This document shows positions 1 through 64,000 of a DNA stretch of 64,000 bases, piece by piece. Source of the stretch: Rhodoferax sp. (GTDB lineage Bacteria; Pseudomonadota; Gammaproteobacteria; Burkholderiales; Burkholderiaceae_C); assembly GCA_008015235.1 (NCBI GenBank), contig SSFF01000010.1:1-64000 (forward strand), read 5' to 3'. Position 1 is the stretch's first letter; every line of letters starts with the position of its first letter. The translations under genes were made by a program, and so were the position numbers. The notes beneath the pieces were generated by a model. That model saw only the letters and a program-made list of their open reading frames with translations. It made no database searches and had not been told where the DNA came from.

Positions 1-866
1 CCCTTGAACTTGTCGCTGGTCATGATGGCGGTGCGCTGCACGCTGGCCAGCAGAGGGGCGCGGCCCAGGGTCACGCTGTTCTTGTGGTTCTTGGGGATGA
101 CGCGGTTGTAGTCGGGGAACTTGCCTTCGACCAGCTTGGTGACGAACTCCATGCCGCCAAAGCTGAACTTGGCCTGGTTGGGAGCAAACTGCATCTCGAT
201 CATCGGCGCGTCCTGGCCTTCAGGCACGCTGGCGTCGGACAGCAGGCGCTGCAGCTCGATCACGGTCTTGCGCGGCAGGATCACTTCCTGCTTGGGCACT
301 TCGACGTCGAGCTTGGCGGAGGCAAAGGCCAGGCGGTGGCCGTCGGTGGCGACCAGGCTCAGGGTGTCGCCTTCGGCCACGAACAGGATGCCGTTGAGGT
401 AGTAGCGGATATCGTGCACTGCCATGGCAAAGGCCACCTGGTCCATCAGACCCTTGAGTGTCTTTTGCGGAATGCTGAACGCGGGGCCGAAATTGGGCGA
501 CTCCTGCACCAGCGGAAAGTCTTCAGCCGGCAGGGTCTGCAAAGTGAATTTGCTCTTGCCACCCTTGACAATCAGCTTGTTCTGGCTCGATTCGAGCGAG
601 ACCGTCTGGTCGGACGGCATGGTGCGCAAGATGTCGATGAGCTTCTTGGCGCCGACGGTGGTGGTGAAGTTACCGGTGTCGCCACCGAGTTCGGCCGTGG
701 TGCGGATCTGGATTTCCAGATCGCTGGTGGTCAGTTGCAGGGTGCCGGCGGTTTTGCGCAGCAGGATGTTGGCCAGGATCGGCAAGGTATGGCGGCGTTC
801 AACGATGCCGGCTACGGACTGCAGTACCGACAGGACTTTGTCCTGGGGGGCTTTCAATACGATCAT
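1..866 (-). CDS. dnaN: DNA polymerase III beta sliding clamp, C-terminus cut by window edge
   Basis: This is the ring-shaped clamp that tethers the replicative polymerase to DNA. About 288 residues are visible, starting [10 protein letters not shown] and running off the left edge; the family is usually about 366 residues, so roughly the last 80 are missing. The N-terminal reading continues through [12 protein letters not shown] and later YYLNGILF and ATDGHRLA, which are typical clamp segments. The ATG at 866 has a good ribosome binding site (GAGGT on the minus strand, 871-875). It follows dnaA on the same strand with a 139-bp gap, the usual dnaA-dnaN order, so the pair is probably co-transcribed. 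Nothing odd is seen in the visible part. Confidence 0.97.
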
Positions 867-1005
867 GTCTACCTCAAAGCGTGTTGTGGGGCTCCAGCGG
901 CATGTCCGCTTGGTGCGCTTGTGGGGGCAATCCCGCCATTTTCTCTTGTTTTAGCGACAAAACGGTGGCAGCGGATGCGGTTTTTGTGGGCAGGGTTTGC
1001 ACGGA

Positions 1006-2400
1006 TCAGCCTTTGAGCGTTTGCTCCAGCACGTGCAGCTGCTGGTTCAGTTCGGTCATCTGCTGGCGCTCGGCTGCAATCTTGCGGACGGCGTGCAGCA
1101 CCGTGGTGTGGTCGCGCCCGCCAAACATTTCGCCGATCTCGGGCAGGCTCTTCTGGGTGAGCTCCTTGGCCAGGTACATGGCAATCTGGCGCGGCCGGGC
1201 AATGCTGGCCGGGCGTTTCTTGCTGTACATGTCGGCGACCTTGATCTTGTAATAGTCGGCCACGGTCTTCTGGATGTTTTCCACCGAAATCTGCCGGTTC
1301 TGGATCGACAGCAAGTCACGCAGGGCATCGCGCGCCAGCTGGATGGATATCTCCTTCTGGTTGAAGCGCGAATAGGCCAGCACCTTGCGCAGCGCGCCTT
1401 CGAGCTCACGCACGTTGGAACGCACGTTCTTGGCCACGAAGAACGCTACTTCTTCGGGCATCTCCGAGCCTTCCTGCTGCGCCTTGTTGATCAGGATCGC
1501 CACCCGCATTTCGAGCTCGGGCGGTTCGATGGCCACCGTCAGGCCGGAGTCAAAGCGCGAAATCAGGCGCTCGTGGATGTCGGCCAGCCCCTTGGGGTAG
1601 GTGTCGCTGGTCATGACGATGTGGCTCTTCTTGGCCAGCAAGGCCTCGAAGGCGTTGAAGAACTCTTCCTGCGTGCGTTCCTTGTTGGCAAAAAACTGCA
1701 CATCGTCGATCAGCAGCAAATCCAGCGAGTGGTACCGCTCTTTGAATTCGTCAAAAGTTTTGCGCTGGTAGGCCTTAACCACATCCGTGACAAATTGCTC
1801 TGCATGGATGTAGAGAACTTTGGCACTGGGCTTGTCCTGGAGCAAGCGGTTGCCGATGGCATGCATCAAATGGGTCTTGCCCAGGCCGACACCACCGTAG
1901 ATGAAAAGAGGGTTGTACAACTGGCCCGGCGTATGGGCCACGTGCATGGCGGCGGCACGTGCCATGCGGTTGGCAGTGCCTTCCACCAGGTTGTCGAAGG
2001 TCAAGGCAGTATTGATGCGATTCTTGGCCAGCCCATTGGACTTTTCGGCCTCCCCCCCTTCACCCTCCTCGGTGTTTGCCATGGGGGCAGGCTTGGGGGC
2101 AATCGTGGTGCGCACAGGGGCTTCGCGCGGAGTGATCGCTAACTCAATTTCAACCGAACGTCCGGAAACCTGCTCCAGCAGGGCAGCAAGGCGCTTGCCG
2201 TACTGCGCGCGCAGCCAGTCCAGCTTGAAGCGGTTGGCGACAAATACCGTGACTTTGGAGAAGTCGGCGGCGACCTGGGCATTGAGTGGTTTGATCCAGG
2301 TGTTGAACTGTTGCTCCGGCAGTTCCTGGGCCAACAGGCCGACACAGTCCTGCCACAGCAATTGCCCGGCATCGGGCTGGTTGGGGGGGGGTGATAACAC
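1006..2400 (-). CDS. dnaA: Chromosomal replication initiator protein DnaA
   Basis: DnaA binds 9-bp DnaA boxes at the origin and melts the adjacent AT-rich DNA. The 464-residue protein has the N-terminal helicase-interaction domain (about 1-85), a variable acidic linker (100-125), the AAA+ core with Walker [10 protein letters not shown] (169-177) and Walker [11 protein letters not shown] (228-237), and the C-terminal DNA-binding domain with [15 protein letters not shown] (427-441). The start is GTG at 2400, preceded by AGAGGAAA about 6 bases away. It lies upstream of dnaN. The promoter side carries one perfect DnaA box and one near-match, which fits autoregulation. The best origin candidate in the window is not here but 41 kb to the right, beside minC. 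Confidence 0.98.
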
Positions 2401-2703
2401 GAGTGCTTTCCTCTGGCAGACCGGCAGCGTTCTGTGGATATTCTTGCTTTGCCGCGCCGTAGATTGTAATTTATCAAGAGCTTATCCACATGCTGTAGTC
2501 GTTCAGGGTATTCCCGACGCAACCTCCAGTGCTACCGTGCATAAATCCAGTAAGGCCTTGCCGTGCTTGAGAAAATTTGCGATAATCGCGGGTTTCCCTG
2601 ACTTGCGTTCAGGGTGAATGAATGAACTGAACAGATGTGTGCGCTATGTTTTGCGCGCCCTGTCTGCCCTGTCGGGATCGATGCATAGTTAGGAAAATCT
2701 GAA
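2401..2703. promoter_or_regulatory. dnaA-rpmH divergent intergenic region with two DnaA boxes
   Basis: A 303-bp region between divergent dnaA and rpmH. A perfect DnaA box TTATCCACA lies at 2482-2490 and a one-mismatch box (TGTGGATAT) at 2433-2441. A -10-like TACAAT on the minus strand (2463-2468) sits close to the perfect box, so DnaA could repress its own promoter. The region is only mildly AT-rich and has few boxes, so I read it mainly as a control region rather than as the main origin. Confidence 0.6.
2558..2586 (+). promoter_or_regulatory. Sigma-70-type promoter for rpmH
   Basis: TTGCCG (2558-2563) and GATAAT (2581-2586) are separated by exactly 17 bp and lie 118 bp upstream of the rpmH start. 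This is the best promoter match in the dnaA-rpmH interval and would drive rpmH-rnpA-yidD-yidC. Assignment is by eye. Confidence 0.55.
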
Positions 2704-2838
2704 ATGAAACGCACATACCAACCCTCCAAGACCCGCCGCGCCCGTACCCACGGTTTTCTGGTTCGCATGAAGACCCGCGGTGGCCGCGCTGTCATCAACG
2801 CACGCCGCGCCAAGGGTCGCAAGCGCCTGGCTGTCTAA
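2704..2838 (+). CDS. rpmH: 50S ribosomal protein L34
   Basis: The 44-residue basic protein starts [18 protein letters not shown] and ends in a run of arginine and lysine, which is the standard length and sequence of bacterial L34, a small structural protein of the large ribosomal subunit. It is the first gene after the dnaA-rpmH promoter region and is followed by rnpA, the near-universal arrangement. The start is fixed by the family N-terminus MKRTYQPS. Regulation is probably through the sigma-70-type promoter at 2558-2586. Confidence 0.98.
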
Positions 2839-2904
2839 TCCTGTACCGGGGCAGCGCATCGCAGGTCTTGCGTTGGCGCTTCACCGTGGATGCGGGAACG
2901 ACAC

Positions 2905-3333
2905 ATGTTGCGTTTAAAGACACGGCCTCAATACCAAGCGGCACTGGCAGGCAAAACCCTGTCAAGAACTGCCCACTTCGTATTGCAAGGCTGCGCTTTG
3001 CCGCACACCACCTCGGCTGAACAGCCGCAGGGACAAGAAAGGGCGCAAGCCCTTTTTTCGTGTGTGGACATCTGGTTGGGCGCCATGGTTCCCAAACGCT
3101 GGGCCAAGCGTGCCGCCACCCGCAACCTGATCAAGCGCCAGATCTACACACTGAGTGCAGCGCACGCACACGCGTTTGCGCAAGGCGCCCATGTGGTACG
3201 TCTGCGCAGCAGTTTTGGCACCCAAGGTTTTCCCAGTGCCAGCTCCGACGCACTCAAACTGGCCGTGCGCCAGGAGCTCCTGCAGCTGTTTGCGGCGTCG
3301 GCACGCGTGCCGCAGCCCGAGGTGGCTGCATGA
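2905..3333 (+). CDS. rnpA: Ribonuclease P protein component
   Basis: The protein cofactor of RNase P, which trims the 5' leader of tRNA precursors. The conserved basic helix reads KRWAKRAATRNLIKRQIY, the family RNR signature, near the middle of the protein. I place the start at the second ATG (2905), because MLRLKTRPQYQ matches the usual family N-terminus; an in-frame ATG at 2890 would add five residues. The protein (142 residues) is longer than the common ~120 because of a poorly conserved stretch between the N-terminal strand and the basic helix. It overlaps yidD by 4 bp (ATGA), so the two are translationally coupled. Confidence 0.95.
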   Translation: MLRLKTRPQYQAALAGKTLSRTAHFVLQGCALPHTTSAEQPQGQERAQALFSCVDIWLGAMVPKRWAKRAATRNLIKRQIYTLSAAHAHAFAQGAHVVRLRSSFGTQGFPSASSDALKLAVRQELLQLFAASARVPQPEVAA

Positions 3334-3599
3334 TGCGCGCGCTCCTGATCGGTGTGGTCAAGGCTTACCGCTTGTTGCTAAGCCCATGGTTGGGCAGTGC
3401 ATGCCGCTTTGAGCCCACCTGCTCGGCGTATGCCCTGGGGGCCCTGCAGCAGCATGGCGCTGCAGCGGGCAGCTACCTGACTGTGGCCCGTCTGGCGCGT
3501 TGCCACCCATGGTGTGCGGGGGGCTCAGATCCGGTGCCACCGCAAGCGCCCCCTTTGTTTTCCCGTTTGCTCTCTTCTTCGACAAAGAAAACTTCATGA
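3330..3599 (+). CDS. yidD: Membrane protein insertion efficiency factor YidD
   Basis: A small (89-residue) inner-membrane-associated protein that aids YidC-dependent membrane protein insertion. The hallmark segments are seen: an N-terminal amphipathic stretch (LLIGVVKAYRLLLSPWLG), the motif CRFEPTCSAYALGAL with two cysteines, and RLARCHPWCAGG with two more. The start MMRALLIG overlaps the rnpA stop, and the gene end overlaps the yidC start by 4 bp. The position between rnpA and yidC is the classical one. The C-terminal tail after the last cysteine is a low-conservation extension. Confidence 0.95.
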   Translation: MMRALLIGVVKAYRLLLSPWLGSACRFEPTCSAYALGALQQHGAAAGSYLTVARLARCHPWCAGGSDPVPPQAPPLFSRLLSSSTKKTS

Positions 3600-5317
3600 A
3601 CGATATTCGTCGCACCATCTTGTGGCTGGTTTTCGGTTTTTCCATGGTCATGCTGTGGGACAACTGGCAGGTGTACAACGGTCACCCGGCCACTTTCTTC
3701 CCGCAGGCGCCCAAGGCTGTCGCCACAGCGCCCGCGGCGGATGGCAAGACAGCGAATGCCGGTGTGCCAGCATCCGCCCCTGCGGCCACAGCCACGGTTC
3801 CTTCCGCGCAGACTGTCGCCGCACCCACCGCGGCTCCCGCTGCCCCGCGTGAAATTGTCGAAATCACCACCGACGTGCTCAAGCTCAGTTTTGATTCGGA
3901 AGGCGGCTCGCTGGTGCGCGCCGAGTTCCTGAAGTACGGTGACAGTGCCGACAAAACCCAGAACTTTGTCCTGCTGAACGACAGCAAAGACCGTGTCTAC
4001 AAGGCCCAATCCGGCGTGATCGGCGGTGCTACGCCTGGGGCCTTCCCCACCCACACTACCCCCATGGTGTTCAGTGGCGAACGCAGCCTCCAGGACGGAA
4101 GCAACGAACTGCAGGTGCGTTTCACCTCCGCCGAAGTCGGCGGCCTCAAACTCGTCAAGACCTACACGTTGCGTCGCGGTGCCTATGACATGAACGTCAA
4201 GCATGAACTCGTCAACGTGTCGGCCACGCCGTTGGCGCCGCAGTTGTACGTGCAGTTGGTGCGCGACGGCAACAAGCCCGCAGGCGAATCGTCGTTCTAC
4301 TCGACATTCACTGGCCCGGCCATCTACACCGAGGCCAAGAAGTACCAGAAAGCAGAGTTTTCGGACATCAAGAAAAAAGCAGTGGACGTGGAAAAGTCGT
4401 CCGACACTGGCTACATCGCCATGGTGCAACATTACTTTGCCAGCGCCTGGATCCTGCCGCAAGGCATGCAGCGCAACCTGTCTCTCGATGGCGTGGACAT
4501 CGGCTCCAGCGTGGCCGACTGCTGCTACCGCGTGTCGGCCATTGCCCCCCTGCAGACCATCGCTCCTGGACAGACCCAATCGGTTGAAGCCAAGCTGTTT
4601 GTGGGCCCCCAGGAAGAGAAAATGCTGGAAGCCTTGGCCCCTGGCCTGGAGTTGGTCAAGGATTATGGTTGGCTGACCATCCTGGCCAAGCCGCTGTACT
4701 GGCTGCTGGACAAGTTGCATGGCTTCATCCAGAACTGGGGCTGGTCCATCGTGGCCCTGGTGCTGCTGTTGAAAATCGCGTTCTACTGGCTCAATGCCAA
4801 GGCCTATGCCAGCATGGCCAAGATGAAGGCGGTCAACCCGCGCATCATGGAACTGCGTGAACGCATGAAGGACAACCCGCAGCAGATGCAGCAGGAGATG
4901 ATGCGCATCTACCGCGAGGAGAAGGTCAACCCCATGGGGGGCTGTTTCCCCATCATGGTCCAGATTCCTGTTTTCATTGCCTTGTACTGGGTGCTGCTGT
5001 CCAGCGTGGAAATGCGCAACGCACCCTGGCTGCTGTGGATCCATGACCTCTCGGCACCCGACCCGTACTACATCTTGCCGCTGGTCATGACCCTGACCAC
5101 CCTGCTGCAGACAGCCTTGAATCCCGCACCGCCGGATCCGATGCAGGCCAAGATGATGTGGTTCATGCCGCTGGCCTTCAGCGTGATGTTCTTCTTCTTC
5201 CCCTCGGGCCTGGTGCTGTACTGGATTACCAACAACATCCTGTCCATTGCCCAGCAGTGGATCATCAACACCCGCATGGGTGTGCCGCCGCAGTTCAACC
5301 TGCCCAAGTTCAAGTAA
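3596..5317 (+). CDS. yidC: Membrane protein insertase YidC
   Basis: YidC inserts and folds inner-membrane proteins with or without the Sec translocon. The 573-residue protein starts MNDIRRTILWLVFGFSMV, a first transmembrane segment at about 7-24. An alanine-rich linker and a large periplasmic beta domain follow, then the conserved C-terminal core of about five membrane segments from about residue 350 (YGWLTILAKPLYWLL, GCFPIMVQIPVFIALYWVL, FFFPSGLVLYWITNN). I chose ATG 3596 because the membrane anchor starts right there, although the frame is open further upstream. It overlaps yidD by 4 bp and is followed by mnmE after 18 bp. Confidence 0.98.
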   Translation: MNDIRRTILWLVFGFSMVMLWDNWQVYNGHPATFFPQAPKAVATAPAADGKTANAGVPASAPAATATVPSAQTVAAPTAAPAAPREIVEITTDVLKLSFDSEGGSLVRAEFLKYGDSADKTQNFVLLNDSKDRVYKAQSGVIGGATPGAFPTHTTPMVFSGERSLQDGSNELQVRFTSAEVGGLKLVKTYTLRRGAYDMNVKHELVNVSATPLAPQLYVQLVRDGNKPAGESSFYSTFTGPAIYTEAKKYQKAEFSDIKKKAVDVEKSSDTGYIAMVQHYFASAWILPQGMQRNLSLDGVDIGSSVADCCYRVSAIAPLQTIAPGQTQSVEAKLFVGPQEEKMLEALAPGLELVKDYGWLTILAKPLYWLLDKLHGFIQNWGWSIVALVLLLKIAFYWLNAKAYASMAKMKAVNPRIMELRERMKDNPQQMQQEMMRIYREEKVNPMGGCFPIMVQIPVFIALYWVLLSSVEMRNAPWLLWIHDLSAPDPYYILPLVMTLTTLLQTALNPAPPDPMQAKMMWFMPLAFSVMFFFFPSGLVLYWITNNILSIAQQWIINTRMGVPPQFNLPKFK

Positions 5318-5335
5318 GCCCGGAGCGACTGCAGC

Positions 5336-6742
5336 ATGCTGTCGCGCCAGCACGACCCCATCATCGCCATCGCCACGGCCCCCGGCCGCGGCTCGGTAGG
5401 GATCGTGCGCATCAGCGGCCGCGGGCTCATGCCCTTTTGCCGGGCGCTGTTCGGGCGCGACCTGCTGCCGCGCCAAGCCAGCTATCTGCCTTTCCATGAC
5501 ACCGACGGCAGCGTCATCGACCAGGGCCTGGCGCTCTTTTTCCAGGGACCACATTCCTTCACCGGCGAGGATGTGCTCGAGCTCCAGGGCCACGGTGGGC
5601 CGGTGGTACTGCAGCTGCTGGTGGCCCGCTGCCTGGGCTTGGCCGCACAAGCGGATGCGCAAACCCGCCGGCCGTTGCTACCTGGACTGCGTCTGGCCCA
5701 GCCGGGAGAATTCTCTGAGCGCGCCTTCCTGAACGACAAGCTTGACCTGGCGCAGGCCGAAGCCATTGCCGACCTGATCGATGCCTCAACCTCCGCCGCC
5801 GCCCGCGGCGCCAGCCAATCGCTGACCGGGGTGTTCTCGCGGCGCATCCATGCGGTCAAGGACGCCCTCATTCACCTGCGCATGCTGGTCGAGGCTACGC
5901 TCGACTTTCCCGAAGAGGAGATCGACTTCCTGCAGAAGGCCGATGCCCAGGGCCAGCTGGACCACATCCTGTCGAGCTTGCAGCTTGTCTTGCAGGAGGC
6001 ACGCCAGGGCGCCTTGCTGCGCGAGGGCATTCGCGTGGTCATTGCCGGACAGCCCAACGCCGGCAAGTCCTCACTGCTCAATGCCTTGGCCGGTGCCGAG
6101 TTGGCCATCGTGACCCCTATTCCCGGCACCACACGCGACAAGGTCGAACAGACCATACAGATCGAGGGCGTGCCAATCCACGTCGTCGACACCGCCGGTT
6201 TGCGCGAAAGCGAGGATGTGGTCGAGCAGATGGGTATTGCCCGCGCCTGGGACGCCATTGCGGGTGCTGACGTGGTCCTGTTCCTGCACGATCTGTCGCG
6301 CCAGAACGCTCCTGAATACATAGCGCATGATGCAGACATTGCGCGGACTATCGCCGAGAAATGTCCTTCATCGATACCCGTACTCGAAGTCTGGAACAAG
6401 AGTGACGCCAGCACTGTTCCGGTTCCTGAAACCGGCATCGTCCTGTCAGCCAAGACCTTGAACGGATTGGAGACCTTGCGCCAGGCCTTGCTACGGGCGG
6501 CGGGTTGGCAAGGCGCCCAAACCGGCACCTTCATTGCCCGGGAGCGCCATCTGCAGGCACTGCGCAAAGCCCGCGACCATGCTGAACTAGCAGCCGTTCA
6601 TCTGCAAGGGACTGCCTCCCATCTGGACCTGATGGCGGAGGAGCTTCGGTTGGCACATACTGCCCTGAGTGAAATTACCGGCGAATTCACGTCAGACGAC
6701 CTGCTAGGCGTGATTTTTTCGAAGTTTTGCATCGGGAAATAG
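5336..6742 (+). CDS. mnmE: tRNA uridine-5-carboxymethylaminomethyl modification GTPase
   Basis: MnmE works with MnmG to modify uridine 34 of certain tRNAs (cmnm5U/nm5U). In the 468 residues an N-terminal folate-binding domain ([20 protein letters not shown]) is followed by a helical domain with an inserted Ras-like G domain. G1 is GQPNAGKSS (238-246), G3 is DTAG (285-288) and G4 is NKSD (354-357). The C-terminus ends in FCIGK, the motif carrying the catalytic cysteine. Its partner gene mnmG is in the same window at 60.5 kb but far away. It probably shares transcription with yidC. Confidence 0.98.
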
Positions 6743-6784
6743 CGCATACTGCGCGCTCTCAGCAGTCCGTACCCCTCCATTACT

Positions 6785-7465
6785 ATGTCGTTGTTCAATT
6801 GGTTCGGTAAAAGCAAGGCGGAGCCACCCCACACCGCTCCACGTTCATCCTCCGGTCTGGCCCAGCTGGACGCCACCCTGCCCAACACGCCGCCACCGGC
6901 GCGCGCACCATCTGCGGCGGTCGGCTCGCGCAAACAAGAACGGCACGCCATGCGCGAGTTGCTCTACACCGTGGTTCGCGAATCCATGAACAAGATGGGC
7001 GTGCTGTCCTCCAGCTACAAGTTCAAGGTCCTTTCGCTCGACTCACGTGGCCGCCAGTACCTGGTCATGATGGATCTGCAGCGTCTCCAAACCGGTGAAG
7101 TGGCCCGCATGGCCGAGATCGAAACCCTGATTGCACAAACCGCCAAGGCGCGCCACGACATTTTGGTCACGGCCGTCTACTGGCGTCTGAGCGAACAGGT
7201 CACCAGCCTCCTGCCACCGGTACATACCACACCCGCTGCGCCCACTGCGATGGGCCAGCCGCCTAAACCTGCCTACGAGCCGATCCAGTCCGACGAAGTC
7301 GAGGCATTCAAGAAAGCATTGGCAGCCGCCCCACGCACGCCGGTGCGGCCAGGTGAATTGCTGCAGTCAGGGCCCCTCTTGCCACCAACCGATACCGGTT
7401 TTGCAGACACCGAGGTGGACGAGCGTGCCACCCCCTTGAGCGCCACCCAGTACGGCGATCTGTAG
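6785..7465 (+). CDS. Protein of unknown function
   Basis: I do not recognise a characterised family. The 226-residue protein begins MSLFNWFGKSKAEPP, has a proline- and alanine-rich linker to about residue 50, and a central, apparently globular segment (about 53-145) starting with QERHAMRELLYTVVRESMNKMG and including YLVMMDLQRL. The C-terminal third is again proline-rich. There is no signal peptide or membrane segment. It follows mnmE by 42 bp on the same strand and probably belongs to the same transcript; the convergent apt gene lies 50 bp downstream. Base use is similar to its neighbours, so it looks like a real, lineage-restricted gene. Confidence 0.75.
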   Translation: MSLFNWFGKSKAEPPHTAPRSSSGLAQLDATLPNTPPPARAPSAAVGSRKQERHAMRELLYTVVRESMNKMGVLSSSYKFKVLSLDSRGRQYLVMMDLQRLQTGEVARMAEIETLIAQTAKARHDILVTAVYWRLSEQVTSLLPPVHTTPAAPTAMGQPPKPAYEPIQSDEVEAFKKALAAAPRTPVRPGELLQSGPLLPPTDTGFADTEVDERATPLSATQYGDL

Positions 7466-7515
7466 GACCATCCGGTTGCTGGATATGACCTCGGATAGCC
7501 ACTGGCGGTGGCAGG

Positions 7516-8070
7516 TCAGTGCCCCTCGAAATCGACCAGGGTAAACAAGGCGAGGCCGGATTCCCGCAGTTTCTGTGATCCGCCTAACTCCGGCAAATCG
7601 ACGATGGCAGCACCCTCCATCACCAGGGCGCCTTGGCGTTCGAGCAATTTCTTGCCTGCCATCATGGTGCCACCGGTGGCGATCAAATCATCAATGAGCA
7701 GCACCCGGTCACCGGGATGCACCGCGTCGGTGTGCAGTTCGACCGTGGCACTGCCGTACTCCAGCTCATAGGTCTCTTCCACCGTCGTGAAAGGCAGCTT
7801 GCCTTTCTTGCGGATCGGCACGAAGCCGACGTTCAGTTCGTAGGCGACCACGGCGCCCAGAATGAAGCCGCGGGCATCCAGTCCGGCCACCACATCGGGC
7901 CGCAGGGCCGGGTCCATGTAGCGGTGCACGAAGGCGTCGATCAAAACCCTGAATACCTTGGCATCCTGCAGCAAGGGCGTAATGTCGCGGAACTGCACGC
8001 CCGGCGCCGGCCAGTCCGGCACCGTACGGATGTGGTCTTTGAGGTACTGGTTGACACTTTGCAGGTGCAT
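7516..8070 (-). CDS. apt: Adenine phosphoribosyltransferase
   Basis: A purine-salvage enzyme that makes AMP from adenine and PRPP in the cytoplasm. The 184-residue protein has the N-terminal [17 protein letters not shown] segment typical of Apt, and the PRPP-binding motif [12 protein letters not shown] at 124-135. Length is normal for the family. It is transcribed leftward, convergent with the unknown gene at 6785-7465. The Kef-type antiporter lies upstream on the same strand, 36 bp away, so the two may form one transcript. Confidence 0.97.
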
Positions 8071-8106
8071 GGTGAATTTGCGTAAGCGCTTGATGAATGA
8101 AAGGGA

Positions 8107-10107
8107 TCAGGCCGGTGGGCCGCTGTGGAGCAGGCGTTGCTCGGCCAACGCCAAGGACTCGGCCCTTCCGCAGACCACAAGCGTATCACCCCCGAGCAAG
8201 CACGTCTGCCCATCCACCACATGTGTCTGGCCATTGCTGCGCCGCAGTCGGACCACCCGGACCGCCAGTGTGTCCAGTGCGAAGGCCACCAGAGGGCGGC
8301 CCTCGGCCAGGTAAGGCCGCGGCAAGGTGATGGTGTGCATGCGTTCGAGGTGCATCTCCTGGACGCTGTCGTCGTCCGCACCGTGGAAATAGCCGCGCAG
8401 CAGGTTGTAGCGCGCATCGCGCTGGTCCTGCACGATCCGGATCACGCGGCGCATGGGCACGCCCACCAGCGCCAGGGCGTGGCTGGCCAGCATCAAGGAG
8501 CCCTCGATCGACTCCGGCACCACCTCGGTTGCCCCCGCGGCCTGAAAGCGCTCCAGGTCCTGGTCATCCTGGGTACGGATGATGACCGGCACCTGGGGCG
8601 CATGGGTGCGGACATGGTGCAGCACCTTGAGGCTGGCCGCAGGGGTATCCAGGTACGTCACCACCACGGCACTGGCACGTGCCAAACCGGCTGCCATCAG
8701 CGACTGGATGCGCCCGCAATCGCCGAACTCCACCGTGTGGCCAGCCTGTACTGCCTGCTGCACGCGTTCCGGGTCCAGGTCCAAGGCCATGTACGGAATG
8801 CCTTCGGACTCCAGGATACGCGCCAGGTTTTGACCACAACGGCCGAAACCGCAGATCAGCACATGGTCGTGGGCCGCTATCGACTTGCGGGCGATATTGG
8901 TCATTTGAAGCGACTGCTGCAACCAGTCACTGGCCACCAGCTTGAGCACGATGCAGTTGCTGTGCATGATGATGAACGGTGTCGCCAGCATCGACAGCAC
9001 CATGCCGGCCAGAATCGGATTGAGCAGACTCGGAGCCAGCAAACCCTTGTCCTGGGCCAGCGCCAGCAACACAAAGCCGAACTCACCTGCCTGCGCCAGA
9101 TACAGCCCCGTGCGCATGGAAACACCCGTGGTCGCCCCCAAGCCACGCGCCAGGGCTGTTACCAGCACGGCCTTGAACACGGTTGGAACCACCAAAAGCG
9201 CCAGCACCAGCAGCCAGCTATGGGCCACTTCACGCCAGTCCAGCAGCATGCCGATACTGATAAAGAAGAGGCCCAGCAGCACATCATGGAAGGGACGGAT
9301 GTCGGTTTCCACCTGGTGCTTGTATTCGGTTTCTGAAATCAGCATGCCGGCGATGAACGCCCCGAGTGCCAGGCTCAGACCCGCCAGCTCGGTCAGCCAT
9401 GCCAAGCCCAAGGTGATGAGCAGCAGGTTGAGTACGAAGAGCTCCTCGCTCTTGCGCTGGGCGACGACCTTGAGCCAGCGGCGCAGCAGGTGCTGACCGC
9501 CAACCAACAGGAAGGCGACCAGGACCGTGGCCTTCAATGCAGCCCACATGAGGGCGACAGCCAGATTTTCCCCTGCAGCACCCAGGGCTGGAATCAATAC
9601 CAGCAACGGCACGACGGCGAGGTCCTGGAACAGCAGCACACCCATGATGCGCTTGCCATGCTCGGACTCCATCTCCAGCCGCTCGGCCATGAGCTTGACC
9701 ACAATGGCCGTACTGCTCATGGCCAGCGCACTGGACAGTGCCAATGCGGTTTGCCAGGATATGTCACCCCACCAGCCCAATTGCCGGGTCAGCACCAAGG
9801 TGGCGGCGGCGGCCACGACCATGGTGAGGCTGACCTGCAGTAATCCCAAGCCGAACACATGCTTGCGGATCGACCACAACTTGGGCAAATTGAACTCCAG
9901 CCCAATGACAAACATCAGGAAAACCACCCCGAACTCGCCGAGGTGCCGCACCCCTTCGGAGTTCTGGGCCAATGCCAAGGCATTCGGACCGATGACCACG
10001 CCCACGGCCAGATAACCCAGCATGGGCGGCAGCTTGAGTGAGCGGCACACCACCACACCCAGCACGGCGGCCAGCAGATACAGGAGGATGATTTCGAGGC
10101 CGGACAT
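8107..10107 (-). CDS. Kef-type monovalent cation:proton antiporter with NAD-binding domain
   Basis: A 666-residue inner-membrane antiporter of the CPA2 family (KefB/KefC/YbaL type), predicted to exchange K+ or Na+ for protons. About twelve membrane segments fill residues 1-390, with the family segment FLMFVIGLEFNLPKLW near residue 63. A cytoplasmic RCK/TrkA-N Rossmann domain follows (ICGFGRCGQ, 418-426), then a TrkA-C domain toward the end. The start MSGLEIILLYLL opens directly into the first membrane helix; the frame stays open upstream but that stretch lies antisense to kdsD and is not coding. It is divergent from kdsD across only 43 bp. Confidence 0.9.
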   Translation of the reverse strand: MSGLEIILLYLLAAVLGVVVCRSLKLPPMLGYLAVGVVIGPNALALAQNSEGVRHLGEFGVVFLMFVIGLEFNLPKLWSIRKHVFGLGLLQVSLTMVVAAAATLVLTRQLGWWGDISWQTALALSSALAMSSTAIVVKLMAERLEMESEHGKRIMGVLLFQDLAVVPLLVLIPALGAAGENLAVALMWAALKATVLVAFLLVGGQHLLRRWLKVVAQRKSEELFVLNLLLITLGLAWLTELAGLSLALGAFIAGMLISETEYKHQVETDIRPFHDVLLGLFFISIGMLLDWREVAHSWLLVLALLVVPTVFKAVLVTALARGLGATTGVSMRTGLYLAQAGEFGFVLLALAQDKGLLAPSLLNPILAGMVLSMLATPFIIMHSNCIVLKLVASDWLQQSLQMTNIARKSIAAHDHVLICGFGRCGQNLARILESEGIPYMALDLDPERVQQAVQAGHTVEFGDCGRIQSLMAAGLARASAVVVTYLDTPAASLKVLHHVRTHAPQVPVIIRTQDDQDLERFQAAGATEVVPESIEGSLMLASHALALVGVPMRRVIRIVQDQRDARYNLLRGYFHGADDDSVQEMHLERMHTITLPRPYLAEGRPLVAFALDTLAVRVVRLRRSNGQTHVVDGQTCLLGGDTLVVCGRAESLALAEQRLLHSGPPA

Positions 10108-10150
10108 ACCTGCATCGTACAAGACGGCAACGCGTCGATAAAATGGTCCT

Positions 10151-11152
10151 ATGACCCTTCCCGCGAATCCCCTGAGCGACCTGCAGTCGCAGCGTGCACT
10201 GGCCTTGGCCCACGAGACCTTCCAGATAGAAGCGGCAGCCGTTGCCGGCCTTGCGGCCCGGACAGGTCCGAGCTTCGCACAGGCCGTCGGACTGATCCTG
10301 TCCACTACCGGTCGCGTGGTCGTCATGGGTATGGGCAAAAGTGGCCATGTGGGCCGCAAGATCGCAGCCACGCTGGCATCCACCGGCACCCCGGCCCTGT
10401 TTGTGCACCCCGCGGAAGCCAGCCATGGCGATTTGGGCATGGTCACCGCACACGACGTGGTGCTCATGATCTCCAACAGTGGTGAGTCCCAGGAAATCAA
10501 TGCCATCCTGCCGGTACTCAAGCGCTTGGGGGTGCCGCTGATTGCCATGACTGGCAATGGCCAGTCGTCGATGGCACAGCATGCCGATATCTGGCTCAAC
10601 AGCGCGGTGGACAAGGAGGCTTGCCCGCTGAACCTGGCGCCCACTGCCAGCACCACTGCGCAAATGGCCCTGGGCGATGCCTTGGCCGTGGCCCTTCTCG
10701 ATGCCCGAGGTTTTCGTGCCGAGGATTTCGCACGCTCACACCCCGGCGGAGCCCTGGGACGCAAGCTGCTCACCCATGTCAGTGACCTGATGCGCACGGG
10801 CGACGCCTTGCCCTGCGTCAGCCCCACCGCCACCTTCAGTGACGTGATGCGTGAAATGAGCGCCAAGAGCATGGGTGCGGCCATCGTCGTCGACGACCAG
10901 AGCCATGCCATCGGCATCTTCACCGACGGTGACCTGCGCCGCCTGGTGGAACAAGGCATGGACCTGCGCACCAAGATCGCCCGCGATGTCATGCATGCCA
11001 ATCCGCGCAGCATACGCGCGGACCGACTGGCGGTAGAGGCGGCAGAGCTCATGGAACTGCACCGCATCACCAGCGTGCTGGTGGTCGATGCCGAGCAACG
11101 CTTGTGTGGTGCCTTGAGCATCAACGACCTGCTGCGCGCGAAAGTCATCTGA
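10151..11152 (+). CDS. kdsD: Arabinose-5-phosphate isomerase
   Basis: It converts ribulose-5-phosphate to arabinose-5-phosphate, the first step toward Kdo for lipopolysaccharide. The 333 residues hold a SIS domain (about 45-180) with VVVMGMGKSGHVG (56-68) and ISNSGES, followed by two CBS domains (about 205-333). The length equals that of E. coli KdsD/KpsF. The stop overlaps the kdsC start by one base (TGATG), so kdsD-kdsC-lptC-SDR form a tightly packed operon with coupled translation. It diverges from the Kef-type antiporter gene. Confidence 0.96.
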   Translation: MTLPANPLSDLQSQRALALAHETFQIEAAAVAGLAARTGPSFAQAVGLILSTTGRVVVMGMGKSGHVGRKIAATLASTGTPALFVHPAEASHGDLGMVTAHDVVLMISNSGESQEINAILPVLKRLGVPLIAMTGNGQSSMAQHADIWLNSAVDKEACPLNLAPTASTTAQMALGDALAVALLDARGFRAEDFARSHPGGALGRKLLTHVSDLMRTGDALPCVSPTATFSDVMREMSAKSMGAAIVVDDQSHAIGIFTDGDLRRLVEQGMDLRTKIARDVMHANPRSIRADRLAVEAAELMELHRITSVLVVDAEQRLCGALSINDLLRAKVI

Positions 11153-11697
11153 TGAAGCCCGCGATCCAATTCGATCCCACCCTGCTACTGCGCGCCCAGG
11201 GTGTGCGCGTGGTGTTTCTGGACGTTGACGGTGTCCTCACTGACGGAGGCTTGCTGTTCAGTGAATCTGGCGAGACCCTCAAGCGCTTCAACACCCTTGA
11301 CGGGCATGGACTGAAGATGCTGCAAAAGGCCGGCATCACTCCGGTGGTCATCACTGGGCGCGACTCCAAGCCCCTGCGTGCGCGCTTGCAGGCATTGGGG
11401 ATTACCCACGCCCATTTCGGTACCGAAGACAAGTGCCCAGCAGCCCAGCAAAGTTTGCAGACCCTGGGTTGCACCTGGGAGCAGGCAGCGGCCATCGGCG
11501 ATGACTGGCCGGACCTGCCCGTCATGTGCCGCGCGGCCCTGGCCTGCGCGCCGGCCAATGCCCAGGTCGAAGTTCGTTCCCGTTCGCACTTTGTCACCCA
11601 GACTGCGGGGGGCCATGGTGCCGTGCGCGAGCTGTGCGACCTGCTGCTAGTGGCGAACGGCCGCTACGACACCCTGCTGGCCGAGTACCTGCCTTGA
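11152..11697 (+). CDS. kdsC: 3-deoxy-D-manno-octulosonate 8-phosphate phosphatase
   Basis: A HAD-superfamily phosphatase that makes free Kdo from Kdo-8-phosphate. The 181-residue protein carries the nucleophile motif VVFLDVDGVLTDGG with aspartates 24 and 26, the second HAD motif VVITGRDS, and the third motif IGDDWPDLPVM. There is no cap domain, which is normal for KdsC. The start at 11152 overlaps the kdsD stop; the stop overlaps the TTG start of lptC. It belongs to the lipopolysaccharide operon. Confidence 0.96.
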   Translation: MKPAIQFDPTLLLRAQGVRVVFLDVDGVLTDGGLLFSESGETLKRFNTLDGHGLKMLQKAGITPVVITGRDSKPLRARLQALGITHAHFGTEDKCPAAQQSLQTLGCTWEQAAAIGDDWPDLPVMCRAALACAPANAQVEVRSRSHFVTQTAGGHGAVRELCDLLLVANGRYDTLLAEYLP

Positions 11698-12338
11698 AAC
11701 CCTGGACACGCCAACTCGGGGAGCGCGCACTCCTGTACCTGCCCTTGATCTTCATGGGTAGTCTGGCCCTGGGCACCTACTGGCTGGTGCGTACCACCCC
11801 TTCGGTGCAGGAGGCCGCAGGCCCCAGCATCGCCCCGCAGGGCCCTGACTACACCCTGCAGGACTTTGTCATGCGCTCTTTCGACGCACAAGGCCAACTG
11901 CGCACCGAAGTAGCCGGAGACACGGCCACCCATTTCCCCGACAGGAAAGCCATCGTCATTGACAACATCCGCATCAAGAACGTCAACAGCACCGGTCGCT
12001 TGAGTACCGCCTCGGCCCGCCAGGGGGTGACGGACGATGCCCAGACCCAGGTCGAACTGATGGGTCAGGCCCTGGTGGTGCGGGAGGCCTTCACCGACAC
12101 CAAGGGACAGAGCCAGGAACGTGCCGAATACCGCAGCGAATACCTGCTGGCCCATCTGAAGGATGAAGTGGTCAGCTCCAACCAACCGGTGCAATTGCTG
12201 CGCAGCGGGGGAGATAATTTCACGGCTGACGCGCTGCATTACGACAATGGCAGCCGCACCTTGCAGTTGCAAGGCCGGGTGCGCGGAACCTTGGTTCCAC
12301 GCACGGCAGCGGCGCCGACCAAGACTGGCAAACCATGA
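11694..12338 (+). CDS. lptC: LPS export ABC transporter periplasmic protein LptC
   Basis: LptC is the bitopic inner-membrane part of the Lpt bridge that carries lipopolysaccharide to the outer membrane. The 214-residue protein starts with a TTG codon overlapping the kdsC stop (TTGA), has one N-terminal membrane segment (about 11-32) and then a periplasmic beta-jellyroll domain (YTLQDFVMRSFDAQG onward, and LHYDNGSRTLQLQGRVRGTL near the end). The TTG start is inferred from position and the membrane anchor. It overlaps the next gene, an SDR, by 4 bp. lptA and lptB, which usually follow, are not seen in this window. Confidence 0.93.
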   Translation: MKPWTRQLGERALLYLPLIFMGSLALGTYWLVRTTPSVQEAAGPSIAPQGPDYTLQDFVMRSFDAQGQLRTEVAGDTATHFPDRKAIVIDNIRIKNVNSTGRLSTASARQGVTDDAQTQVELMGQALVVREAFTDTKGQSQERAEYRSEYLLAHLKDEVVSSNQPVQLLRSGGDNFTADALHYDNGSRTLQLQGRVRGTLVPRTAAAPTKTGKP

Positions 12339-13108
12339 CGCCCCTTGTATTTATCACCGGTGCATCCAGTGGACTGGGCCAGGCGCTGGCCGTGCGCTAC
12401 TACCAGGCCGGATACCGGCTGGCGCTGGTAGCACGACGTACCGAGGCCGTGCTGGCATGGGCGCAGGTACAGAATTGGGACCTGGGACGTTTTGCGGTTT
12501 ACAGTGCCGATGTGGCTGTGATCGACAGCATCGTTGCGGCCGGAACGCAATGCCTGGCGCAGCAGGGCGTGCCCGATGTGGTGATCGCCTGTGCTGGATT
12601 CAGCTCTGGTGTCGACATCACTTACCGCGAGGACCTGGACGTGATGGCCCGCACCTTTGCCACCAACAACGTGGGCACGGCGGCCACCTTCCACCCCTTC
12701 ATCGCGGCCATGGCAGCGCGCGGTTCGGGGGCCTTGGTGGGCGTGGCCAGCGTCCACGGTATCCGCGGCATGCCTGGCCATGGGGCCTACTGCCCGAGCA
12801 AGGCCGGCGTCATTAGTTTCTGCGAAGCCCTTCGCGGCGAGCTGCGCAGCAGCGGCGTCAAAGTGGTCACCATCGTGCCAGGCTACATCGACACCCCACT
12901 GACGCAGGGCAACAGCTATTCCATGCCTTTTCTGATGCCTGCCACCGAGTTTGCCGAGGCGGCATTCCGTGCCATTGCGCGCGGCAGCAGCTACCAGGTG
13001 ATTCCCTGGCAGATGGGCGTAGTGGCGAAGTTTTTGCGGGTGTTGCCGAACTGGGCTTTCGACAAGCTCTTTGCCGGACGACCGCGCAAGCCGCGTGCGC
13101 AAGGCTGA
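12335..13108 (+). CDS. Short-chain dehydrogenase/reductase (SDR)
   Basis: A 257-residue classical SDR oxidoreductase. It has the NAD(P)-binding motif TGASSGLG at 8-15, the NAG-like segment ACAG, and the catalytic set Ser139, Tyr152 and Lys156 (YCPSK). The C-terminus is basic. The substrate is unknown. The start overlaps the lptC stop by 4 bp (ATGA), so it is translated as part of the Kdo/LPS operon, at the place where lptA would be expected. A strong hairpin terminator follows at 13144-13170. Confidence 0.9.
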   Translation: MTPLVFITGASSGLGQALAVRYYQAGYRLALVARRTEAVLAWAQVQNWDLGRFAVYSADVAVIDSIVAAGTQCLAQQGVPDVVIACAGFSSGVDITYREDLDVMARTFATNNVGTAATFHPFIAAMAARGSGALVGVASVHGIRGMPGHGAYCPSKAGVISFCEALRGELRSSGVKVVTIVPGYIDTPLTQGNSYSMPFLMPATEFAEAAFRAIARGSSYQVIPWQMGVVAKFLRVLPNWAFDKLFAGRPRKPRAQG

Positions 13109-13143
13109 GTTAAGTCAGTTCGTCGGCAGCATGCAGAAATGCG

Positions 13144-13170
13144 AAAAGGGCCCGAAGGCCCTTTTCTTTT
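13144..13170 (+). terminator. Rho-independent terminator, probably bidirectional
   Basis: AAAAGGGCC and GGCCCTTTT form a 9-bp stem around a CGAA loop, followed by TTTT-rich sequence on the plus strand; the leading As give a U-run on the minus strand. It separates the plus-strand LPS operon from the minus-strand RRM gene. Confidence 0.8.
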
Positions 13171-13191
13171 GTGTCTGAACGGGTCAGGCGA

Positions 13192-13590
13192 TTAGTAACC
13201 GCCGCCGCCGTAGCCACCGCCGCTACGGCCACCGCCGTAACCGCCGCCGCCACCACCGCTGCGACCACCACCACCGTAGCCACCGCCGCCACCGCTGCGG
13301 GGACCACCGAAGCCACCACCGCCAGTGCGGGGGGGACGGGGTTCCATGGGACGTGCCTCGTTCACCACCAGACCGCGGCCACCGATTTGTTGACCGTTCA
13401 TGGCATTGATAGCGGTTTGGGCTTCAGCATCGCTGCCCATTTCCACAAAGCCGAAGCCCTTGGAGCGACCGGTGTCGCGTTCCATCATGACCTTGGCGCT
13501 GGTGACGTTGCCGTGCGCAGAGAAAGCCTGCTGCAGATCGTTGTCACGGAAGGAATAAGGCAGGTTGCCTACGTAAAGTTTGTTGCCCAT
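13192..13590 (-). CDS. Glycine-rich RNA-binding protein (RRM)
   Basis: A single-RRM protein of the cold-shock RNA-binding type found in cyanobacteria and betaproteobacteria. The 132 residues hold RNP2 LYVGNL (5-10) and RNP1 KGFGFVEM (44-51), then a glycine/arginine/tyrosine tail (about 92-132). It probably binds single-stranded RNA as a chaperone. I start at ATG 13590 because MGNKLYVGNL aligns with the RRM start. A 285-bp leader separates it from the upstream amt stop, long enough for a structured cold-responsive leader, though I see no defined element. A paralogue without the glycine tail lies at 49502-49771. Confidence 0.95.
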   Translation of the reverse strand: MGNKLYVGNLPYSFRDNDLQQAFSAHGNVTSAKVMMERDTGRSKGFGFVEMGSDAEAQTAINAMNGQQIGGRGLVVNEARPMEPRPPRTGGGGFGGPRSGGGGGYGGGGRSGGGGGGYGGGRSGGGYGGGGY

Positions 13591-13875
13591 GAAAGGACTC
13601 CTCAAAATAACTCATAACGCGATGGAGTCCAAACCCGCAACCAACAAACCACAAAACGCTATTTGGGAAACGCGAACCGACCATACACCGCAAACTTGCA
13701 CCCCTGTCTACAGGGCGTGCTACACCATTATGCGCGACTTTGCAAATTTGTAGTGAAGATTTTCACTAGGGTTTTGCCGTAGTCCGGATTCGGGCCCTGA
13801 ACAGTGGTGCCGAAGCTGCATACAGAGGTTCTGCGACAGCTTCGGGCAATTTTTCCAGGCACCGGGGGCAGCCAA

Positions 13876-15078
13876 CTACCAGTTGACTTCGCGTTCGGGC
13901 GTGGCGCTGATGCGGTGGATCGAAAGGTCTGCGCCATCGTATTCCTCTTCCTGGCTCAGCCGCAGCCCCACGGTGGCCTTGAGTGCACCATAGACCAGCA
14001 CCCCGCCCAGTACGGCCCACACGACGCCCAGTCCGGTGCCGATGAGCTGGGCTCCCAAGCTCACGCCACCCAATCCACCGAACGCCTTGCTGCCGAATAT
14101 GCCCGCAGCCACACCCCCCCAGGTGCCGCACAGGCCGTGCAGCGGCCAGACACCCAGGACGTCGTCGATCTTCCACTTGTTCTGGGTCAGGGTGAACATG
14201 ACCACGAATATCGCACCCGCAATGGCACCGACTGCCAACGCCCCCAGCGGGTGCATCAGGTCCGAGCCAGCGCACACCGCCACCAGACCGGCAAGGGGGC
14301 CGTTGTGGACGAAGCCAGGGTCGTTCTTTCCCAGTACCAGGGCGGCAATCGTTCCGCCCACCATGGCCATGAGCGAATTCACCGCCACCAGACCGGAGAT
14401 CTTGTCCAGGGTCTGCGCGCTCATCACATTGAAACCGAACCAGCCCACGGTCAGAATCCAGGCACCGAGCGCCAGAAACGGGATGCTGGACGGTGGATGG
14501 GCCGACATGCCACCATCCTTGCGGTAGCGGTTGGCGCGGGCCCCAAGCAGCACCACGGCGGGCAATGCGATCCAGCCCCCCACGGCATGCACCACCACAG
14601 AACCTGCAAAGTCGTGGAACTCGGCACCGGTGAGCGCCTTGAGCCAGGCCTGAAAGCCAAAGTGCTGGTTCCAGGCAATGCCTTCAAAGAAGGGATAGAA
14701 AAAGCCCACGATCACCGCCGTGGCGATGAGCTGTGGCCAGAACTTCGAACGCTCGGCAATGCCGCCGGAAATGATGGCCGGGATGGCCGCGGCAAATGTG
14801 AGCAGAAAGAAGAACTTGACAAGGTCATACCCGTTCTTGGCCGCCAGCTCTTCGGCGCCGACAAAGAAGTGGGTACCGTAGGCCACGCCGTAGCCCACCA
14901 CAAAGTACACCACGGTGGAGACCGAAAAGTCGACCAGGATCTTGACCAGGGCATTGACCTGGTTCTTGCGACGGACGGTGCCCAGCTCGAGAAAGGCAAA
15001 ACCGGCGTGCATGGCCAGAACCATGATGGCGCCCAACAGGATGAACAGGGTGTCGGCGCCCTGCTTTAGTGCTTCCAT
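13876..15078 (-). CDS. amt: Ammonium transporter (Amt family)
   Basis: A 400-residue inner-membrane channel for ammonium/ammonia with about eleven membrane helices. Family segments include FAFLELGTVRRKNQVNAL near the N-terminus, FHDFAGSVVVHAVGGW, and CGTWGGVAAGIFGS. I start at ATG 15078, which has GAGG at a good distance; an upstream in-frame ATG would add 13 residues. No glnK (PII) gene is next to it, unlike many amtB loci. The neighbouring formate/nitrite transporter and LivJ-type binding protein genes on the same strand suggest a nitrogen-uptake neighbourhood, but the 129-bp gap does not prove an operon. Confidence 0.96.
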   Translation of the reverse strand: MEALKQGADTLFILLGAIMVLAMHAGFAFLELGTVRRKNQVNALVKILVDFSVSTVVYFVVGYGVAYGTHFFVGAEELAAKNGYDLVKFFFLLTFAAAIPAIISGGIAERSKFWPQLIATAVIVGFFYPFFEGIAWNQHFGFQAWLKALTGAEFHDFAGSVVVHAVGGWIALPAVVLLGARANRYRKDGGMSAHPPSSIPFLALGAWILTVGWFGFNVMSAQTLDKISGLVAVNSLMAMVGGTIAALVLGKNDPGFVHNGPLAGLVAVCAGSDLMHPLGALAVGAIAGAIFVVMFTLTQNKWKIDDVLGVWPLHGLCGTWGGVAAGIFGSKAFGGLGGVSLGAQLIGTGLGVVWAVLGGVLVYGALKATVGLRLSQEEEYDGADLSIHRISATPEREVNW

Positions 15079-15207
15079 GAGAAAACCTCGTGCGAAAAAT
15101 GTTTGGATTTGGTGCATTTCGGGTTTTTCAGACCCGTACGCACCTTTTCAAAGCAAAATTCGCGCCAATTTGGAGGCTTTCTGTCCAGGCGCCCCAAATC
15201 GGGTCGC

Positions 15208-16029
15208 TCAGGCCCCGGGCTTGCGCCGGTAGACCACGTGGTAGCTCAGCCCCACCAGCAGACTTCCACCCACCAGGTTGCCGGCGATGACAACTACTAA
15301 ATTGATAGCAGCTTGTGCAATATCCACGCGGGCCAAGTCCACATTTGGCACTGAAAATGTCTGGACCAGCCACGCCAGCGGAAAGACGTACATGTTGGCA
15401 ATGCTGTGCTCGAAGCCAGCGGCCACGAAAGCCGCTATCGGCAGCACGATGGCGAAGAACTTGTCCACCACGCTGCGTCCGGCCATGGCCATCCACACCG
15501 CCATGCACACCAGCACATTGCACAGCAGGCCGCGCACGAAGGCCTGCTCCCAGGGCAGGGCCTGCTTGGCCAAGGCCGCTTTCAGTACCGCCATGCCCAC
15601 GGCATTGCCGTTGGCCGAAGCATGCCCACTGAGAAACACCAGCAGCGCCAGACCGGCAGCCCCCAGCAGGTTGGCCAGGCACACCCAGCCCCAGTTGCGC
15701 AGTACCTCGCGCGTGGTGATGCGCCCATCGGCCCAGGCCATGGCCAGCAGGTTGTTGCCCGTGAACAGCTCGGCACCGGCCACCACCACCAGCAGCAAGC
15801 CCAGCGAAAACACCAACCCGGCGCCCACGGCCGCAGCCGCCGGACCCAACCCCGTGTCGCTGCGCACGATGAAGGAAAACATGGCCCCCAGCCCGATGAA
15901 GGCGCCTGCCATCACACCCAGCAGCAACAGGGGCAATAGCGGCATGCGTGCCTTGGTCACCCCCACCGTTTCTATGCGGCGGGCAATTTCGGCGGGGGTG
16001 TAGGCGTCAAAGGAAAAATGGTCGGACAT
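15208..16029 (-). CDS. Formate/nitrite transporter family protein
   Basis: A 273-residue FocA/NirC-type inner-membrane channel with about six membrane helices. Typical segments are PAEIARRIETVGVTKA at the N-terminus, AGAELFTGNNL, and GNLVGGSLLVGL near the C-terminus. Whether it carries formate, nitrite or another anion cannot be told from sequence. Start MSDHFSFDAYTP is chosen by family alignment; the ribosome binding site is weak. A copy of the window's dispersed repeat lies inside the coding frame near the C-terminal helix (15299-15353), apparently without breaking the reading frame. Confidence 0.9.
   Translation of the reverse strand: MSDHFSFDAYTPAEIARRIETVGVTKARMPLLPLLLLGVMAGAFIGLGAMFSFIVRSDTGLGPAAAAVGAGLVFSLGLLLVVVAGAELFTGNNLLAMAWADGRITTREVLRNWGWVCLANLLGAAGLALLVFLSGHASANGNAVGMAVLKAALAKQALPWEQAFVRGLLCNVLVCMAVWMAMAGRSVVDKFFAIVLPIAAFVAAGFEHSIANMYVFPLAWLVQTFSVPNVDLARVDIAQAAINLVVVIAGNLVGGSLLVGLSYHVVYRRKPGA
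15299..15353 (+). repeat. Dispersed ~50-bp repeat, copy A (inside coding sequence)
   Basis: Contains TTGATAGCAGCTTG, then GCGGGC, then ATTTGGCACTG. The last 11 bases are identical to copy F at 54 kb. It lies within the formate/nitrite transporter frame on the opposite strand. Confidence 0.65.
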
Positions 16030-16121
16030 GGAACCATGATGCACCGCGCCTGGCCCGGGAGGTACTGGTGTTTGCCCGCGACTCTGTGCGCCCCGGTGCC
16101 ACCCCATCGCGCATGGCGTGT

Positions 16122-16775
16122 TCAGTGGCCGGTATCCCAACCGGGCAGATGGAAATTCGTTTGCATCGCCCAAAGACGCAAGCCGAAGGTGACTGCCGCT
16201 GCGAGCAACAGGGCCAATCCATCCGGGACATGCAGGTACTGCAGCCCCAGCAATGCCCAGCCACCCACGAAGGCACAGACGGCATAAGGCTTGTGGTCAG
16301 CGAAGGCACTCGGTATTTCGTTGCACACGATGTCACGCAGCACACCGCCGAACACGGCAGTAATCACGCCCATCAGGACCGCCACGATGGCCGGCATACC
16401 CTGCAGCATGGCCAGCTGGGTGCCACTGGCACTGAACAAACCCAGCCCCAGTGCATCGGGCCACTGCATGGCACGGTGGGTCAGCACAACATGGCGCACT
16501 TTCAGCCAGGCCATGGCCCCGATGCAGGCAACCAGCAGGACCCACAACCAGGTGGCATGGGCCACCCAGAAGAAAGGACGGCGATCGAGCAGGATGTCGC
16601 GCAAGGTTCCGCCACCGAATGCGGCCAAGCCAGCCACCACGCAGACGCCTACGGGATCGAGTCGCTTGCGCGCCGCCTCCAACATGCCGGAAACGGCAAA
16701 TGCCAAGGTCGCCGCCGCCTCCACCGTGAGAACCATCACATCGACCAGATTGGACTGAAGCATTTGCGATTGCAC
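16122..16775 (-). CDS. TRIC-like cation channel family protein (UPF0126)
   Basis: A 217-residue inner-membrane protein with about seven membrane helices and the two internal repeats of the UPF0126/TRIC family: GGGTLRDILLDRRPFFW in the first half and GGVLRDIVCNEIP in the second. Relatives (YadS, YicG) are K+ channels or glycine-uptake candidates; prokaryotic TRIC proteins conduct monovalent cations. It lies 85 bp downstream of the LivJ-type gene that follows a glycine riboswitch. Some family members have been linked to glycine import, which makes this neighbourhood suggestive but unproven. Confidence 0.88.
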   Translation of the reverse strand: MQSQMLQSNLVDVMVLTVEAAATLAFAVSGMLEAARKRLDPVGVCVVAGLAAFGGGTLRDILLDRRPFFWVAHATWLWVLLVACIGAMAWLKVRHVVLTHRAMQWPDALGLGLFSASGTQLAMLQGMPAIVAVLMGVITAVFGGVLRDIVCNEIPSAFADHKPYAVCAFVGGWALLGLQYLHVPDGLALLLAAAVTFGLRLWAMQTNFHLPGWDTGH

Positions 16776-16812
16776 CTGTGGTGGCCCCCCGGGATTGAGG
16801 TGGCGCCGATGT

Positions 16813-16851
16813 TGCCACAGCGGCGGGGCGCATGCACCCGGCGCTGTGGCA
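16813..16851 (-). other. Stem-loop between LivJ-type and TRIC-like genes
   Basis: TGCCACAGCG and CGCTGTGGCA form a perfect 10-bp stem with a 19-base loop just after the LivJ-type stop codon. There is no U-run, so it is more likely an mRNA-stabilising or processing hairpin than a terminator. Confidence 0.45.
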
Positions 16852-16860
16852 GTGCTCCGC

Positions 16861-18003
16861 TCAGCGGATGACGGCGAGCTCTTCCAGCTTGCCTTTGGTG
16901 ATCGTGCGCAAGGTCAATGCACCACCATTGATGTCGCCCTTGGCATCGAAGGAAATCGGACCGGTAATGCCCTGGTACTTGGTGGCTGCCAGCGCTGGCA
17001 GGTACTTGGCAGGCTCTGCACTTCCGGCCTTGACCATGGCGGCAACCATCAGCTTCACGCTGTCATAGACATAGGGGGCATACATCTGCACGTCGGTGCC
17101 AAAGCGCTTCTTGTACTGCACCTTGAAAGCGTCCAACCCACTCTTGGCCTTGCCTTCCACACCGCCCGCTTCGGCGCAGTAAACCTGTTTCTCGGAGACA
17201 GCGTCACCGGCCAACTTGACGAACTGTGCTGAGCAGATGCCGTCGCCGCCCATGAACTTGACGTTCAGTCCCAGCGACTTCATCTGCCGCATCATCGGAC
17301 CACCCACCGAATCCATGCCACCAAAGAACAGCAGATCGGGTTTCTTGCTCTTGATGGTGGTCAGTATGGAACTGAAGTCCGTGGCCTTGTCGTTGGTGAA
17401 TTCCTTGGCAACGATGGTGCCCCCGGCCGCGGTCACAGCCTTGGCAAATTCATCGGCCACACCCTGTCCGTAGGCGGTCCGGTCGTCGATCACCGCGATG
17501 TTCTTGACCTTCAGCGTATTCACGGCATAACGTCCCATGGTGCCGCCCAGCTGGGTGTCATCGGCCACCACCCGGAACGCGGTCTTGAATCCTTGCCGGG
17601 TGTACTTGGGGTTCGTGGCGGAGGGCGAGATCTGGGGGATGTCGGCGTCGTTGTAGATGCGTGAGGCGGGGATGGTGGTGCCTGAGTTCATGTGCCCGAC
17701 CACACCCGCGACCTTGGCATCGGCCAGCTTCTGCGCCACGGCTGTGCCCTGCTTCGGGTCGGCCGCATCGTCTTCCGCCATCAGCTTGAAGGTCACTTTC
17801 TTGCCGCCGATGGTGACGCCTGCGGCGTTGAGTTCTTCCACCGCGAGCACCGCCCCGTTTTCATTGTCCTTGCCCAGGTGCGCGATCGGCCCGCTGGTGG
17901 GGCCAACGTGGGCGATGGTGACAACAGCGTTCTGCGCCCAGGCGCTGCCGCCCAGACACACCAGCGCAGCGGCCAGGGTGGTGGATTTCAATGTGTTTTT
18001 CAT
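16861..18003 (-). CDS. LivJ-type periplasmic amino-acid-binding protein
   Basis: A 380-residue substrate-binding protein of the branched-chain amino acid ABC transporter class. A signal peptide occupies residues 1-23 (cleavage after AWA), followed by a two-lobed receptor fold with AHVGPTSGPIAHLGKDNENG and SPSATNPKYT. No permease or ATPase gene is adjacent, so it would work with a transporter encoded elsewhere. It lies about 290 bp downstream of a tandem glycine riboswitch on the same strand, suggesting glycine or a related compound as a signal or ligand. The start has GAAGG at a good distance. Confidence 0.9.
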   Translation of the reverse strand: MKNTLKSTTLAAALVCLGGSAWAQNAVVTIAHVGPTSGPIAHLGKDNENGAVLAVEELNAAGVTIGGKKVTFKLMAEDDAADPKQGTAVAQKLADAKVAGVVGHMNSGTTIPASRIYNDADIPQISPSATNPKYTRQGFKTAFRVVADDTQLGGTMGRYAVNTLKVKNIAVIDDRTAYGQGVADEFAKAVTAAGGTIVAKEFTNDKATDFSSILTTIKSKKPDLLFFGGMDSVGGPMMRQMKSLGLNVKFMGGDGICSAQFVKLAGDAVSEKQVYCAEAGGVEGKAKSGLDAFKVQYKKRFGTDVQMYAPYVYDSVKLMVAAMVKAGSAEPAKYLPALAATKYQGITGPISFDAKGDINGGALTLRTITKGKLEELAVIR

Positions 18004-18289
18004 ATTTAACCTTCATGTGTGTGGCCTGAACCCATGCTGCACCCGATTTCACGGGGTACCCCGTGTCCAGTGCAGATGGCACGCGGTCTGGAAGCCCAGG
18101 TCCAGGCCAGTTAAACCGCGTGTTGGAGTCAGGCGCTGAAGGCACCAGGATGGGCAAGGCCCGCGGAGCCGGAAGCGGATAGAGAGGTGGGGGCACGGGC
18201 CCTTGCTGTGCCGGGACTTGAAACTGAAGCCATGAAACGGGTTTCCTAACAGTCACAGGGAATGGAGCGTCGTGCACCATGCACGGCGA

Positions 18290-18490
18290 ACACCCCCTCT
18301 GTTTGGAACCTGAGAGATTTGCAGCCGGGGCTTGTGGCCAGGCTGTTTGCTCCTGCGGTGTGCCAGTTGACTAGACCTGGCAGCTCTTCAGAGTATTGCG
18401 TGGCGATCGGTCCTTTTGCCTGAGAGATTCCGGGGCGGTTGCTCCTTCGGCGCTGCACGGTGTGTCCCTTGCAGTCTCTCCCGATCACCA
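18290..18490 (-). ncRNA. Tandem glycine riboswitch
   Basis: Read on the minus strand, two glycine aptamers follow each other. Aptamer I (about 18490-18398) has GGGAGAGAC, CGCCGAAGGAGCAA and AATCTCTCAGGCAAAAGGAC. The linker reads ACTCTGAAGAGC. Aptamer II (about 18393-18294) has CACCGCAGGAGCAAA and AAATCTCTCAGGTTCC. These are the hallmarks of the cooperative tandem glycine riboswitch. The first gene downstream is the LivJ-type binding protein (start 18003). Elsewhere this switch usually controls gcvTHP or a glycine/alanine symporter. The ~290-base leader after the aptamers has no obvious terminator. Confidence 0.88.
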
Positions 18491-18577
18491 TCGATATGAC
18501 ATGTATTGTCGCAGGCCGCACCGTGCCCAGCCTGACAGAATCCTTGCTACCGAGCGCCGTACAAGACTGCGCTGCGA

Positions 18578-19198
18578 TCAGCTGCGCGCCCGCAAGCCCT
18601 CGAAGCAGGTGCTCATCACCAGGGCGATGATTTCGTCGTCGCTGTGCAACTCGGCCTGTTTCAGGAACTCAAGCACCGGGTCGCAGGCCCGCGCATACAA
18701 GGTGTACAGCACCGCGATGGCGGGCAAAGCGGGGTTGATGGCGCCTTGTGCCTGCGCCGCTTCGATCCAGCCCCCGAGCACATCGCTCACCTCCATGAGT
18801 CCGTCCATGTAGCCCTTGTGTGCCATGAGCGCAGCGCGCAGGGTGGAGTTCTGGCTTGGCAAGGTGGGCATGTTGCCGGCGAGCTTGAGGCGCATCGTCC
18901 ACTCCACCGTGGCACGCAACTTGTCCAGCGGGGCATGGTCTTCTGGCAACGCGGCCAGGAAGGCCTGCGCCTGTGACATCAGGTGGGCCATGGCGGCGGC
19001 GGCCAAGTCCTCCTTACTGGGAAAGTGCTTGTACAGACTGGCCTTGGCAATGCCCACGGCCGCGGCCACTTCGTCGACCGTCATGGCGTCGAACCCCTTG
19101 CCAGCCAGCAAGCGGTTCACGGCCTCGATGATGGCCTGTTCGCGCGCGACCAGCATCTGTTCTTTGAACGAAACCTTGGGGGTGCGGGCAGTAACCAT
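18578..19198 (-). CDS. TetR-family transcriptional regulator
   Basis: A 206-residue repressor-type protein. The N-terminal helix-turn-helix is at 40-59 (TVDEVAAAVGIAKASLYKHF), typical of TetR, and the rest is an all-helical ligand-binding domain. It is divergent from the nine-gene lipid-type operon starting at 19307. The 25-bp palindrome TTTTGTGA-N9-TCACAAAA at 19224-19248 lies in the shared promoter region and is the likely operator for both. The glycine riboswitch lies downstream of its stop codon and has its own, unidentified, promoter or shares this transcript. Confidence 0.92.
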   Translation of the reverse strand: MVTARTPKVSFKEQMLVAREQAIIEAVNRLLAGKGFDAMTVDEVAAAVGIAKASLYKHFPSKEDLAAAAMAHLMSQAQAFLAALPEDHAPLDKLRATVEWTMRLKLAGNMPTLPSQNSTLRAALMAHKGYMDGLMEVSDVLGGWIEAAQAQGAINPALPAIAVLYTLYARACDPVLEFLKQAELHSDDEIIALVMSTCFEGLRARS

Positions 19199-19223
19199 GA
19201 TGCGATTGTAGTCTTTCTGGTAT

Positions 19224-19248
19224 TTTTGTGAACTGATTAGTCACAAAA
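19224..19248. promoter_or_regulatory. Operator-like palindrome, tetR / lipid operon
   Basis: Perfect 8-bp arms TTTTGTGA and TCACAAAA flank a 9-bp spacer ACTGATTAG, 26 bp from the tetR start and 58 bp from the FAD oxidoreductase start. Size and place fit a TetR operator controlling both directions. Confidence 0.65.
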
Positions 19249-19306
19249 CATACATTACCGGCTATTTTCAAACGTTTTGGTTATTTTACGAGTCTGGAGA
19301 AACCCT

Positions 19307-20677
19307 GTGGCACCCAAGGTAGCAATCATCGGAAGCGGCATCGCCGGCCTGGGCGCAGCCCATGCCCTGCGTGGCCACACCGACATCACCCTGCTCGAAG
19401 CAGGCCCGTATTTTGGCGGCCATACCAACACCGTGGACGTGACCCTGCCGGATGCCAGCGGCCGCCCGATCACACACGGCGTGGACACCGGCTTTCTGGT
19501 GTTCAACGAGCGCACCTATCCGAACCTGATCGCCCTGCTGGACACGCTGGGGGTCGCCAGCAACAAGTCCGACATGTCGTTCTCGGTGCAAGCCTTTGCC
19601 GGACCTGCGGACAAGCCCCTGCTGTGGAGCGGTACCGACCTGAACGGCCTGTTCGCCCAGCGCAGCAACCTGTGGAATCCGCGTTTCTGGGGCATGCTGA
19701 CTGACCTGCTGCGCTTCAACGCACTCACCACCAAGCTGGCCCGTGAGGGTTCGGACGCCCAGATGTCCCAGACCTTGGGCGACTTTCTCACCGAGCAGGG
19801 CTTCGGCCAGGCGTTTCGCGAGTGGTACTTCATGCCCATGATGGCCTGCATCTGGAGCTGCCCCACCCGCCAGATGCTGGAATTTCCCGTGGCCACCATG
19901 GTGCGCTTCTGCCACAACCACGGCTTGCTGCAGGTCACCAATCGCCCGCAGTGGTGGACGGTGACCGGCGGTGCCCGCCACTACGTGCAGGCCATCACCG
20001 CCGACATCGCGGACAAACGCCTGAACTCTGCGGTGCAAGGAGTGCGCTTTGACGACCAGGCCCATGGTGGACGTGGCGGCGTGTGGGTGCAGACCTCAAC
20101 CGGCACAGAGCTGTTCGACCGTGTGGTCCTGGCCACCCACAGCGACCAGGCCCTGCACCTGCTGCAAGATCCCACCACCGACGAACAGCGTGTGCTCGGC
20201 GCCATCGGTTACCAGCCCAACATCGCGGTCCTGCACACCGACACCAGCGTGATGCCCGCCCAGAAGGCCGCGTGGTCGGCCTGGAACTACGAACGCGCGC
20301 AAGACACCAGCCAGGAAGATGCCCGCGTCTGCCTGCACTACTGGATCAACCGCCTGCAGCCCCTGCCCTTTGCGCAGGACGTCATCGTCAGCCTGAACCC
20401 GGTGCGCGAAATCGACCCGGCGAAGGTGATCCAGCGCATCGATTACGCCCACCCGGTGTTCGACCTGGCCGCCATGGCCGCGCAGCAACAGGTACCGGCG
20501 CTGCAGGGCGATCGCCACCGCTACTTTGCCGGTGCCTGGATGGGCTATGGCTTCCATGAAGACGGACTCAAGGCCGGCATGGCCGCCGCCAGCGCACTGC
20601 TGCACGACCTGGAGCGCGCGCGCCACGCCCCACAGCAGGCGACCAACGCCAGCGCCGCACGGGAGCCCGCACTGTGA
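19307..20677 (+). CDS. FAD-dependent oxidoreductase (amine oxidase-like)
   Basis: A 456-residue flavoprotein of the NAD(P)-binding/amine oxidase superfamily. The N-terminal FAD site reads KVAIIGSGIAGLGAAHAL (GxGxxG at about 9-14) with the ribose-binding LLEAGPYFGGHTNT. I take GTG 19307 as start because GGAG lies at good spacing and the FAD motif follows at once; a TTG 30 bases upstream is also in frame. Relatives next to cfa and DUF1365 genes have been linked to modification of membrane acyl chains, including the desaturase step of furan fatty acid synthesis in Rhodobacter; that role is inferred here. The stop overlaps the DUF1365 start by 4 bp. Confidence 0.88.
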   Translation: MAPKVAIIGSGIAGLGAAHALRGHTDITLLEAGPYFGGHTNTVDVTLPDASGRPITHGVDTGFLVFNERTYPNLIALLDTLGVASNKSDMSFSVQAFAGPADKPLLWSGTDLNGLFAQRSNLWNPRFWGMLTDLLRFNALTTKLAREGSDAQMSQTLGDFLTEQGFGQAFREWYFMPMMACIWSCPTRQMLEFPVATMVRFCHNHGLLQVTNRPQWWTVTGGARHYVQAITADIADKRLNSAVQGVRFDDQAHGGRGGVWVQTSTGTELFDRVVLATHSDQALHLLQDPTTDEQRVLGAIGYQPNIAVLHTDTSVMPAQKAAWSAWNYERAQDTSQEDARVCLHYWINRLQPLPFAQDVIVSLNPVREIDPAKVIQRIDYAHPVFDLAAMAAQQQVPALQGDRHRYFAGAWMGYGFHEDGLKAGMAAASALLHDLERARHAPQQATNASAAREPAL

Positions 20678-21483
20678 CGCAGGCCTGGACGCCCGTGCCC
20701 CACTTGGGCTTTGGCCAGGTGGTGCATGCGCGCACGCGCCCGGCACGCCACCAGTTCCAGTACGGTACCTATTTCCTGCTTCTGCCCGTGCGCACCCGCG
20801 TCCAGCCCGCCCAACCCCTGGTGTGGCAGCCCAATCGCCCCGGCTTGCTGAGCTTCCACGACGAAGACCACGGTGCCGGCGCTGCAACCACGCAGGGCGG
20901 TGCACTGCCCTGGCTGTTGGCGCTTCTGGCAGCGAATGGCTTGCATGACACTGGGGGCGACATCTGGTTGCAGACCTACCCGCGGGTGTGGGGCTACAGC
21001 TTCAAGCCGGTGAGCTTCTGGTACTGCTTTGAAAACGGTGCCGACGGTCCACTGCGCGCCGTGGTCGCCGAAGTGAACAACACCTTTGGCGAGCGCCACT
21101 GCTACGTGCTCCAGGCGCCACGCTGGGGCGAAACGGTAGAGGCCGACAAGCAGTTCCACGTGAGCCCCTTCTGCGAAGTGCAGGGCCACTATGCCTTCTG
21201 CTTTGAACGTGAAGTGCGTGACGGCGTGGCCGCCCTCAGTGCACGGGTGGACTACCACGACGCGCACGGTCTGCTGCTGCATACCCGCATCACGGGCAGC
21301 CTTCAGCCGCTCGATGCAGGTGCGCGGCGCCGTGCGCTGTGGGCCTACCCACTCATGACACTGGGGGTGTTCTGGCATATCCACGCCCAAGCCTTTGCGC
21401 TGTGGCGCAAGCGCGTGCCCTTCTTCTCCAAGCCATCCCCGCCGACACACCCGGCCACGCTCGGGCGCACGCCCACCCATTGA
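20674..21483 (+). CDS. DUF1365 family protein
   Basis: A 269-residue soluble protein of the DUF1365 family, whose biochemical role is unknown to me. Recognisable segments are HARTRPARHQFQYGTYFLLL, TYPRVWGYSFKPVSFWYCF and EVNNTFGERHCYVL. It starts with GTG overlapping the previous gene by 4 bp and lies 21 bp before the Cfa-type methyltransferase. This trio (flavin oxidase, DUF1365, Cfa) recurs in many Proteobacteria, so DUF1365 is likely a partner in the same acyl-chain modification. Confidence 0.9.
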   Translation: MTQAWTPVPHLGFGQVVHARTRPARHQFQYGTYFLLLPVRTRVQPAQPLVWQPNRPGLLSFHDEDHGAGAATTQGGALPWLLALLAANGLHDTGGDIWLQTYPRVWGYSFKPVSFWYCFENGADGPLRAVVAEVNNTFGERHCYVLQAPRWGETVEADKQFHVSPFCEVQGHYAFCFEREVRDGVAALSARVDYHDAHGLLLHTRITGSLQPLDAGARRRALWAYPLMTLGVFWHIHAQAFALWRKRVPFFSKPSPPTHPATLGRTPTH

Positions 21484-21504
21484 TCGACTTCAGGAACACG
21501 CACC

Positions 21505-22770
21505 ATGCCCACTGCACTGCCCTTGAACGTGACAGCTTCCGCCGCCCTGGCACTTCCACAAGACACACCGTTCACCGCCCGCCGCGTGCTGCGCCTGCTG
21601 CAGCGCCTGCACGTGGGCGTGCTGACTATCCACCTGCCAGACGGCAGCCAGCACCGTTTCGGACAGGCGCACGAGGACCACGCTGGCTCCTCCGTGCCGC
21701 ATGCACAGTTGCATCTGCACAACTGGAATGTGTTCCCCGCGGCACTCAAGAGTGGTGACATCGGCTTTGCCGAGAGCTTCATCGCAGGGGACTGGAGCAC
21801 ACCCGACCTCGTGGGCCTGCTGGCCCTGCTCAGCGCCAACCGCCAGGCCCTGGAGTCGGTGGTCTACGGTACCTGGCTGGGCCGCCTGGCCTACCGCATC
21901 AAGCACCTGATGCAGCGCAACAGCCGCGCAGGCAGCCGCAAGAACATCCACGCGCACTACGACCTGGGCAACGATTTCTACAAGCTCTGGCTGGACGAGA
22001 CCATGAACTACTCCAGCGCCTGGTTCAACGGCAACCCCGACTTGCCCATGCCCTTGGCTCAGACCGCCAAGGTGTGCCGCGCGCTCGATGAAGCCGGTGT
22101 GAACCTAGGCAGCCGCGTGCTGGAGATCGGCTGCGGCTGGGGTGCGCTGGCCGAACAGGCCACGCTGGCCTATGGTGCCGAAGTGGTGGGTGTGACACTG
22201 TCCACCGAACAGCTGGCCTGGGCCAATGCCCGCATGCAGCGCCAAGGCGTGTCCACCGGTCCCGGGGCCCAGGCCGACTTGCGGCTGCAGGACTACCGCG
22301 ACATCAGTGACGCGCCGTTCGACGCCATCTGCTCCATCGAGATGGTGGAGGCGGTAGGACAGCAATATTGGCCGCAGTACTTCCAGACTGTCCAGCGTCT
22401 GCTCAAGGACGGCGGCAAAGCCTGCATCCAGAGCATCGTCATCCGCGATGACCTGTTTGACCGCTACGTGCGCTCGACCGACTTCATCCAGCAGTACATC
22501 TTCCCCGGTGGCTGCCTGCCTTCGCCGCAGGCGTTCCGGGAGCAGGCACAGGCTGCGGGCCTGAAGGTGGTCAACGAGATCGCCTTCGGCGGCGACTATG
22601 CACTCACCCTGCACCAGTGGCGTGCGGCCTTCCATGCGCGGCGCCAGGAAGTGCTCGCACTCGGCTTTGACGAGCGTTTCATGCGCATCTGGGACTTCTA
22701 CCTGGCCTACTGCGAAGCCGCCTTCAAGACCGGCGACATCGAGCTCATGCAGTTCACGCTGCAGAAGTAA
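21505..22770 (+). CDS. cfa: Cyclopropane-fatty-acyl-phospholipid synthase family methyltransferase
   Basis: A 421-residue SAM-dependent enzyme that methylates the double bond of unsaturated acyl chains in membrane phospholipids. It has the family segment HYDLGNDFYKLWLDETMNYSSAW split over 151-173 (the key part is YDLGNDFY, 152-159), the SAM-binding motif LEIGCGWG (206-213), and CSIEMVEAVG. Length is near that of E. coli Cfa (382) with an N-terminal extension. In related clusters the homologue is either a cyclopropane synthase or a methyltransferase making methylated trans-unsaturated acyl chains on the way to furan fatty acids; sequence alone does not decide. It is the third gene of the operon. 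Confidence 0.93.
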   Translation: MPTALPLNVTASAALALPQDTPFTARRVLRLLQRLHVGVLTIHLPDGSQHRFGQAHEDHAGSSVPHAQLHLHNWNVFPAALKSGDIGFAESFIAGDWSTPDLVGLLALLSANRQALESVVYGTWLGRLAYRIKHLMQRNSRAGSRKNIHAHYDLGNDFYKLWLDETMNYSSAWFNGNPDLPMPLAQTAKVCRALDEAGVNLGSRVLEIGCGWGALAEQATLAYGAEVVGVTLSTEQLAWANARMQRQGVSTGPGAQADLRLQDYRDISDAPFDAICSIEMVEAVGQQYWPQYFQTVQRLLKDGGKACIQSIVIRDDLFDRYVRSTDFIQQYIFPGGCLPSPQAFREQAQAAGLKVVNEIAFGGDYALTLHQWRAAFHARRQEVLALGFDERFMRIWDFYLAYCEAAFKTGDIELMQFTLQK

Positions 22771-22775
22771 ATGCT

Positions 22776-23330
22776 ATGAAAATCGCAGCTGTCTTGGCAA
22801 TATTTACGCGGGCTGCGGTCTTTATTGGCATGCAGAACCCGGCCACAGCGCAGCCACTGACAGCGCCCCAGGAAGTGCGTCTGGCCCAGCCGCAGGCAAG
22901 CCTGAGCGGACGCAGCACCCTGCGATTCCTGGGACTGGACATCTACGAAGGCCGGCTGTGGACAGATGCCGGTTTTGCACTGGCCCAGTACGAGCGCTAC
23001 CCGTTTGCACTGGAGCTGGCGTACCGCCGCGCCCTCAGCGGGCAGCGCATCGCCGAGCGCTCGGTGGTGGAGATGCGGCGCCAACCCGACTTCCCGGCGA
23101 CGCTGGCCGCGACCTGGCAGCAGCGCATGGAAGCCCTGTTTCCCGATGTCAAGGCGGGCGACCGCATTACCGGCGCCCACCTGCCCGGCGTGGGGGCCCG
23201 CTTTTGGTTCAACGGCCAGCCGCTGGGCGAAGTCCGGGACGCTGCCTTTGCACGCCATTTCTTCGGCATCTGGCTCAGCCCACACACCTCGGAGCCCCAG
23301 ATGCGCTGCGCCCTGGCGGAATGTTCATGA
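22776..23330 (+). CDS. Chalcone-isomerase-like periplasmic protein
   Basis: A 184-residue exported protein with a short signal-like N-terminus (MKIAAVLAIFTRAAVFIG) and a chalcone isomerase-like domain recognisable from GRSTLRFLGLDIYEGRLW, LELAYRRALSG and HFFGIWLS. Bacterial homologues are non-catalytic or of unknown activity and occur in the same lipid-stress clusters. The start codon and signal peptide are encoded by a copy of the window's dispersed repeat (copy B). The stop overlaps the first of two tandem 22-codon frames by ATGA, so translation may pass directly along the chain. Confidence 0.82.
   Translation: MKIAAVLAIFTRAAVFIGMQNPATAQPLTAPQEVRLAQPQASLSGRSTLRFLGLDIYEGRLWTDAGFALAQYERYPFALELAYRRALSGQRIAERSVVEMRRQPDFPATLAATWQQRMEALFPDVKAGDRITGAHLPGVGARFWFNGQPLGEVRDAAFARHFFGIWLSPHTSEPQMRCALAECS
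22778..22828 (+). repeat. Dispersed ~50-bp repeat, copy B (encodes signal peptide)
   Basis: Shares GCAATAT-N2-ACGCGGGC and ATTGGCA with copy A in the same order. It overlaps the first ~17 codons of the chalcone-isomerase-like gene. Confidence 0.6.
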
Positions 23331-23456
23331 GCGCGCGTCGGGCCGTTCCCCAGCAAGCTCGCACCGCAGTACGTAGCACGGAGGTTTCCCCATGAGCGCG
23401 CGCCGGGCCGCTCCCAAGCACGCTCGCACCGCAGTGCGTAGCACGGAGGTTTCCCC
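23327..23456 (+). repeat. Tandem duplication of a 65-bp ribosome-binding-site module
   Basis: Two copies, 23327-23391 and 23392-23456, match at 60 of 65 positions by my count. Each begins ATGAGCGCGC and ends CACGGAGGTTTCCCC, so each supplies a GGAGG site correctly spaced before the next ATG. Each encodes a 22-codon frame (MSARRA...STEVSP) whose TGA overlaps the next ATG. The third ATG (23457) starts the MFS gene. Confidence 0.9.
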
Positions 23457-24743
23457 ATGAGCGCGCCGCAGCCGGTTACCACCGCCGCCGATGGCCTGCG
23501 CTACGGGCTGCTGGGCCTGCCCTTGGCCTTTTGCGCCTTGCCGCTGTACGTGGTCATGCCGCACTTCTACGCCACACAGTGGGGCGTTTCGCTCACTGCG
23601 CTGGGCAGCCTTCTGCTGGCGCTGCGTGTGCTCGATGCCGTACTGGACCCCTGGATCGGACGCTGGTGCGATGCCTGGGCCCAGCGCAGCATGGCCATCC
23701 TGTGGCGCGCCATGGCCTTGGCGGCCGCAGTGCTGGCACTGGCGTTTGCAGCCCTGTTCAATCCCTTGGTGGCCCCCACCCAGGCCTTGGCCTGGGCCGG
23801 TGTGAGCCTGGCACTGACCTACCTGGCCTACAGCGTGGTCACCGTGGGGCACCAAAGCTGGGGCGCCTGGCTCGGGGGCGATGCCCACGGGCGCAGCACC
23901 GTGGTGGCCTGGCGCGAAGGACTGGGCCTACTGGGCGTGGTGCTGGCCTCCACGGCCCCGGTGCTGTGGGGCGCCGAAGCCCTGGGCTGGACCATGGCAC
24001 CCTTGTTGCTGGTCGCCCTGCTGGCCTTGCACGGCGCACCACGCCCGCAGGTGCCTGCCACCCACCCCACGGCACCGTCCGAACGGGGCCGTTTGCGTGC
24101 GCCATGGCGCAATCCGGCGTTTGTACGGCTGGTGGCGGTGTTTGCGCTCAATGGCATTGCCAGTGCGGTACCGGCCACACTGGTGCTGTTCTTCATCGAA
24201 GACCGGCTGCAGGTGCCTGTGCGCTGGCAGGGATTGTTCCTGGGTCTGTATTTCCTGAGCGCGGCACTGTCCATGCCCTTGTGGCTGCGCGCCGTGGCGC
24301 GCCTGGGGCTGGAGCGGGCCTGGCTGGCTGGCATGGGGCTGTCCATCGCCGCCTTCCTGGGGGCTGCGGCCGTTGGTGCGGGCGATGTACTGCTGTACGG
24401 CGCGGTCTGCGCCGCCAGCGGCCTGGCCTTGGGCAGCGACCTGGCCATCCCTGCCGCGCTGCTGGCCCAGGTGGCACAGCGTGGCAGCCAGGCCCTTGCA
24501 GGGCAGGGCGTGTACTTCGGCTGGTGGAACCTGGTCACCAAACTCAATCTGGCGCTGGCCGCAGGGCTGACCCTGCCGCTGCTGGCCGCGCTGGGCTATA
24601 CGCCCGGCAGCCGCGACGCCGCTGCGCTGCAGGCGCTGACCACGGTGTACTGCCTGCTGCCCTGCGCGCTCAAGGCGCTGGCAGCGGCAGCCCTTTACCG
24701 ATTTTTTGTGCACTCCGCAGAAAGGCATCCCCATGCAACGTAG
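23457..24743 (+). CDS. MFS transporter, GPH (sugar:cation symporter)-like
   Basis: A 428-residue inner-membrane carrier with about twelve membrane helices. The N-terminal half has LRVLDAVLDPWIGRWCDAW, characteristic of the GPH/MelB-like MFS group, and the second half begins after a basic linker near residue 205. The substrate is unknown; homologues sit in the same lipid cluster in other Proteobacteria. The start ATG is the third of three ATGA-linked starts created by the 65-bp duplication, with GGAGG 7 bases away. The stop lies inside the start of the lipoprotein gene (11-bp overlap). Confidence 0.88.
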   Translation: MSAPQPVTTAADGLRYGLLGLPLAFCALPLYVVMPHFYATQWGVSLTALGSLLLALRVLDAVLDPWIGRWCDAWAQRSMAILWRAMALAAAVLALAFAALFNPLVAPTQALAWAGVSLALTYLAYSVVTVGHQSWGAWLGGDAHGRSTVVAWREGLGLLGVVLASTAPVLWGAEALGWTMAPLLLVALLALHGAPRPQVPATHPTAPSERGRLRAPWRNPAFVRLVAVFALNGIASAVPATLVLFFIEDRLQVPVRWQGLFLGLYFLSAALSMPLWLRAVARLGLERAWLAGMGLSIAAFLGAAAVGAGDVLLYGAVCAASGLALGSDLAIPAALLAQVAQRGSQALAGQGVYFGWWNLVTKLNLALAAGLTLPLLAALGYTPGSRDAAALQALTTVYCLLPCALKALAAAALYRFFVHSAERHPHAT

Positions 24744-25278
24744 AACCCTGTTGACCGCCCTGGCTGGGGGCACTGCCATGGCCTTGGCGGCCTGCAGCAG
24801 CCCCCAGGTGACGGACTACGCCGACCAGAAACCCGCCCTGAACCTGCGCGACTATTTCAACGGGACGCTCGATGCCTACGGCATCTTCACCGACCGCAGC
24901 GGCGCGGTGGTGAAGCGCTTCACCGTGGTCATGGAGTGCCGCTGGCAGGGCAACGAGGGTGTGCTGGACGAAGCCTTCACCTATTCCGATGGCACTACCC
25001 AACGCCGTGTCTGGCGACTGACCGCGCTGGAGAACGGACGATTTGTCGGTCGCGCCGACGACGTGGTAGGCCAGGCCCAGGGCCGGCAAAGCGGCAATGC
25101 GTTCCAGTGGGGCTACACACTGGCGCTGCCGGTGGACGGGCGTGTGATCGAAGTGCAGTTTGACGACTGGATGTTCCTGATGGACGAGCGCGTCATGCTC
25201 AACCGCGCCGCCATGTCCAAATGGGGCGTGCACCTGGGCGAAGTGACCTTGAGCTTCATCAAGAGGAAAAACACATGA
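24733..25278 (+). CDS. DUF3833 lipoprotein
   Basis: A 181-residue lipoprotein. The signal peptide ends in the lipobox LAAC with the modified cysteine at residue 21, followed by DUF3833 features (LNLRDYFNGTLDAYGIF, RRVWRLTALENGRF, WMFLMDERVMLNRA). It is predicted to be anchored in the periplasmic face of a membrane, most likely the outer one. The start overlaps the MFS gene end by 11 bp. DUF3833 proteins recur beside Cfa and GPH transporters, so a role in membrane lipid handling is plausible; no activity is known to me. Confidence 0.88.
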   Translation: MQRRTLLTALAGGTAMALAACSSPQVTDYADQKPALNLRDYFNGTLDAYGIFTDRSGAVVKRFTVVMECRWQGNEGVLDEAFTYSDGTTQRRVWRLTALENGRFVGRADDVVGQAQGRQSGNAFQWGYTLALPVDGRVIEVQFDDWMFLMDERVMLNRAAMSKWGVHLGEVTLSFIKRKNT

Positions 25279-25351
25279 CCGCCCGCATAAGGATTGAACA
25301 GTTAGCTATGAATTACATAGCAAATGATTTTTTGCAGCGGGAGGTCCGGCC

Positions 25352-26128
25352 ATGGCACTGAACCCTCCCGTGACCGGCTGGCAGGGCCAGCGCGTGTGGC
25401 TGGTCGGGGCGTCCAGCGGCATCGGTCGTGCCACGGCGCTGGCCTTGCACGCCCAGGGCGCGCAGGTGCTGGTGTCGGCCCGCGACGCTGGGGCGTTGCA
25501 GGACTTTGTGCAGGCCCACCCTGGCAGCCAGGCTTGGCCGCTGGACGTGACCGATGTGCAGGCCCTACGCCGCACGGCCGATGCCATCTGGGCGCAGGGG
25601 CCGGTGGACCGCGTGGTGTTCTGCGCCGCACACTACCGCGCCAGCCGGGCACAGGGCGGAGACCTGGACGACTGGCTGCGCCACAACCAGGTCAACTACG
25701 TGGGTGCACTGCACCTGTTGCACGCGGTGCTGCCGCTCCTGCTCGCCCAGCCTCGGGAACGACGCGGGCACATCAGCCTGATGGCCAGCGTGGCCGGCTA
25801 CCGTGGCCTGCCCAACAGCCTGGCCTACGGCCCGACCAAGGCCGCGCTCATCAACCTGGCCGAGTCCTTGTACACCGAGCTGCGCCCGCTGGGCGTGGGC
25901 GTGTCGGTAGTGAATCCAGGCTTTGTGGAAACGCCGCTGACCGCACAGAACCGCTTTGCCATGCCCGCCCTCATCAGCAGCGAGGCAGCGGCGCAGGCGA
26001 TGCTGGAGGGCTGGGCGCGTGGTGCTTTTGAGATTCACTTTCCACGGCGTTTCACGCTGGGCATGAAACTGCTGCGCTGCCTGCCCGACACGGCATTCTT
26101 TGCGCTCACCCGGCGCCTGGGCACCTGA
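25352..26128 (+). CDS. Short-chain dehydrogenase/reductase (SDR)
   Basis: A 258-residue classical SDR. Cofactor motif GASSGIG is at 19-25; catalytic Ser146, Tyr159 and Lys163 (YGPTK) are present; the C-terminus is basic and hydrophobic. It resembles the SDR at 12335-13108. A 73-bp gap separates it from DUF3833 and contains a part-copy of the dispersed repeat, unlike the tight spacing elsewhere in this operon. Start ATG 25352 has GGGAGG at good spacing. In the Rhodobacter and Vibrio-type clusters an SDR is likewise present. Confidence 0.88.
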   Translation: MALNPPVTGWQGQRVWLVGASSGIGRATALALHAQGAQVLVSARDAGALQDFVQAHPGSQAWPLDVTDVQALRRTADAIWAQGPVDRVVFCAAHYRASRAQGGDLDDWLRHNQVNYVGALHLLHAVLPLLLAQPRERRGHISLMASVAGYRGLPNSLAYGPTKAALINLAESLYTELRPLGVGVSVVNPGFVETPLTAQNRFAMPALISSEAAAQAMLEGWARGAFEIHFPRRFTLGMKLLRCLPDTAFFALTRRLGT

Positions 26129-26157
26129 CCCCCACCTTTCCTGCCTACCATCGCACC

Positions 26158-26622
26158 ATGACCGTTGACGCAACTGCCTCCGACCCTTCCGCGCTGAACT
26201 ACCGCACCGCCGTGGACCAGGTGGTGCACTGGTACGAACAACTGACCCCGTCCACGCTGGGGCAGCTGGACCGCGTGTACAGCCCTTCCGCGCGCTTCAA
26301 GGACCCTTTCAACGACGTGCGCGGCCACGACGCCATCCGTGGGGTGTTCACCCACATGTTTGCGCGCCTGGACGGCCCGCGTTTTGTGGTGCAAAGGCGC
26401 CTGGTGGACGGTGCGCACGCCATGCTGGTGTGGGATTTCTTCTTTCGCTTCCGGGGCGAGACCCAGGAGCGCTGCATCCATGGCGCCACGCACCTGCAGC
26501 TGGCGCCCGATGGGCGCATCCTGCTGCACCGCGACTACTGGGATGCCGCCGAGGAGTTGTACGAAAAATTGCCCGTGCTGGGCGGTCTGATGCGCTGGCT
26601 CAAACGCCGGGCCAGCCACTGA
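26158..26622 (+). CDS. NTF2-like (SnoaL-type) protein
   Basis: A 154-residue protein of the nuclear-transport-factor-2-like fold: an alpha-beta cone suited to binding a small hydrophobic molecule. Recognisable segments are YEQLTPSTLGQLDRVYSPSARFKDPFNDVRG in parts, and CIHGATHLQL with DYWDAAEELYEKLP at the C-terminal end. No catalytic residues can be assigned with confidence. It follows the SDR by 29 bp and precedes the epimerase-like gene by 40 bp. A similar NTF2-like gene often follows rpoE-chrR in the related stress clusters. Confidence 0.82.
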   Translation: MTVDATASDPSALNYRTAVDQVVHWYEQLTPSTLGQLDRVYSPSARFKDPFNDVRGHDAIRGVFTHMFARLDGPRFVVQRRLVDGAHAMLVWDFFFRFRGETQERCIHGATHLQLAPDGRILLHRDYWDAAEELYEKLPVLGGLMRWLKRRASH

Positions 26623-26662
26623 GCACAGGCCCAACCAGGCAAGCCCCCATTCAGGAGACACC

Positions 26663-27559
26663 ATGCACATTTTGCTGACCGGTGGCACCGGCCTCATCGG
26701 CCGCGCCCTGTGCGCCCACTGGATTGCCCAAGGCCACCGCGTGACCGTGTGGAGCCGCCAGCCCGCGCGGGTGCACGCCCTGTGCGCGGGGGCGCAGGGT
26801 GTGGCCCGGCTGTCCGACATCGCACCCGATGCGGCACCCGACGCGGTGGTCAACCTGGCGGGCGCCCCCATTGCCGACCGCCCCTGGACCGCCGCACGCC
26901 GGCGCCTGCTGTGGACCAGCCGTGTGAACCTGACCGAGGAGTTGGTGCACTGGATGGGCCAGCTTCCCCGCGCACCCCACACCCTGCTCTCGGCCTCGGC
27001 CGTGGGCTGGTATGGCGACGCGCAGGAACAGATTCTGGACGAGCACAGCCCGCCCCCGGGACATGCCGACTTCGGCAGCACCCTGTGCCAGGCCTGGGAG
27101 GCTGCGGCCTGGCGCGCCCAGGACCTGGGGGTGCGTGTGGCCGTGCTGCGCATCGCCCCGGTGCTGGCCCGCCAGGGTGGCATGCTGGCACGTTTGCACC
27201 TGCCCTTCTCGCTGGGCTTGGGTGGTCGGCTGGGCAGCGGCACGCAGTGGATACCCTGGGTGCACATGGACGATGTGGTGGGCCTGTTCGACTACCTGCT
27301 GCACCACGGCAACTGCCAAGGCAGCTTCAACGCCAGCGCACCGGGCGCGGTGCGCAACGCCGAGTTCACCCAGGCCCTGGCCGCTGCGCTGCACCGCCCG
27401 GCCATCCTCCCGGCACCGGCCTGGGCCCTGCGCATGCTGCTGGGCGAAATGGCCGTGCTGCTGCTGGGCAGCCAGCGCGTGCAGCCCCAGCGCACGCTGG
27501 AAGCAGGCTACCGCTTTCGCTACCCGGAGCTGCGTGCGGCGCTGGGCGCGCTATACTAG
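26663..27559 (+). CDS. TIGR01777-family NAD(P)-binding epimerase-like protein
   Basis: A 298-residue extended-SDR protein of the YfcH/TIGR01777 family. It begins MHILLTGGTGLIGRAL with the dinucleotide motif at 7-13, has VVNLAGAPIADRPWTAARRR in parts, SASAVGWYGD near residue 110, and the C-terminal domain of the family (FNASAPGAVRNAEFTQAL). The substrate is unknown. It is the last gene of the operon that begins at 19307; a terminator-like hairpin follows directly before metX. Confidence 0.9.
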   Translation: MHILLTGGTGLIGRALCAHWIAQGHRVTVWSRQPARVHALCAGAQGVARLSDIAPDAAPDAVVNLAGAPIADRPWTAARRRLLWTSRVNLTEELVHWMGQLPRAPHTLLSASAVGWYGDAQEQILDEHSPPPGHADFGSTLCQAWEAAAWRAQDLGVRVAVLRIAPVLARQGGMLARLHLPFSLGLGGRLGSGTQWIPWVHMDDVVGLFDYLLHHGNCQGSFNASAPGAVRNAEFTQALAAALHRPAILPAPAWALRMLLGEMAVLLLGSQRVQPQRTLEAGYRFRYPELRAALGALY

Positions 27560-27568
27560 TCCTGCGCC

Positions 27569-27612
27569 GATTTGCCATCGCTTGCGGGCGCTTTATAAGT
27601 TCAGCTAAAGAC
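27569..27612 (+). repeat. Dispersed repeat, copy C (metX leader)
   Basis: Diverged copy with ATTTGCCATCGCTTGCG and AGCTAAAGACC. The same bases also resemble a SAM-II riboswitch core, so the identity is open. Confidence 0.4.
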
Positions 27613-27619
27613 CGCGCCC

Positions 27620-27668
27620 ACCCGGCACTGCCCTTAGTTGATAAGCGAGCATTGCCGGGTTTTCTTTT
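27620..27668 (+). terminator. Hairpin with T-run directly before metX start
   Basis: ACCCGGCA (27620-27627) pairs with TGCCGGGT (27653-27660), followed by TTTCTTTT that ends at the metX ATG (27669). It is either the terminator of the upstream operon or an attenuator in the metX leader. No Shine-Dalgarno site lies between it and the ATG. Confidence 0.6.
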
Positions 27669-28808
27669 ATGTACGCCACACCACAGTCCATGCATTTCGA
27701 TGCACCGCTGCCGCTGCAAAGCGGTGCGAGCATCCGCGACTACGACCTCAGCTTCGAGACCTACGGCACGCTGAACGCCGACAAGTCCAACGCCGTGCTC
27801 ATCTGCCACGCGCTCAACGCCTCGCACCATGTGGCCGGGCGCTACGAAGGCAAGGACAACTCCGAGGGCTGGTGGGACAACATGATCGGCCCGGGCAAGA
27901 GCCTGGACACCGACCGTTTCTTCGTCATCGGCGTCAACAACCTGGGCTCGTGCTTCGGCTCCACCGGCCCCATGCACACCAACCCCGACACCGGCAAACC
28001 CTATGGCGCCGATTTCCCGGTGGTCACGGTGGAGGACTGGGTCAACGCCCAGGCCCGCTTGCTCGACAAGCTCGGCATCGACACGCTGGCCGCCGTGATG
28101 GGCGGCTCGCTGGGCGGCATGCAGGCCCTGAGCTGGACCATGCAGTACCCCCGCCGGGTGCGCAACGCCGTGGTGGTGGCCAGCGCGCCCAACCTCACGG
28201 CCGAGAACATCGCCTTCAACGAAGTGGCGCGCCGCGCCATCGTCACCGACCCCGACTTCCATGGCGGCCATTTCTACGAACACGGCGTGATCCCCAAGCG
28301 CGGCCTGCGCATCGCGCGCATGATCGGCCACATCACCTACCTCAGCGACGACGTGATGAACGAGAAGTTCGGGCGCCAGTTGCGTGAAGCGGTGCTCGAT
28401 AGTGCCAATGGCTACAAATACAGCACGCAGGACGTGGAATTCCAGATCGAGAGCTACCTGCGCTACCAGGGCGACAAGTTCGCCGAGTACTTTGACGCCA
28501 ACACCTACCTGCTCATCACCCGCGCACTCGACTACTTCGACCCGGCCCGCGCCCATGGCGGTAACCTGAGCAAGGCCCTGGCCGCGGCCACCTGCAAGTT
28601 CCTGTTGGTGAGCTTCACCACCGACTGGCGCTTTTCACCGAAACGCAGCCGCGAGATCGTCAAGGCCCTGCTCGACAACCAGCGCGAAGTCAGCTACGCC
28701 GAGATCGACGCGCCCCATGGGCATGATGCCTTTTTGCTCGATGACCCGCGCTATTTAAGCGTAGTGCGCTCATTTTTCGATAGCGTTGGCAAGGAGATTG
28801 CGGCATGA
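27669..28808 (+). CDS. metX: Homoserine O-acyltransferase (MetX)
   Basis: The first committed enzyme of methionine synthesis, acylating homoserine. The 379 residues form an alpha/beta-hydrolase fold with nucleophile Ser147 in MGGSLGG, a TDWRFSP segment carrying the acidic residue, and His352 in PHGHDAFLL. Proteobacterial MetX proteins of this type are often succinyl-specific (MetXS); I cannot settle acetyl versus succinyl donor. The ATG at 27669 follows a T-run with no visible Shine-Dalgarno, which is odd for an essential biosynthetic gene. It overlaps metW by 4 bp. Confidence 0.95.
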
Positions 28809-29386
28809 CAGATCTGACGACACAACGCGCCATTGCCGAACTGGTGCCCCACGGCTCCCGCGTGCTCGACTTGGGCTGTGGCGACGGCAGCATGCTGGCC
28901 TACCTGCAGGCCGAGCGCGGCTGCTCCGGCTACGGCATCGAGATTGACGACGCCAACGTGCTGGCCTGCGTGCAGCGCGGCGTGAATGTCATCCAGCTCA
29001 ATCTGGAAGAAGGTCTGGCCATGTTCGACGACGCCAGCTTTGATGTGGTGTTGCAGATCGACACCCTGCAGCACCTGCGCAATGCCGAGGTCATGCTGCG
29101 CGAGACCGTGCGCGTGGGCCGGGTGGGCGTGGTCGCCTTTCCCAACTTCGCCCACTGGCCCAACCGCCTCAGTATCCTGCAAGGCCGCATGCCCGTGACC
29201 AAGCGACTGCCCTACCAGTGGTACGACACGCCCAACATCCGCGTCGGCACCCATGCCGACCTGGCCGTTCTGGCAGCGCGCAATGGCCTGAAAGTGCAGG
29301 ACAGTTTCGGCCTGCAAAACGGTGCCGTGGTGCGCTTTGCCCCCAACCTGCGCGCCGGCACCTCGGTGTACCAGCTCTGCCGCTGA
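28805..29386 (+). CDS. metW: Methionine biosynthesis protein MetW
   Basis: MetW is a methyltransferase-fold partner needed for MetX activity in many Proteobacteria. The 193-residue protein has [12 protein letters not shown] (SAM-like motif at 20-31), [10 protein letters not shown], and the MetW-specific [12 protein letters not shown] near residue 135. It overlaps metX by 4 bp (ATGA), so the two subunits are coupled. The convergent diguanylate cyclase gene ends 15 bp downstream. Confidence 0.96.
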
Positions 29387-29401
29387 AGGGCGCAGGGGCT
29401 G

Positions 29402-31141
29402 TCAGTGCAGCTGCGTGGCCGACACGGCAGTGTCACTGCAGCCCCGGTTGCGCCCGGCCTGTTTGGCCTGGTACATCAGGCGGTCGGCGCCATTGAGCAA
29501 GTCTTCGGCACGGCGGTAGCGGGACGCCAGGGCCACACCGTAGCTGAAGGTGAACCCCTGGGTGGCGGCACACTGTAGGCGCATTTTTTCCAGCACGGTG
29601 TTGGCATGGAACAGATCGGTGTGCGGCAGCAGCACGCAAAACTCCTCGCCGCCATGGCGGCTGACCCAATCGGTCTTGCGCAGGTGGCTCTCCAGCAAAC
29701 GCGCCAGCCCCTGTAGCGCCGCGTCACCGGCGCTGTGGCCCTGGCTGTCGTTGATACGTTTGAAGTAGTCCACATCCACCAGCGCCACGCAGAAATCGTC
29801 CTGGTAGCGCTCCCAGCGCTCCCACTCGCGGTGCAGGTTTTCCATGAACCAGCGCCGGTTCATGAGCCCCGTCAGTGGGTCGCGCCGCGACAGTTCTTCC
29901 AGTTCGTGGGTGCGCTCGCGCACCTTCTGTTCCAGCGTTTCGTTGAGTTCCTGTGCCCGGTTGAAGGCCCGGGCAAACATGCCCCCCATGAGCAACGCCT
30001 GCAGCAGCAGGAACACAAACACGCCGATGTTGAAGGCATAGAAGGTCACTATCAGCCGGTTGTCATGCAGGATGTCATTGATGGCCGCGACAAAGATGAC
30101 GATGAAGCCCGCGAACATGAGTTGCGCACCCGGCAGCCTTTGGCGGATCGCACCGCTGAGGGTGTAGGCCACATGGGCCAGCACCCCGATGATGGCGATC
30201 TGGTAGGGCCAGAACCAGGATTGCAGGATATGGAAAGGTGCCAGAAGGCTCAGCAGCACAGCGGGCAATGCCGCCACGAGCAGCGCCAGGCGTGCCTTGT
30301 CGTAATGGCGCACTGGAAAAATCGCCTGCAGGTACGCCATGAAGGTGACGGGCAGGGCAATGGTGGCGAGGTACGCAACGCGCAGGCCCACGCCCTGGTC
30401 AAGCCACGGCAACACGGTATAGAGCAGGTGCTCGCCCGAGAGACTGGCTTTGAGGACCGACAGCATGCTGAAGATGCTGAAGTACAGCGAGGCCGGGTCG
30501 TGGGGCCGGAAGCCAAAAAGTCCCAGATGGTAGACCGCGATGATGAGCACACCACCCAGCAGCACGGCATCGAAAAACTGCGTCTGCAAAGCCGCTTGGG
30601 ACACCGCCTCGGCCGGACCGAAATACACCGGCATCCACAGACCGCTGAAGCTCAGGTGCTGATTGTGTACCGCCACCTGGAGCATGGCCTGAGGGGCGGT
30701 CGCCTGGAAAAAATAAACCTGCGGTACGAATGCAACCCCTTGTGCGCCCCAGCGGCCGATGGGCGTGCCGTTGATGGAGATGGTGGCCTCGCTGGCAATG
30801 CCCTTGAACTGCAGCGCATAGGTCCGCCCCGGCTGCAGCTGGCGCAGTTCCAACCCGTAGGTGCCGCTGCCGAAGGTACTTTGCAACTTGTCCCAGTTGC
30901 CCGGAACCTGGAGTGTCGTCGGGCTGGGCGGGGTGGCTGTGGTGGTGTCGGCACCTGGCAGTGGCCCCGGCGTGAAGTGCCACAGGCCGTCGAGGCGGAC
31001 GGCATGGTCGCTGGGCGCCTCCACGGTGCCGTTGTGTACCTGCGCGTGCGACACAAGAGCGAACAAGGCCCATGCGATCAACAATACCCCATGCAGGACC
31101 ACACGCAAGTTGCGATAGGGCGAAGTGCGCAAGCCGATCAT
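29402..31141 (-). CDS. 7TMR-DISM diguanylate cyclase
   Basis: A 579-residue inner-membrane enzyme that makes cyclic-di-GMP. It has a signal-like N-terminus, a periplasmic jelly-roll sensory domain (about 40-190, carbohydrate-binding type), seven membrane helices (about 195-400), a coiled-coil linker (ELNETLEQKVRERTHELEEL) and a GGDEF domain. The active site is GGEEF (497-501) and an RxxD product-inhibition site (RKTD, 488-491) lies five residues upstream, so it should be active and feedback-controlled. I use ATG 31141; a GTG 21 bases upstream is possible. It is divergent from a small membrane protein gene. Confidence 0.9.
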   Translation of the reverse strand: MIGLRTSPYRNLRVVLHGVLLIAWALFALVSHAQVHNGTVEAPSDHAVRLDGLWHFTPGPLPGADTTTATPPSPTTLQVPGNWDKLQSTFGSGTYGLELRQLQPGRTYALQFKGIASEATISINGTPIGRWGAQGVAFVPQVYFFQATAPQAMLQVAVHNQHLSFSGLWMPVYFGPAEAVSQAALQTQFFDAVLLGGVLIIAVYHLGLFGFRPHDPASLYFSIFSMLSVLKASLSGEHLLYTVLPWLDQGVGLRVAYLATIALPVTFMAYLQAIFPVRHYDKARLALLVAALPAVLLSLLAPFHILQSWFWPYQIAIIGVLAHVAYTLSGAIRQRLPGAQLMFAGFIVIFVAAINDILHDNRLIVTFYAFNIGVFVFLLLQALLMGGMFARAFNRAQELNETLEQKVRERTHELEELSRRDPLTGLMNRRWFMENLHREWERWERYQDDFCVALVDVDYFKRINDSQGHSAGDAALQGLARLLESHLRKTDWVSRHGGEEFCVLLPHTDLFHANTVLEKMRLQCAATQGFTFSYGVALASRYRRAEDLLNGADRLMYQAKQAGRNRGCSDTAVSATQLH

Positions 31142-31226
31142 GGGGTCATGATAATGGGGCACAGGCTGCGGTGTGCAAGCCTAGGGGGTTTGCCACGGTG
31201 CCCCACAAGGATTAAAGGAGTTACGC

Positions 31227-31643
31227 ATGCAAGTTCCGGTCGATGCCGATACATCAGTGGGCGTTGCACCATCCGACACTGGCCAGTCGCTGGCCGTGTG
31301 GGCCCAGTCCTTGTACCTGGCCAACCTGCTTTTGGCCCCGGGCCTGGCCTTCGGTGTGCTTTTTTGGTTGTGGCAGCGCCACAAGGACACGGCCCCGCTG
31401 CTGGCGCGCCAGCACCTGCACCAGGCCACCATGGTCAGCCTGGTGGGCGGGGTGCTCATCGTGGCCCTGTCGGGCGCCTGGGTGGCGTTCGGCGGGCTGG
31501 ATTCGGCCTGGACCTGGGTGGTGGTGCTGACCTACTTTGTCTGCATCCACGGCACGCTGGTGCTGCTGGGCATGTTTGCCCTGTCCAAGGCCATGGCCGG
31601 CCAGCCCTGGCGCTACCCGCTGATCGGGCCGAGCCTGCGCTGA
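31227..31643 (+). CDS. Small integral membrane protein, unknown function
   Basis: A 138-residue protein with three predicted membrane segments (about 30-48, 72-94 and 99-121) and a hydrophilic N-terminus. The layout resembles the DUF4870/Tic20-like group, but I am not certain. It starts with ATG after TTAAAGGAG, a strong ribosome binding site, and ends about 100 bp before the M20 peptidase gene. The divergent gene is the 7TM diguanylate cyclase; no functional link can be seen. Confidence 0.75.
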   Translation: MQVPVDADTSVGVAPSDTGQSLAVWAQSLYLANLLLAPGLAFGVLFWLWQRHKDTAPLLARQHLHQATMVSLVGGVLIVALSGAWVAFGGLDSAWTWVVVLTYFVCIHGTLVLLGMFALSKAMAGQPWRYPLIGPSLR

Positions 31644-31739
31644 AAAGTGGCGGCGCAGCGCAATAGGGCGTGGCATGATGCGCCCTGCTTTTCGCCGCCT
31701 TACCCGCCTGGCGGCGTCCAACTCCCACAAGGAATTGCC

Positions 31740-33212
31740 ATGAACGCACGCATCCCCGACACCGCTTTCCAGACCACCGCCGCGCTGGAGAACGTCAGCG
31801 CCCAGTGGGACGCGCAGATCGTTCCGCAGCTGCAGGACTACATCCGCATCCCGGCCAAGTCGCCCATGTTCGACGCCGACTGGGCCAGCCACGGCTTCCT
31901 GGACACCGTGGTGCGCAACACCGCGCAGTGGATCGAAGCGCAAAAGGTGGCCGGGCTCACGCTCGAAGTGGTGCGCCTGGAAGGCCGCACGCCGGTGCTG
32001 TTCTTTGAGATTCCCTCCACCCGACCTTCCGACGCGCCGGGTAGCGGCCAGACCGCGCTGATCTACGGCCACTTGGACAAGCAGCCCGAATTCACCGGCT
32101 GGCGCTCCGACCTGGGCCCGTGGAGTCCGAAGTACGAGGACGGCAAGCTCTATGGCCGCGGTGGCGCCGACGACGGCTACGCCGCCTATGCGGCCATTGC
32201 CGCCATCCAGGCGCTCAAGGCCCAAGGGGGCACGCACCCGCGCATCGTCGGCCTGATCGAGACCTGTGAGGAAAGCGGCTCGAAGGACCTGCTGCCTTAC
32301 ATCGACGCGCTGAAAGATCGCCTGGGCGAAGTCGGCCTGGTGGTGTGCCTGGACAGCGGTGCCGGTAACTACGACCAGCTTTGGCTGACCAACAGCCTGC
32401 GTGGCATGGCCAGTGGTGTGCTCAAGGTCGAAATCCTCACCGAGGGCATCCACTCGGGCGACGCCTCGGGCCTGGTGCCGTCGAGCTTTCGCATCATGCG
32501 CCAGGTACTCGACCGGCTGGAAGACAGCGCCACCGGCCGCCTGCTGCCGGCCAGCTTCCACTGCGAAGTGCCCACCGAGCGTCTGGCCCAGGCGCAGGCC
32601 ACGGCCGCCATCCTGGGCGACGAGATCTACAAGCGCTTTCCCTGGGCGCACTACGACTGTGGCGGCTCCACCGTGTTCGCGCTGCCCACCACCACCGATC
32701 CGCTCGAAGCCTTGCTCAAGCGCACTTGGCAGCCCACGCTGAGCGTGACCGGGGCCGAGGGCTTTTCCGACATTGCCAACGCTGGCAATGTGCTGCGGCC
32801 CTACAGTGCCTTCAAGCTCTCGCTGCGCCTGCCGCCGCTGGTGGAAGCGGCCACGGCCGTACAGGAACTCAAGGCCCTGCTTGAAGACAACGCGCCCTAC
32901 CAGGCCCGGGTCACGTTCGAGGGCTTGTCCAGCGCCACCGGCTGGAACGCGCCCGACACCGCCGACTGGTTTGCCCAGGCGCTCGATGACGCCAGCCAAG
33001 CCCACTTCGGCGCGTCCTGCGGCTACATCGGCCAGGGTGGCACCATTCCGCTGATGAACATGCTGTCCAAGGGCTTTCCGACGGCGCAGATGATGGTGTG
33101 CGGCGTCTTGGGCCCCAAGAGCAATGCCCACGGCCCCAACGAATTCCTGCACGTGCCCTACGCCAAGAAGCTCACGGCCGCCGTGGCCCAGGTACTGGGC
33201 CGCATGCCCTGA
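31740..33212 (+). CDS. M20-family metallopeptidase
   Basis: A 490-residue zinc-dependent peptidase of the M20 (dipeptidase/carnosinase) family. Metal-binding and catalytic residues can be placed: His111 in YGHLDKQPE, Asp144-Asp145 in GRGGADDGYA, and Glu177-Glu178 in ETCEESGS; the dimerisation domain follows in the middle. It has no signal peptide, so it likely hydrolyses short peptides in the cytoplasm. Start ATG 31740 has AAGGAA at good spacing. The monoacylglycerol-lipase-like gene follows 24 bp downstream and is probably co-transcribed. Confidence 0.92.
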   Translation: MNARIPDTAFQTTAALENVSAQWDAQIVPQLQDYIRIPAKSPMFDADWASHGFLDTVVRNTAQWIEAQKVAGLTLEVVRLEGRTPVLFFEIPSTRPSDAPGSGQTALIYGHLDKQPEFTGWRSDLGPWSPKYEDGKLYGRGGADDGYAAYAAIAAIQALKAQGGTHPRIVGLIETCEESGSKDLLPYIDALKDRLGEVGLVVCLDSGAGNYDQLWLTNSLRGMASGVLKVEILTEGIHSGDASGLVPSSFRIMRQVLDRLEDSATGRLLPASFHCEVPTERLAQAQATAAILGDEIYKRFPWAHYDCGGSTVFALPTTTDPLEALLKRTWQPTLSVTGAEGFSDIANAGNVLRPYSAFKLSLRLPPLVEAATAVQELKALLEDNAPYQARVTFEGLSSATGWNAPDTADWFAQALDDASQAHFGASCGYIGQGGTIPLMNMLSKGFPTAQMMVCGVLGPKSNAHGPNEFLHVPYAKKLTAAVAQVLGRMP

Positions 33213-33236
33213 TTCCATGCCCAAATCGCCCATGGA

Positions 33237-34091
33237 ATGATGGAACCGATGGAAACTGAATCGACCCTTTCCACCTTCACCGCCGTCGATGGCGAGCAGC
33301 TGATGCTGCAGGAATGGCCGCTGCCGCACCAGCTGGCGCAGCGCGGCACGGTCATCGTGGTGCATGGCCTGGGCGAACACGCCGGGCGCTACGACCATGT
33401 GGCACGCCAACTCAATGACTGGGGCTTTGCCGTGCGCGGCTACGACCAGTACGGCCACGGCGAGTCCGGCGGTCCGCGCGGCGGGCTGCCCTGCGACACC
33501 CGGCTGCTCGACGACCTGGCCGACATTGTGGACAGCACGCGCCGGCGCATGGACCCCGGCACCCCCCTGCTGCTGCTGGGCCACAGCATGGGCGGCCTGG
33601 TGGCGGCCCGTTTTGTCGCGCAGCGCATGGGCCAGGTCGAAGGACTGGTACTGTCCTCGCCAGCCCTGAACGCCGGGCTCTCCGGTTTTCAGAAGTTCCT
33701 GGTGTCGGTGCTGCCCGCAGTGTTGCCCAATCTGCGCGTAGGCAATGGTCTGCTATCCGACTTCCTGTCCCACGACCCGGCCGTGGTGGCAGCCTACCGC
33801 GCTGACCCGCAGGTGCATGACCGCATCAGCGCCCGGTTGGCCCGCTTCATCGCCCATGCGGGTTCTGAGGTGCTGGCTGCAGCACCCCGCTGGCAGGTAC
33901 CGACCCTGCTGCTCTATGCCGGGGACGACCGGCTGGTGAACCCGCAAGGCAGCCGCGACTTTGCCGCCGCTGCACCTGCGACGGTAGTGCAGGCCCAGTG
34001 CATGGAGGGGATGTACCACGAGATCTTCAACGAACCCGATGCCGCACGGGTCTTCGATGCCCTGCATGCCTGGATTGACCAGCATTACTGA
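33237..34091 (+). CDS. Monoacylglycerol lipase-like alpha/beta hydrolase
   Basis: A 284-residue serine hydrolase. It has the oxyanion segment VVHGLGEHAGRY (about 42-52), nucleophile Ser117 in LGHSMGG, the acidic residue region LLLYAGDDRLVN, and the His region EGMYHEIFNEP, all typical of monoacylglycerol lipases. There is no signal peptide. ATG 33237 is followed by a second in-frame ATG and a third four codons later, so the exact start is uncertain by a few residues. It ends 67 bp before the convergent hybrid kinase gene; a dispersed-repeat copy fills that gap. Confidence 0.9.
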   Translation: MMEPMETESTLSTFTAVDGEQLMLQEWPLPHQLAQRGTVIVVHGLGEHAGRYDHVARQLNDWGFAVRGYDQYGHGESGGPRGGLPCDTRLLDDLADIVDSTRRRMDPGTPLLLLGHSMGGLVAARFVAQRMGQVEGLVLSSPALNAGLSGFQKFLVSVLPAVLPNLRVGNGLLSDFLSHDPAVVAAYRADPQVHDRISARLARFIAHAGSEVLAAAPRWQVPTLLLYAGDDRLVNPQGSRDFAAAAPATVVQAQCMEGMYHEIFNEPDAARVFDALHAWIDQHY

Positions 34092-34119
34092 GCACATCGC
34101 ACCGCTCTGGATTACAGGT

Positions 34120-34165
34120 GTTTCAGGGCTTCTGCCCGCATATCCATTGCGCAGATAGCTATTGT
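34120..34165 (-). repeat. Dispersed repeat, copy D (supplies a stop codon)
   Basis: Minus strand reads CAATAGCTATCTGCGCAATG then GCGGGC and AAGCCC, the same block order as copies A and F. The TAG of its AATAGC is the stop codon of the hybrid kinase. Confidence 0.6.
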
Positions 34166-37100
34166 TTTTGTAGCAATCTGAGGCAAATGCGGTGGGCTTC
34201 GGCAAAGTCCAGACCCTGCAGGGCTTGCTCCAGGGCACCCAAGCTTGCGGGTGGCAGGCCAGCGAGCAGGTTGCGTTCCTGTGCAAAGAAGTCCAGGCAG
34301 GCATAGTCTTCCTGGGCCAGCAGTTCCGCCAGCTTCCGCATGGCCGCATGCCAGTCCGCTACACCGGCAGGCACCGGGTCCGCCAGCGGGCCCAGCAGTT
34401 GGTCCAGGGCCGACAGCGTCTGCGCAATCCGGCTTTCCAGGGGCTCCAGCGCAATGCCAGACCCGGTACCGGATTTGAGCTGGCGCTCGACATCGGCCGC
34501 AGTGTTGGCCAGTGCGCTGGCACCCAGCGTCGCGGCATTGCCCTTGAGCGTGTGCACCTGTATGGTGGCCAGCGCCAGGTCGCTGCGCATGCTTTGGCGC
34601 AATTGCAGCAGGACAGCGGGCAAGGCCTGGCGAAAATCACTGGCCGCGCGCAGGTAGAGCGACCGCATACCCCCCATGCGCTCCAGTGCCCCGTGGACAT
34701 CGAGCCCGTCTACCTGCGGCAAGGTTTCGGATGGCTCGGCCTGTGCCGGCGGTGGCACAGGCAGCAGGGCCGGCACCTGGTAGCCGGTGGTGCGCAGCAG
34801 GGTGTTGACCAACTGGTCCAGGTCAAAAGGTTTGCCCACATGTTCGGACATGCCCGCCTGCAGGCATTCCTGTCGATCCGATTCCAGGGCATTGGCCGTC
34901 ATGGCAATGATGGGCAGGCGGTCCAGGCCCAGACTGCTGCGGATGGTGCGGGTGGCGGTATAGCCGTCCATGACCGGCATCTGCACGTCCATGAGCACGG
35001 CATCGAACTGGGGTTGGGCGGCAGCAACGGCTTCCACACCCAGCAAGCCATTGGCGGCCAGGGCCACCAGGGCACCTTCACTGGCCAGCAACTCCTCGGC
35101 GACCTGCTGGTTGATGAGGTTGTCTTCCACCACCAGCAGGCGCATGCCACGCAGTCGGCGGGCGCTGCTGGGGCCACGGACGCTGCTGCGCAGGGCGGCA
35201 CCCCCACGCTGGGGCTCCAAGGTGGCCTCGCGCAGCATGGATGCGGTGACTGGCTTGACCAGGTAGGCCTGCAGCAGTGCCTGCTCCGCACTGGACCGCT
35301 GCGCCAGTTGCTCGCGGCCCTGGGTGGACACCATCACCACGGAAGGGAAATGGGCGCCACTTTCGCTGCAGAAGGCATGCAGCCGGGTCGCCAGCTCCCA
35401 GCCATCCATGCCAGGCATCGCGCAGTCGGTGTAGACGACCTCAAAGCGCGCCTGCGGGTCTTGCAGCAACTGCAAGGCTTCGGCTCCGCTGGAAGCCGTC
35501 TGGACCGGCCAGCCACACGAACGGACCATGCGCGCCAGCAGATCGCGGGCCACCGGGTTGTCATCGACCACCAAGGCGTGCAGGGGCTTGCTGGGCTCCA
35601 GGGTTGGCGTCTCGCCGCCAACCAGCGGAAAGTCCAGCACAAAGCTGAAGGTGCTTCCCTGGCCAGGGCGGCTGTCGAGCGCAAGCGTACCGCCCATGAG
35701 TTCGACCATCCGGCGGCTGATGGCCAGCCCCAGGCCGGTGCCACCGAACTTGCGTGTGGTGGAGGCTTCGGCCTGGGAGAAACCGGAGAAGATGTGTGCC
35801 TGGTTCTCGGGTGCAATGCCGATGCCGGAGTCGGTCACAGCGAACTCCAGGCGCACGGTGTCCGTGTCCTGGGTCACCACACGCACCGCCACCACCACTT
35901 GTCCCTGGGCCGTGAACTTGATGGCATTGCCGCCCAGGTTCAGCAAGACCTGCTGCAGGCGCATGCCATCGCACAGCACCCTGTCCGGCAGCGCCGGATC
36001 AACGTCGTACAGCAGGTCGACATCCTTGTTGTGGACATTCACCGACAGGATCACCCCCAGGTCGCGCAACAGCTGCTCGATGCGCAGGGGCTGGGGGTCC
36101 AGGGTCATCTTGCCCGCCTCGATCTTGGAAAAGTCGAGAATGTCGTTGATCAGACCCAGCAGGGACTGCGCGGCATTCTGCGACTTGTCGGCGTAGTCCA
36201 GCTGCTGGGGTGTCAGTTCGGTGTGGTGCAGCAGCCTGAGCATGCCGATGATGGCATTCATGGGCGTGCGTATCTCATGGCTCATGTTGGCCAGAAACTG
36301 TCCCTTGGCCAGGCTGGCCTGCTCGGCACGTTCCAAGGCGTTCTGCAAGGCCTGCGCCTGCTCGTAGCGGTGGGTTATCTCGTTGCGGATGGAGACATAG
36401 CGCTCCACCAGACCATCGTCACCGATGAAGGGGGTGATGATGCTGTCCACCCAGTACAGGCGTCCGTCCTTGGCGCGATTGCAGACGTCACCACGCCAGG
36501 CCTTGCCACTGGTCAGGTCGGCCCACATCGCCTCCCAGAACGCCGGTGGATGGGTGCCCGAATTGACGATGCGGTGGTTGGCCCCGAGCAGTTCTTCACT
36601 GCTGTAACCGGAGATGGCGCAGAAGGCGTCATTGACCTGGGTGATGGTGCCCTGCCGGTCGGTGATGGAGACAATCGCATGGTGCTCGAACGTGGAAAGC
36701 AGGGTGGAGGCCTCGCGCAGGGCCATCTCTTTCTCCAGCTGCGCGTGCTTCTGCAGGGTGATGTCCGACGCAATCACCATGAAGCCGGTCACGGCACCGG
36801 TGGCGTCCACGATCGGCTGCATTTCGGTGTCCAGCCAGACCGGCTGGCCACTTTCGGCGCGTATGCGCAGGTCGGTGCGTGCGGACTGGCCCGCCTGCAC
36901 CTGGTACAGCATGGCATGCCAGGCTTCCTGGTCGGCAGGCTGGGTCGATATGAAGGAGATGATGGCACTGCCCTGGGCCCGTTCGGCGCTGTAGCCCAGC
37001 ACGCGCGTGAAACCGGCATTCACCCACTCGATCACACCTGCTGCATCGGTAATGGCAACAGCGTTGTGCGTGTGCTGCACCACGCGGGCCATGCGGTCCA

Positions 37101-38400
37101 GATCGTGGGTCATGCGACGCGCCATGTTCTGGGCGCGCATCTGTCCGGCTGCCAGCAGCCAGGTGGCCAAGGCCGCCAGCAGACTGAGCAAGCTGCCACC
37201 GATGCCCGCCAGCACCAGACTGCTGCGGTCTTGCAACGCTTCGAACTCGGCCGTGGACTGGGTCACCAGCGTCAGGCGTCGGCCACCGACACGCAGCACC
37301 CGCTGGGTTGAGCGTGCGCCGCTGTCCAGCGCCTGGTCGTTGCCAGGCAAGCTGTCGGCGTACACGCGCCCCTTGTCCGACAGGTCGTTTCCGTCATAGA
37401 GGGTGAAATCCAGGTTCGACTGGGTGGCGACGCGTGTGGTGTCCAGCAGTTCGCTCGCAACAATGGGGGCGTACAGCAAGCCCACCAGGGTGGCCGGTCG
37501 CAGATCGGGCAGCAGGTAGGGGGCCTGACCTTCGCGGAACACCGGCAGGAACACCAGGAACCCCGGGGTGTGGCCGGCATCCTGAACCAGGGTAATCTTG
37601 GCGGTGAGGCTGGCCTCGCCACTGGCAATGGCACGTTCGATACCTTGCCTGCGCACCGGCTCCTGGCCGACATCGAAGCCCAAGGCGGCCTCGTTGCCGG
37701 CCAAGGGTTCGATGTTGCGGATGGCGAAGACATCTGGGACCTCGCCCGAGGTGTGAACGCGGTACTGCGGGGCGCCATCGGCACGCATGTGCTGTTCAAA
37801 GTCGGGCACGTCCGACCGTTTCACCTTTTCAATGAAACCCATTCCACGCACACCCGGAAACTCGGCACGCATGCTCCGTGCCGCCACGTGGGCCTGGAAG
37901 ACAGCACGTGGCAGCGGCACCGGAGTGCGGGCTTCCTGGGCCGCGGCCAGATTGGCCCGCAGGCCACTGAGCCCGAAATCGATCTGCTGGAAACGGCGCG
38001 CGATCTCCCGCTCCAGGCGGTCGGTTTCGTAGGCAAAGCGGGTGGTGGCTTCGCCCTCCAGGTCGCGGTGCAGGTAATAGACACCACCCGCAGTCAGCAG
38101 CAGCCCCAGCACTTGGGCCATGACAGTCCATACCACGGCCTGGCGGAAGCTGAGCCGACCTGGAGCATTGTCGTACTGAGCCGCCGTAGTCGCACGCGGG
38201 GTGTGAAAGAACACCATGCAGCGCCAGTACACCATGGGGGCAGACAGCACCAGCAGCAGCGTGACATCGAGCAGGCTTTCCTGCCATGGCGTCAGACCAG
38301 GGGCCAGCACCGGCATCACCCACATGACCACCACCTCGGTCAGGCCGATGATCAGCAGGACTTCAGCAAGCAGGCGGATGGGGCGGGACAGTGGTGCCAT
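34159..38400 (-). CDS. Hybrid sensor histidine kinase (CHASE-PAS-PAS-HK-REC-REC-HPt)
   Basis: A 1413-residue membrane kinase with a full phosphorelay. In order: two or more N-terminal membrane helices, a periplasmic CHASE-type sensor (about 115-390), a membrane helix near 400-418, two PAS domains (about 440-550 and 565-680), HisKA with His708 in [11 protein letters not shown], HATPase ([20 protein letters not shown]), two receiver domains (Asp992 and Asp1138), and an HPt domain with His1283 in VHTLKGN. The layout is like BarA/RpfC-type kinases. No response regulator gene is adjacent. I use ATG 38400; a TTG two codons upstream is possible. The stop lies in a dispersed repeat. Confidence 0.93.
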
Positions 38401-38478
38401 GGACAACTAGGGGAGAGCCCATCTTAGGCCGCAGTGCGCCTGCACGCCAGCCCCATGGCTGCCTGCAAGGGCAAACCC

Positions 38479-39915
38479 TTAATGGGAGGTGTTCCCAAGC
38501 CCAGCATGGGCAAAGATCTTGCCGGGATTGAGGATGCCCAGCGGGTCCAGCGCCTGCTTGATGGTGCGCATCAGGGCCACGGCGCCCATGCCTGTTTCTT
38601 CCAGCAGGAAGCCCTGCTTGTGCAGGCCCACCCCATGCTCGCCGGTACAGGTCCCGCCCAGCGCCAGCGCACGGGCCACCAACTGGTGGTTGAGCTTTTC
38701 GGCCAGTTCACGCTCTTCGGGCTTGGTCGGGTCGATCAGGTAGCCCATGTGGAAGTTGCCATCGCCCACGTGCCCCACCAGGAAGTAGGGAAGGCCCGCG
38801 GCCACGGCCTCGTCCACGCTGGCCAGCAGGGCGTCGGCCAGCTTGGAGATCGGCACGCAAGCGTCGGTGGTGATGGCCTTGCAGCCGGGCACCGACTGTA
38901 CGCCGGCGAAGTAGGCATTGTGCCGCGCCGTCCACAGCCGGGTGCGCTCCTCCGGCGTGGCGGCCCAGGCAAAGTCGGCGGCACCGAACTCGCTGGCAAT
39001 GGCCTGCACCGTTTCCACCTGTTCCTGCACCCCGGCAGGCGAGCCGTGGAATTCCATCAGCAGCATGGCGCTTTCGGGCAGGTTCAGCTTGGAGTGCTGG
39101 TTCACCAAGCGCACGGTGGTGGCGTCGAGCAGTTCGCAGCGTGCAATCGGCACCCCGAGCTGGATGATCTGGATGGTGGTGTTGACCGCGTCGGCCAGTG
39201 TGGGAAAACAGCAGGTGGCGGCCATCACGCTTTCGGGCAGCGGATAGAGCTTGACGGTGATCTCGCTCATCACGCCGAGCGTGCCTTCGCTGCCCACCAG
39301 CAGGCGCGTGAGGTCGTAGCCGGCCGAGGATTTCTTGGCACGGGTGCCGGTGCGGATGACCTCGCCCGTGGCGGTCACCACCTCCAGCGCCAGCACGTTC
39401 TCGCGCATGGTGCCGTAGCGCACGGCGTTGGTGCCCGAGGCGCGGGTGGCGCTCATGCCGCCGATGCTGGCGTCCGCGCCCGGGTCGATGGGAAAAAACA
39501 GGCCGTGGCTCTTGAGCGCGGCATTGAGCTGGGTGCGCGTCACGCCCGGCTGCACCGTGGCGGTCAGATCCTCGGGGTGGATGGCCAGCACCGCGTTCAT
39601 CCGGCCCACGTCCAGGCTGATGCCGCCTTCCACGGCCAGCAGGTGCCCTTCGAGCGAGGAGCCCACGCCAAACGGAATGACCGGGTACCGGTACTGTGCG
39701 CACAGGGCCACGCAGTCGGCAATGTCCTGTGTGCGCTCGGCGAACACCACGGCCGCTGGCGGCGGAATGTCGAAGGCCGACTCGTCGCGTCCATGTTGTT
39801 CGCGCACGACCTGCGCACTGCTGAACTGGGCGCCGAAGCGCGTTTGCAGCGCCTGCAGAAGTTCGGCGGGAGCGGGGCGCTGGTGCGCGGTGGGGTGCAA
39901 AGCAGGGATGTTCAT
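38479..39915 (-). CDS. FAD-linked oxidase, D-lactate dehydrogenase/glycolate oxidase type
   Basis: A 478-residue flavoprotein of the VAO/PCMH family. The FAD-binding domain has VIPFGVGSSLEGH, GGMSATRASGTNAVRYG and GYDLTRLLVGSEGTLG; the C-terminal domain has HVGDGNFHMG and CTGEHGVGLHKQ with metal/substrate-binding histidines. It likely oxidises D-lactate or a similar 2-hydroxy acid and passes electrons to the respiratory chain. No iron-sulfur partner (GlcF-like) is adjacent, favouring a single-subunit D-lactate dehydrogenase. The periplasmic binding protein gene ends 12 bp upstream on the same strand. Confidence 0.92.
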   Translation of the reverse strand: MNIPALHPTAHQRPAPAELLQALQTRFGAQFSSAQVVREQHGRDESAFDIPPPAAVVFAERTQDIADCVALCAQYRYPVIPFGVGSSLEGHLLAVEGGISLDVGRMNAVLAIHPEDLTATVQPGVTRTQLNAALKSHGLFFPIDPGADASIGGMSATRASGTNAVRYGTMRENVLALEVVTATGEVIRTGTRAKKSSAGYDLTRLLVGSEGTLGVMSEITVKLYPLPESVMAATCCFPTLADAVNTTIQIIQLGVPIARCELLDATTVRLVNQHSKLNLPESAMLLMEFHGSPAGVQEQVETVQAIASEFGAADFAWAATPEERTRLWTARHNAYFAGVQSVPGCKAITTDACVPISKLADALLASVDEAVAAGLPYFLVGHVGDGNFHMGYLIDPTKPEERELAEKLNHQLVARALALGGTCTGEHGVGLHKQGFLLEETGMGAVALMRTIKQALDPLGILNPGKIFAHAGLGNTSH

Positions 39916-39926
39916 GGAGAAATGGT

Positions 39927-40829
39927 TCAGAAGACAGTCCAAGCGCGGGTGCGTGGATTGTGGAAGCCGCACTCTTCATAAGCCTTACGCAGGGCACCAC
40001 TCTTGGCCTGGGCGGCCAGTGCCGGAAATACCTTGGAAGCCACCCACTTGCCTTGGGCCGTGTTCTTGCTGCTGGCCAGATGGCGGCTGCCATTGAGCGC
40101 GATGGCGATGCCGTCAATCGGTACCAGTGTCTTGCCATCGAAGCGCAGCTCCATGGCGTTGGTGCTGGGTTGAAATGGCGCCAGCAAGGCATCGGCACGG
40201 CCGGAATCGACCAAGGTCACCATCTGGCTCCAGGTGTCGACATCGATGGGCGGGGCAATGCCCAGGTTGCGCAAGGTGGTCCAGTCCAGTTGCCAGTTGC
40301 TGTTGCAGGCAAAGCGCAGTACCCGCAACTGCTGCAGCGTACGCGTTTGCAGCGCCGCCTCGTTGCGGGGCGATGTGTACACGCCCACCACAAAAGTTCC
40401 CTTGGGAATCATGGCCGCCGAGTTGATGACGTTGCCGCTGCCCAAGGTCTCCAGATCGGCCAGCCAGGCACTGGTGCCAATGGCATCGATGTGCCCATCG
40501 CGCAAACTGGCCAGCAGGCGCTCGTAGCTGTCGATGCGCACCAGCTGGGTGTCGGGGGCCTTGGGCTGGCGCTTGATCTCACGCAGCAACCAGGCCAGCT
40601 CCATCACATCACGGCGGCTGTAGGGTCCGTCAAAGCGCTCCAGCGAGGCGAGGTCACGGTTGGCGAGAAAACGCACGTAGTCGTCGGCCACATCGCGTGG
40701 GACACCCACCCGCAAGGTATGCAGCGTCTGCGCCAACACAGGCACGGACCACGCAATCGCCGCCGACAGGACGGTACGGCGAGTCAAACGATCGGAAAAG
40801 ACCGGCAACGGGGCGGGGAGTAGGGACAT
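39927..40829 (-). CDS. Periplasmic substrate-binding-type protein (SBP family 3-like)
   Basis: A 300-residue exported protein. The N-terminus has a twin-arginine-like motif (SDRLTRRTVLSAAIAW), then a receptor domain beginning TLHTLRVGVPRDVADDYVRFL and containing SYERLLASLRDGHIDAIGTSAW. This resembles family-3 solute-binding proteins, but no ABC permease is adjacent; such stand-alone proteins can also be sensors. Start ATG 40829 gives a normal signal peptide. It lies 11 bp upstream of the D-lactate dehydrogenase-type gene on the same strand, so the two are likely co-expressed. Confidence 0.8.
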   Translation of the reverse strand: MSLLPAPLPVFSDRLTRRTVLSAAIAWSVPVLAQTLHTLRVGVPRDVADDYVRFLANRDLASLERFDGPYSRRDVMELAWLLREIKRQPKAPDTQLVRIDSYERLLASLRDGHIDAIGTSAWLADLETLGSGNVINSAAMIPKGTFVVGVYTSPRNEAALQTRTLQQLRVLRFACNSNWQLDWTTLRNLGIAPPIDVDTWSQMVTLVDSGRADALLAPFQPSTNAMELRFDGKTLVPIDGIAIALNGSRHLASSKNTAQGKWVASKVFPALAAQAKSGALRKAYEECGFHNPRTRAWTVF

Positions 40830-40894
40830 TCGGGCTTGGTGGCAAGGGGCGCGGCACAATGGCGGCCTTTGCATTTTGAACCAAGGAGCGCCCG

Positions 40895-41467
40895 ATGGGA
40901 AACCGACTCTCGCAAATTGCCACCCGCACCGGGGACGATGGCACCACCGGCCTGGGCGACAACACGCGCGTCTCCAAGAACAGTCTGCGTGTGCATGCCA
41001 TGGGCGATGTCGACGAACTCAACTCCCACATCGGTGTGCTGCTGTGCGAGGACATGCCGCAACCGGTGCGTAATCTGCTGGTGGAAATTCAGCACCAGCT
41101 CTTCAACCTGGGTGGCGAGTTGTCGATTCCCGGTTTTGAGCTGCTCAAGATGGACGCCGTGTTGGCACTGGACGAAGCCCTCGAAGAGCACAATGCGGCT
41201 TTGCCGCGGTTGCAGGAATTTATCTTGCCGGCAGGCACCCGCGCAGCGGCCCAGGCCCATGTATGCCGCACCGTGGCACGCCGTGCCGAACGTGCCGTGG
41301 TGGCCCTGGGAGCCCAGGACGCACTGCGCGACACGCCGCGCCAGTACCTGAACCGGCTCTCCGACCTGATGTTCGTCCTGTCCCGGGTGCTCAACCGCCA
41401 CCGCAGCGATGGCAGCGTGGGGGACGACGTGTACTGGAAAAGTGAACGCCTGGCCCAAGGGGGCTAA
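40895..41467 (+). CDS. Cob(I)yrinic acid a,c-diamide / cobalamin adenosyltransferase (PduO type)
   Basis: A 190-residue ATP:cob(I)alamin adenosyltransferase that makes coenzyme B12. It has the ATP-binding N-terminus TRTGDDGTTGLGDNTRVSK, VDELNSHIG, and the C-terminal RRAERAVVAL and YLNRLSDLMFVLSRVLN, all diagnostic of the PduO/MMAB family. The start MGNRLSQIATRTGD has GGAGC upstream. It is convergent with minE (12-bp gap). No other cobalamin gene is in the window. Confidence 0.95.
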   Translation: MGNRLSQIATRTGDDGTTGLGDNTRVSKNSLRVHAMGDVDELNSHIGVLLCEDMPQPVRNLLVEIQHQLFNLGGELSIPGFELLKMDAVLALDEALEEHNAALPRLQEFILPAGTRAAAQAHVCRTVARRAERAVVALGAQDALRDTPRQYLNRLSDLMFVLSRVLNRHRSDGSVGDDVYWKSERLAQGG

Positions 41468-41479
41468 CAGGCGGACAGG

Positions 41480-41743
41480 TCAACGCGTTTCCGGCAGCTC
41501 GATCTTCACTTCCAGCGTTTCCAGGTTGTCCTGGCGTCCGGCGATGACCTTGATGTCTTCGGGATTGATCTTGACGTACTTGCTGATCACGGCGACCAGC
41601 TCGCGCTGCAGCTCGGGCAGGTAGTCTGGCGCAGACGCATTGCGTCCGGCGCGTTCGTGGGCCAGCAGAATGGACAGGCGCTCCTTGGCCACACTGGCCG
41701 TGGACTTTTTCTCGCCCAGAAAGAATGACAGCAGGGAAGCCAT
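41480..41743 (-). CDS. minE: Cell division topological specificity factor MinE
   Basis: MinE drives pole-to-pole oscillation of MinCD and so keeps the division ring at mid-cell. The 87-residue protein starts [20 protein letters not shown], the membrane-targeting and anti-MinCD segment, and continues with the dimerisation domain ([29 protein letters not shown]). Length is normal. It is the last gene of minC-minD-minE, 3 bp after the minD stop. Confidence 0.97.
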
Positions 41744-41746
41744 GGC

Positions 41747-42562
41747 TTATTTCCCTCCGAAAAGGCGCTTGAGCAGACCTTGCTTGGGGGCTTCGGTGAA
41801 GCGCATCGGAACGTCCTTGCCCAGGAAGCGCTCGATCACATCCTTGTAGGCCTCAGACACATCGCTGCCTTGCATGTGCACGGCCGGCACGCCCTGGTTG
41901 GAGGCCTGCAGCACCGATTCGCTTTCGGGAATCACGCCGATGAGCTTGATACGCAGGATGTCCTGGATGTCTTCGAGCGACAGCATCTGGCCCGAATCCA
42001 CGCGGCTGGGGTTGTAGCGCGTGATCAGCAGATGCTCCTTGATCGGCTCCAGCCCTTGCATGGCGCGCTTGGTCTTGGAGGACAACATGCCCAAGATGCG
42101 GTCCGAGTCGCGCACCGAAGACACCTCGGGGTTGGTCACCACCAGGGCTTCGTCAGCATAGTGCATGGCCATGAGCGCACCGGTCTCGATACCGGCCGGG
42201 GAGTCGCAAATGATGTAGTCGAATTCCATGGCGGCCAGGTCGTTCAGAACCTTCTCCACGCCTTCTTGCGTCAAGGCATCCTTGTCGCGGGTTTGGGAGG
42301 CGGCCAGCACAAACAGGTTTTCGCACTGCTTGTCCTTGATGAGGGCCTGGTTCAGGTTGGCCTCTCCATGGATCACGTTGATGAGGTCATAGACCACGCG
42401 GCGCTCGCAGCCCATGATGAGGTCGAGGTTGCGCAGGCCCACGTCGAAGTCGATGACGGCGGTCTTGAAGCCCTTGAGGGCCAGGCCGGTTGCAAAGCTG
42501 GCGCTGGTGGTGGTCTTGCCCACACCACCTTTGCCCGAGGTCACCACGATGATTTTTGCCAT
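41747..42562 (-). CDS. minD: Septum site-determining ATPase MinD
   Basis: A membrane-cycling ParA-type ATPase that recruits MinC and responds to MinE. The 271-residue protein has the deviant Walker A KGGVGKTT (11-18), VIDFDVGLRNLDLIMG, and CDSPAGIETGA. The C-terminus (APKQGLLKRLFGGK) is the amphipathic membrane-targeting helix. It lies 14 bp downstream of minC and 3 bp before minE. The operon starts beside the candidate replication origin. Confidence 0.98.
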   Translation of the reverse strand: MAKIIVVTSGKGGVGKTTTSASFATGLALKGFKTAVIDFDVGLRNLDLIMGCERRVVYDLINVIHGEANLNQALIKDKQCENLFVLAASQTRDKDALTQEGVEKVLNDLAAMEFDYIICDSPAGIETGALMAMHYADEALVVTNPEVSSVRDSDRILGMLSSKTKRAMQGLEPIKEHLLITRYNPSRVDSGQMLSLEDIQDILRIKLIGVIPESESVLQASNQGVPAVHMQGSDVSEAYKDVIERFLGKDVPMRFTEAPKQGLLKRLFGGK

Positions 42563-42576
42563 GAATTGCTTCTCTT

Positions 42577-43365
42577 TCAGGATTTGAGGGCTTCAAACAA
42601 CAGTTTTTCCAACCCGTCGTTGCTCAAGCGCACCTGCGCGCACTTGCCGCGCACATCGGGGGCCAAGGGGTTTTCGCTGGTGCGGTAGACACCGGCAATG
42701 GACACCAGTTCGGGGTCCAGGCTCAACGCAAAAACGCGGGCATTGGCATTGCCACGCGCACCGGCCATGGCCTTGCCACGCAAGCTTGAGTAGACATGGA
42801 TATTGCCATCGGCCACCACTTCGGCACCCGGATTGACGGGTGCCAGCACGACCAGATCGCCACCACGGGCATAAACCTTCTGGCCGGAACGCAAAGGTTT
42901 GTCCACCACCATGGTAGCGGGGCCCGGCACTTCCCGGACGACCTCGCGCACCACTTCCTGCACCTGCACCGCTGCAGTTTCGCTGGCCGGCGCTGACTTG
43001 GACTGGCGATGCACTTCGGGTTCGGCTTTGCACAGACCTAATTCCTGCGCAGCTTGCATCCAAGAGTCACTCGCACCACGCATGGCCACCGGCATCAGAT
43101 TGCATTGCCGCAATGTCCTGAGCAGGGGAACGATGTCGTCCACCGGTGTGTCTTGCGGCAAGGCCGAAAAATCCACGACCAGGGCGTCATGGTCGAAAAA
43201 ATCTGGGCTATCGCCTTGGGGACCAAACTCAGCCAGGAGCTCGTGCTGCAGTTGCTGCCAATCGGTGGTGTGTACCAACAAGGCTACCAGTGGCAATTGC
43301 GCGCTTTTGATTTCAAAGCTCTTGGGCGCGGCAGTTTGCTTTGCAGCGGGTGGACTCACAGGCAT
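42577..43365 (-). CDS. minC: Septum site-determining protein MinC
   Basis: The FtsZ-assembly inhibitor of the Min system. The 262-residue protein has the N-terminal FtsZ-binding domain (SFEIKSAQLPLVALLV), an alanine-rich linker (about 120-160) and the C-terminal beta-helix with VYARGGDLVVLAPVNPGAEVVADGNIHVY in parts and RGKAMAGARGN, which binds MinD. Length is normal for betaproteobacteria. It is the first gene of minCDE and its upstream side is the AT-rich DnaA-box region at 43455-43710, so its promoter may overlap the origin. Confidence 0.96.
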   Translation of the reverse strand: MPVSPPAAKQTAAPKSFEIKSAQLPLVALLVHTTDWQQLQHELLAEFGPQGDSPDFFDHDALVVDFSALPQDTPVDDIVPLLRTLRQCNLMPVAMRGASDSWMQAAQELGLCKAEPEVHRQSKSAPASETAAVQVQEVVREVVREVPGPATMVVDKPLRSGQKVYARGGDLVVLAPVNPGAEVVADGNIHVYSSLRGKAMAGARGNANARVFALSLDPELVSIAGVYRTSENPLAPDVRGKCAQVRLSNDGLEKLLFEALKS

Positions 43366-43540
43366 GAAAGGGAGGGGTTGGGGTCGGCGGGAAACGCAAA
43401 TCTTACTTGATTGCTGCCTCTTCTCCGCGAAAAAAGCCTGCTGCTGCGCCTTTCATGATTCAATGGTCTGGAAGTTGTTCTTCTTATCTTCTTTTATTCT
43501 TTGATAAAGATAGCAGTAGTAGATAAGCAAAGTACTTTAT

Positions 43541-43549
43541 TGTGGAAAA
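43541..43549 (-). promoter_or_regulatory. Weak DnaA box (one mismatch)
   Basis: Minus strand TTTTCCACA, one change from TTATCCACA, inside the AT-rich block of the candidate origin. Confidence 0.45.
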
Positions 43550-43659
43550 CCCCATAAAGTTCATTTTTATCAAGTACTTGCGGTAGCTGGATAGGTGTGG
43601 GTACCTGTGCTTTCCAAATGTTCTGCGAACTGGAACAACTTTCGCGGAATCCAAAAAGT

Positions 43660-43668
43660 TGTGGATAA
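43660..43668 (-). promoter_or_regulatory. Perfect DnaA box
   Basis: Minus strand TTATCCACA, an exact consensus box, at the right side of the candidate origin. Confidence 0.75.
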
Positions 43669-43687
43669 GTAGCAGGTTGCCAGAAAC

Positions 43688-43696
43688 TTATACACA
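43688..43696 (+). promoter_or_regulatory. Consensus DnaA box TTATNCACA
   Basis: TTATACACA on the plus strand, facing the perfect box 20 bp away. A weaker relative (TTATACAGG) follows at 43700-43708. Confidence 0.65.
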
Positions 43697-43722
43697 GGTT
43701 TATACAGGGAAGGAAATTTCAC

Positions 43723-44673
43723 ATGCGGCGCTGGTTAGGGTACGGGGTCGGGGCTTTTGCGGCATTTCTGCTGCTGGCAATCGTTTGGATCGGCTTGAAT
43801 TGGGAACCGGATCGCCCGGTAGAGCAACTTGCTCAGAAATGGGCCCAACCACCGTCCCGGATGCTGGCACTCCAGGGAATGCAGGTGCATTTGCGTGACG
43901 AAGGGCCACGCGACGATCCCTTGCCGGTCGTGTTGCTGCACGGAACGTCGGACAGCTTGCATACATGGCAAGGATGGGTGGATGTGCTGGCGACGCAGCG
44001 GCGGGTCATACGGGTTGATTTGCCGGCCTTCGGGTTGACGGGTCCCCACCCACAAGGGGACTATTCCATCGCCATGTATGTGCGCTTCGTCCTGGCGGTG
44101 ATGGACAGTCTGCAGGTGCCCAGGGCCGTGGTGGGTGGCAATTCGCTGGGTGGACAGATTGCCTGGGGAATCGCGGTGGCGGCTCCACAGCGCGTGGACA
44201 GTCTCATCCTGGTGGACGCTGCCGGTTACCCGATGCAACCCAAGTCGGTTCCGGTCGGTTTCCTGATTGCCCGCATGCCAGGGGTGCGCAGTGCCATGGA
44301 GTATGTCCTTCCGCGTCGCGTGGTGAAGTCGAGCGTGCGCAACGTCTATGGTCAGCCCGAGCGGGTGACGCCAGAGTTGGTGGATCGCTACTTCGAGCTG
44401 ACTTTGCGTGCTGGCAACCGCAAGGCGCTGGCGCAGCGCATGGACCAGCGCCTGTGGGGGGATGAAGAGAAGATCAGGACGATCAAGCAACCTACCCTCA
44501 TACTCTGGGGTGCGCAGGACCGTCTGATTCCATTGGAAAATGGCAGGAAATTCGAAACCGATATTGCCGGTGCACGGTTGGTGGTGTTGGAAGGATTGGG
44601 GCATGTGCCCCAGGAAGAAGACGCTGCTGCCACGGTGAAGGTGGTGCAGGAGTTTCTGGGAAAACGCCATTGA
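43723..44673 (+). CDS. Membrane-anchored alpha/beta hydrolase
   Basis: A 316-residue serine hydrolase with one N-terminal membrane helix (about 7-26), so it is probably tethered to the inner membrane with the catalytic domain in the periplasm. The oxyanion segment is LLHGTSDSLHTW, the nucleophile is Ser141 in GGNSLGG, the acidic residue is in LILWGAQDRLIP, and the histidine in LEGLGHVPQEE. The substrate is unknown. It begins 13 bp from the right edge of the candidate origin, with AAGGAAA as ribosome binding site, and precedes a diguanylate cyclase gene by 72 bp. Confidence 0.9.
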   Translation: MRRWLGYGVGAFAAFLLLAIVWIGLNWEPDRPVEQLAQKWAQPPSRMLALQGMQVHLRDEGPRDDPLPVVLLHGTSDSLHTWQGWVDVLATQRRVIRVDLPAFGLTGPHPQGDYSIAMYVRFVLAVMDSLQVPRAVVGGNSLGGQIAWGIAVAAPQRVDSLILVDAAGYPMQPKSVPVGFLIARMPGVRSAMEYVLPRRVVKSSVRNVYGQPERVTPELVDRYFELTLRAGNRKALAQRMDQRLWGDEEKIRTIKQPTLILWGAQDRLIPLENGRKFETDIAGARLVVLEGLGHVPQEEDAAATVKVVQEFLGKRH

Positions 44674-44745
44674 AGTGTAAAAAATGCCTCTGGCCCGCAT
44701 GTGAACTGCGCAGTGCGCTCCTATTTTCAGAGCAATTGACCGACC

Positions 44746-46287
44746 ATGACTGAAAAAAAACCATTTGAAGTTGCCCGTGAAACGCTCAAGCAGCTGACCG
44801 CTCGCAAGCTGGTACCGACGCCGCTCAACTACCAGTCGATCTACAACGAAATAGCCGGGATTCCCCAGGTCCAACCCTTTCCGGTCGACACCTTGCGTGA
44901 CATTGCCAAGGCACTGCCTGCAAAAACCCCCGGACAGCAGCGGCAAAAAGGTTTGCTGGAGTCGGCCGTGGACCGCATGAACTGGGATGGCGTCAAGACG
45001 GCCTTGGTCGGCTATGGGGGATTTGTGCCTAGCACGGCGGAAGCCGATGCGCCTGCCACGGCTGGAGCACCGGTTCGTGACTATGGAGCACCGGCACTGA
45101 CGCCCGAATTTTTTGGCCAGATTGCACGCCTCATCGAATATGCCCGCCCGGCCTTTGGCGAAGACGATGAACGCTTCATGGTTCAGACGGATGCACTCAT
45201 CAAGGCCCTGCGCCAGCCCAGCGTCGATGCCGTGGCCGTGAAGCTCATGCTGAGCAACTACAGCGACCGGCTGTCTTTCACCGCCGAAGATCAGGCGGAG
45301 ATCAAGAAGGCCTTGCTCAACCTGCTGCACATGGTCTTTGAGAACATCAGCGAACTGAGTCTGGAGGAGCAGTGGCTCAAGGGGCAGGTCGATGCCCTCA
45401 TGGGGGCAGCCCAGCCACCCTTGAGCCTGCGTCGCCTGGACGACGTGGGCCTGCGCCTGAAGGATGTGATCTTCAAGCAGAAGGAAGCCAAGGGCCGCAT
45501 GCTGCAGGCGCAGGAAGAAATGCGCCAGATGCTGGCCACCTTCATTGAGCGTTTGTCCGAACTGACCCAGACCACCGGCAGCTTTGGCGGCAAGCTCGAA
45601 GAAAGCGCCCGTGCCATTGAAAACGCCAAGTCACTGGAGGAAATTGCCCCGGTGCTCAAGGAAGTGGTCAGCGCCACACGTGCGATGTCGGAGCGCAGCA
45701 AGGCGTCGAGTTCGGAGCTGGAGAACATGCGCGCACAGGCCCGCCAGACCGAAGCCGAGCTGGCCAAGCTGCACCAGGAACTGGACCGCGTGAGCGAGCA
45801 GGCGCGCCACGACCCACTGACCGGTGCCCTGAACCGCAAGGGCTTGGACGAGGCGGTGGAGAAGGAGCTGTCGACCATGCGGCGCAAGGAGCAGCCGTTG
45901 TGCGTGGCCTTGCTGGACATCGACAACTTCAAGAAGCTCAACGACAGCATGGGCCACGATACCGGCGACCAGGCCTTGAAGCACTTGGCCACGGTGGCGC
46001 GTGAGTGCATGCGCCCGCAGGACACCCTGGCCCGTTACGGCGGGGAAGAGTTTGTCATCCTGCTGCCTGACACGCCACTGGAAAACGGCATTGAAGCCAT
46101 GACGCGGCTGCAGCGCGAGCTGACCAAGCGCTTCTTCCTGGCGGGCACCGAGAAAATCCTCATCACTTTCAGTGCTGGCGTTGCCCAGGTGGCCGAAGGT
46201 GAATCGGCACCGGATGCCATGAAGCGGGCCGACCAGGGCATGTACCTGGCCAAGCGTTCCGGCAAGAACAGAGTGGTGGGCGCATGA
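44746..46287 (+). CDS. Cytoplasmic diguanylate cyclase (GGDEF)
   Basis: A 513-residue enzyme making cyclic-di-GMP. It has no membrane segment. The N-terminal 350 residues are helical with a long coiled coil (about 235-350, rich in Glu/Gln/Lys/Ala) and begin with a small domain I do not recognise (PFEVARETLKQL). The GGDEF domain follows with active site GGEEF (432-436) and an RxxD inhibition site (RPQD, 423-426). So it should be active and feedback-regulated through an unknown N-terminal input. The stop overlaps nnrU by 4 bp. Confidence 0.9.
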   Translation: MTEKKPFEVARETLKQLTARKLVPTPLNYQSIYNEIAGIPQVQPFPVDTLRDIAKALPAKTPGQQRQKGLLESAVDRMNWDGVKTALVGYGGFVPSTAEADAPATAGAPVRDYGAPALTPEFFGQIARLIEYARPAFGEDDERFMVQTDALIKALRQPSVDAVAVKLMLSNYSDRLSFTAEDQAEIKKALLNLLHMVFENISELSLEEQWLKGQVDALMGAAQPPLSLRRLDDVGLRLKDVIFKQKEAKGRMLQAQEEMRQMLATFIERLSELTQTTGSFGGKLEESARAIENAKSLEEIAPVLKEVVSATRAMSERSKASSSELENMRAQARQTEAELAKLHQELDRVSEQARHDPLTGALNRKGLDEAVEKELSTMRRKEQPLCVALLDIDNFKKLNDSMGHDTGDQALKHLATVARECMRPQDTLARYGGEEFVILLPDTPLENGIEAMTRLQRELTKRFFLAGTEKILITFSAGVAQVAEGESAPDAMKRADQGMYLAKRSGKNRVVGA

Positions 46288-46865
46288 CGTACCTGATCAT
46301 TGGCTTGGTGTTGTTCCTCGGTGTGCATTCGGTGCGCATCTTTGCCGAAGACTGGCGTGCACGGCAGCTGCAGGCGCGTGGCGAAGCGGCGTACAAGGGG
46401 GTCTACTCGGTGCTTTCCTTGCTGGGATTTGCACTGATCGTCTACGGTTTCGGTGTGGCACGCGAAGCACCTGTGGTGTTGTGGGTTCCCCCGGTGGCCC
46501 TGCGCCATGCCGCGGCCCTGGTGATCCTGGTTGCGTTTGTGCTGCTGGCAGCGGCCTACGTGCCGGGCAACGCGATCAAGGCGCGGGTTCACCACCCCAT
46601 GGTTCTGGGGGTGAAAACCTGGGCACTGGCCCACCTTCTGACTACCGGTCGCTTGGAAACCGTACTGCTGTTCGGCGCTTTCCTGCTGTGGGCGGTGCTG
46701 AATTTTGCAGCCGCACGCAAGCGCGATCGTTTGGCGGGCATGGTCGATGCGCCGACAGTGTCCCGTGGCGCAACGGTCCTGGCTGTTTTGCTGGGTGGGG
46801 GCGCCTATGCGGTGTTTGCCGTGCTGCTGCACGGCATGCTCATTGGCATTCGCCCGTTTGGTTGA
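46284..46865 (+). CDS. nnrU: NnrU family membrane protein
   Basis: A 193-residue inner-membrane protein with about five membrane helices, of the NnrU family first noted next to nitric oxide/nitrite reduction genes in Rhodobacter. Recognisable segments are GLVLFLGVHSVRIFAEDWR, YKGVYSVLSLLGFALIVYG in parts, and VLGVKTWALAHLLTTGR. No denitrification gene is nearby, so its role here is unclear. It starts inside the diguanylate cyclase stop (4-bp overlap) and is convergent with the DUF2788 gene. Confidence 0.88.
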   Translation: MTYLIIGLVLFLGVHSVRIFAEDWRARQLQARGEAAYKGVYSVLSLLGFALIVYGFGVAREAPVVLWVPPVALRHAAALVILVAFVLLAAAYVPGNAIKARVHHPMVLGVKTWALAHLLTTGRLETVLLFGAFLLWAVLNFAAARKRDRLAGMVDAPTVSRGATVLAVLLGGGAYAVFAVLLHGMLIGIRPFG

Positions 46866-46883
46866 ACACCGCCCGGCCTGAAA

Positions 46884-47099
46884 TCACAGGTGGGAATTGA
46901 AGTACCACTGGATGAAGTACTTGGCAATGAAGCCGGTCATGCCCAAGGCCAAGCCTAGAAACAGAACAAAAGTCCCAAATTTTCCTACCTTGTTCTTCCA
47001 CGCCAGGTTGGCAATGATGAACACCATGTAGGCCATGAAGGCCGGCAGCAGGTAGGTGATGGCAAAGTCTGCGACTTGTTCTTCGGAGTAACCAAACAT
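46884..47099 (-). CDS. DUF2788 small membrane protein
   Basis: A 71-residue protein with two predicted membrane helices (about 14-31 and 39-60). The sequence FGYSEEQVADFAITYLLPAF matches my memory of the DUF2788 family, common in betaproteobacteria and of unknown function. It is divergent from the glutaredoxin-like gene across 65 bp and convergent with nnrU. Confidence 0.78.
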   Translation of the reverse strand: MFGYSEEQVADFAITYLLPAFMAYMVFIIANLAWKNKVGKFGTFVLFLGLALGMTGFIAKYFIQWYFNSHL

Positions 47100-47164
47100 G
47101 GGATGCGCTCGTGTTGCACTGCAATACCCCCGAGTGTAGTCCGTCCGCTTTTTCAGGAGCTTCC

Positions 47165-47536
47165 ATGGCGCGCAATATTCTTGACGAAAATCGCATTCAT
47201 CCGGCGATCCGGGACTATGTCAGTCGCCTGCACAGCGACATCGTGCAGGAGGTCCAGGCAGCCATTGCTGCCAATGCAGTGGTGGTGGTGGGCATGGGCA
47301 TCAATCCGATGCCCAAGAAGGCCCGGCGTTTGTTGGACGCCCAGGGCATTGCCCATGTGTACCTAGAGTACGGCAACTACTTCAACCACTGGCGTCGTCG
47401 CAATGCCCTGAAGATGTGGACCGGTTGGCCCACATTCCCCATGGTCTTCGTCAAGGGTGTGCTGGTTGGCGGCGCCAACGACCTGGAAAAGCTGATCGCC
47501 AGCGGTGCGCTTGCGCAGATGCTGGCAAGCGCCTGA
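47165..47536 (+). CDS. Glutaredoxin-like protein lacking active-site cysteines
   Basis: A 123-residue protein with a glutaredoxin fold. The strand VVVVGMGIN is followed by NPMPKKARRLLDAQG where glutaredoxins have CPYC or CGFS, so both redox cysteines are gone; no cysteine is present anywhere in the protein. The rest of the fold is well kept: the cis-proline loop WPTFPMVFVKG and the GGANDLEKLIASG end match the monothiol-type binding site. It may bind glutathione or another ligand without redox activity. Start ATG 47165 has CAGGAG at good spacing. Confidence 0.85.
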   Translation: MARNILDENRIHPAIRDYVSRLHSDIVQEVQAAIAANAVVVVGMGINPMPKKARRLLDAQGIAHVYLEYGNYFNHWRRRNALKMWTGWPTFPMVFVKGVLVGGANDLEKLIASGALAQMLASA

Positions 47537-47544
47537 TTCCCGGC

Positions 47545-48069
47545 TTATTGCGGTGTCTTGGGCGCCGGTTTTGCGCCTTGGGCGCTGTGGCGCGGGCCCT
47601 TGCGCGCATGGTCCTCCATGCGCATGTGCTGGGCGTCAAACGTCTTCTTCTGCTCGGCGTTGAGCGTGGCGTAGAAGGTCTTGGTGGCCTGGTCGCGCTT
47701 GTCCATGGCCGCCAGCATGTCCTTGTGCTGTTGGTCGCGCAGGGCACGCATCTTGTCGATGCGCTCGGGGGTGCTCAGCTTGTCCAGCTCTTCGCGTGAC
47801 GGGTGCTTTGGCATGGCGCTGGCGTCCGGCTTCATCGCGGTCAGGAAGGTGTTCCAGGCGGGCAGTTGTTCGGGGGTCAGCTTGAGCTGGGCCTTGAGGG
47901 CATCGGCACGCTTGGTGGCCATGGCTTCCATTTTGGCGGTATCCATTTTCACGTGGCGGCCATGTGGCCCCATCATGCCGTCGTGGGCACCCATGGGCTG
48001 GGCCATGGCCACCAGACCGGCAGTGCCCAGTGCAGCAGCAAGAACGAGGGTTTTGAAGATCTTTGTCAT
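47545..48069 (-). CDS. Spy/CpxP-like periplasmic protein (LTXXQ motif)
   Basis: A 174-residue exported protein. The signal peptide (about 1-24) is followed by histidine- and methionine-rich sequence (GAHDGMMGPHGRHVKM) and an LTXXQ motif (LTPEQLPAW), as in the Spy/CpxP chaperones that respond to envelope or metal stress. The middle is helical and highly charged. The His/Met-rich start suggests metal binding. It is divergent from rdgC over 145 bp. The copper genes copZ/copA lie 4 kb away, so a copper link is only a guess. Confidence 0.85.
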   Translation of the reverse strand: MTKIFKTLVLAAALGTAGLVAMAQPMGAHDGMMGPHGRHVKMDTAKMEAMATKRADALKAQLKLTPEQLPAWNTFLTAMKPDASAMPKHPSREELDKLSTPERIDKMRALRDQQHKDMLAAMDKRDQATKTFYATLNAEQKKTFDAQHMRMEDHARKGPRHSAQGAKPAPKTPQ

Positions 48070-48214
48070 CACAGTTTCCTTTGCGTTGCGGCTGTGACGA
48101 ACACCGTCATCAGCGTGGAAGAAAGTTTGCGCCGCCTCTGTATCTGCGCCGGGAAGCCCAGGCAAACGCTGGGTAAAGATGCGTGAAAATACCCGGCTCT
48201 ACAAAGGATCAACC

Positions 48215-49138
48215 GTGTTCAAAAATGTGATGGTGTACCGGCTGCAGTCTCCCTGGACGACTGCACAGGCGGATTTGGAAGATGCGCTGCAGGCAGGACG
48301 TTTTGCCGCCTGCGGTGCGTCGCAGGAAAAATCGGTGGGCTGGGTGGAACCGCGTGGCCACGCCCACGGCCCCCTGGTGGAAGTGGTGGGCGGGCAGTGG
48401 ATCATGAAGCTGCAGATCGAGGTCAAGAGCGTGCCGTCCTCGGTGGTCAAGCGCAAGGTGCAGGACGAAGTGGACCGCATCGAGGCGCAGACTGGGCGCA
48501 AGCCCGGCAAGAAGGAGCGCCGCGACCTGACCGACGACGCCCGCAACGCCCTGCTGCCCATGGCCTTTTCCAAGATGGCCAGCACCTGGGTCTGGTTGTG
48601 CCCGCAGGAAAACCTGCTGGTGCTGGATTGCGGCAGCACCGCCCGCGCCGACGAGGTGATGACGGCGCTGATCAAGGCCGCGGGCGGCCTGTCGGTGGCG
48701 CTCATCAACACCCAGACCTCGCCTGCTGCCGCCATGGCGCACTGGCTGCGCGAACGCGAGGCACCACAGCATTTCAGCGTCGACCGCGAGTGCGAACTCA
48801 AGGCAGCCGACGAATCCAAGTCGGTGGTGCGCTACACCCGCCATGCGCTCGATACCGACGAGGTGGTGCAGCACGTGACGCAAGGCAAGCTGCCCACACG
48901 CCTGGCCCTGACCTGGAACGAACGCGTGTCCTTTGTGCTGACCGAAGGCCTGCAGCTCAAGAAGCTGGCCATCCTGGACGTGGTGCTCGAAGAGAACAGT
49001 GGCGCCGCCGGTGACCGCAAGGACGACAACTTCGATGCTGATATCGCCATTGCTACCGGCGAGATCCAGCCTTTGATCGACGATCTACTGGAGGCCCTGG
49101 GCGGTGAAGTCCCGCTGGGGCAAACGGCCAGCGCATAA
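48215..49138 (+). CDS. rdgC: Recombination-associated protein RdgC
   Basis: RdgC is a ring-shaped DNA-binding protein that modulates RecA and is linked to replication-fork recovery. The 307-residue protein begins MFKNVMVYRL (GTG start with AAGGA at good spacing), has FAACGASQEKSVGWVEPRG, MKLQIEVKSVPSSVVKR and GRKPGKKERRDL, all family hallmarks. An in-frame ATG 36 bases upstream would give a non-family N-terminus. Its place about 4.5 kb from the candidate origin may be coincidental. Confidence 0.95.
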   Translation: MFKNVMVYRLQSPWTTAQADLEDALQAGRFAACGASQEKSVGWVEPRGHAHGPLVEVVGGQWIMKLQIEVKSVPSSVVKRKVQDEVDRIEAQTGRKPGKKERRDLTDDARNALLPMAFSKMASTWVWLCPQENLLVLDCGSTARADEVMTALIKAAGGLSVALINTQTSPAAAMAHWLREREAPQHFSVDRECELKAADESKSVVRYTRHALDTDEVVQHVTQGKLPTRLALTWNERVSFVLTEGLQLKKLAILDVVLEENSGAAGDRKDDNFDADIAIATGEIQPLIDDLLEALGGEVPLGQTASA

Positions 49139-49172
49139 AAAAGCGCCCGAACGGCACAGGGCCGTCGGGCGC
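49137..49172 (-). terminator. Rho-independent terminator for the DUF2892 gene
   Basis: GCGCCCGA-ACGGC pairs with GCCGT-CGGGCGC around a five-base loop; on the minus strand it is followed by TTTTTT, which overlaps the rdgC stop codon. Confidence 0.8.
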
Positions 49173-49202
49173 AAGCATCTCCTGGTAAGGAAGGAGAACC
49201 GG

Positions 49203-49397
49203 TCAGTCTTTCTTCATGGCGCAGGTGTTGAAGCCCAGAATGGCGTAGGGCGGGCACCAGCCGATGGCACCGGTTGCCAGCGGAACAATGCCCAGCCAAC
49301 CCCAAATGCCTACCGTGCCGGTGGCGGCCAGGCCGATGAGCACCAAGCCTGCAACGATGCGAAGAGTGCGGTCAACGCCGCCGACATTTGCTTTCAT
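49203..49397 (-). CDS. DUF2892 small membrane protein
   Basis: A 64-residue protein with two membrane helices, beginning MKANVGGVDRTLRIVAG and containing GWCPPYAILGFNTC, which is the DUF2892 (YgaP-like inner-membrane) family pattern. Relatives occur alone or fused to rhodanese. Two cysteines near the C-terminus are conserved in the family. It is followed by a good terminator. The RRM/IF-1 genes lie upstream on the same strand, 104 bp away. Confidence 0.88.
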   Translation of the reverse strand: MKANVGGVDRTLRIVAGLVLIGLAATGTVGIWGWLGIVPLATGAIGWCPPYAILGFNTCAMKKD

Positions 49398-49501
49398 GAG
49401 GAACTCCTGAATGTGTGGTTGATGGGTCCATTGGACCCGACCGGCGCAGGAGTGTCTGTGACCGAAGTCACGCAGAAAGACCGGCTATCCCTGCCCAGGC
49501 C

Positions 49502-49771
49502 TCAATAACGCGGTGCACGGGGCGCCTGGGGGCGCGCTTCGTTGACCACGATGGAGCGGCCGGACACGGACAGACCGTGCAGTCCGCTGATGGCGGCTTG
49601 TGCTTCGCTGGCCGAGGACATTTCCACAAAGCCGAAGCCCTTGGACTGGCCGGTTTCGCGGTCGGACATGACCTTGGCCGACACGACGGTGCCGAACTCG
49701 GAGAAGTTGTCTTGGAGGTCCGCGTCGCGGATACCGTAGGCCAGGTTGCCTACATACAGTTTGCTGCTCAT
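49502..49771 (-). CDS. RNA-binding protein (RRM), short form
   Basis: An 89-residue single-RRM protein. RNP2 LYVGNL is at 5-10 and RNP1 KGFGFVEM at 44-51; the C-terminus PRAPRY is short and lacks the glycine-rich tail of its paralogue at 13192-13590. It probably acts as an RNA chaperone at low temperature. It lies 81 bp downstream of infA on the same strand, which together with the small upstream gene looks like a cold-response island. Confidence 0.93.
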   Translation of the reverse strand: MSSKLYVGNLAYGIRDADLQDNFSEFGTVVSAKVMSDRETGQSKGFGFVEMSSASEAQAAISGLHGLSVSGRSIVVNEARPQAPRAPRY

Positions 49772-49852
49772 GGTGTGAGCCTTTCAGGAAAAATGCACCC
49801 GTTCCCTCATTGAGGCAGGTGCGGGGGATGTTGACAGGTCAAAAAGACCTGT

Positions 49853-50119
49853 TCAACGGGAAAAAGTACGGCGTTTCGGCATGGCACCACCGGAGCGCGG
49901 CTCCAGGTGGCGGAAGGTGATGCGGCCCTTGCCCAGGTCGTAGGGCGAGAGTTCCAGCGTGACCTTGTCACCGGCCAGGATGCGGATGTGGTGCTTGCGC
50001 ATCTTGCCGGCGGTGTAGGCGATGAGCCCGTGGCCATTGTCCAGCGTGACACGGTAGCGTGAGTCGGGCAGGACTTCGTCGACCTTGCCGCTCATTTCAA
50101 TCAGTTCTTCTTTGGCCAT
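49853..50119 (-). CDS. infA: Translation initiation factor IF-1
   Basis: IF-1 binds the ribosomal A site during initiation. The 88-residue protein has the OB-fold core [22 protein letters not shown] in parts, [17 protein letters not shown] and KGRITFR. The C-terminal extension ([14 protein letters not shown]) is beyond the usual 72 residues. Betaproteobacteria often have one infA in a ribosomal operon and a second stand-alone copy; this is probably the stand-alone type, near an RRM gene. It lies 30 bp downstream of a small unknown gene on the same strand. Confidence 0.95.
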
Positions 50120-50149
50120 GGTGCTCCTTGGAAATAGATAGAGGGGGTG

Positions 50150-50395
50150 TCAGGCTGCCAGCGCGACCGGGTGGCGCTGTGCCATCCAGCGGTGGGCTTC
50201 GTTGACGGCGTAGCGCAGGGCACAGTCGCGCTGCGCAAACTCGGGTACGAAGCGGTAGATGCGGTCATGGGTGCCGCTGCCGCGTCCGCTGCGGATCGAT
50301 ACACCGGCCGTGAACTGGCCGGTTTCGGTGGTATGGGCGGAGGGTGAGACAAGGTACTTGCCCACCGAGAATGCTTTTTCTAGGGTGGTAATCAT
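50150..50395 (-). CDS. Small protein of unknown function upstream of infA
   Basis: An 81-residue protein (MITTLEKAFSVGKYLVSPS...) that I do not recognise. It has no signal peptide or membrane segment and is rich in arginine, alanine and serine. The start at 50395 is chosen because it is the first residue of the well-formed part; in-frame ATGs up to 50422 would add 9 residues. It lies 30 bp upstream of infA on the same strand, so it is likely co-transcribed with infA and the RRM gene. Confidence 0.6.
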   Translation of the reverse strand: MITTLEKAFSVGKYLVSPSAHTTETGQFTAGVSIRSGRGSGTHDRIYRFVPEFAQRDCALRYAVNEAHRWMAQRHPVALAA

Positions 50396-50711
50396 GGTGT
50401 GGCATGCCGACATCGGTCGCATGCGGAAAAAAGGAATGGGCGATCGGCGCGAGCGCTGACCGGGGCGACAAAGGCCGCCTGCGCTTTGGACCGGTCAGGA
50501 ATGAGGAAAAGACCGGAGGAGGGGCTTGCCGAGAGAGGAAATGGAGACTGCCGGTGGCGCCTTTGGGTGGCGGCCTGGGCGGGTGGATGCCCCGGGTTTT
50601 AAGGGCGTGCACCGTGTGCAACAGAGGCTGGAGCGAAGGTAAGCAAGTCGCTCGAACCGGACGAGTATACCCGGTGGGGGTTTTTTGCGGGGTTTTATTT
50701 TCTGCCGGGTT
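50396..50711 (-). promoter_or_regulatory. Long leader/promoter region of the infA-RRM cluster
   Basis: A 316-bp stretch without a gene. On the minus strand a TATACT -10-like hexamer (50664-50669) would give a leader of roughly 260 bases before the small gene at 50395, reminiscent of cold-shock mRNAs with long 5' leaders. No clear -35 was found and no defined RNA motif was recognised. Rich in G on the plus strand; nothing else seen. Confidence 0.35.
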
Positions 50712-51374
50712 TCAGCGTGTCAGGCTGGAGGCCAGTTCGCGCAGGGCGGCACCATTGGCAATGTGGATGTGTTCGCGCCCCAGGCTGACCCAGCCTTCGC
50801 GCTCGAAACGGCGCAGCAAGCGGGTCACCATTTCGCGCACCGTGCCCAGCTCGTCGGCCAGGGCCTGGTGGGTGGTGTGGATGTCGCTGCCGTGCCCCAG
50901 CAGGGCTCCGGCCAGGCGACCGTCGAGCTTGTGGAAGGCCACGGCGTCGATCAGGCTGGTGAGGTCGGCCATGCGCTCGGCAAAAAGACCCAGCACCTCG
51001 TTGCGGAAGGCCGGGGTCTCCAACCACTTCTGGAAAACGTCGGGGCCGATCACCACCAGGCGCGTGGGTTTGGTGGTGACACCGCTGGCCGACAGCGGCT
51101 GGGTGCGAAACAGGCTGGCGCTGGAGGCCAGGCACAGCTCGCCCGGCACCACGCGGTACAACTCCAGCGAACGCCCGTCGGCCGAGTGGCGCGACACCTT
51201 GACCTCGCCTTCCAGCACCAGCGGAAAGCCCTGGCAGGCGGCGTTCTCGTTGAACAACACCGCACCCGCGGGCACCTCCATGGGCTGCAGCGCCTGCGGC
51301 AGCTGGGCCACGGGCGGTTGCACCTGGGCCAGCGAGGGGTAAAGGTCCTGGACCGTGGCGGGAAGGGTTTGCAT
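50712..51374 (-). CDS. Crp/Fnr-family transcriptional regulator
   Basis: A 220-residue regulator with an N-terminal cyclic-nucleotide-binding-like barrel (VLFNENAACQGFPLVLEGEVKVSR in parts) and a C-terminal helix-turn-helix (LADELGTVREMVTRLLRRFEREGWV). It lacks the N-terminal cysteine cluster of Fnr, so it is not an oxygen-sensing Fnr; two cysteines occur in the barrel region. Start ATG 51374 is used; a TTG 15 bases upstream lies in a dispersed repeat. The copZ gene lies upstream on the same strand. Confidence 0.9.
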   Translation of the reverse strand: MQTLPATVQDLYPSLAQVQPPVAQLPQALQPMEVPAGAVLFNENAACQGFPLVLEGEVKVSRHSADGRSLELYRVVPGELCLASSASLFRTQPLSASGVTTKPTRLVVIGPDVFQKWLETPAFRNEVLGLFAERMADLTSLIDAVAFHKLDGRLAGALLGHGSDIHTTHQALADELGTVREMVTRLLRRFEREGWVSLGREHIHIANGAALRELASSLTR

Positions 51375-51380
51375 GGCTTT

Positions 51381-51438
51381 AGGTATCAAATCGGGTTCTG
51401 GCCCGCACCAATCAATTGAGTGCAGCTATCAATACGGT
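51381..51438 (-). repeat. Dispersed repeat, copy E
   Basis: Minus strand reads ATTGATAGCTGCACTCAATT, then GCGGGCCAGAACCCGATTT. It lies directly upstream of the Crp/Fnr gene start and so may shape its promoter. Confidence 0.65.
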
Positions 51439-51452
51439 AGCGTTTGGAGGCT

Positions 51453-51650
51453 TCAGTCCTGGACCTTGTAGCCTTCTTCGCTGATGGCGTTGGCAATGTC
51501 CTGGCGCGGTTTCTCGGTTTCGACCTGGACCTTGTTGGCTTCGCGGTCAATCTGCACCTGGGCTTGGGGGTCGAGGCGGGTGATGGCGCGGGTGACGGCT
51601 TTTTCGCAGTGGCCGCAGGTCATTCCGGTGACGGTAAAGGTTTGTTTCAT
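51453..51650 (-). CDS. copZ: Copper chaperone CopZ-like (heavy-metal-associated domain)
   Basis: A 65-residue single HMA domain with the copper-binding motif GMTCGHC near the N-terminus and the ferredoxin-like betaalphabeta pattern (AVTRAITRLDPQAQVQID). It ferries Cu(I) to CopA. It is divergent from copA over 71 bp, so both are likely controlled from the shared region. ATG 51650 is used; the GTG one codon upstream is less likely. Confidence 0.92.
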   Translation of the reverse strand: MKQTFTVTGMTCGHCEKAVTRAITRLDPQAQVQIDREANKVQVETEKPRQDIANAISEEGYKVQD

Positions 51651-51721
51651 CACGATACTCCAGGAGGTAGATCAGCAGTCTTGACCTTACCATAGCGGCA
51701 TTGCACAGCACGAAAGTGGCC

Positions 51722-54091
51722 ATGAACCGTACGGAACAAAACGCGGAAGTTTGTGAAATCGACATCGGCATTGGCGGCATGACCTGTGCCTCGTGCGTGG
51801 CCCGTGTGGAGCGGGCGCTGAACAAGGTCGAGGGTGTGCAGTCGGCCAGCGTCAACCTGGCGACCGAGTCCGCCCGTGTGGTTGTCGCGGCTTCCGACAC
51901 GGCGCAGGCGCGCGTGGCCCGGGCCGTGCGCGATGCCGGCTACGAGCCCCGGGCCAAGGACGCCGCCGTGGATGCCCCCGACGAAGGACCCTGGGCCGGC
52001 TTTGCGCCCGTGGGTCTGGGCTTGGCACTGTCCTTGCCGTTGGTGCTGCCCATGCTGGGCGATCTGGCGGGCCAGCACTGGATGTTGCCGGCACTGTGGC
52101 AGTTCCTGCTGGCCACGCCGGTGCAGTTCGGCCTGGGCTGGCGCTTCTACAAAGGCGCCTGGCATGCCGTGCGCGGCATGAGCGGCAACATGGACCTGCT
52201 GGTGGCCATCGGCACCACGGCGGGCTGGGCGCTGTCGGTGTGGCTGTGGATGAACGCCCACGAAGGCCACGCGCCGCACCTGTACTTCGAAGGCTCTGCG
52301 GTGGTGGTGACCATGGTGCTGCTGGGCAAGTGGTTGGAGGCGCGCGCCAAGCGCCAGACCACCGCCGCCATCCGCGCCCTGCATGCGCTGCGCCCCGAAG
52401 TGGCGCATCTGATCGGACCCGACGGCGAAGTGGACGTGCCGGTGGCCGAGCTGCTGGTGGGCGACCGCGTGGTGGTCAAGCCCGGTGAGCGCATTCCGGC
52501 CGACGGCTGGATGCTGGAGGGCCGCACCCAGGTCGACGAATCCATGCTCACGGGCGAGCCGCTGCCGGTGGACAAGCGCGCCCTGCCGATGGACGCCGCT
52601 GCCGCGCCGCGCGACCCGCTGTCCACACTCACGGGTGGCGCCTTCAACGGCGACGGCCGCATCGTCATGTACGTGAAGGCCGCTGGCAGCGACACCGTGC
52701 TGGCGCGCATCATCCGCCTGGTGGAGGACGCCCAGGCGGCCAAGGCGCCTATTCAGCGCCTGGTGGACCAGGTCAGTGCCGTGTTCGTGCCCACCGTGCT
52801 GCTCATTGCCCTGGCCACCTTCCTGGGCTGGTGGTGGATGGGCGTGGGAATGGAGACGGCGCTGATCCGCAGCGTGGCGGTGCTGGTCATTGCCTGCCCC
52901 TGCGCGCTCGGGCTGGCTACGCCCGCTGCCATCATGGCCGGCACCGGGGTGGCGGCCAAGTACGGCATCCTCATCAAGGACGCGCAGGCGCTGGAATTGG
53001 CGCACAAGGTGCAGATCGTGGCCATGGACAAGACTGGTACCCTGACCGTCGGGCGCCCGCGCCTCACGGCCATGGAGGTGGCCCCGGGTGTGGATGAAAC
53101 CGCGCTGCTGGCCGTGGCTGCGAGCGTACAGACCGCCAGCACGCACCCGCTGGCACACGCCGTGGTGCAGGCTGCGCAGGAGAAACACCTGGCACTGACC
53201 CCGTGCAGCGATGTGCAGGCGGTACAGGGCCGCGGGCTGGAAGCCACATTGGGCGAACACCGCTTCGTGATGGGCAGCCTGCGCTGGATGCAGGAACTGG
53301 GCATGGTGCCTTCGCCCTTGCTGCTGCGCGCCAAGGAATTGCAGACGGCGGGTTCCACGGTCTCGGCTGTGGCGCAGCGCCACGAGGGCGCGGTGGTGCT
53401 GCTGGGCCTGCTGGCCTTTGCCGATGTGGCCAAACCCGGCAGTGCGCAGGCATTGGCCGCCTTGCACGCGCGGGGCATTGGCACGGTCATGATCTCGGGC
53501 GACAACCGCGGCGCGGCCCTGGCCATGGCCAAGACCCTGGGCCTGTCGGTGGAGAAGGGTGAGGTCGTGGCCGAGGTGCTGCCGGGGGACAAGTCGGCCC
53601 TGGTCACCGCACTGCGCCAGCGCGGCCTGGAGGCCATTCCGCACGATGGCGTGGTGGCACCGGGTACGCTGGTTGCCAGCAAGGGCCTGGGTGTGGCGCC
53701 GCGTTACACCGTGGCCATGGTGGGTGACGGCGTCAACGACGCCCCGGCCCTGGCCGCCGCCGATGTGGGCCTGGCCATGGGCAATGGCACCGACGTGGCC
53801 ATGCACGCGGCCGGCATCACGCTCATGCGCGGCGACCCGCTGCTGCTGGTGGCGGCGTTGGACATTTCCCAGCGCACCGTGAAGAAAATCCGCCAGAACC
53901 TGTTCTGGGCCTTTGCCTACAACGCCGCCGGCATTCCGCTGGCGGCGCTGGGCTACCTGAACCCGGTCATCGCCGGGGCGGCCATGGCCATGAGTTCGGT
54001 GAGCGTGCTCACCAATGCGCTCTTGCTGAAACGCTGGAAGCCCGAAGAAACAGTGCCAAATCAGGCTGTAGCCCGCACAGATACTGACTAA
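51722..54091 (+). CDS. copA: Copper-exporting P-type ATPase CopA
   Basis: A 789-residue inner-membrane P1B ATPase that exports Cu(I). One N-terminal HMA domain with GMTCASC (19-25) is followed by eight membrane helices. The transport motif CPC is at 392-394, the phosphorylation motif DKTGT at 436-440, and the hinge [10 protein letters not shown] near residue 670. Start ATG 51722 is preferred to the upstream TTG. The upstream region has TTGACCTTACCATAGC, which resembles one half of a CueR-type promoter, but the other half is not kept. The last 12 codons and the stop lie in a dispersed repeat (copy F). Confidence 0.95.
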
Positions 54092-54106
54092 GCAGCTCCT
54101 GAAATC
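54051..54106 (-). repeat. Dispersed repeat, copy F (copA 3' end)
   Basis: Minus strand contains GGAGCTGCTTAG, GCGGGCTACAGCC and ATTTGGCACTG; the last 11 bases equal those of copy A. It overlaps the final codons and stop of copA. Confidence 0.65.
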
Positions 54107-54878
54107 AGAGCAGGTGGCAGCGGGCGCGGTGCTGCCCAGCTTCAACCGTCAGGACCAACAGGGCCGATCCCAGGCCGGGCACTTCGCCCAGCAAAGTGCC
54201 GTCCGGTCCCCAGCAGGCGCTGCGTCCGGCGCTGGCCCAGGGGCCCGAGGGCGCGCCGTGGTTGGCCACCAGCACGCACATGCGGTGGCGTTGGGCCGCT
54301 TGCTGCCACAGGGCACTGTCGGGTGCATACCCGTTGGGCGAGACCAGCACCCCGGCGGCATAGACCTGGGCCCCCGCATCGGCCGCCGCTTGGGCGTGGG
54401 CCACTTGGTTGCTGTCGAAGCAGATGGCGCTGGCGATGCGCAGCACCGGGCCATTGGCAGGGCCGAGCACCTGCACATGGGCCTGAAACGCTTCGGGGCC
54501 TGGGCTGGCGTATTGCTGTTCGCTCCCGTGCAGGTACTGCTTGCAGTAGAGCGAGGGCGCGCCCTGCGGATGCAGGGTGAGCGCGGCGATGCAGGGCTTG
54601 TCCAGCCCAGGCTGCTGCATTGGCAAGCCCACGGTGATGGCCATGCCGTACCGCCGGGCTGCGTCTTGCAGCGGCGCCAGCGTCTGCGGGGTGATCTGCG
54701 CCGCCAGGCTTTGCAGGTGCGGCAGTTCGTAGCCGGTGAGCGAGAGTTCGGGAAATACCAGCCACTGCACGCCCAGGCGGGCCGCTGCCTGCACCAGCTG
54801 CAGGTGCTGCTGCACGTTGGCGTCTACGTCGCAGGACACCGAGCAGCTTTGCGCCGCAGCCAGGGTGAAGGAATGCAT
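54105..54878 (-). CDS. Nitrilase-superfamily carbon-nitrogen hydrolase
   Basis: A 257-residue enzyme of the CN-hydrolase family. The catalytic triad is visible: Glu44 in FPELSLTGYEL, Lys113 in YCKQYLHGSE and Cys153 in AICFDSNQ. It probably cleaves an amide or ureido bond in a small molecule; the subclass cannot be told. Start ATG 54878 (MHSFTLAAAQ) is chosen to match the family start. It is convergent with copA (13-bp gap). Confidence 0.9.
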   Translation of the reverse strand: MHSFTLAAAQSCSVSCDVDANVQQHLQLVQAAARLGVQWLVFPELSLTGYELPHLQSLAAQITPQTLAPLQDAARRYGMAITVGLPMQQPGLDKPCIAALTLHPQGAPSLYCKQYLHGSEQQYASPGPEAFQAHVQVLGPANGPVLRIASAICFDSNQVAHAQAAADAGAQVYAAGVLVSPNGYAPDSALWQQAAQRHRMCVLVANHGAPSGPWASAGRSACWGPDGTLLGEVPGLGSALLVLTVEAGQHRARCHLL

Positions 54879-54978
54879 GGAACAGAGGCTCAAGACAAAG
54901 CCCGCACGCGGGCGGGCTGGGGGGATCGGAAGGGGGTGTCCGGGATTCTACCCAGCCACCCCGCTTTAGCCCGTTCTA

Positions 54979-55031
54979 TGCGCAAAACCCTGCTTAGCCC
55001 TCACAAATGCTACGCAGTTAGCTATCAAAAG
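54979..55031 (-). repeat. Dispersed repeat, copy G
   Basis: Minus strand reads TTTTGATAGCTAACTGCG, then GAGGGCTAAGC. It lies just after the GST stop codon, in the gap before the CN-hydrolase gene. Confidence 0.55.
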
Positions 55032-55044
55032 CAGAGCAAGCGAC

Positions 55045-55653
55045 TTACTTCAGTAGGCCTTCTGCCTTCATGGCGGCCTGCACGGCCGGGCGTGCGGCCA
55101 CGCGGGCGCGGTAGGCCACCAGGTTGGGGTAGGCGGCAAGGTCCACGCCCACGTACTGGCCCCAGTTGGTCACGGTGAACAGGTAGCCATCGGCCACGGT
55201 GAACTGGTCGCCCATCAGGTACTGCTTGCCGGCGAGTTCACCTTCCACCCATTTCAGGCGGTTGTGGATGCGGTCGATGGAGGCGGTCTTGGTGGCCTCG
55301 GGCGTGCCGGGCACGAACAGGGGCGAGAAGGTCTTGTGCAGCTCGGTGCCGATGAAGGTCAGCCATTCCTGCAGCTTGTAGCGCTCGTAGGTTCCGTTGG
55401 CGGGGGCCAGGTTCTTGGCCGGTGCCTGGTCGGCGATGTACTGCACGATGGCCGGGCCTTCGTGCAGGCTGCGGCCGTCGTCCAGCGTCAGGTAGGGCAC
55501 GTAGCCCAGCGGGTTGATGCTGTAGAAGTCGGTGCCGTCGGGCAGCTTGTGGGTCTTGGTGGGCGCGGGAATGGCTTCGAAGGCCAGGCCAGCTTCGTGC
55601 AGGGCGATGTGGGGGGAGAGCGAGCAGGCGCCGGGGGAGTAGTAAAGCTTCAT
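55045..55653 (-). CDS. Beta-class glutathione S-transferase
   Basis: A 202-residue enzyme that conjugates glutathione or repairs thiol damage. The N-terminus MKLYYSPGACSLSPHIAL has Cys10, the hallmark of bacterial beta-class GSTs, and the thioredoxin-like domain (about 1-77) is followed by an all-helical domain. It is on the minus strand, downstream of the GMC oxidoreductase gene across a 112-bp gap. Confidence 0.93.
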   Translation of the reverse strand: MKLYYSPGACSLSPHIALHEAGLAFEAIPAPTKTHKLPDGTDFYSINPLGYVPYLTLDDGRSLHEGPAIVQYIADQAPAKNLAPANGTYERYKLQEWLTFIGTELHKTFSPLFVPGTPEATKTASIDRIHNRLKWVEGELAGKQYLMGDQFTVADGYLFTVTNWGQYVGVDLAAYPNLVAYRARVAARPAVQAAMKAEGLLK

Positions 55654-55765
55654 GGGGTCTCCTGAAAGGTTGGACGGAAAACCACGATGCTAGAACGCTG
55701 CCTCCCGCCCTGCCACGTGCAGGGTTGAAGACAGCATTGCAAATTTTCGAGCTTGGGCGCGCTGT

Positions 55766-57370
55766 TCAGGCTGCGGCGCGGATCAGGTCGGCCGCCTTTT
55801 CACCGATCACCATGCTGGGTGCATTGGTGTTGCCGCTGGTGAGCGCCGGCATGATCGAGGCGTCGACCACGCGCAGGGCTTGCACGCCCTTGACGCGCAG
55901 CTGGGCGTCGACTACGGCCATGGGGTCGGAGTCCGGGCCCATCTTGCAGGTGCCCACCGGGTGGTACTCGGTGTCGCAGGTTTTGCGCAGGTAGGCTTCC
56001 AGTGCCTTCGGGTCGCGGTGGTCCACGGCGACCAGCGGTTGGCCGCGGAAGCTGTCCATGGCCTTGGCGTAAATCACCTCGAAGCCCATCTGGGCGCCCT
56101 TGATGGACACGGCCATGTCGTCGGGGTGGGTGAAGAAGCCGGGATCGATCTTGGGGGCCTGGTGCGGGTCAGCACTCTGCAGGGTCACGCTGCCGCGGCT
56201 TTTGGGGCGCATGAGCGTGGTGTGCAGGGTAAAGCCATGGCCCAGGTGCTGGCGGCGGGTGTGGTTGTCCACAATGCTGGGTAAGAGCGCGAACTGGATG
56301 TCCGGGTGCTCGGTATTGCCGCAGGTGCTGACGAAGCCGTTGGTTTCCGACACCGGCGTGGCGATCCAGCCGGTGCGTTTGCTGCGCCACTCGAACACCG
56401 CCTTGATGAGCTCCCAGGCGCCGCGGATCGAGTTGCCGATGGTGTCTTTCCAGCGCGGGGTGCGGAAGATGATGGAGCTGGTGACGTGGTCCTGCAGGTT
56501 CTGGCCAACACCGGGCAGGTCCTTGAGGACCGGAATCCCGTGTTCCTTCAGGTGGGCGGCGGGGCCGATGCCCGAGAGCATGAGCAGCTGTGGAGAGCCG
56601 AAGGCACCGGCGCTGACGATCACTTCCTTGCGCGCCCGCACCTGTTCGATGGCGCCCTTGCAGCGCAATTCCACGCCGACTGCGCGCAGTCCTTCGAAAA
56701 GGACCTTGCGGCTGTGGCAGCCGGTGCGCACCGTGAGGTTCTTGCGGTCGGCATTGGCGTGCAGGTAGGCGCGTGCAGCATTCCAGCGCTCGCCGTTGTA
56801 CTGGGTGGCCTGGGTGCGCGAGATGCCGTACTGCTTTTCGCCGTTGTAGTCGGGGTTGATGGGAATGCCCTTTTCCACGCAGGCCTGCATGAAGGCGTCG
56901 TTGATGGCGCTGGGGCTGCGCACGTAGCTCACGTGCAGCGGGCCGCTGTTGCCGTGGTATTCGTTGTTGGAGAAGCAGTGGCTGTTCTCGGCGCGCTTGA
57001 ACAGCGGCAGCAGGTCGGCATAGCCCCAGCCGGGGTTGCCCAGCGCCGCCCAGCCGTCGTAGTCGTTGCGGTTGCAGCGCGTGTAGACCATGGCGTTGAT
57101 GGAGCTGGAACCACCCAGCACCTTGCCGCGCGGCTGGAAGCCCTTGCGGCCGTTGAAACCCTTTTGAGGCGCCGTGAAGTAGTGCCAGCTGTTCATCAGC
57201 CCCCACGGCACCATGGCGGTAATGCCCAGCGGTGCACGCACGAACACCGAGTGGTCCTCGCCACCGGCTTCGAGCACGCAGACCGTGGTGTTGGGGTCTT
57301 CGCTCAGGCGTCCGGCCAGGGCACAGCCGGCGGAACCGCCACCGACGATCACGTAGTCAAATTCTTGCAT
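55766..57370 (-). CDS. GMC-family FAD alcohol oxidoreductase
   Basis: A 534-residue flavin-dependent alcohol dehydrogenase (choline/alkanol dehydrogenase type). The FAD motif GGGSAGCALAGRL is at 9-21, and the C-terminal catalytic pair is His470 in EYHPVGTCKMG and Asn514 in GNTNAPS. It likely oxidises an aliphatic or glycol-type alcohol to the aldehyde. The aldehyde dehydrogenase lies 85 bp upstream on the same strand, so the two form an alcohol-to-acid pair. The operon is divergent from a Crp-type regulator gene. Confidence 0.93.
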   Translation of the reverse strand: MQEFDYVIVGGGSAGCALAGRLSEDPNTTVCVLEAGGEDHSVFVRAPLGITAMVPWGLMNSWHYFTAPQKGFNGRKGFQPRGKVLGGSSSINAMVYTRCNRNDYDGWAALGNPGWGYADLLPLFKRAENSHCFSNNEYHGNSGPLHVSYVRSPSAINDAFMQACVEKGIPINPDYNGEKQYGISRTQATQYNGERWNAARAYLHANADRKNLTVRTGCHSRKVLFEGLRAVGVELRCKGAIEQVRARKEVIVSAGAFGSPQLLMLSGIGPAAHLKEHGIPVLKDLPGVGQNLQDHVTSSIIFRTPRWKDTIGNSIRGAWELIKAVFEWRSKRTGWIATPVSETNGFVSTCGNTEHPDIQFALLPSIVDNHTRRQHLGHGFTLHTTLMRPKSRGSVTLQSADPHQAPKIDPGFFTHPDDMAVSIKGAQMGFEVIYAKAMDSFRGQPLVAVDHRDPKALEAYLRKTCDTEYHPVGTCKMGPDSDPMAVVDAQLRVKGVQALRVVDASIMPALTSGNTNAPSMVIGEKAADLIRAAA

Positions 57371-57455
57371 GGGGGTCTCTCTCGGGTCAGAGGCGCAGGC
57401 GCCGCCAATAGCGCCTGCACGGTGCGGCCCGGTTCTGTGCCGGGCCTGCAGGTGC

Positions 57456-58898
57456 TTACTTGGTCAGGAAATGCAGGTACTTGGTGGCGAACTTGCCGTA
57501 GGGCGGCCACAGGAACTTCACGGCGCTGAAGGGGGCCTGGTAGAACACCGGGCGCATCTTGGAGAAGGTGACGAAGCCCTCGTAGCCGTGGTAGTGGCCC
57601 ATGCCGCTGTCGCCCACGCCGCCAAAGGGCAGGTCGTGCTGGCCGACGTGGAACAGGCCGTCGTTGACGCTCACACCGCCCGACATGACGCGGTGCAGGA
57701 TGTCGTGCACCAGGGCCTTGTTGTTGCTGAAGGGGTACAGCGCCAGCGGGCGTGGGCGGGCGTTGATGGCGGCAATGGGTTCTTCGATCGAGTCATAGGG
57801 CAGCACCGGCAGCACCGGGCCGAAGATTTCACGCGTGCGCAGCGCGCAGCCTTCGGGCGCATTGAGCACGATGTGCGGGGCAATCTTGTGGGTGGTCTCG
57901 TCCCAGGGTTTGCCGGGAATGAGCTGGATCAGTTCGGCCCCACCGGCCTTGGCTTCTTCCATGGCCTCGATCACGCGGTGGAAGGAACGCTTGTCGATCA
58001 TCGAAGTGAAGTCGGGGGTGTCCAGCGTCGGATAGCGGTTGCTGACAATGTCCTTGGCCAGTGCCACGAACTCCTTGATCTTGGCGCGCGGGATGTAGGT
58101 GTAGTCGACCGTGGTGCAGATCTGGCCGGCGTTGAAGCATTTCACGAACAGCAGGCGTTCGGCGGCCTTGCGCAGGTCGAAGTCGTCGCAGACGATGGCG
58201 GGTGACTTGCCGCCCAGCTCCAGCGTCACCGGCACCAGGTTGGCCGCGGCCGAGGCCATGACGGCGCGCCCGGTGGTGCCGGAGCCGGTGAACAGCAGGT
58301 GATCGAACTTGAGCTTGGAGAACTCGATGCCGACACCGCCGGTCTCGTCAAAGAAGGCCAGCTTTTCGCGCGGGAAATAGGCCGGCATCTTCTCGATCAG
58401 CAAGGCGGCCAGGTGGCGCGAGTTTTCCGACATCTTGACCATGCAGCGGTTGCCCGCGGCCATGGCGGCAATCAGACCACCGAAGGCCAGGTTGATGGGG
58501 AAGTTCCACGGCACGATGGAGCCGACCACGCCCAGGGGTTGGGGGATGACGCGGTTGCTGGCGCCGAAGAAATTGCGCCAGTCGACGCCGCGGCGCTGCG
58601 GGCGCATCCAGCCGCGCAGGTGCTTCAAGGTGTGGTCCACGCCGTCGATCACCGAGAAGATTTCGGCGAACAGGGTTTCGTGGCGTGAGCGGTTGCCGTA
58701 GTCCTGGTTGATGGCATCGACGATGGCGTCGCGGTAGTCGCGGATGAAGGCCTGGAGCTTCTTCAGGTCGGCGCGGCGTTCGGCATAGCTGGGGTAGGGG
58801 TGGGCCAGGTAGGCCTCGCGCTGGAGCTTGAGCGTGGCTTCGAGTTCATTGCGCACCACATCGATGGGGGTGACGGCATGCAGGGGAATGGCGGACAT
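57456..58898 (-). CDS. Aldehyde dehydrogenase (coniferyl-aldehyde-dehydrogenase-like)
   Basis: A 480-residue NAD-dependent aldehyde dehydrogenase. The catalytic cysteine is Cys261 in FNAGQICTT, the general base Glu227 in LELGGKSP, and the cofactor segment is FTGSGTTGR. The closest family I recognise is the coniferyl aldehyde dehydrogenase (CalB) group, which also covers long-chain aliphatic aldehydes; a membrane-proximal C-terminus (WPPYGKFATKYLHFL) is noted. Start ATG 58898 has AAGGAAG at good spacing. It is the first gene of the GMC-ALDH operon, controlled from the region with the 58995-59020 palindrome. Confidence 0.93.
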   Translation of the reverse strand: MSAIPLHAVTPIDVVRNELEATLKLQREAYLAHPYPSYAERRADLKKLQAFIRDYRDAIVDAINQDYGNRSRHETLFAEIFSVIDGVDHTLKHLRGWMRPQRRGVDWRNFFGASNRVIPQPLGVVGSIVPWNFPINLAFGGLIAAMAAGNRCMVKMSENSRHLAALLIEKMPAYFPREKLAFFDETGGVGIEFSKLKFDHLLFTGSGTTGRAVMASAAANLVPVTLELGGKSPAIVCDDFDLRKAAERLLFVKCFNAGQICTTVDYTYIPRAKIKEFVALAKDIVSNRYPTLDTPDFTSMIDKRSFHRVIEAMEEAKAGGAELIQLIPGKPWDETTHKIAPHIVLNAPEGCALRTREIFGPVLPVLPYDSIEEPIAAINARPRPLALYPFSNNKALVHDILHRVMSGGVSVNDGLFHVGQHDLPFGGVGDSGMGHYHGYEGFVTFSKMRPVFYQAPFSAVKFLWPPYGKFATKYLHFLTK

Positions 58899-58994
58899 GG
58901 ACTTCCTTGTGAATAAGGGTTTGCAAAGCGGCCGGGCGAGGATACGCACGACCGTGCCAAACGACTTTGCGGACGTTACACCGCTTGCGGGCTG

Positions 58995-59020
58995 TAAACT
59001 GTCAAATAATTAACAGTTTA
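58995..59020. promoter_or_regulatory. Operator-like palindrome between ALDH and Crp-type genes
   Basis: Perfect 8-bp arms TAAACTGT and ACAGTTTA flank a 10-bp AT-rich spacer, 24 bp before the regulator start and 96 bp before the aldehyde dehydrogenase start. It does not match the Fnr (TTGAT-N4-ATCAA) or Crp (TGTGA-N6-TCACA) consensus. Confidence 0.6.
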
Positions 59021-59043
59021 GGGTTTCTACGGAGGGTCTTTCG

Positions 59044-59739
59044 ATGCGCAACCCCAGTGCCGAGATGGTCCAGGTACTGCATGGCAATCCCTGGTTTGCG
59101 TCACTGCCGGCGCCGGAGCAGGCGGCCATGCTGGAATTGGCCGAGCCCGTGGCCTTGCCGCGTGGCGCCGTGCTCTACCGCAAGGGCGAGCCGGGCTGCA
59201 ACTTCTACGGCCTGGTGCGGGGCGTGGTCAAGATTTCAAGCGTGGGCTTGGACGGCCGCGAAGGCATCCTGGCCTTGATCGAGGCCGGCAACTGGTTCAG
59301 CGAATCGACTCTGCTCGACGGCCAGCCGAACCCGTATGACGCCACGGCCCTGGAGGCCCTGGAGGTGCTGCTTATCTCACCCGAAGGCTTTGCCCAGTTG
59401 ATGCAGCGCCTGCCTTTTGCCGTGGCCATCGCCCGGCTGGAAGCGCTTCGCCTGCGCGCCGTGTTCAGCATGGTCGAGGACACCATGGTGCGCGACATGG
59501 GTGCGCGGGTGGCCCGGCGCCTGCTGGTGCTGGCCCATGGGGATGCCACCATGGCCGAACAGGCGCGCGCCCGCGTGCTGGTGTCGCAGGATGCCCTGGC
59601 CATGCTGCTGGGCATCACGCGCCAGACGCTGTGGAAGGAGCTGCGCAGCCTGGTGGACGCCGGGGTGCTGGCGCTGGGCTATGGCCGCATCGACATCCTC
59701 GATGTGCAGGCGCTCACGCGCCGCGCCGAACGCAGTTAA
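59044..59739 (+). CDS. Crp/Fnr-family transcriptional regulator
   Basis: A 231-residue regulator. The N-terminal ligand-binding barrel (GAVLYRKGEPGCNFYGLVRGVVKI in parts) is followed by a dimerisation helix and a C-terminal helix-turn-helix (VSQDALAMLLGITRQTLWKEL). There is no Fnr-type cysteine cluster. It is divergent from the GMC-ALDH operon and likely controls it through the palindrome at 58995-59020. GGAGGG precedes the ATG. It overlaps the convergent FMN reductase gene by 4 bp. Confidence 0.92.
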   Translation: MRNPSAEMVQVLHGNPWFASLPAPEQAAMLELAEPVALPRGAVLYRKGEPGCNFYGLVRGVVKISSVGLDGREGILALIEAGNWFSESTLLDGQPNPYDATALEALEVLLISPEGFAQLMQRLPFAVAIARLEALRLRAVFSMVEDTMVRDMGARVARRLLVLAHGDATMAEQARARVLVSQDALAMLLGITRQTLWKELRSLVDAGVLALGYGRIDILDVQALTRRAERS

Positions 59740-60314
59740 GCGGCCAGGCGACGGGCGGCCCACAGGGTCTGGTCGACCACGGCCTGAACCCGGCCGCGGG
59801 CTGCTTCGCTGCGCAACAGGCCTTGTTCGTCGAAGGCCTCGCCAGCGTGGCCCAGGGCGAAGCGGGTGGGGCAGACCCAGCACTGCAGGCCGGTCAGCAG
59901 GGGTGTGAGGTGGGTGAGCGAACCCAGGCCACCGAGTGCGCCGGGCGAGGCGCTGAGCAGGCCCACCACCTTGCCGCCGAAGGGGCGGTTGCCATCGGCC
60001 CAGACGGCATGGCCCTTGACTGGGCTCGAAGCCCAGTCGAGCGTGTTCTTCATCAGGCCGGTGTAGCTGCCGTTGTATTCGGGCGAGCACACGATCCAGG
60101 CCGGGTGGCTGTCCATGATCTCTTTCAGCCGTAGCACGTCGGCCGGTGTGCCCTGGGCTTCGAGGTCGGCGTTGTAGAGCGGAATGTCGAAGTCGGCCAG
60201 CTCGATATGGGTGACTTCGGCGCCGGCGGTGCGCGCCATGGCCGCGGCGTTGTGGGCCAGGCGGCGGTTGAAGGAATGGGTGCGGGTGCTGCCCGCGAAG
60301 ATGAGTGTTTTCAT
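59736..60314 (-). CDS. NAD(P)H-dependent FMN/quinone reductase family protein
   Basis: A 192-residue flavodoxin-like NAD(P)H reductase. It starts MKTLIFAGSTRTHSFNRRLA (FMN phosphate loop GSTR) and has the SPEYNGSYTGLMKNTLDW segment diagnostic of the NADPH-dependent FMN reductase family, followed by GGKVVGLLSASPG. It probably reduces FMN, quinones or azo/chromate-type compounds. It is divergent from mnmG across about 150 bp and convergent with the Crp-type gene. Confidence 0.92.
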   Translation of the reverse strand: MKTLIFAGSTRTHSFNRRLAHNAAAMARTAGAEVTHIELADFDIPLYNADLEAQGTPADVLRLKEIMDSHPAWIVCSPEYNGSYTGLMKNTLDWASSPVKGHAVWADGNRPFGGKVVGLLSASPGALGGLGSLTHLTPLLTGLQCWVCPTRFALGHAGEAFDEQGLLRSEAARGRVQAVVDQTLWAARRLAA

Positions 60315-60466
60315 GGCGCGCGATTGTCGCGGGTTTGGGCTGAGCCGGTGATGGCGGTGCCCGGGCGTCCGATAAGTTGTAGGGATGTGGGCCCCCCGGT
60401 AAAATCTCGGCTTCCCCTCTTCTTGACGCCGCCCCGTGACGGGAGCCTGCGTCCGTGCCTTCCAAC

Positions 60467-62515
60467 ATGATTTACCCACAACATTTCGACGTCATCGTCG
60501 TCGGCGGCGGCCATGCCGGTACCGAAGCGGCCCTGGCTGCCGCCCGCATGGGCTGCAAGACGCTGCTGCTGAGCCACAACATCGAAACCCTGGGGCAGAT
60601 GAGCTGCAACCCGTCCATCGGCGGCATCGGCAAGGGCCATCTGGTCAAGGAGGTGGATGCGCTGGGCGGGGCCATGGCGCTGGCGACCGACGAAGCGGGC
60701 ATCCAGTTCCGCATATTGAATAGTTCCAAGGGCCCGGCCGTGCGCGCCACCCGGGCCCAGGCCGACCGCGTGCTCTACAAGGCGACCATCCGCCGCATGC
60801 TGGAAAACCAGCCCAACCTGTGGCTGTTCCAGCAGGCCGTGGACGACCTGCTGGTGGAAGGCGAGCGCGTGGTGGGGGCGGTGACCCAGGTGGGCATTGC
60901 CTTCCGTTCCAGCACGGTGGTGCTGACGGCCGGTACCTTCCTCGACGGCAAGATCCATGTGGGTCTGAACAACTACGCCGCCGGGCGCGCGGGTGATCCG
61001 CCGGCCCAATCCTTGAGTGCCCGCCTGAAAGAACTGAAGCTGCCGCAGGGGCGGCTCAAGACCGGCACGCCGCCGCGCATCGACGGCCGTTCCATCGACT
61101 TTTCGCAATGCACCGAACAGCCTGGCGACGGCATGCCCGGCGGCGAGCGCCCCGAACTGGGCGTGCCGGTGTTCAGCTTCCTGGGCAACGCCCAGATGCA
61201 TCCGCAGCAGATGCCGTGCTGGATCACGCACACCAATGCGCGCACGCACGAGATCATCCGCAGCGGCTTCGACCGCAGCCCCATGTTCACCGGCAAGATC
61301 GAGGGGGTGGGGCCGCGTTACTGCCCCAGCGTGGAAGACAAGATCAACCGCTTTGCCGACAAGGAAAGCCACCAGATTTTCCTGGAACCCGAGGGGCTGA
61401 CGACCCACGAGTACTACCCCAACGGCATCTCCACCAGCCTGCCGTTCGATGTGCAGTACGACCTGGTCAGAAGCATGAAGGGGCTGGAGAACGCGCACAT
61501 CCTGCGTCCCGGCTACGCCATCGAGTACGACTATTTCGACCCGCGCTCTTTGAAGAGCAGTTTCGAGACGCGCCAGATTGGCGGTTTGTTCTTTGCCGGC
61601 CAGATCAACGGCACCACGGGTTATGAAGAGGCGGCGGCGCAGGGCCTGTTTGCCGGCATCAATGCCGCACTGCAGGTGCGCGCCCTGGGCGGTGAAGCCA
61701 GCGAACGCATGGAAGCTGCTTCTGCCGCCGGCAGCATTACCTATACCGGTGACACCTGGCTGCCCAGCCGCGATCAGGCCTACCTGGGTGTGCTGGTGGA
61801 CGACCTCATCACCAAGGGCGTGACCGAACCCTACCGCATGTTCACCAGCCGCGCCGAGTTCCGCCTGCAGTTGCGTGAGGACAATGCCGACGCCCGCCTG
61901 ACCGAGGATGGCCGGGCCTTGGGTCTGGTGGACGATGTGCGTTGGGAAACCTATTGCCGCAAGCGCGACGCTGTTTCACGTGAAACAGAACGTCTGAAAT
62001 CGATCTGGGTGAATCCGCGCAATCTGGATCAGGCCGAGGCTGAGCGCGTATTGGGTAAGTCCATTGACCACGAATACAACCTGGCCGACCTGCTGCGCCG
62101 CCCCGGTGTGACCTACGAAACATTGGTGGGCATGGAGGGTGGGCGCTTTGTGAATGCCGACCTGCTGCCATCTGTTTCACGTGAAACCTCTCCCGTGCAG
62201 GAGGAGGTGCTGCGTGCCAGCGTGCAGGAGCAGGTGGAGATCGGTATCAAGTACGCAGGCTATATTGATCGCCAGAAAGGCGAGATTGAACGTGCAGCCT
62301 ACTACGAGAACCTGCGCCTGCCGGCGGACCTGGATTGCATGCAGGTGTCGGCCCTGAGCATCGAAGCACGGCAACGCCTGAACAAGCACCGGCCAGAAAC
62401 CCTGGGTCAGGCCTCGCGCCTGTCGGGCATCACCCCGGCCACCATTTCGCTGCTGCTGATCCATCTGAAGAAGGGCAAGTTCAAAGGCTTTGCCACGGAA
62501 GCGGAGGCGGTGTGA
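60467..62515 (+). CDS. mnmG: tRNA uridine-5-carboxymethylaminomethyl modification enzyme MnmG
   Basis: MnmG (GidA) is the FAD partner of MnmE in wobble-uridine modification. The 682-residue protein begins [20 protein letters not shown] with the FAD motif at 13-18, and has [18 protein letters not shown] and [11 protein letters not shown] use ATG 60467; a GTG four codons upstream is possible. Two parS-type sites lie inside its C-terminal half (61972-61987 and 62173-62188), encoding SRET in both cases. It overlaps rsmG by one base (TGATG). Confidence 0.97.
61972..61987. other. parS chromosome-partitioning site 1 (perfect)
   Basis: TGTTTCACGTGAAACA, an exact 16-bp palindromic parS consensus, lying in the mnmG coding frame where it encodes the residues VSRET. 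Confidence 0.92.
62173..62188. other. parS chromosome-partitioning site 2 (one mismatch)
   Basis: TGTTTCACGTGAAACC, one change from consensus, again encoding VSRET in mnmG, 201 bp after site 1. Confidence 0.88.
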
Positions 62516-63171
62516 TGGCAGTGCTGACGGATCGGATTCTGGATGCGGGCACCAAGCTGGGCTTGGACTTGAGCGCCCAGCAGGCGCAACTGCTGGCCGA
62601 CTACCTGGCGCTGATCCAAAAGTGGACCAAGGTCTACAACCTGACCGCCGTGCGCGACCCCGAGGAAATGCTCACGCACCACCTGTTTGACAGCTTGTCG
62701 GTGATTGCGCCGCTGCAGCGGCAGTTGGCAGGCATGGGGAAGGGCGAGGCTGCCCGCTTGCTCGACGTGGGTTCGGGTGCCGGACTGCCGGGCGTGGTCA
62801 TTGCCATTTGCTGCCCGGCCGTGAAGGTGGATTGTGTGGACACCGTGGGCAAGAAGGCGGCCTTCATCCAGCAAGTGGCGGTGAGCCTGGGGCTCAAGAA
62901 TTTGCGCGGGGTCCATGCGCGGGTGGAGTCGTTGACCGATGGCTACGACGTGGTCAGCTCGCGCGCGTTTGCTTCGCTGGTGGACTTCACCACCTGGTCG
63001 CGGTCGGCGGTGGGGGAGGGTGGGGTTTGGATGGGGATGAAGGGGAAGTACCCTGCCGATGAGTTGGCTGCGCTGCCTGCATCGGTGGCGGTGTTTCACG
63101 TGGAACAGTTGGTGGTGCCGGGGCTGGATGCGGAACGGTGCATTGTGTGGATGCGGCCGGTCGCTGCTTGA
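62515..63171 (+). CDS. rsmG: 16S rRNA (guanine527-N7)-methyltransferase RsmG
   Basis: RsmG (GidB) methylates G527 of 16S rRNA. The 218-residue protein has YLALIQKWTKVYNLTAVRD, HHLFDSLSV, and the SAM-binding motif LLDVGSGAGLPGVV. ATG 62515 overlaps the mnmG stop. The third parS-type site (63092-63107) encodes VFHVEQ near the C-terminus. In many bacteria parA-parB follow rsmG; here no par gene is seen before the window ends, and a repeat-rich stretch follows. Confidence 0.97.
   Translation: MAVLTDRILDAGTKLGLDLSAQQAQLLADYLALIQKWTKVYNLTAVRDPEEMLTHHLFDSLSVIAPLQRQLAGMGKGEAARLLDVGSGAGLPGVVIAICCPAVKVDCVDTVGKKAAFIQQVAVSLGLKNLRGVHARVESLTDGYDVVSSRAFASLVDFTTWSRSAVGEGGVWMGMKGKYPADELAALPASVAVFHVEQLVVPGLDAERCIVWMRPVAA
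63092..63107. other. parS chromosome-partitioning site 3 (one mismatch)
   Basis: TGTTTCACGTGGAACA, one change from consensus, inside rsmG where it encodes FHVEQ. Confidence 0.85.
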
Positions 63172-63223
63172 TCCGTTTTCCCTAGCCGGGTGTGGCATGT
63201 CGGGATGTGCGCCCGACAGCGCA

Positions 63224-63257
63224 CTCACTTTCTTTTGCTTCGCCAAAAGAAAGTGAG
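63224..63257. repeat. REP-like palindrome 1
   Basis: CTCACTTTCTTTTG and CAAAAGAAAGTGAG form a perfect 14-bp stem with a CTTCGC loop. It lies in a stretch (about 63215-63430) that resembles an intergenic repeat family I recall from related genomes. Confidence 0.7.
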
Positions 63258-63477
63258 CAAAGAAAAGGCGACCCCGCTGTCTGCGACCCCGTTGCGCCGG
63301 GCGCACCGGGGCAACCTGTGGTGCTCGGAATCAACGGGGTCTGGCTAAAACTCGCCCTTCGGGCTCAAACAGTCGCCAGCCCTGATCCGTTGCTTCCTCC
63401 ACTCCTCGGCGCAGCCAGAAGGGGATAGGGGAATACATGCCATTGCTGCGCTCGGCCCGCGTGGTAAGGTTGACTGC

Positions 63478-63687
63478 ATGGACGAATTACTTTCAGCCCT
63501 TGCCGCAGTCATGCATTGGCGATTGCTCTTGTGCATAGCTTGTTCAATCGCAGTTGCAGTTGGTCTGTCCATGCTTTTTGCGGCGTTTACGGCACCGTAT
63601 TGCATTGCTTTGGTGATTGGCGGGGCTGTTGTTGGGACCCAGTGGCAAGCACGTGTTGAATCGCAGACCGGCGCAACCGATACATAG
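63478..63687 (+). CDS. Small membrane protein of unknown function
   Basis: A 69-residue protein (MDELLSALAAVMHWRLLLCI...) with two predicted membrane helices (about 14-36 and 40-55) and a short hydrophilic tail. I recognise no family. A GTAAGG-type ribosome binding site lies 8-10 bases upstream. It is flanked on both sides by repeat-like sequence and could be a real small gene or a chance frame; the membrane-protein look favours a gene. Confidence 0.5.
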   Translation: MDELLSALAAVMHWRLLLCIACSIAVAVGLSMLFAAFTAPYCIALVIGGAVVGTQWQARVESQTGATDT

Positions 63688-64000
63688 CCTGGAACTCAGT
63701 CTGGCCGAACAAAGCGACGGTACGTTGGTTTTTGCCGTTATGCGGAGTCGAGTAGCGCAGGGTGGGGCGGATGAAGAGGCGCGCGCTGTTTGAGCCGCAG
63801 GCGAGTTTGCGTGCCTCCCGCCCCGCACGAGCAACGCAGTGCGCCCGAAGGGCCGACGCATCCGGCTCGCCTTTCTTGGGCTACTTTGGTGCTTGCGTAA
63901 CTTCGCACAGCGAAGTTACGCAAGCACCGCGTGTGCAGCACGCCTTTGGCAAACAAAGAAAACCCGCTATGCGGGTTTCGATAAAGTAGATCGGCCGCCG
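63688..64000. repeat. Repeat-rich region at the right edge
   Basis: A 313-bp stretch without a convincing gene. It holds a 19-bp perfect palindrome (63888-63928) and a second hairpin AAACCCGC-TAT-GCGGGTTT (63960-63978) that could terminate transcription arriving from either side. Its left half has segments like CGAGCAACGCAGTGCG that I recall as part of dispersed repeats. Confidence 0.55.
63888..63928. repeat. Long perfect hairpin (19-bp stem)
   Basis: GGTGCTTGCGTAACTTCGC and its exact reverse complement flank a three-base ACA loop. Much longer than a typical terminator stem and without a U-run directly after it. Confidence 0.8.

Follow-up and report, generated by a model that had tools for sequence, protein, structure and literature searches.

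A probable chromosomal replication origin beside minC, away from dnaA, in a Rhodoferax-type bacterium

In origin prediction, as the Ori-Finder description states, the dnaA gene is the default landmark. The locus described here raises the question of whether the origin of a Rhodoferax-type bacterium lies at that landmark or beside minC, where an earlier note had placed it. The DNA analyzed (the window) is a stretch of 64 kb that forms the start of contig C47 (128,085 bp) in a draft genome of 3.65 Mb and 48 contigs. A Pfam search confirmed dnaA (1006-2400, minus strand), rpmH, yidC, mnmE, minD, minC (42577..43365, minus strand; MinC_C and MinC_N), an alpha/beta hydrolase gene (43723..44673, plus strand) and a GGDEF gene. 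Named genomes with the top matches to minC carry the labels Rhodoferax, Burkholderiales, Comamonadaceae or beta proteobacterium, which makes the organism Rhodoferax-like. The candidate origin has minC as its left neighbor and the hydrolase gene as its right neighbor; the latter is also found in locus L219 and, judged by eye in an alignment of minC upstream regions (A1), is absent from some relatives. The window further contains a glycine riboswitch aptamer at 18398-18493 on the minus strand (Rfam RF00504, 70.5 bits). We consider it highly likely, on the grounds of sequence, that this bacterium has its chromosomal oriC in the gap between minC and the hydrolase gene.

The intergenic region holds an ordered set of elements within a module at 43476..43706 (plus strand), which matches a profile of the module (R1) with 113.5 bits and an E value of 4e-33 when the window is left out of the profile. 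At its left end lies an AT-rich block (43476..43541, plus strand) that is a candidate DNA unwinding element. The long AT-rich block reported by the earlier note is borne out, as the gap holds the AT-richest 50 bp (43492-43541, 76%), 100 bp (43471-43570, 72%) and 200 bp (43472-43671, 63.5%) of the window, the runner-up 200-bp stretch reaching 54.5%. Inside the block is a DnaA-trio-like run, TAGCAGTAGTAG (43511..43522, plus strand), which reads 3'-GAT GAT GAC GAT-5' away from a DnaA box at 43541..43549 (minus strand; TTTTCCACA) that faces it across an 18-nt spacer. This is followed by a candidate IHF-like site, TATCAAGTACTTG (43568..43580, plus strand), matched to the IHF consensus, and by two further DnaA boxes facing each other across 19 nt: a strong box, TTATCCACA (43660..43668, minus strand), whose TGTG.ATAA is invariant in alignments A1 and A2, and TTATACACA (43688..43696, plus strand). 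Both of these boxes, one perfect and one consensus, are where the earlier note had seen them; the trio run and the IHF-like site are additional to the parts that it listed. In the same two alignments the trio run corresponds mostly to invariant columns of a TAGTAGTAG run, and the TCA core of the IHF-like site is invariant. The 18-nt trio-to-box spacer is about equal in relatives.

Such a concentration of elements is not expected by chance. The motif TTWTNCACA occurs five times in the 64 kb versus 1.66 expected, a number reached by one of 100 shuffles, and three of the five sites fall inside 156 bp. When the window was simulated 400 times with a first-order Markov model, three boxes never fell within 200 bp. 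That the box cluster and the AT-rich block exceed chance speaks for the module as an oriC.

The dnaA side of the window was described previously as the usual origin place, with only two boxes in the dnaA-rpmH gap. The count there is three, from 2433 to 2536, if a single mismatch is allowed, with one perfect box (2482), and the usual place itself needs correction: where modules of this family adjoin dnaA, they lie mostly in the dnaA-dnaN gap. The dnaA-dnaN gap of the window, about 140 bp long, contains no module by R1 search. In C47 (128 kb) and in the portions of two congeners that were compared (G007, 240 kb; G001, 180 kb), the densest DnaA-box cluster is the minC upstream region; second place goes to the dnaA-side clusters, outright in C47 and G007 and as a tie in G001. 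A cluster of DnaA boxes is by itself no proof of an origin, and the presence of one in the dnaA-rpmH gap of C47 and G007 agrees with another explanation, whereby the minC segment is either a DnaA-binding control site for titration or recharging, such as Escherichia coli datA or DARS, or a promoter region under DnaA control that serves minC or the hydrolase gene, with the origin at dnaA. Yet the module has an AT-rich block with trios, and datA- and DARS-type control sites are not known to have an unwinding block of that kind. Together with the distribution and skew data given below, this makes the control-site explanation very improbable. A further box arrangement was seen elsewhere in the assembly, at G000:C15:18739-24133, where two DnaA-box pairs with 188/187-bp spacing are repeated 5.2 kb apart and possibly represent a repeat or a control locus.

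Comparison with relatives, which the earlier note had suggested, lends weight to the reading of the module as the origin. Twenty minC upstream regions, the window included, could be aligned across the gap (alignment A1), and a pattern scan of 44 named loci found the TAGTAGTAG-type run and the strong box in 37; in all but one of these the two are 144-151 bp apart. The pattern was absent from the remaining loci (L008, L009, L023, L031, L033, L037 and L044). Profile R1, built from 32 of the 37 positive loci with the window excluded, recovered the module in L023, L031 and L037, as well as in L044, where it lies about 1.3 kb from minC and is inverted; L008, L009 and L033, the last offering 96 bp upstream only, have none by pattern or R1, which counts against the reading. 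So does an R1 search of the stretch around minC in 36 further loci, mostly from other genera (L045-L080), which found a module beside minC in L054 and L076 only. When R1 was run against 48 stretches (988 kb) comprising the window, other sequence from the same genome and parts of G001, G007 and G034, it gave a single full-length match per genome, each at minC and in the window at 43476-43706, a fifth match being a short reverse one within the same window region. That the module is the sole full-length match per genome in this set also argues against its being a control site. Across the genus, all 36 congeners searched with R1 carry the unit of about 230 bp, and in 34 it is no more than 203 bp away from the minC match; the exceptions are G008, in which no minC was found, and G023, in which module and minC are on different contigs. 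One copy is present in 33 of the 36, two in tandem in G015 (G015:C84:42498-43176, upstream of minC), and two and three on different contigs in G013 and G031, respectively.

GC skew proved a less direct guide within the genus. The earlier note had proposed the place of the cumulative-skew minimum as a check on the module and would have taken a minimum at 2.4 kb or outside the window as evidence against it. Cumulative skew in the window declines to 34.1 kb and then rises, and the module is at 43.5 kb; the minimum thus misses both the module and the dnaA-rpmH gap, and the check does not come out cleanly for the module. Local minima and modules are likewise separated in G007 (626.7 versus 598.4 kb), G001 (31.4 versus 59.6 kb) and G034 (753.4 versus 773.1 kb), with offsets of 9-28 kb in the window and the three congeners (20-28 kb in the congeners), and in these congeners too the minimum falls between minC and dnaA. 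Strand-corrected change-point fits place the switch at 39.9 kb in the window, 628 kb in G007, 13.4 kb in G001 and 752.6 kb in G034; the G001 fit is closer to dnaA (0.2 kb) than to the module, a point in favor of the control-site explanation, and the G007 fit is about midway. Since the minima are 9-28 kb off in four genomes and strand correction was no remedy, local cumulative skew was rejected as decisive. Coarse skew in 16 stretches of G007 was negative in all eight between 2.75 Mb and 0.5 Mb, across position 0, and positive in six of the eight between 0.75 and 2.5 Mb, with the module at 0.598 Mb; the sample taken where the contig begins is 37.5% N. In this genus the skew is blurred close to the origin, and G001 and G007 do not separate dnaA from the module.

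The position of the minima suggests another possibility, that replication starts somewhere between dnaA and minC, close to the skew minimum at about 34 kb, and that the module at minC has a secondary role or is dormant. The minima of all four genomes are on the dnaA side of the module, and the strand-corrected fits roughly agree in three. However, C47 has no box cluster at 34 kb, none of the eight best clusters in G007 and G001 is at the minimum (the nearest in G001 consists of two one-mismatch boxes at 35.6 kb, 4 kb off), and no R1 match was found near the minimum. The skew itself may also have been disturbed: the 38.5-41.5 kb block of the window, in the rising part of the curve, has its homologues 36-48 kb past the module, on the other side, in G034, G001 and G007, so this block was probably relocated and its skew may be foreign. 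In addition, the dnaA block of the window (1-34 kb) is inverted relative to the same three genomes. We infer that rearrangement could be part of the cause of the offset in the window, which leaves the offsets in G007, G001 and G034 unexplained.

Because congener skew was indecisive, three relatives with the module far from dnaA (G118, G323 and G289) were sampled in stretches of 15-20 kb each. In G118, from another genus and with dnaA 459 kb away, 17 of 17 stretches are negative before the module and three of three positive after it. The best change there is bracketed by stretches that end at 1785 kb and begin at 1787 kb, with the module at 1785.7 kb. In G323, also from another genus and with the module at minC and dnaA 179 kb off, 11 of 13 stretches are negative before and seven of seven positive after, and the stretches on either side of the best change end at 707 kb and begin at 708 kb, around a module at 707.4-707.6 kb. 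The stretches sampled in G289 had no readable skew. In the two relatives with a distant dnaA whose skew could be read, the switch is therefore at the module, which counts against an origin between the two genes, an alternative that we regard as very improbable, and equally against a control site with the origin at dnaA.

Features elsewhere on the contig were considered as well, and the parS-like sites among them speak for the module. Three such sites, called from the parS consensus, lie at 61972, 62173 and 63092 (plus strand; span 61972..63107), in and after mnmG, which was identified by Pfam GIDA. Three compares with 0.23 expected from shuffles, and the sites are 18-19 kb from the module; parA- and parB-type genes come next on C47, near 65 and 66 kb. 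Comparable sites in G007, G034 and G001 are 25-37 kb from the module. At the other end of the contig, window 1-1224 resembles the first 1206 bp of another contig of the same assembly (G000:C30:1-1206) with 79% DNA identity, revealing a second dnaA 3' end with neighboring sequence that may reflect mixed strains, contamination or duplication. Contig C30 was considered as the left neighbor of C47 and dropped, given that its first 1.2 kb is only 79% identical to the window; the join also gives the wrong skew sign in four of the six C30 stretches sampled (100-420 kb), the first two being mixed.

The module extends well beyond the genus. R1 matches were found in 280 of 299 family genomes (this one included), representing 134 of 141 genera; a plain trio-plus-box pattern tried as a family search found just 20 of the 299, with two matches for a reversed control. 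Placement was examined in 40 genomes of one to three contigs each, all with R1 matches beforehand and thus not a random sample; distances are linear except in 13, and two short matches (G078 C2; G285 at 4.09 Mb) were omitted. The module is at minC only in five, at minC and in front of dnaA in one (G181, with no rpmH in the 1.5 kb examined at the front module), on the dnaN side of dnaA only in eight, both in the dnaA-dnaN gap and 29 kb away in one (G331), and elsewhere in 25. Its occurrence away from minC in other genera shows that it is not tied to minC regulation, a further argument against the control-site explanation. Seven of the nine dnaA-dnaN genomes have dnaN next to the module (G140, G159, G234, G236, G313, G331 and G357), as do six more family loci (L223-L227 and L234); G120 and G193 were classed there by their place 3' of dnaA, and G313 on the assumption of a circular contig, with the module and dnaN at one contig end and dnaA at the opposite end.

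Two or three near-full copies are present in 22 of the 40 genomes, from tandem doublets to copies up to 46 kb apart, the latter in G222, where two complete modules lie in opposite orientation. Three further contigs (G104:C55, G191:C15 and G226:C111) each carry two near-full modules about 4 kb apart. In some genomes, such as G181 (75% identity), the copies are each other's closest relatives, whereas in others they are not, those of G250 and G063 being closer to each other's counterparts, so the duplications seem to be of different ages. In other families of the order, R1 matched seven of 24 genomes, most of them weakly. In four of the seven the match is directly 3' of dnaA, near-full in G039 and G053 (E 1e-10 and 1e-11) and partial in G049 and G057; in G040, G043 (top score, a doublet) and G058 it is not. 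The matches 3' of dnaA suggest, without recourse to a tree, that the dnaA-dnaN gap is likely the older home. These data have led us to propose, as a single and quite tentative scheme that may well prove wrong, that oriC in this family is a unit that spreads by copying to new sites in the origin region, with later loss at the former site, that chromosomes with two complete modules, such as those of G181, G331 and G222, are intermediates that may fire from both, and that the Rhodoferax group is a lineage in which the minC copy became fixed.

What emerges is very probably an origin of ordinary kind in an unusual place: a DnaA-type oriC fixed at minC in the genus, and a module that moved and multiplied in the family. 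The titles and opening parts of abstracts searched, outside subscription journals and the DoriC tables, place no origin at minC. Among the 40 family genomes, 15 have their first position no more than 0.7 kb from dnaA, and 30 have no module within 1 kb of it. If the module is the origin, the dnaA landmark is misleading in this genus and in those 30 genomes, and the profile of about 230 bp offers a route to the origin in such genomes, drafts included. The doublets also offer a test of whether two complete origins can be present and active on one bacterial chromosome, a question that PMC4403523 calls open.

The placement of the origin beside minC is thus supported by the parts themselves, their near-fixed spacing in relatives, the conservation next to minC, the switches of skew in two genomes and, as described below, a match in register to the E. 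coli origin, all of which are observed; binding, opening and firing in this organism are what we infer from them. In the model that we favor, DnaA would occupy the three boxes, and an IHF-like protein, seated between the outer box and the two inner ones, would bend the DNA there and draw the box pair close. DnaA would then load from the box at 43541 onto the single-stranded trio run and open the adjacent AT-rich block, where helicase would be loaded for replication in both directions. The order of AT-rich block, trio run, box, IHF-like site and box pair fits DnaA loading from 43541.

As a control, R1 was run without filters on E. coli sequence; it matches the annotated oriC of E. coli K-12 with 25.8 bits, the box and IHF stretch being in register. 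Elsewhere in the 2 kb around that origin the best score is 6.0 bits, except for a 10.3-bit reverse match overlapping oriC. Only from model position 56 onward does the match extend, which leaves the trio and AT-rich part unaligned. E. coli oriC, in the mnmG-mioC gap, shares with the module an outer box (TGTGGATAA), an IHF-type stretch (ATCAACAACCTGG), to which the IHF-like site of the module aligns in register, and further boxes in the same order; the candidate IHF-like sequence thus sits between the outer box and the others, as in E. coli-type origins. E. coli oriC has more DnaA boxes than the module, and the E. coli dnaA gene sits elsewhere on the chromosome than oriC. The module adjoins minC, 17 kb from mnmG, whereas E. 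coli oriC adjoins mnmG; at one family locus (L220, in G213) the module is about 0.5 kb from the mnmG homologue, the gene that also neighbors the E. coli origin. With origins of the Bacillus subtilis type, whose basal unwinding system consists of DnaA-box, spacer and DnaA-trios, the module shares a box facing 3'-GAT-5' trios beside an AT-rich block, as that system is described in PMC8287927. The rule given there calls for three or more trios, each with A in the middle, no further than 16 nt from the box that they face; the module has four, at a spacing of 18 nt, which exceeds that limit and counts against the reading, and, unlike the B. subtilis type, an IHF-like site on the other side of the box. 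Other Burkholderiales carry the origin-type module in the dnaA-dnaN gap; in the window it is at minC instead.
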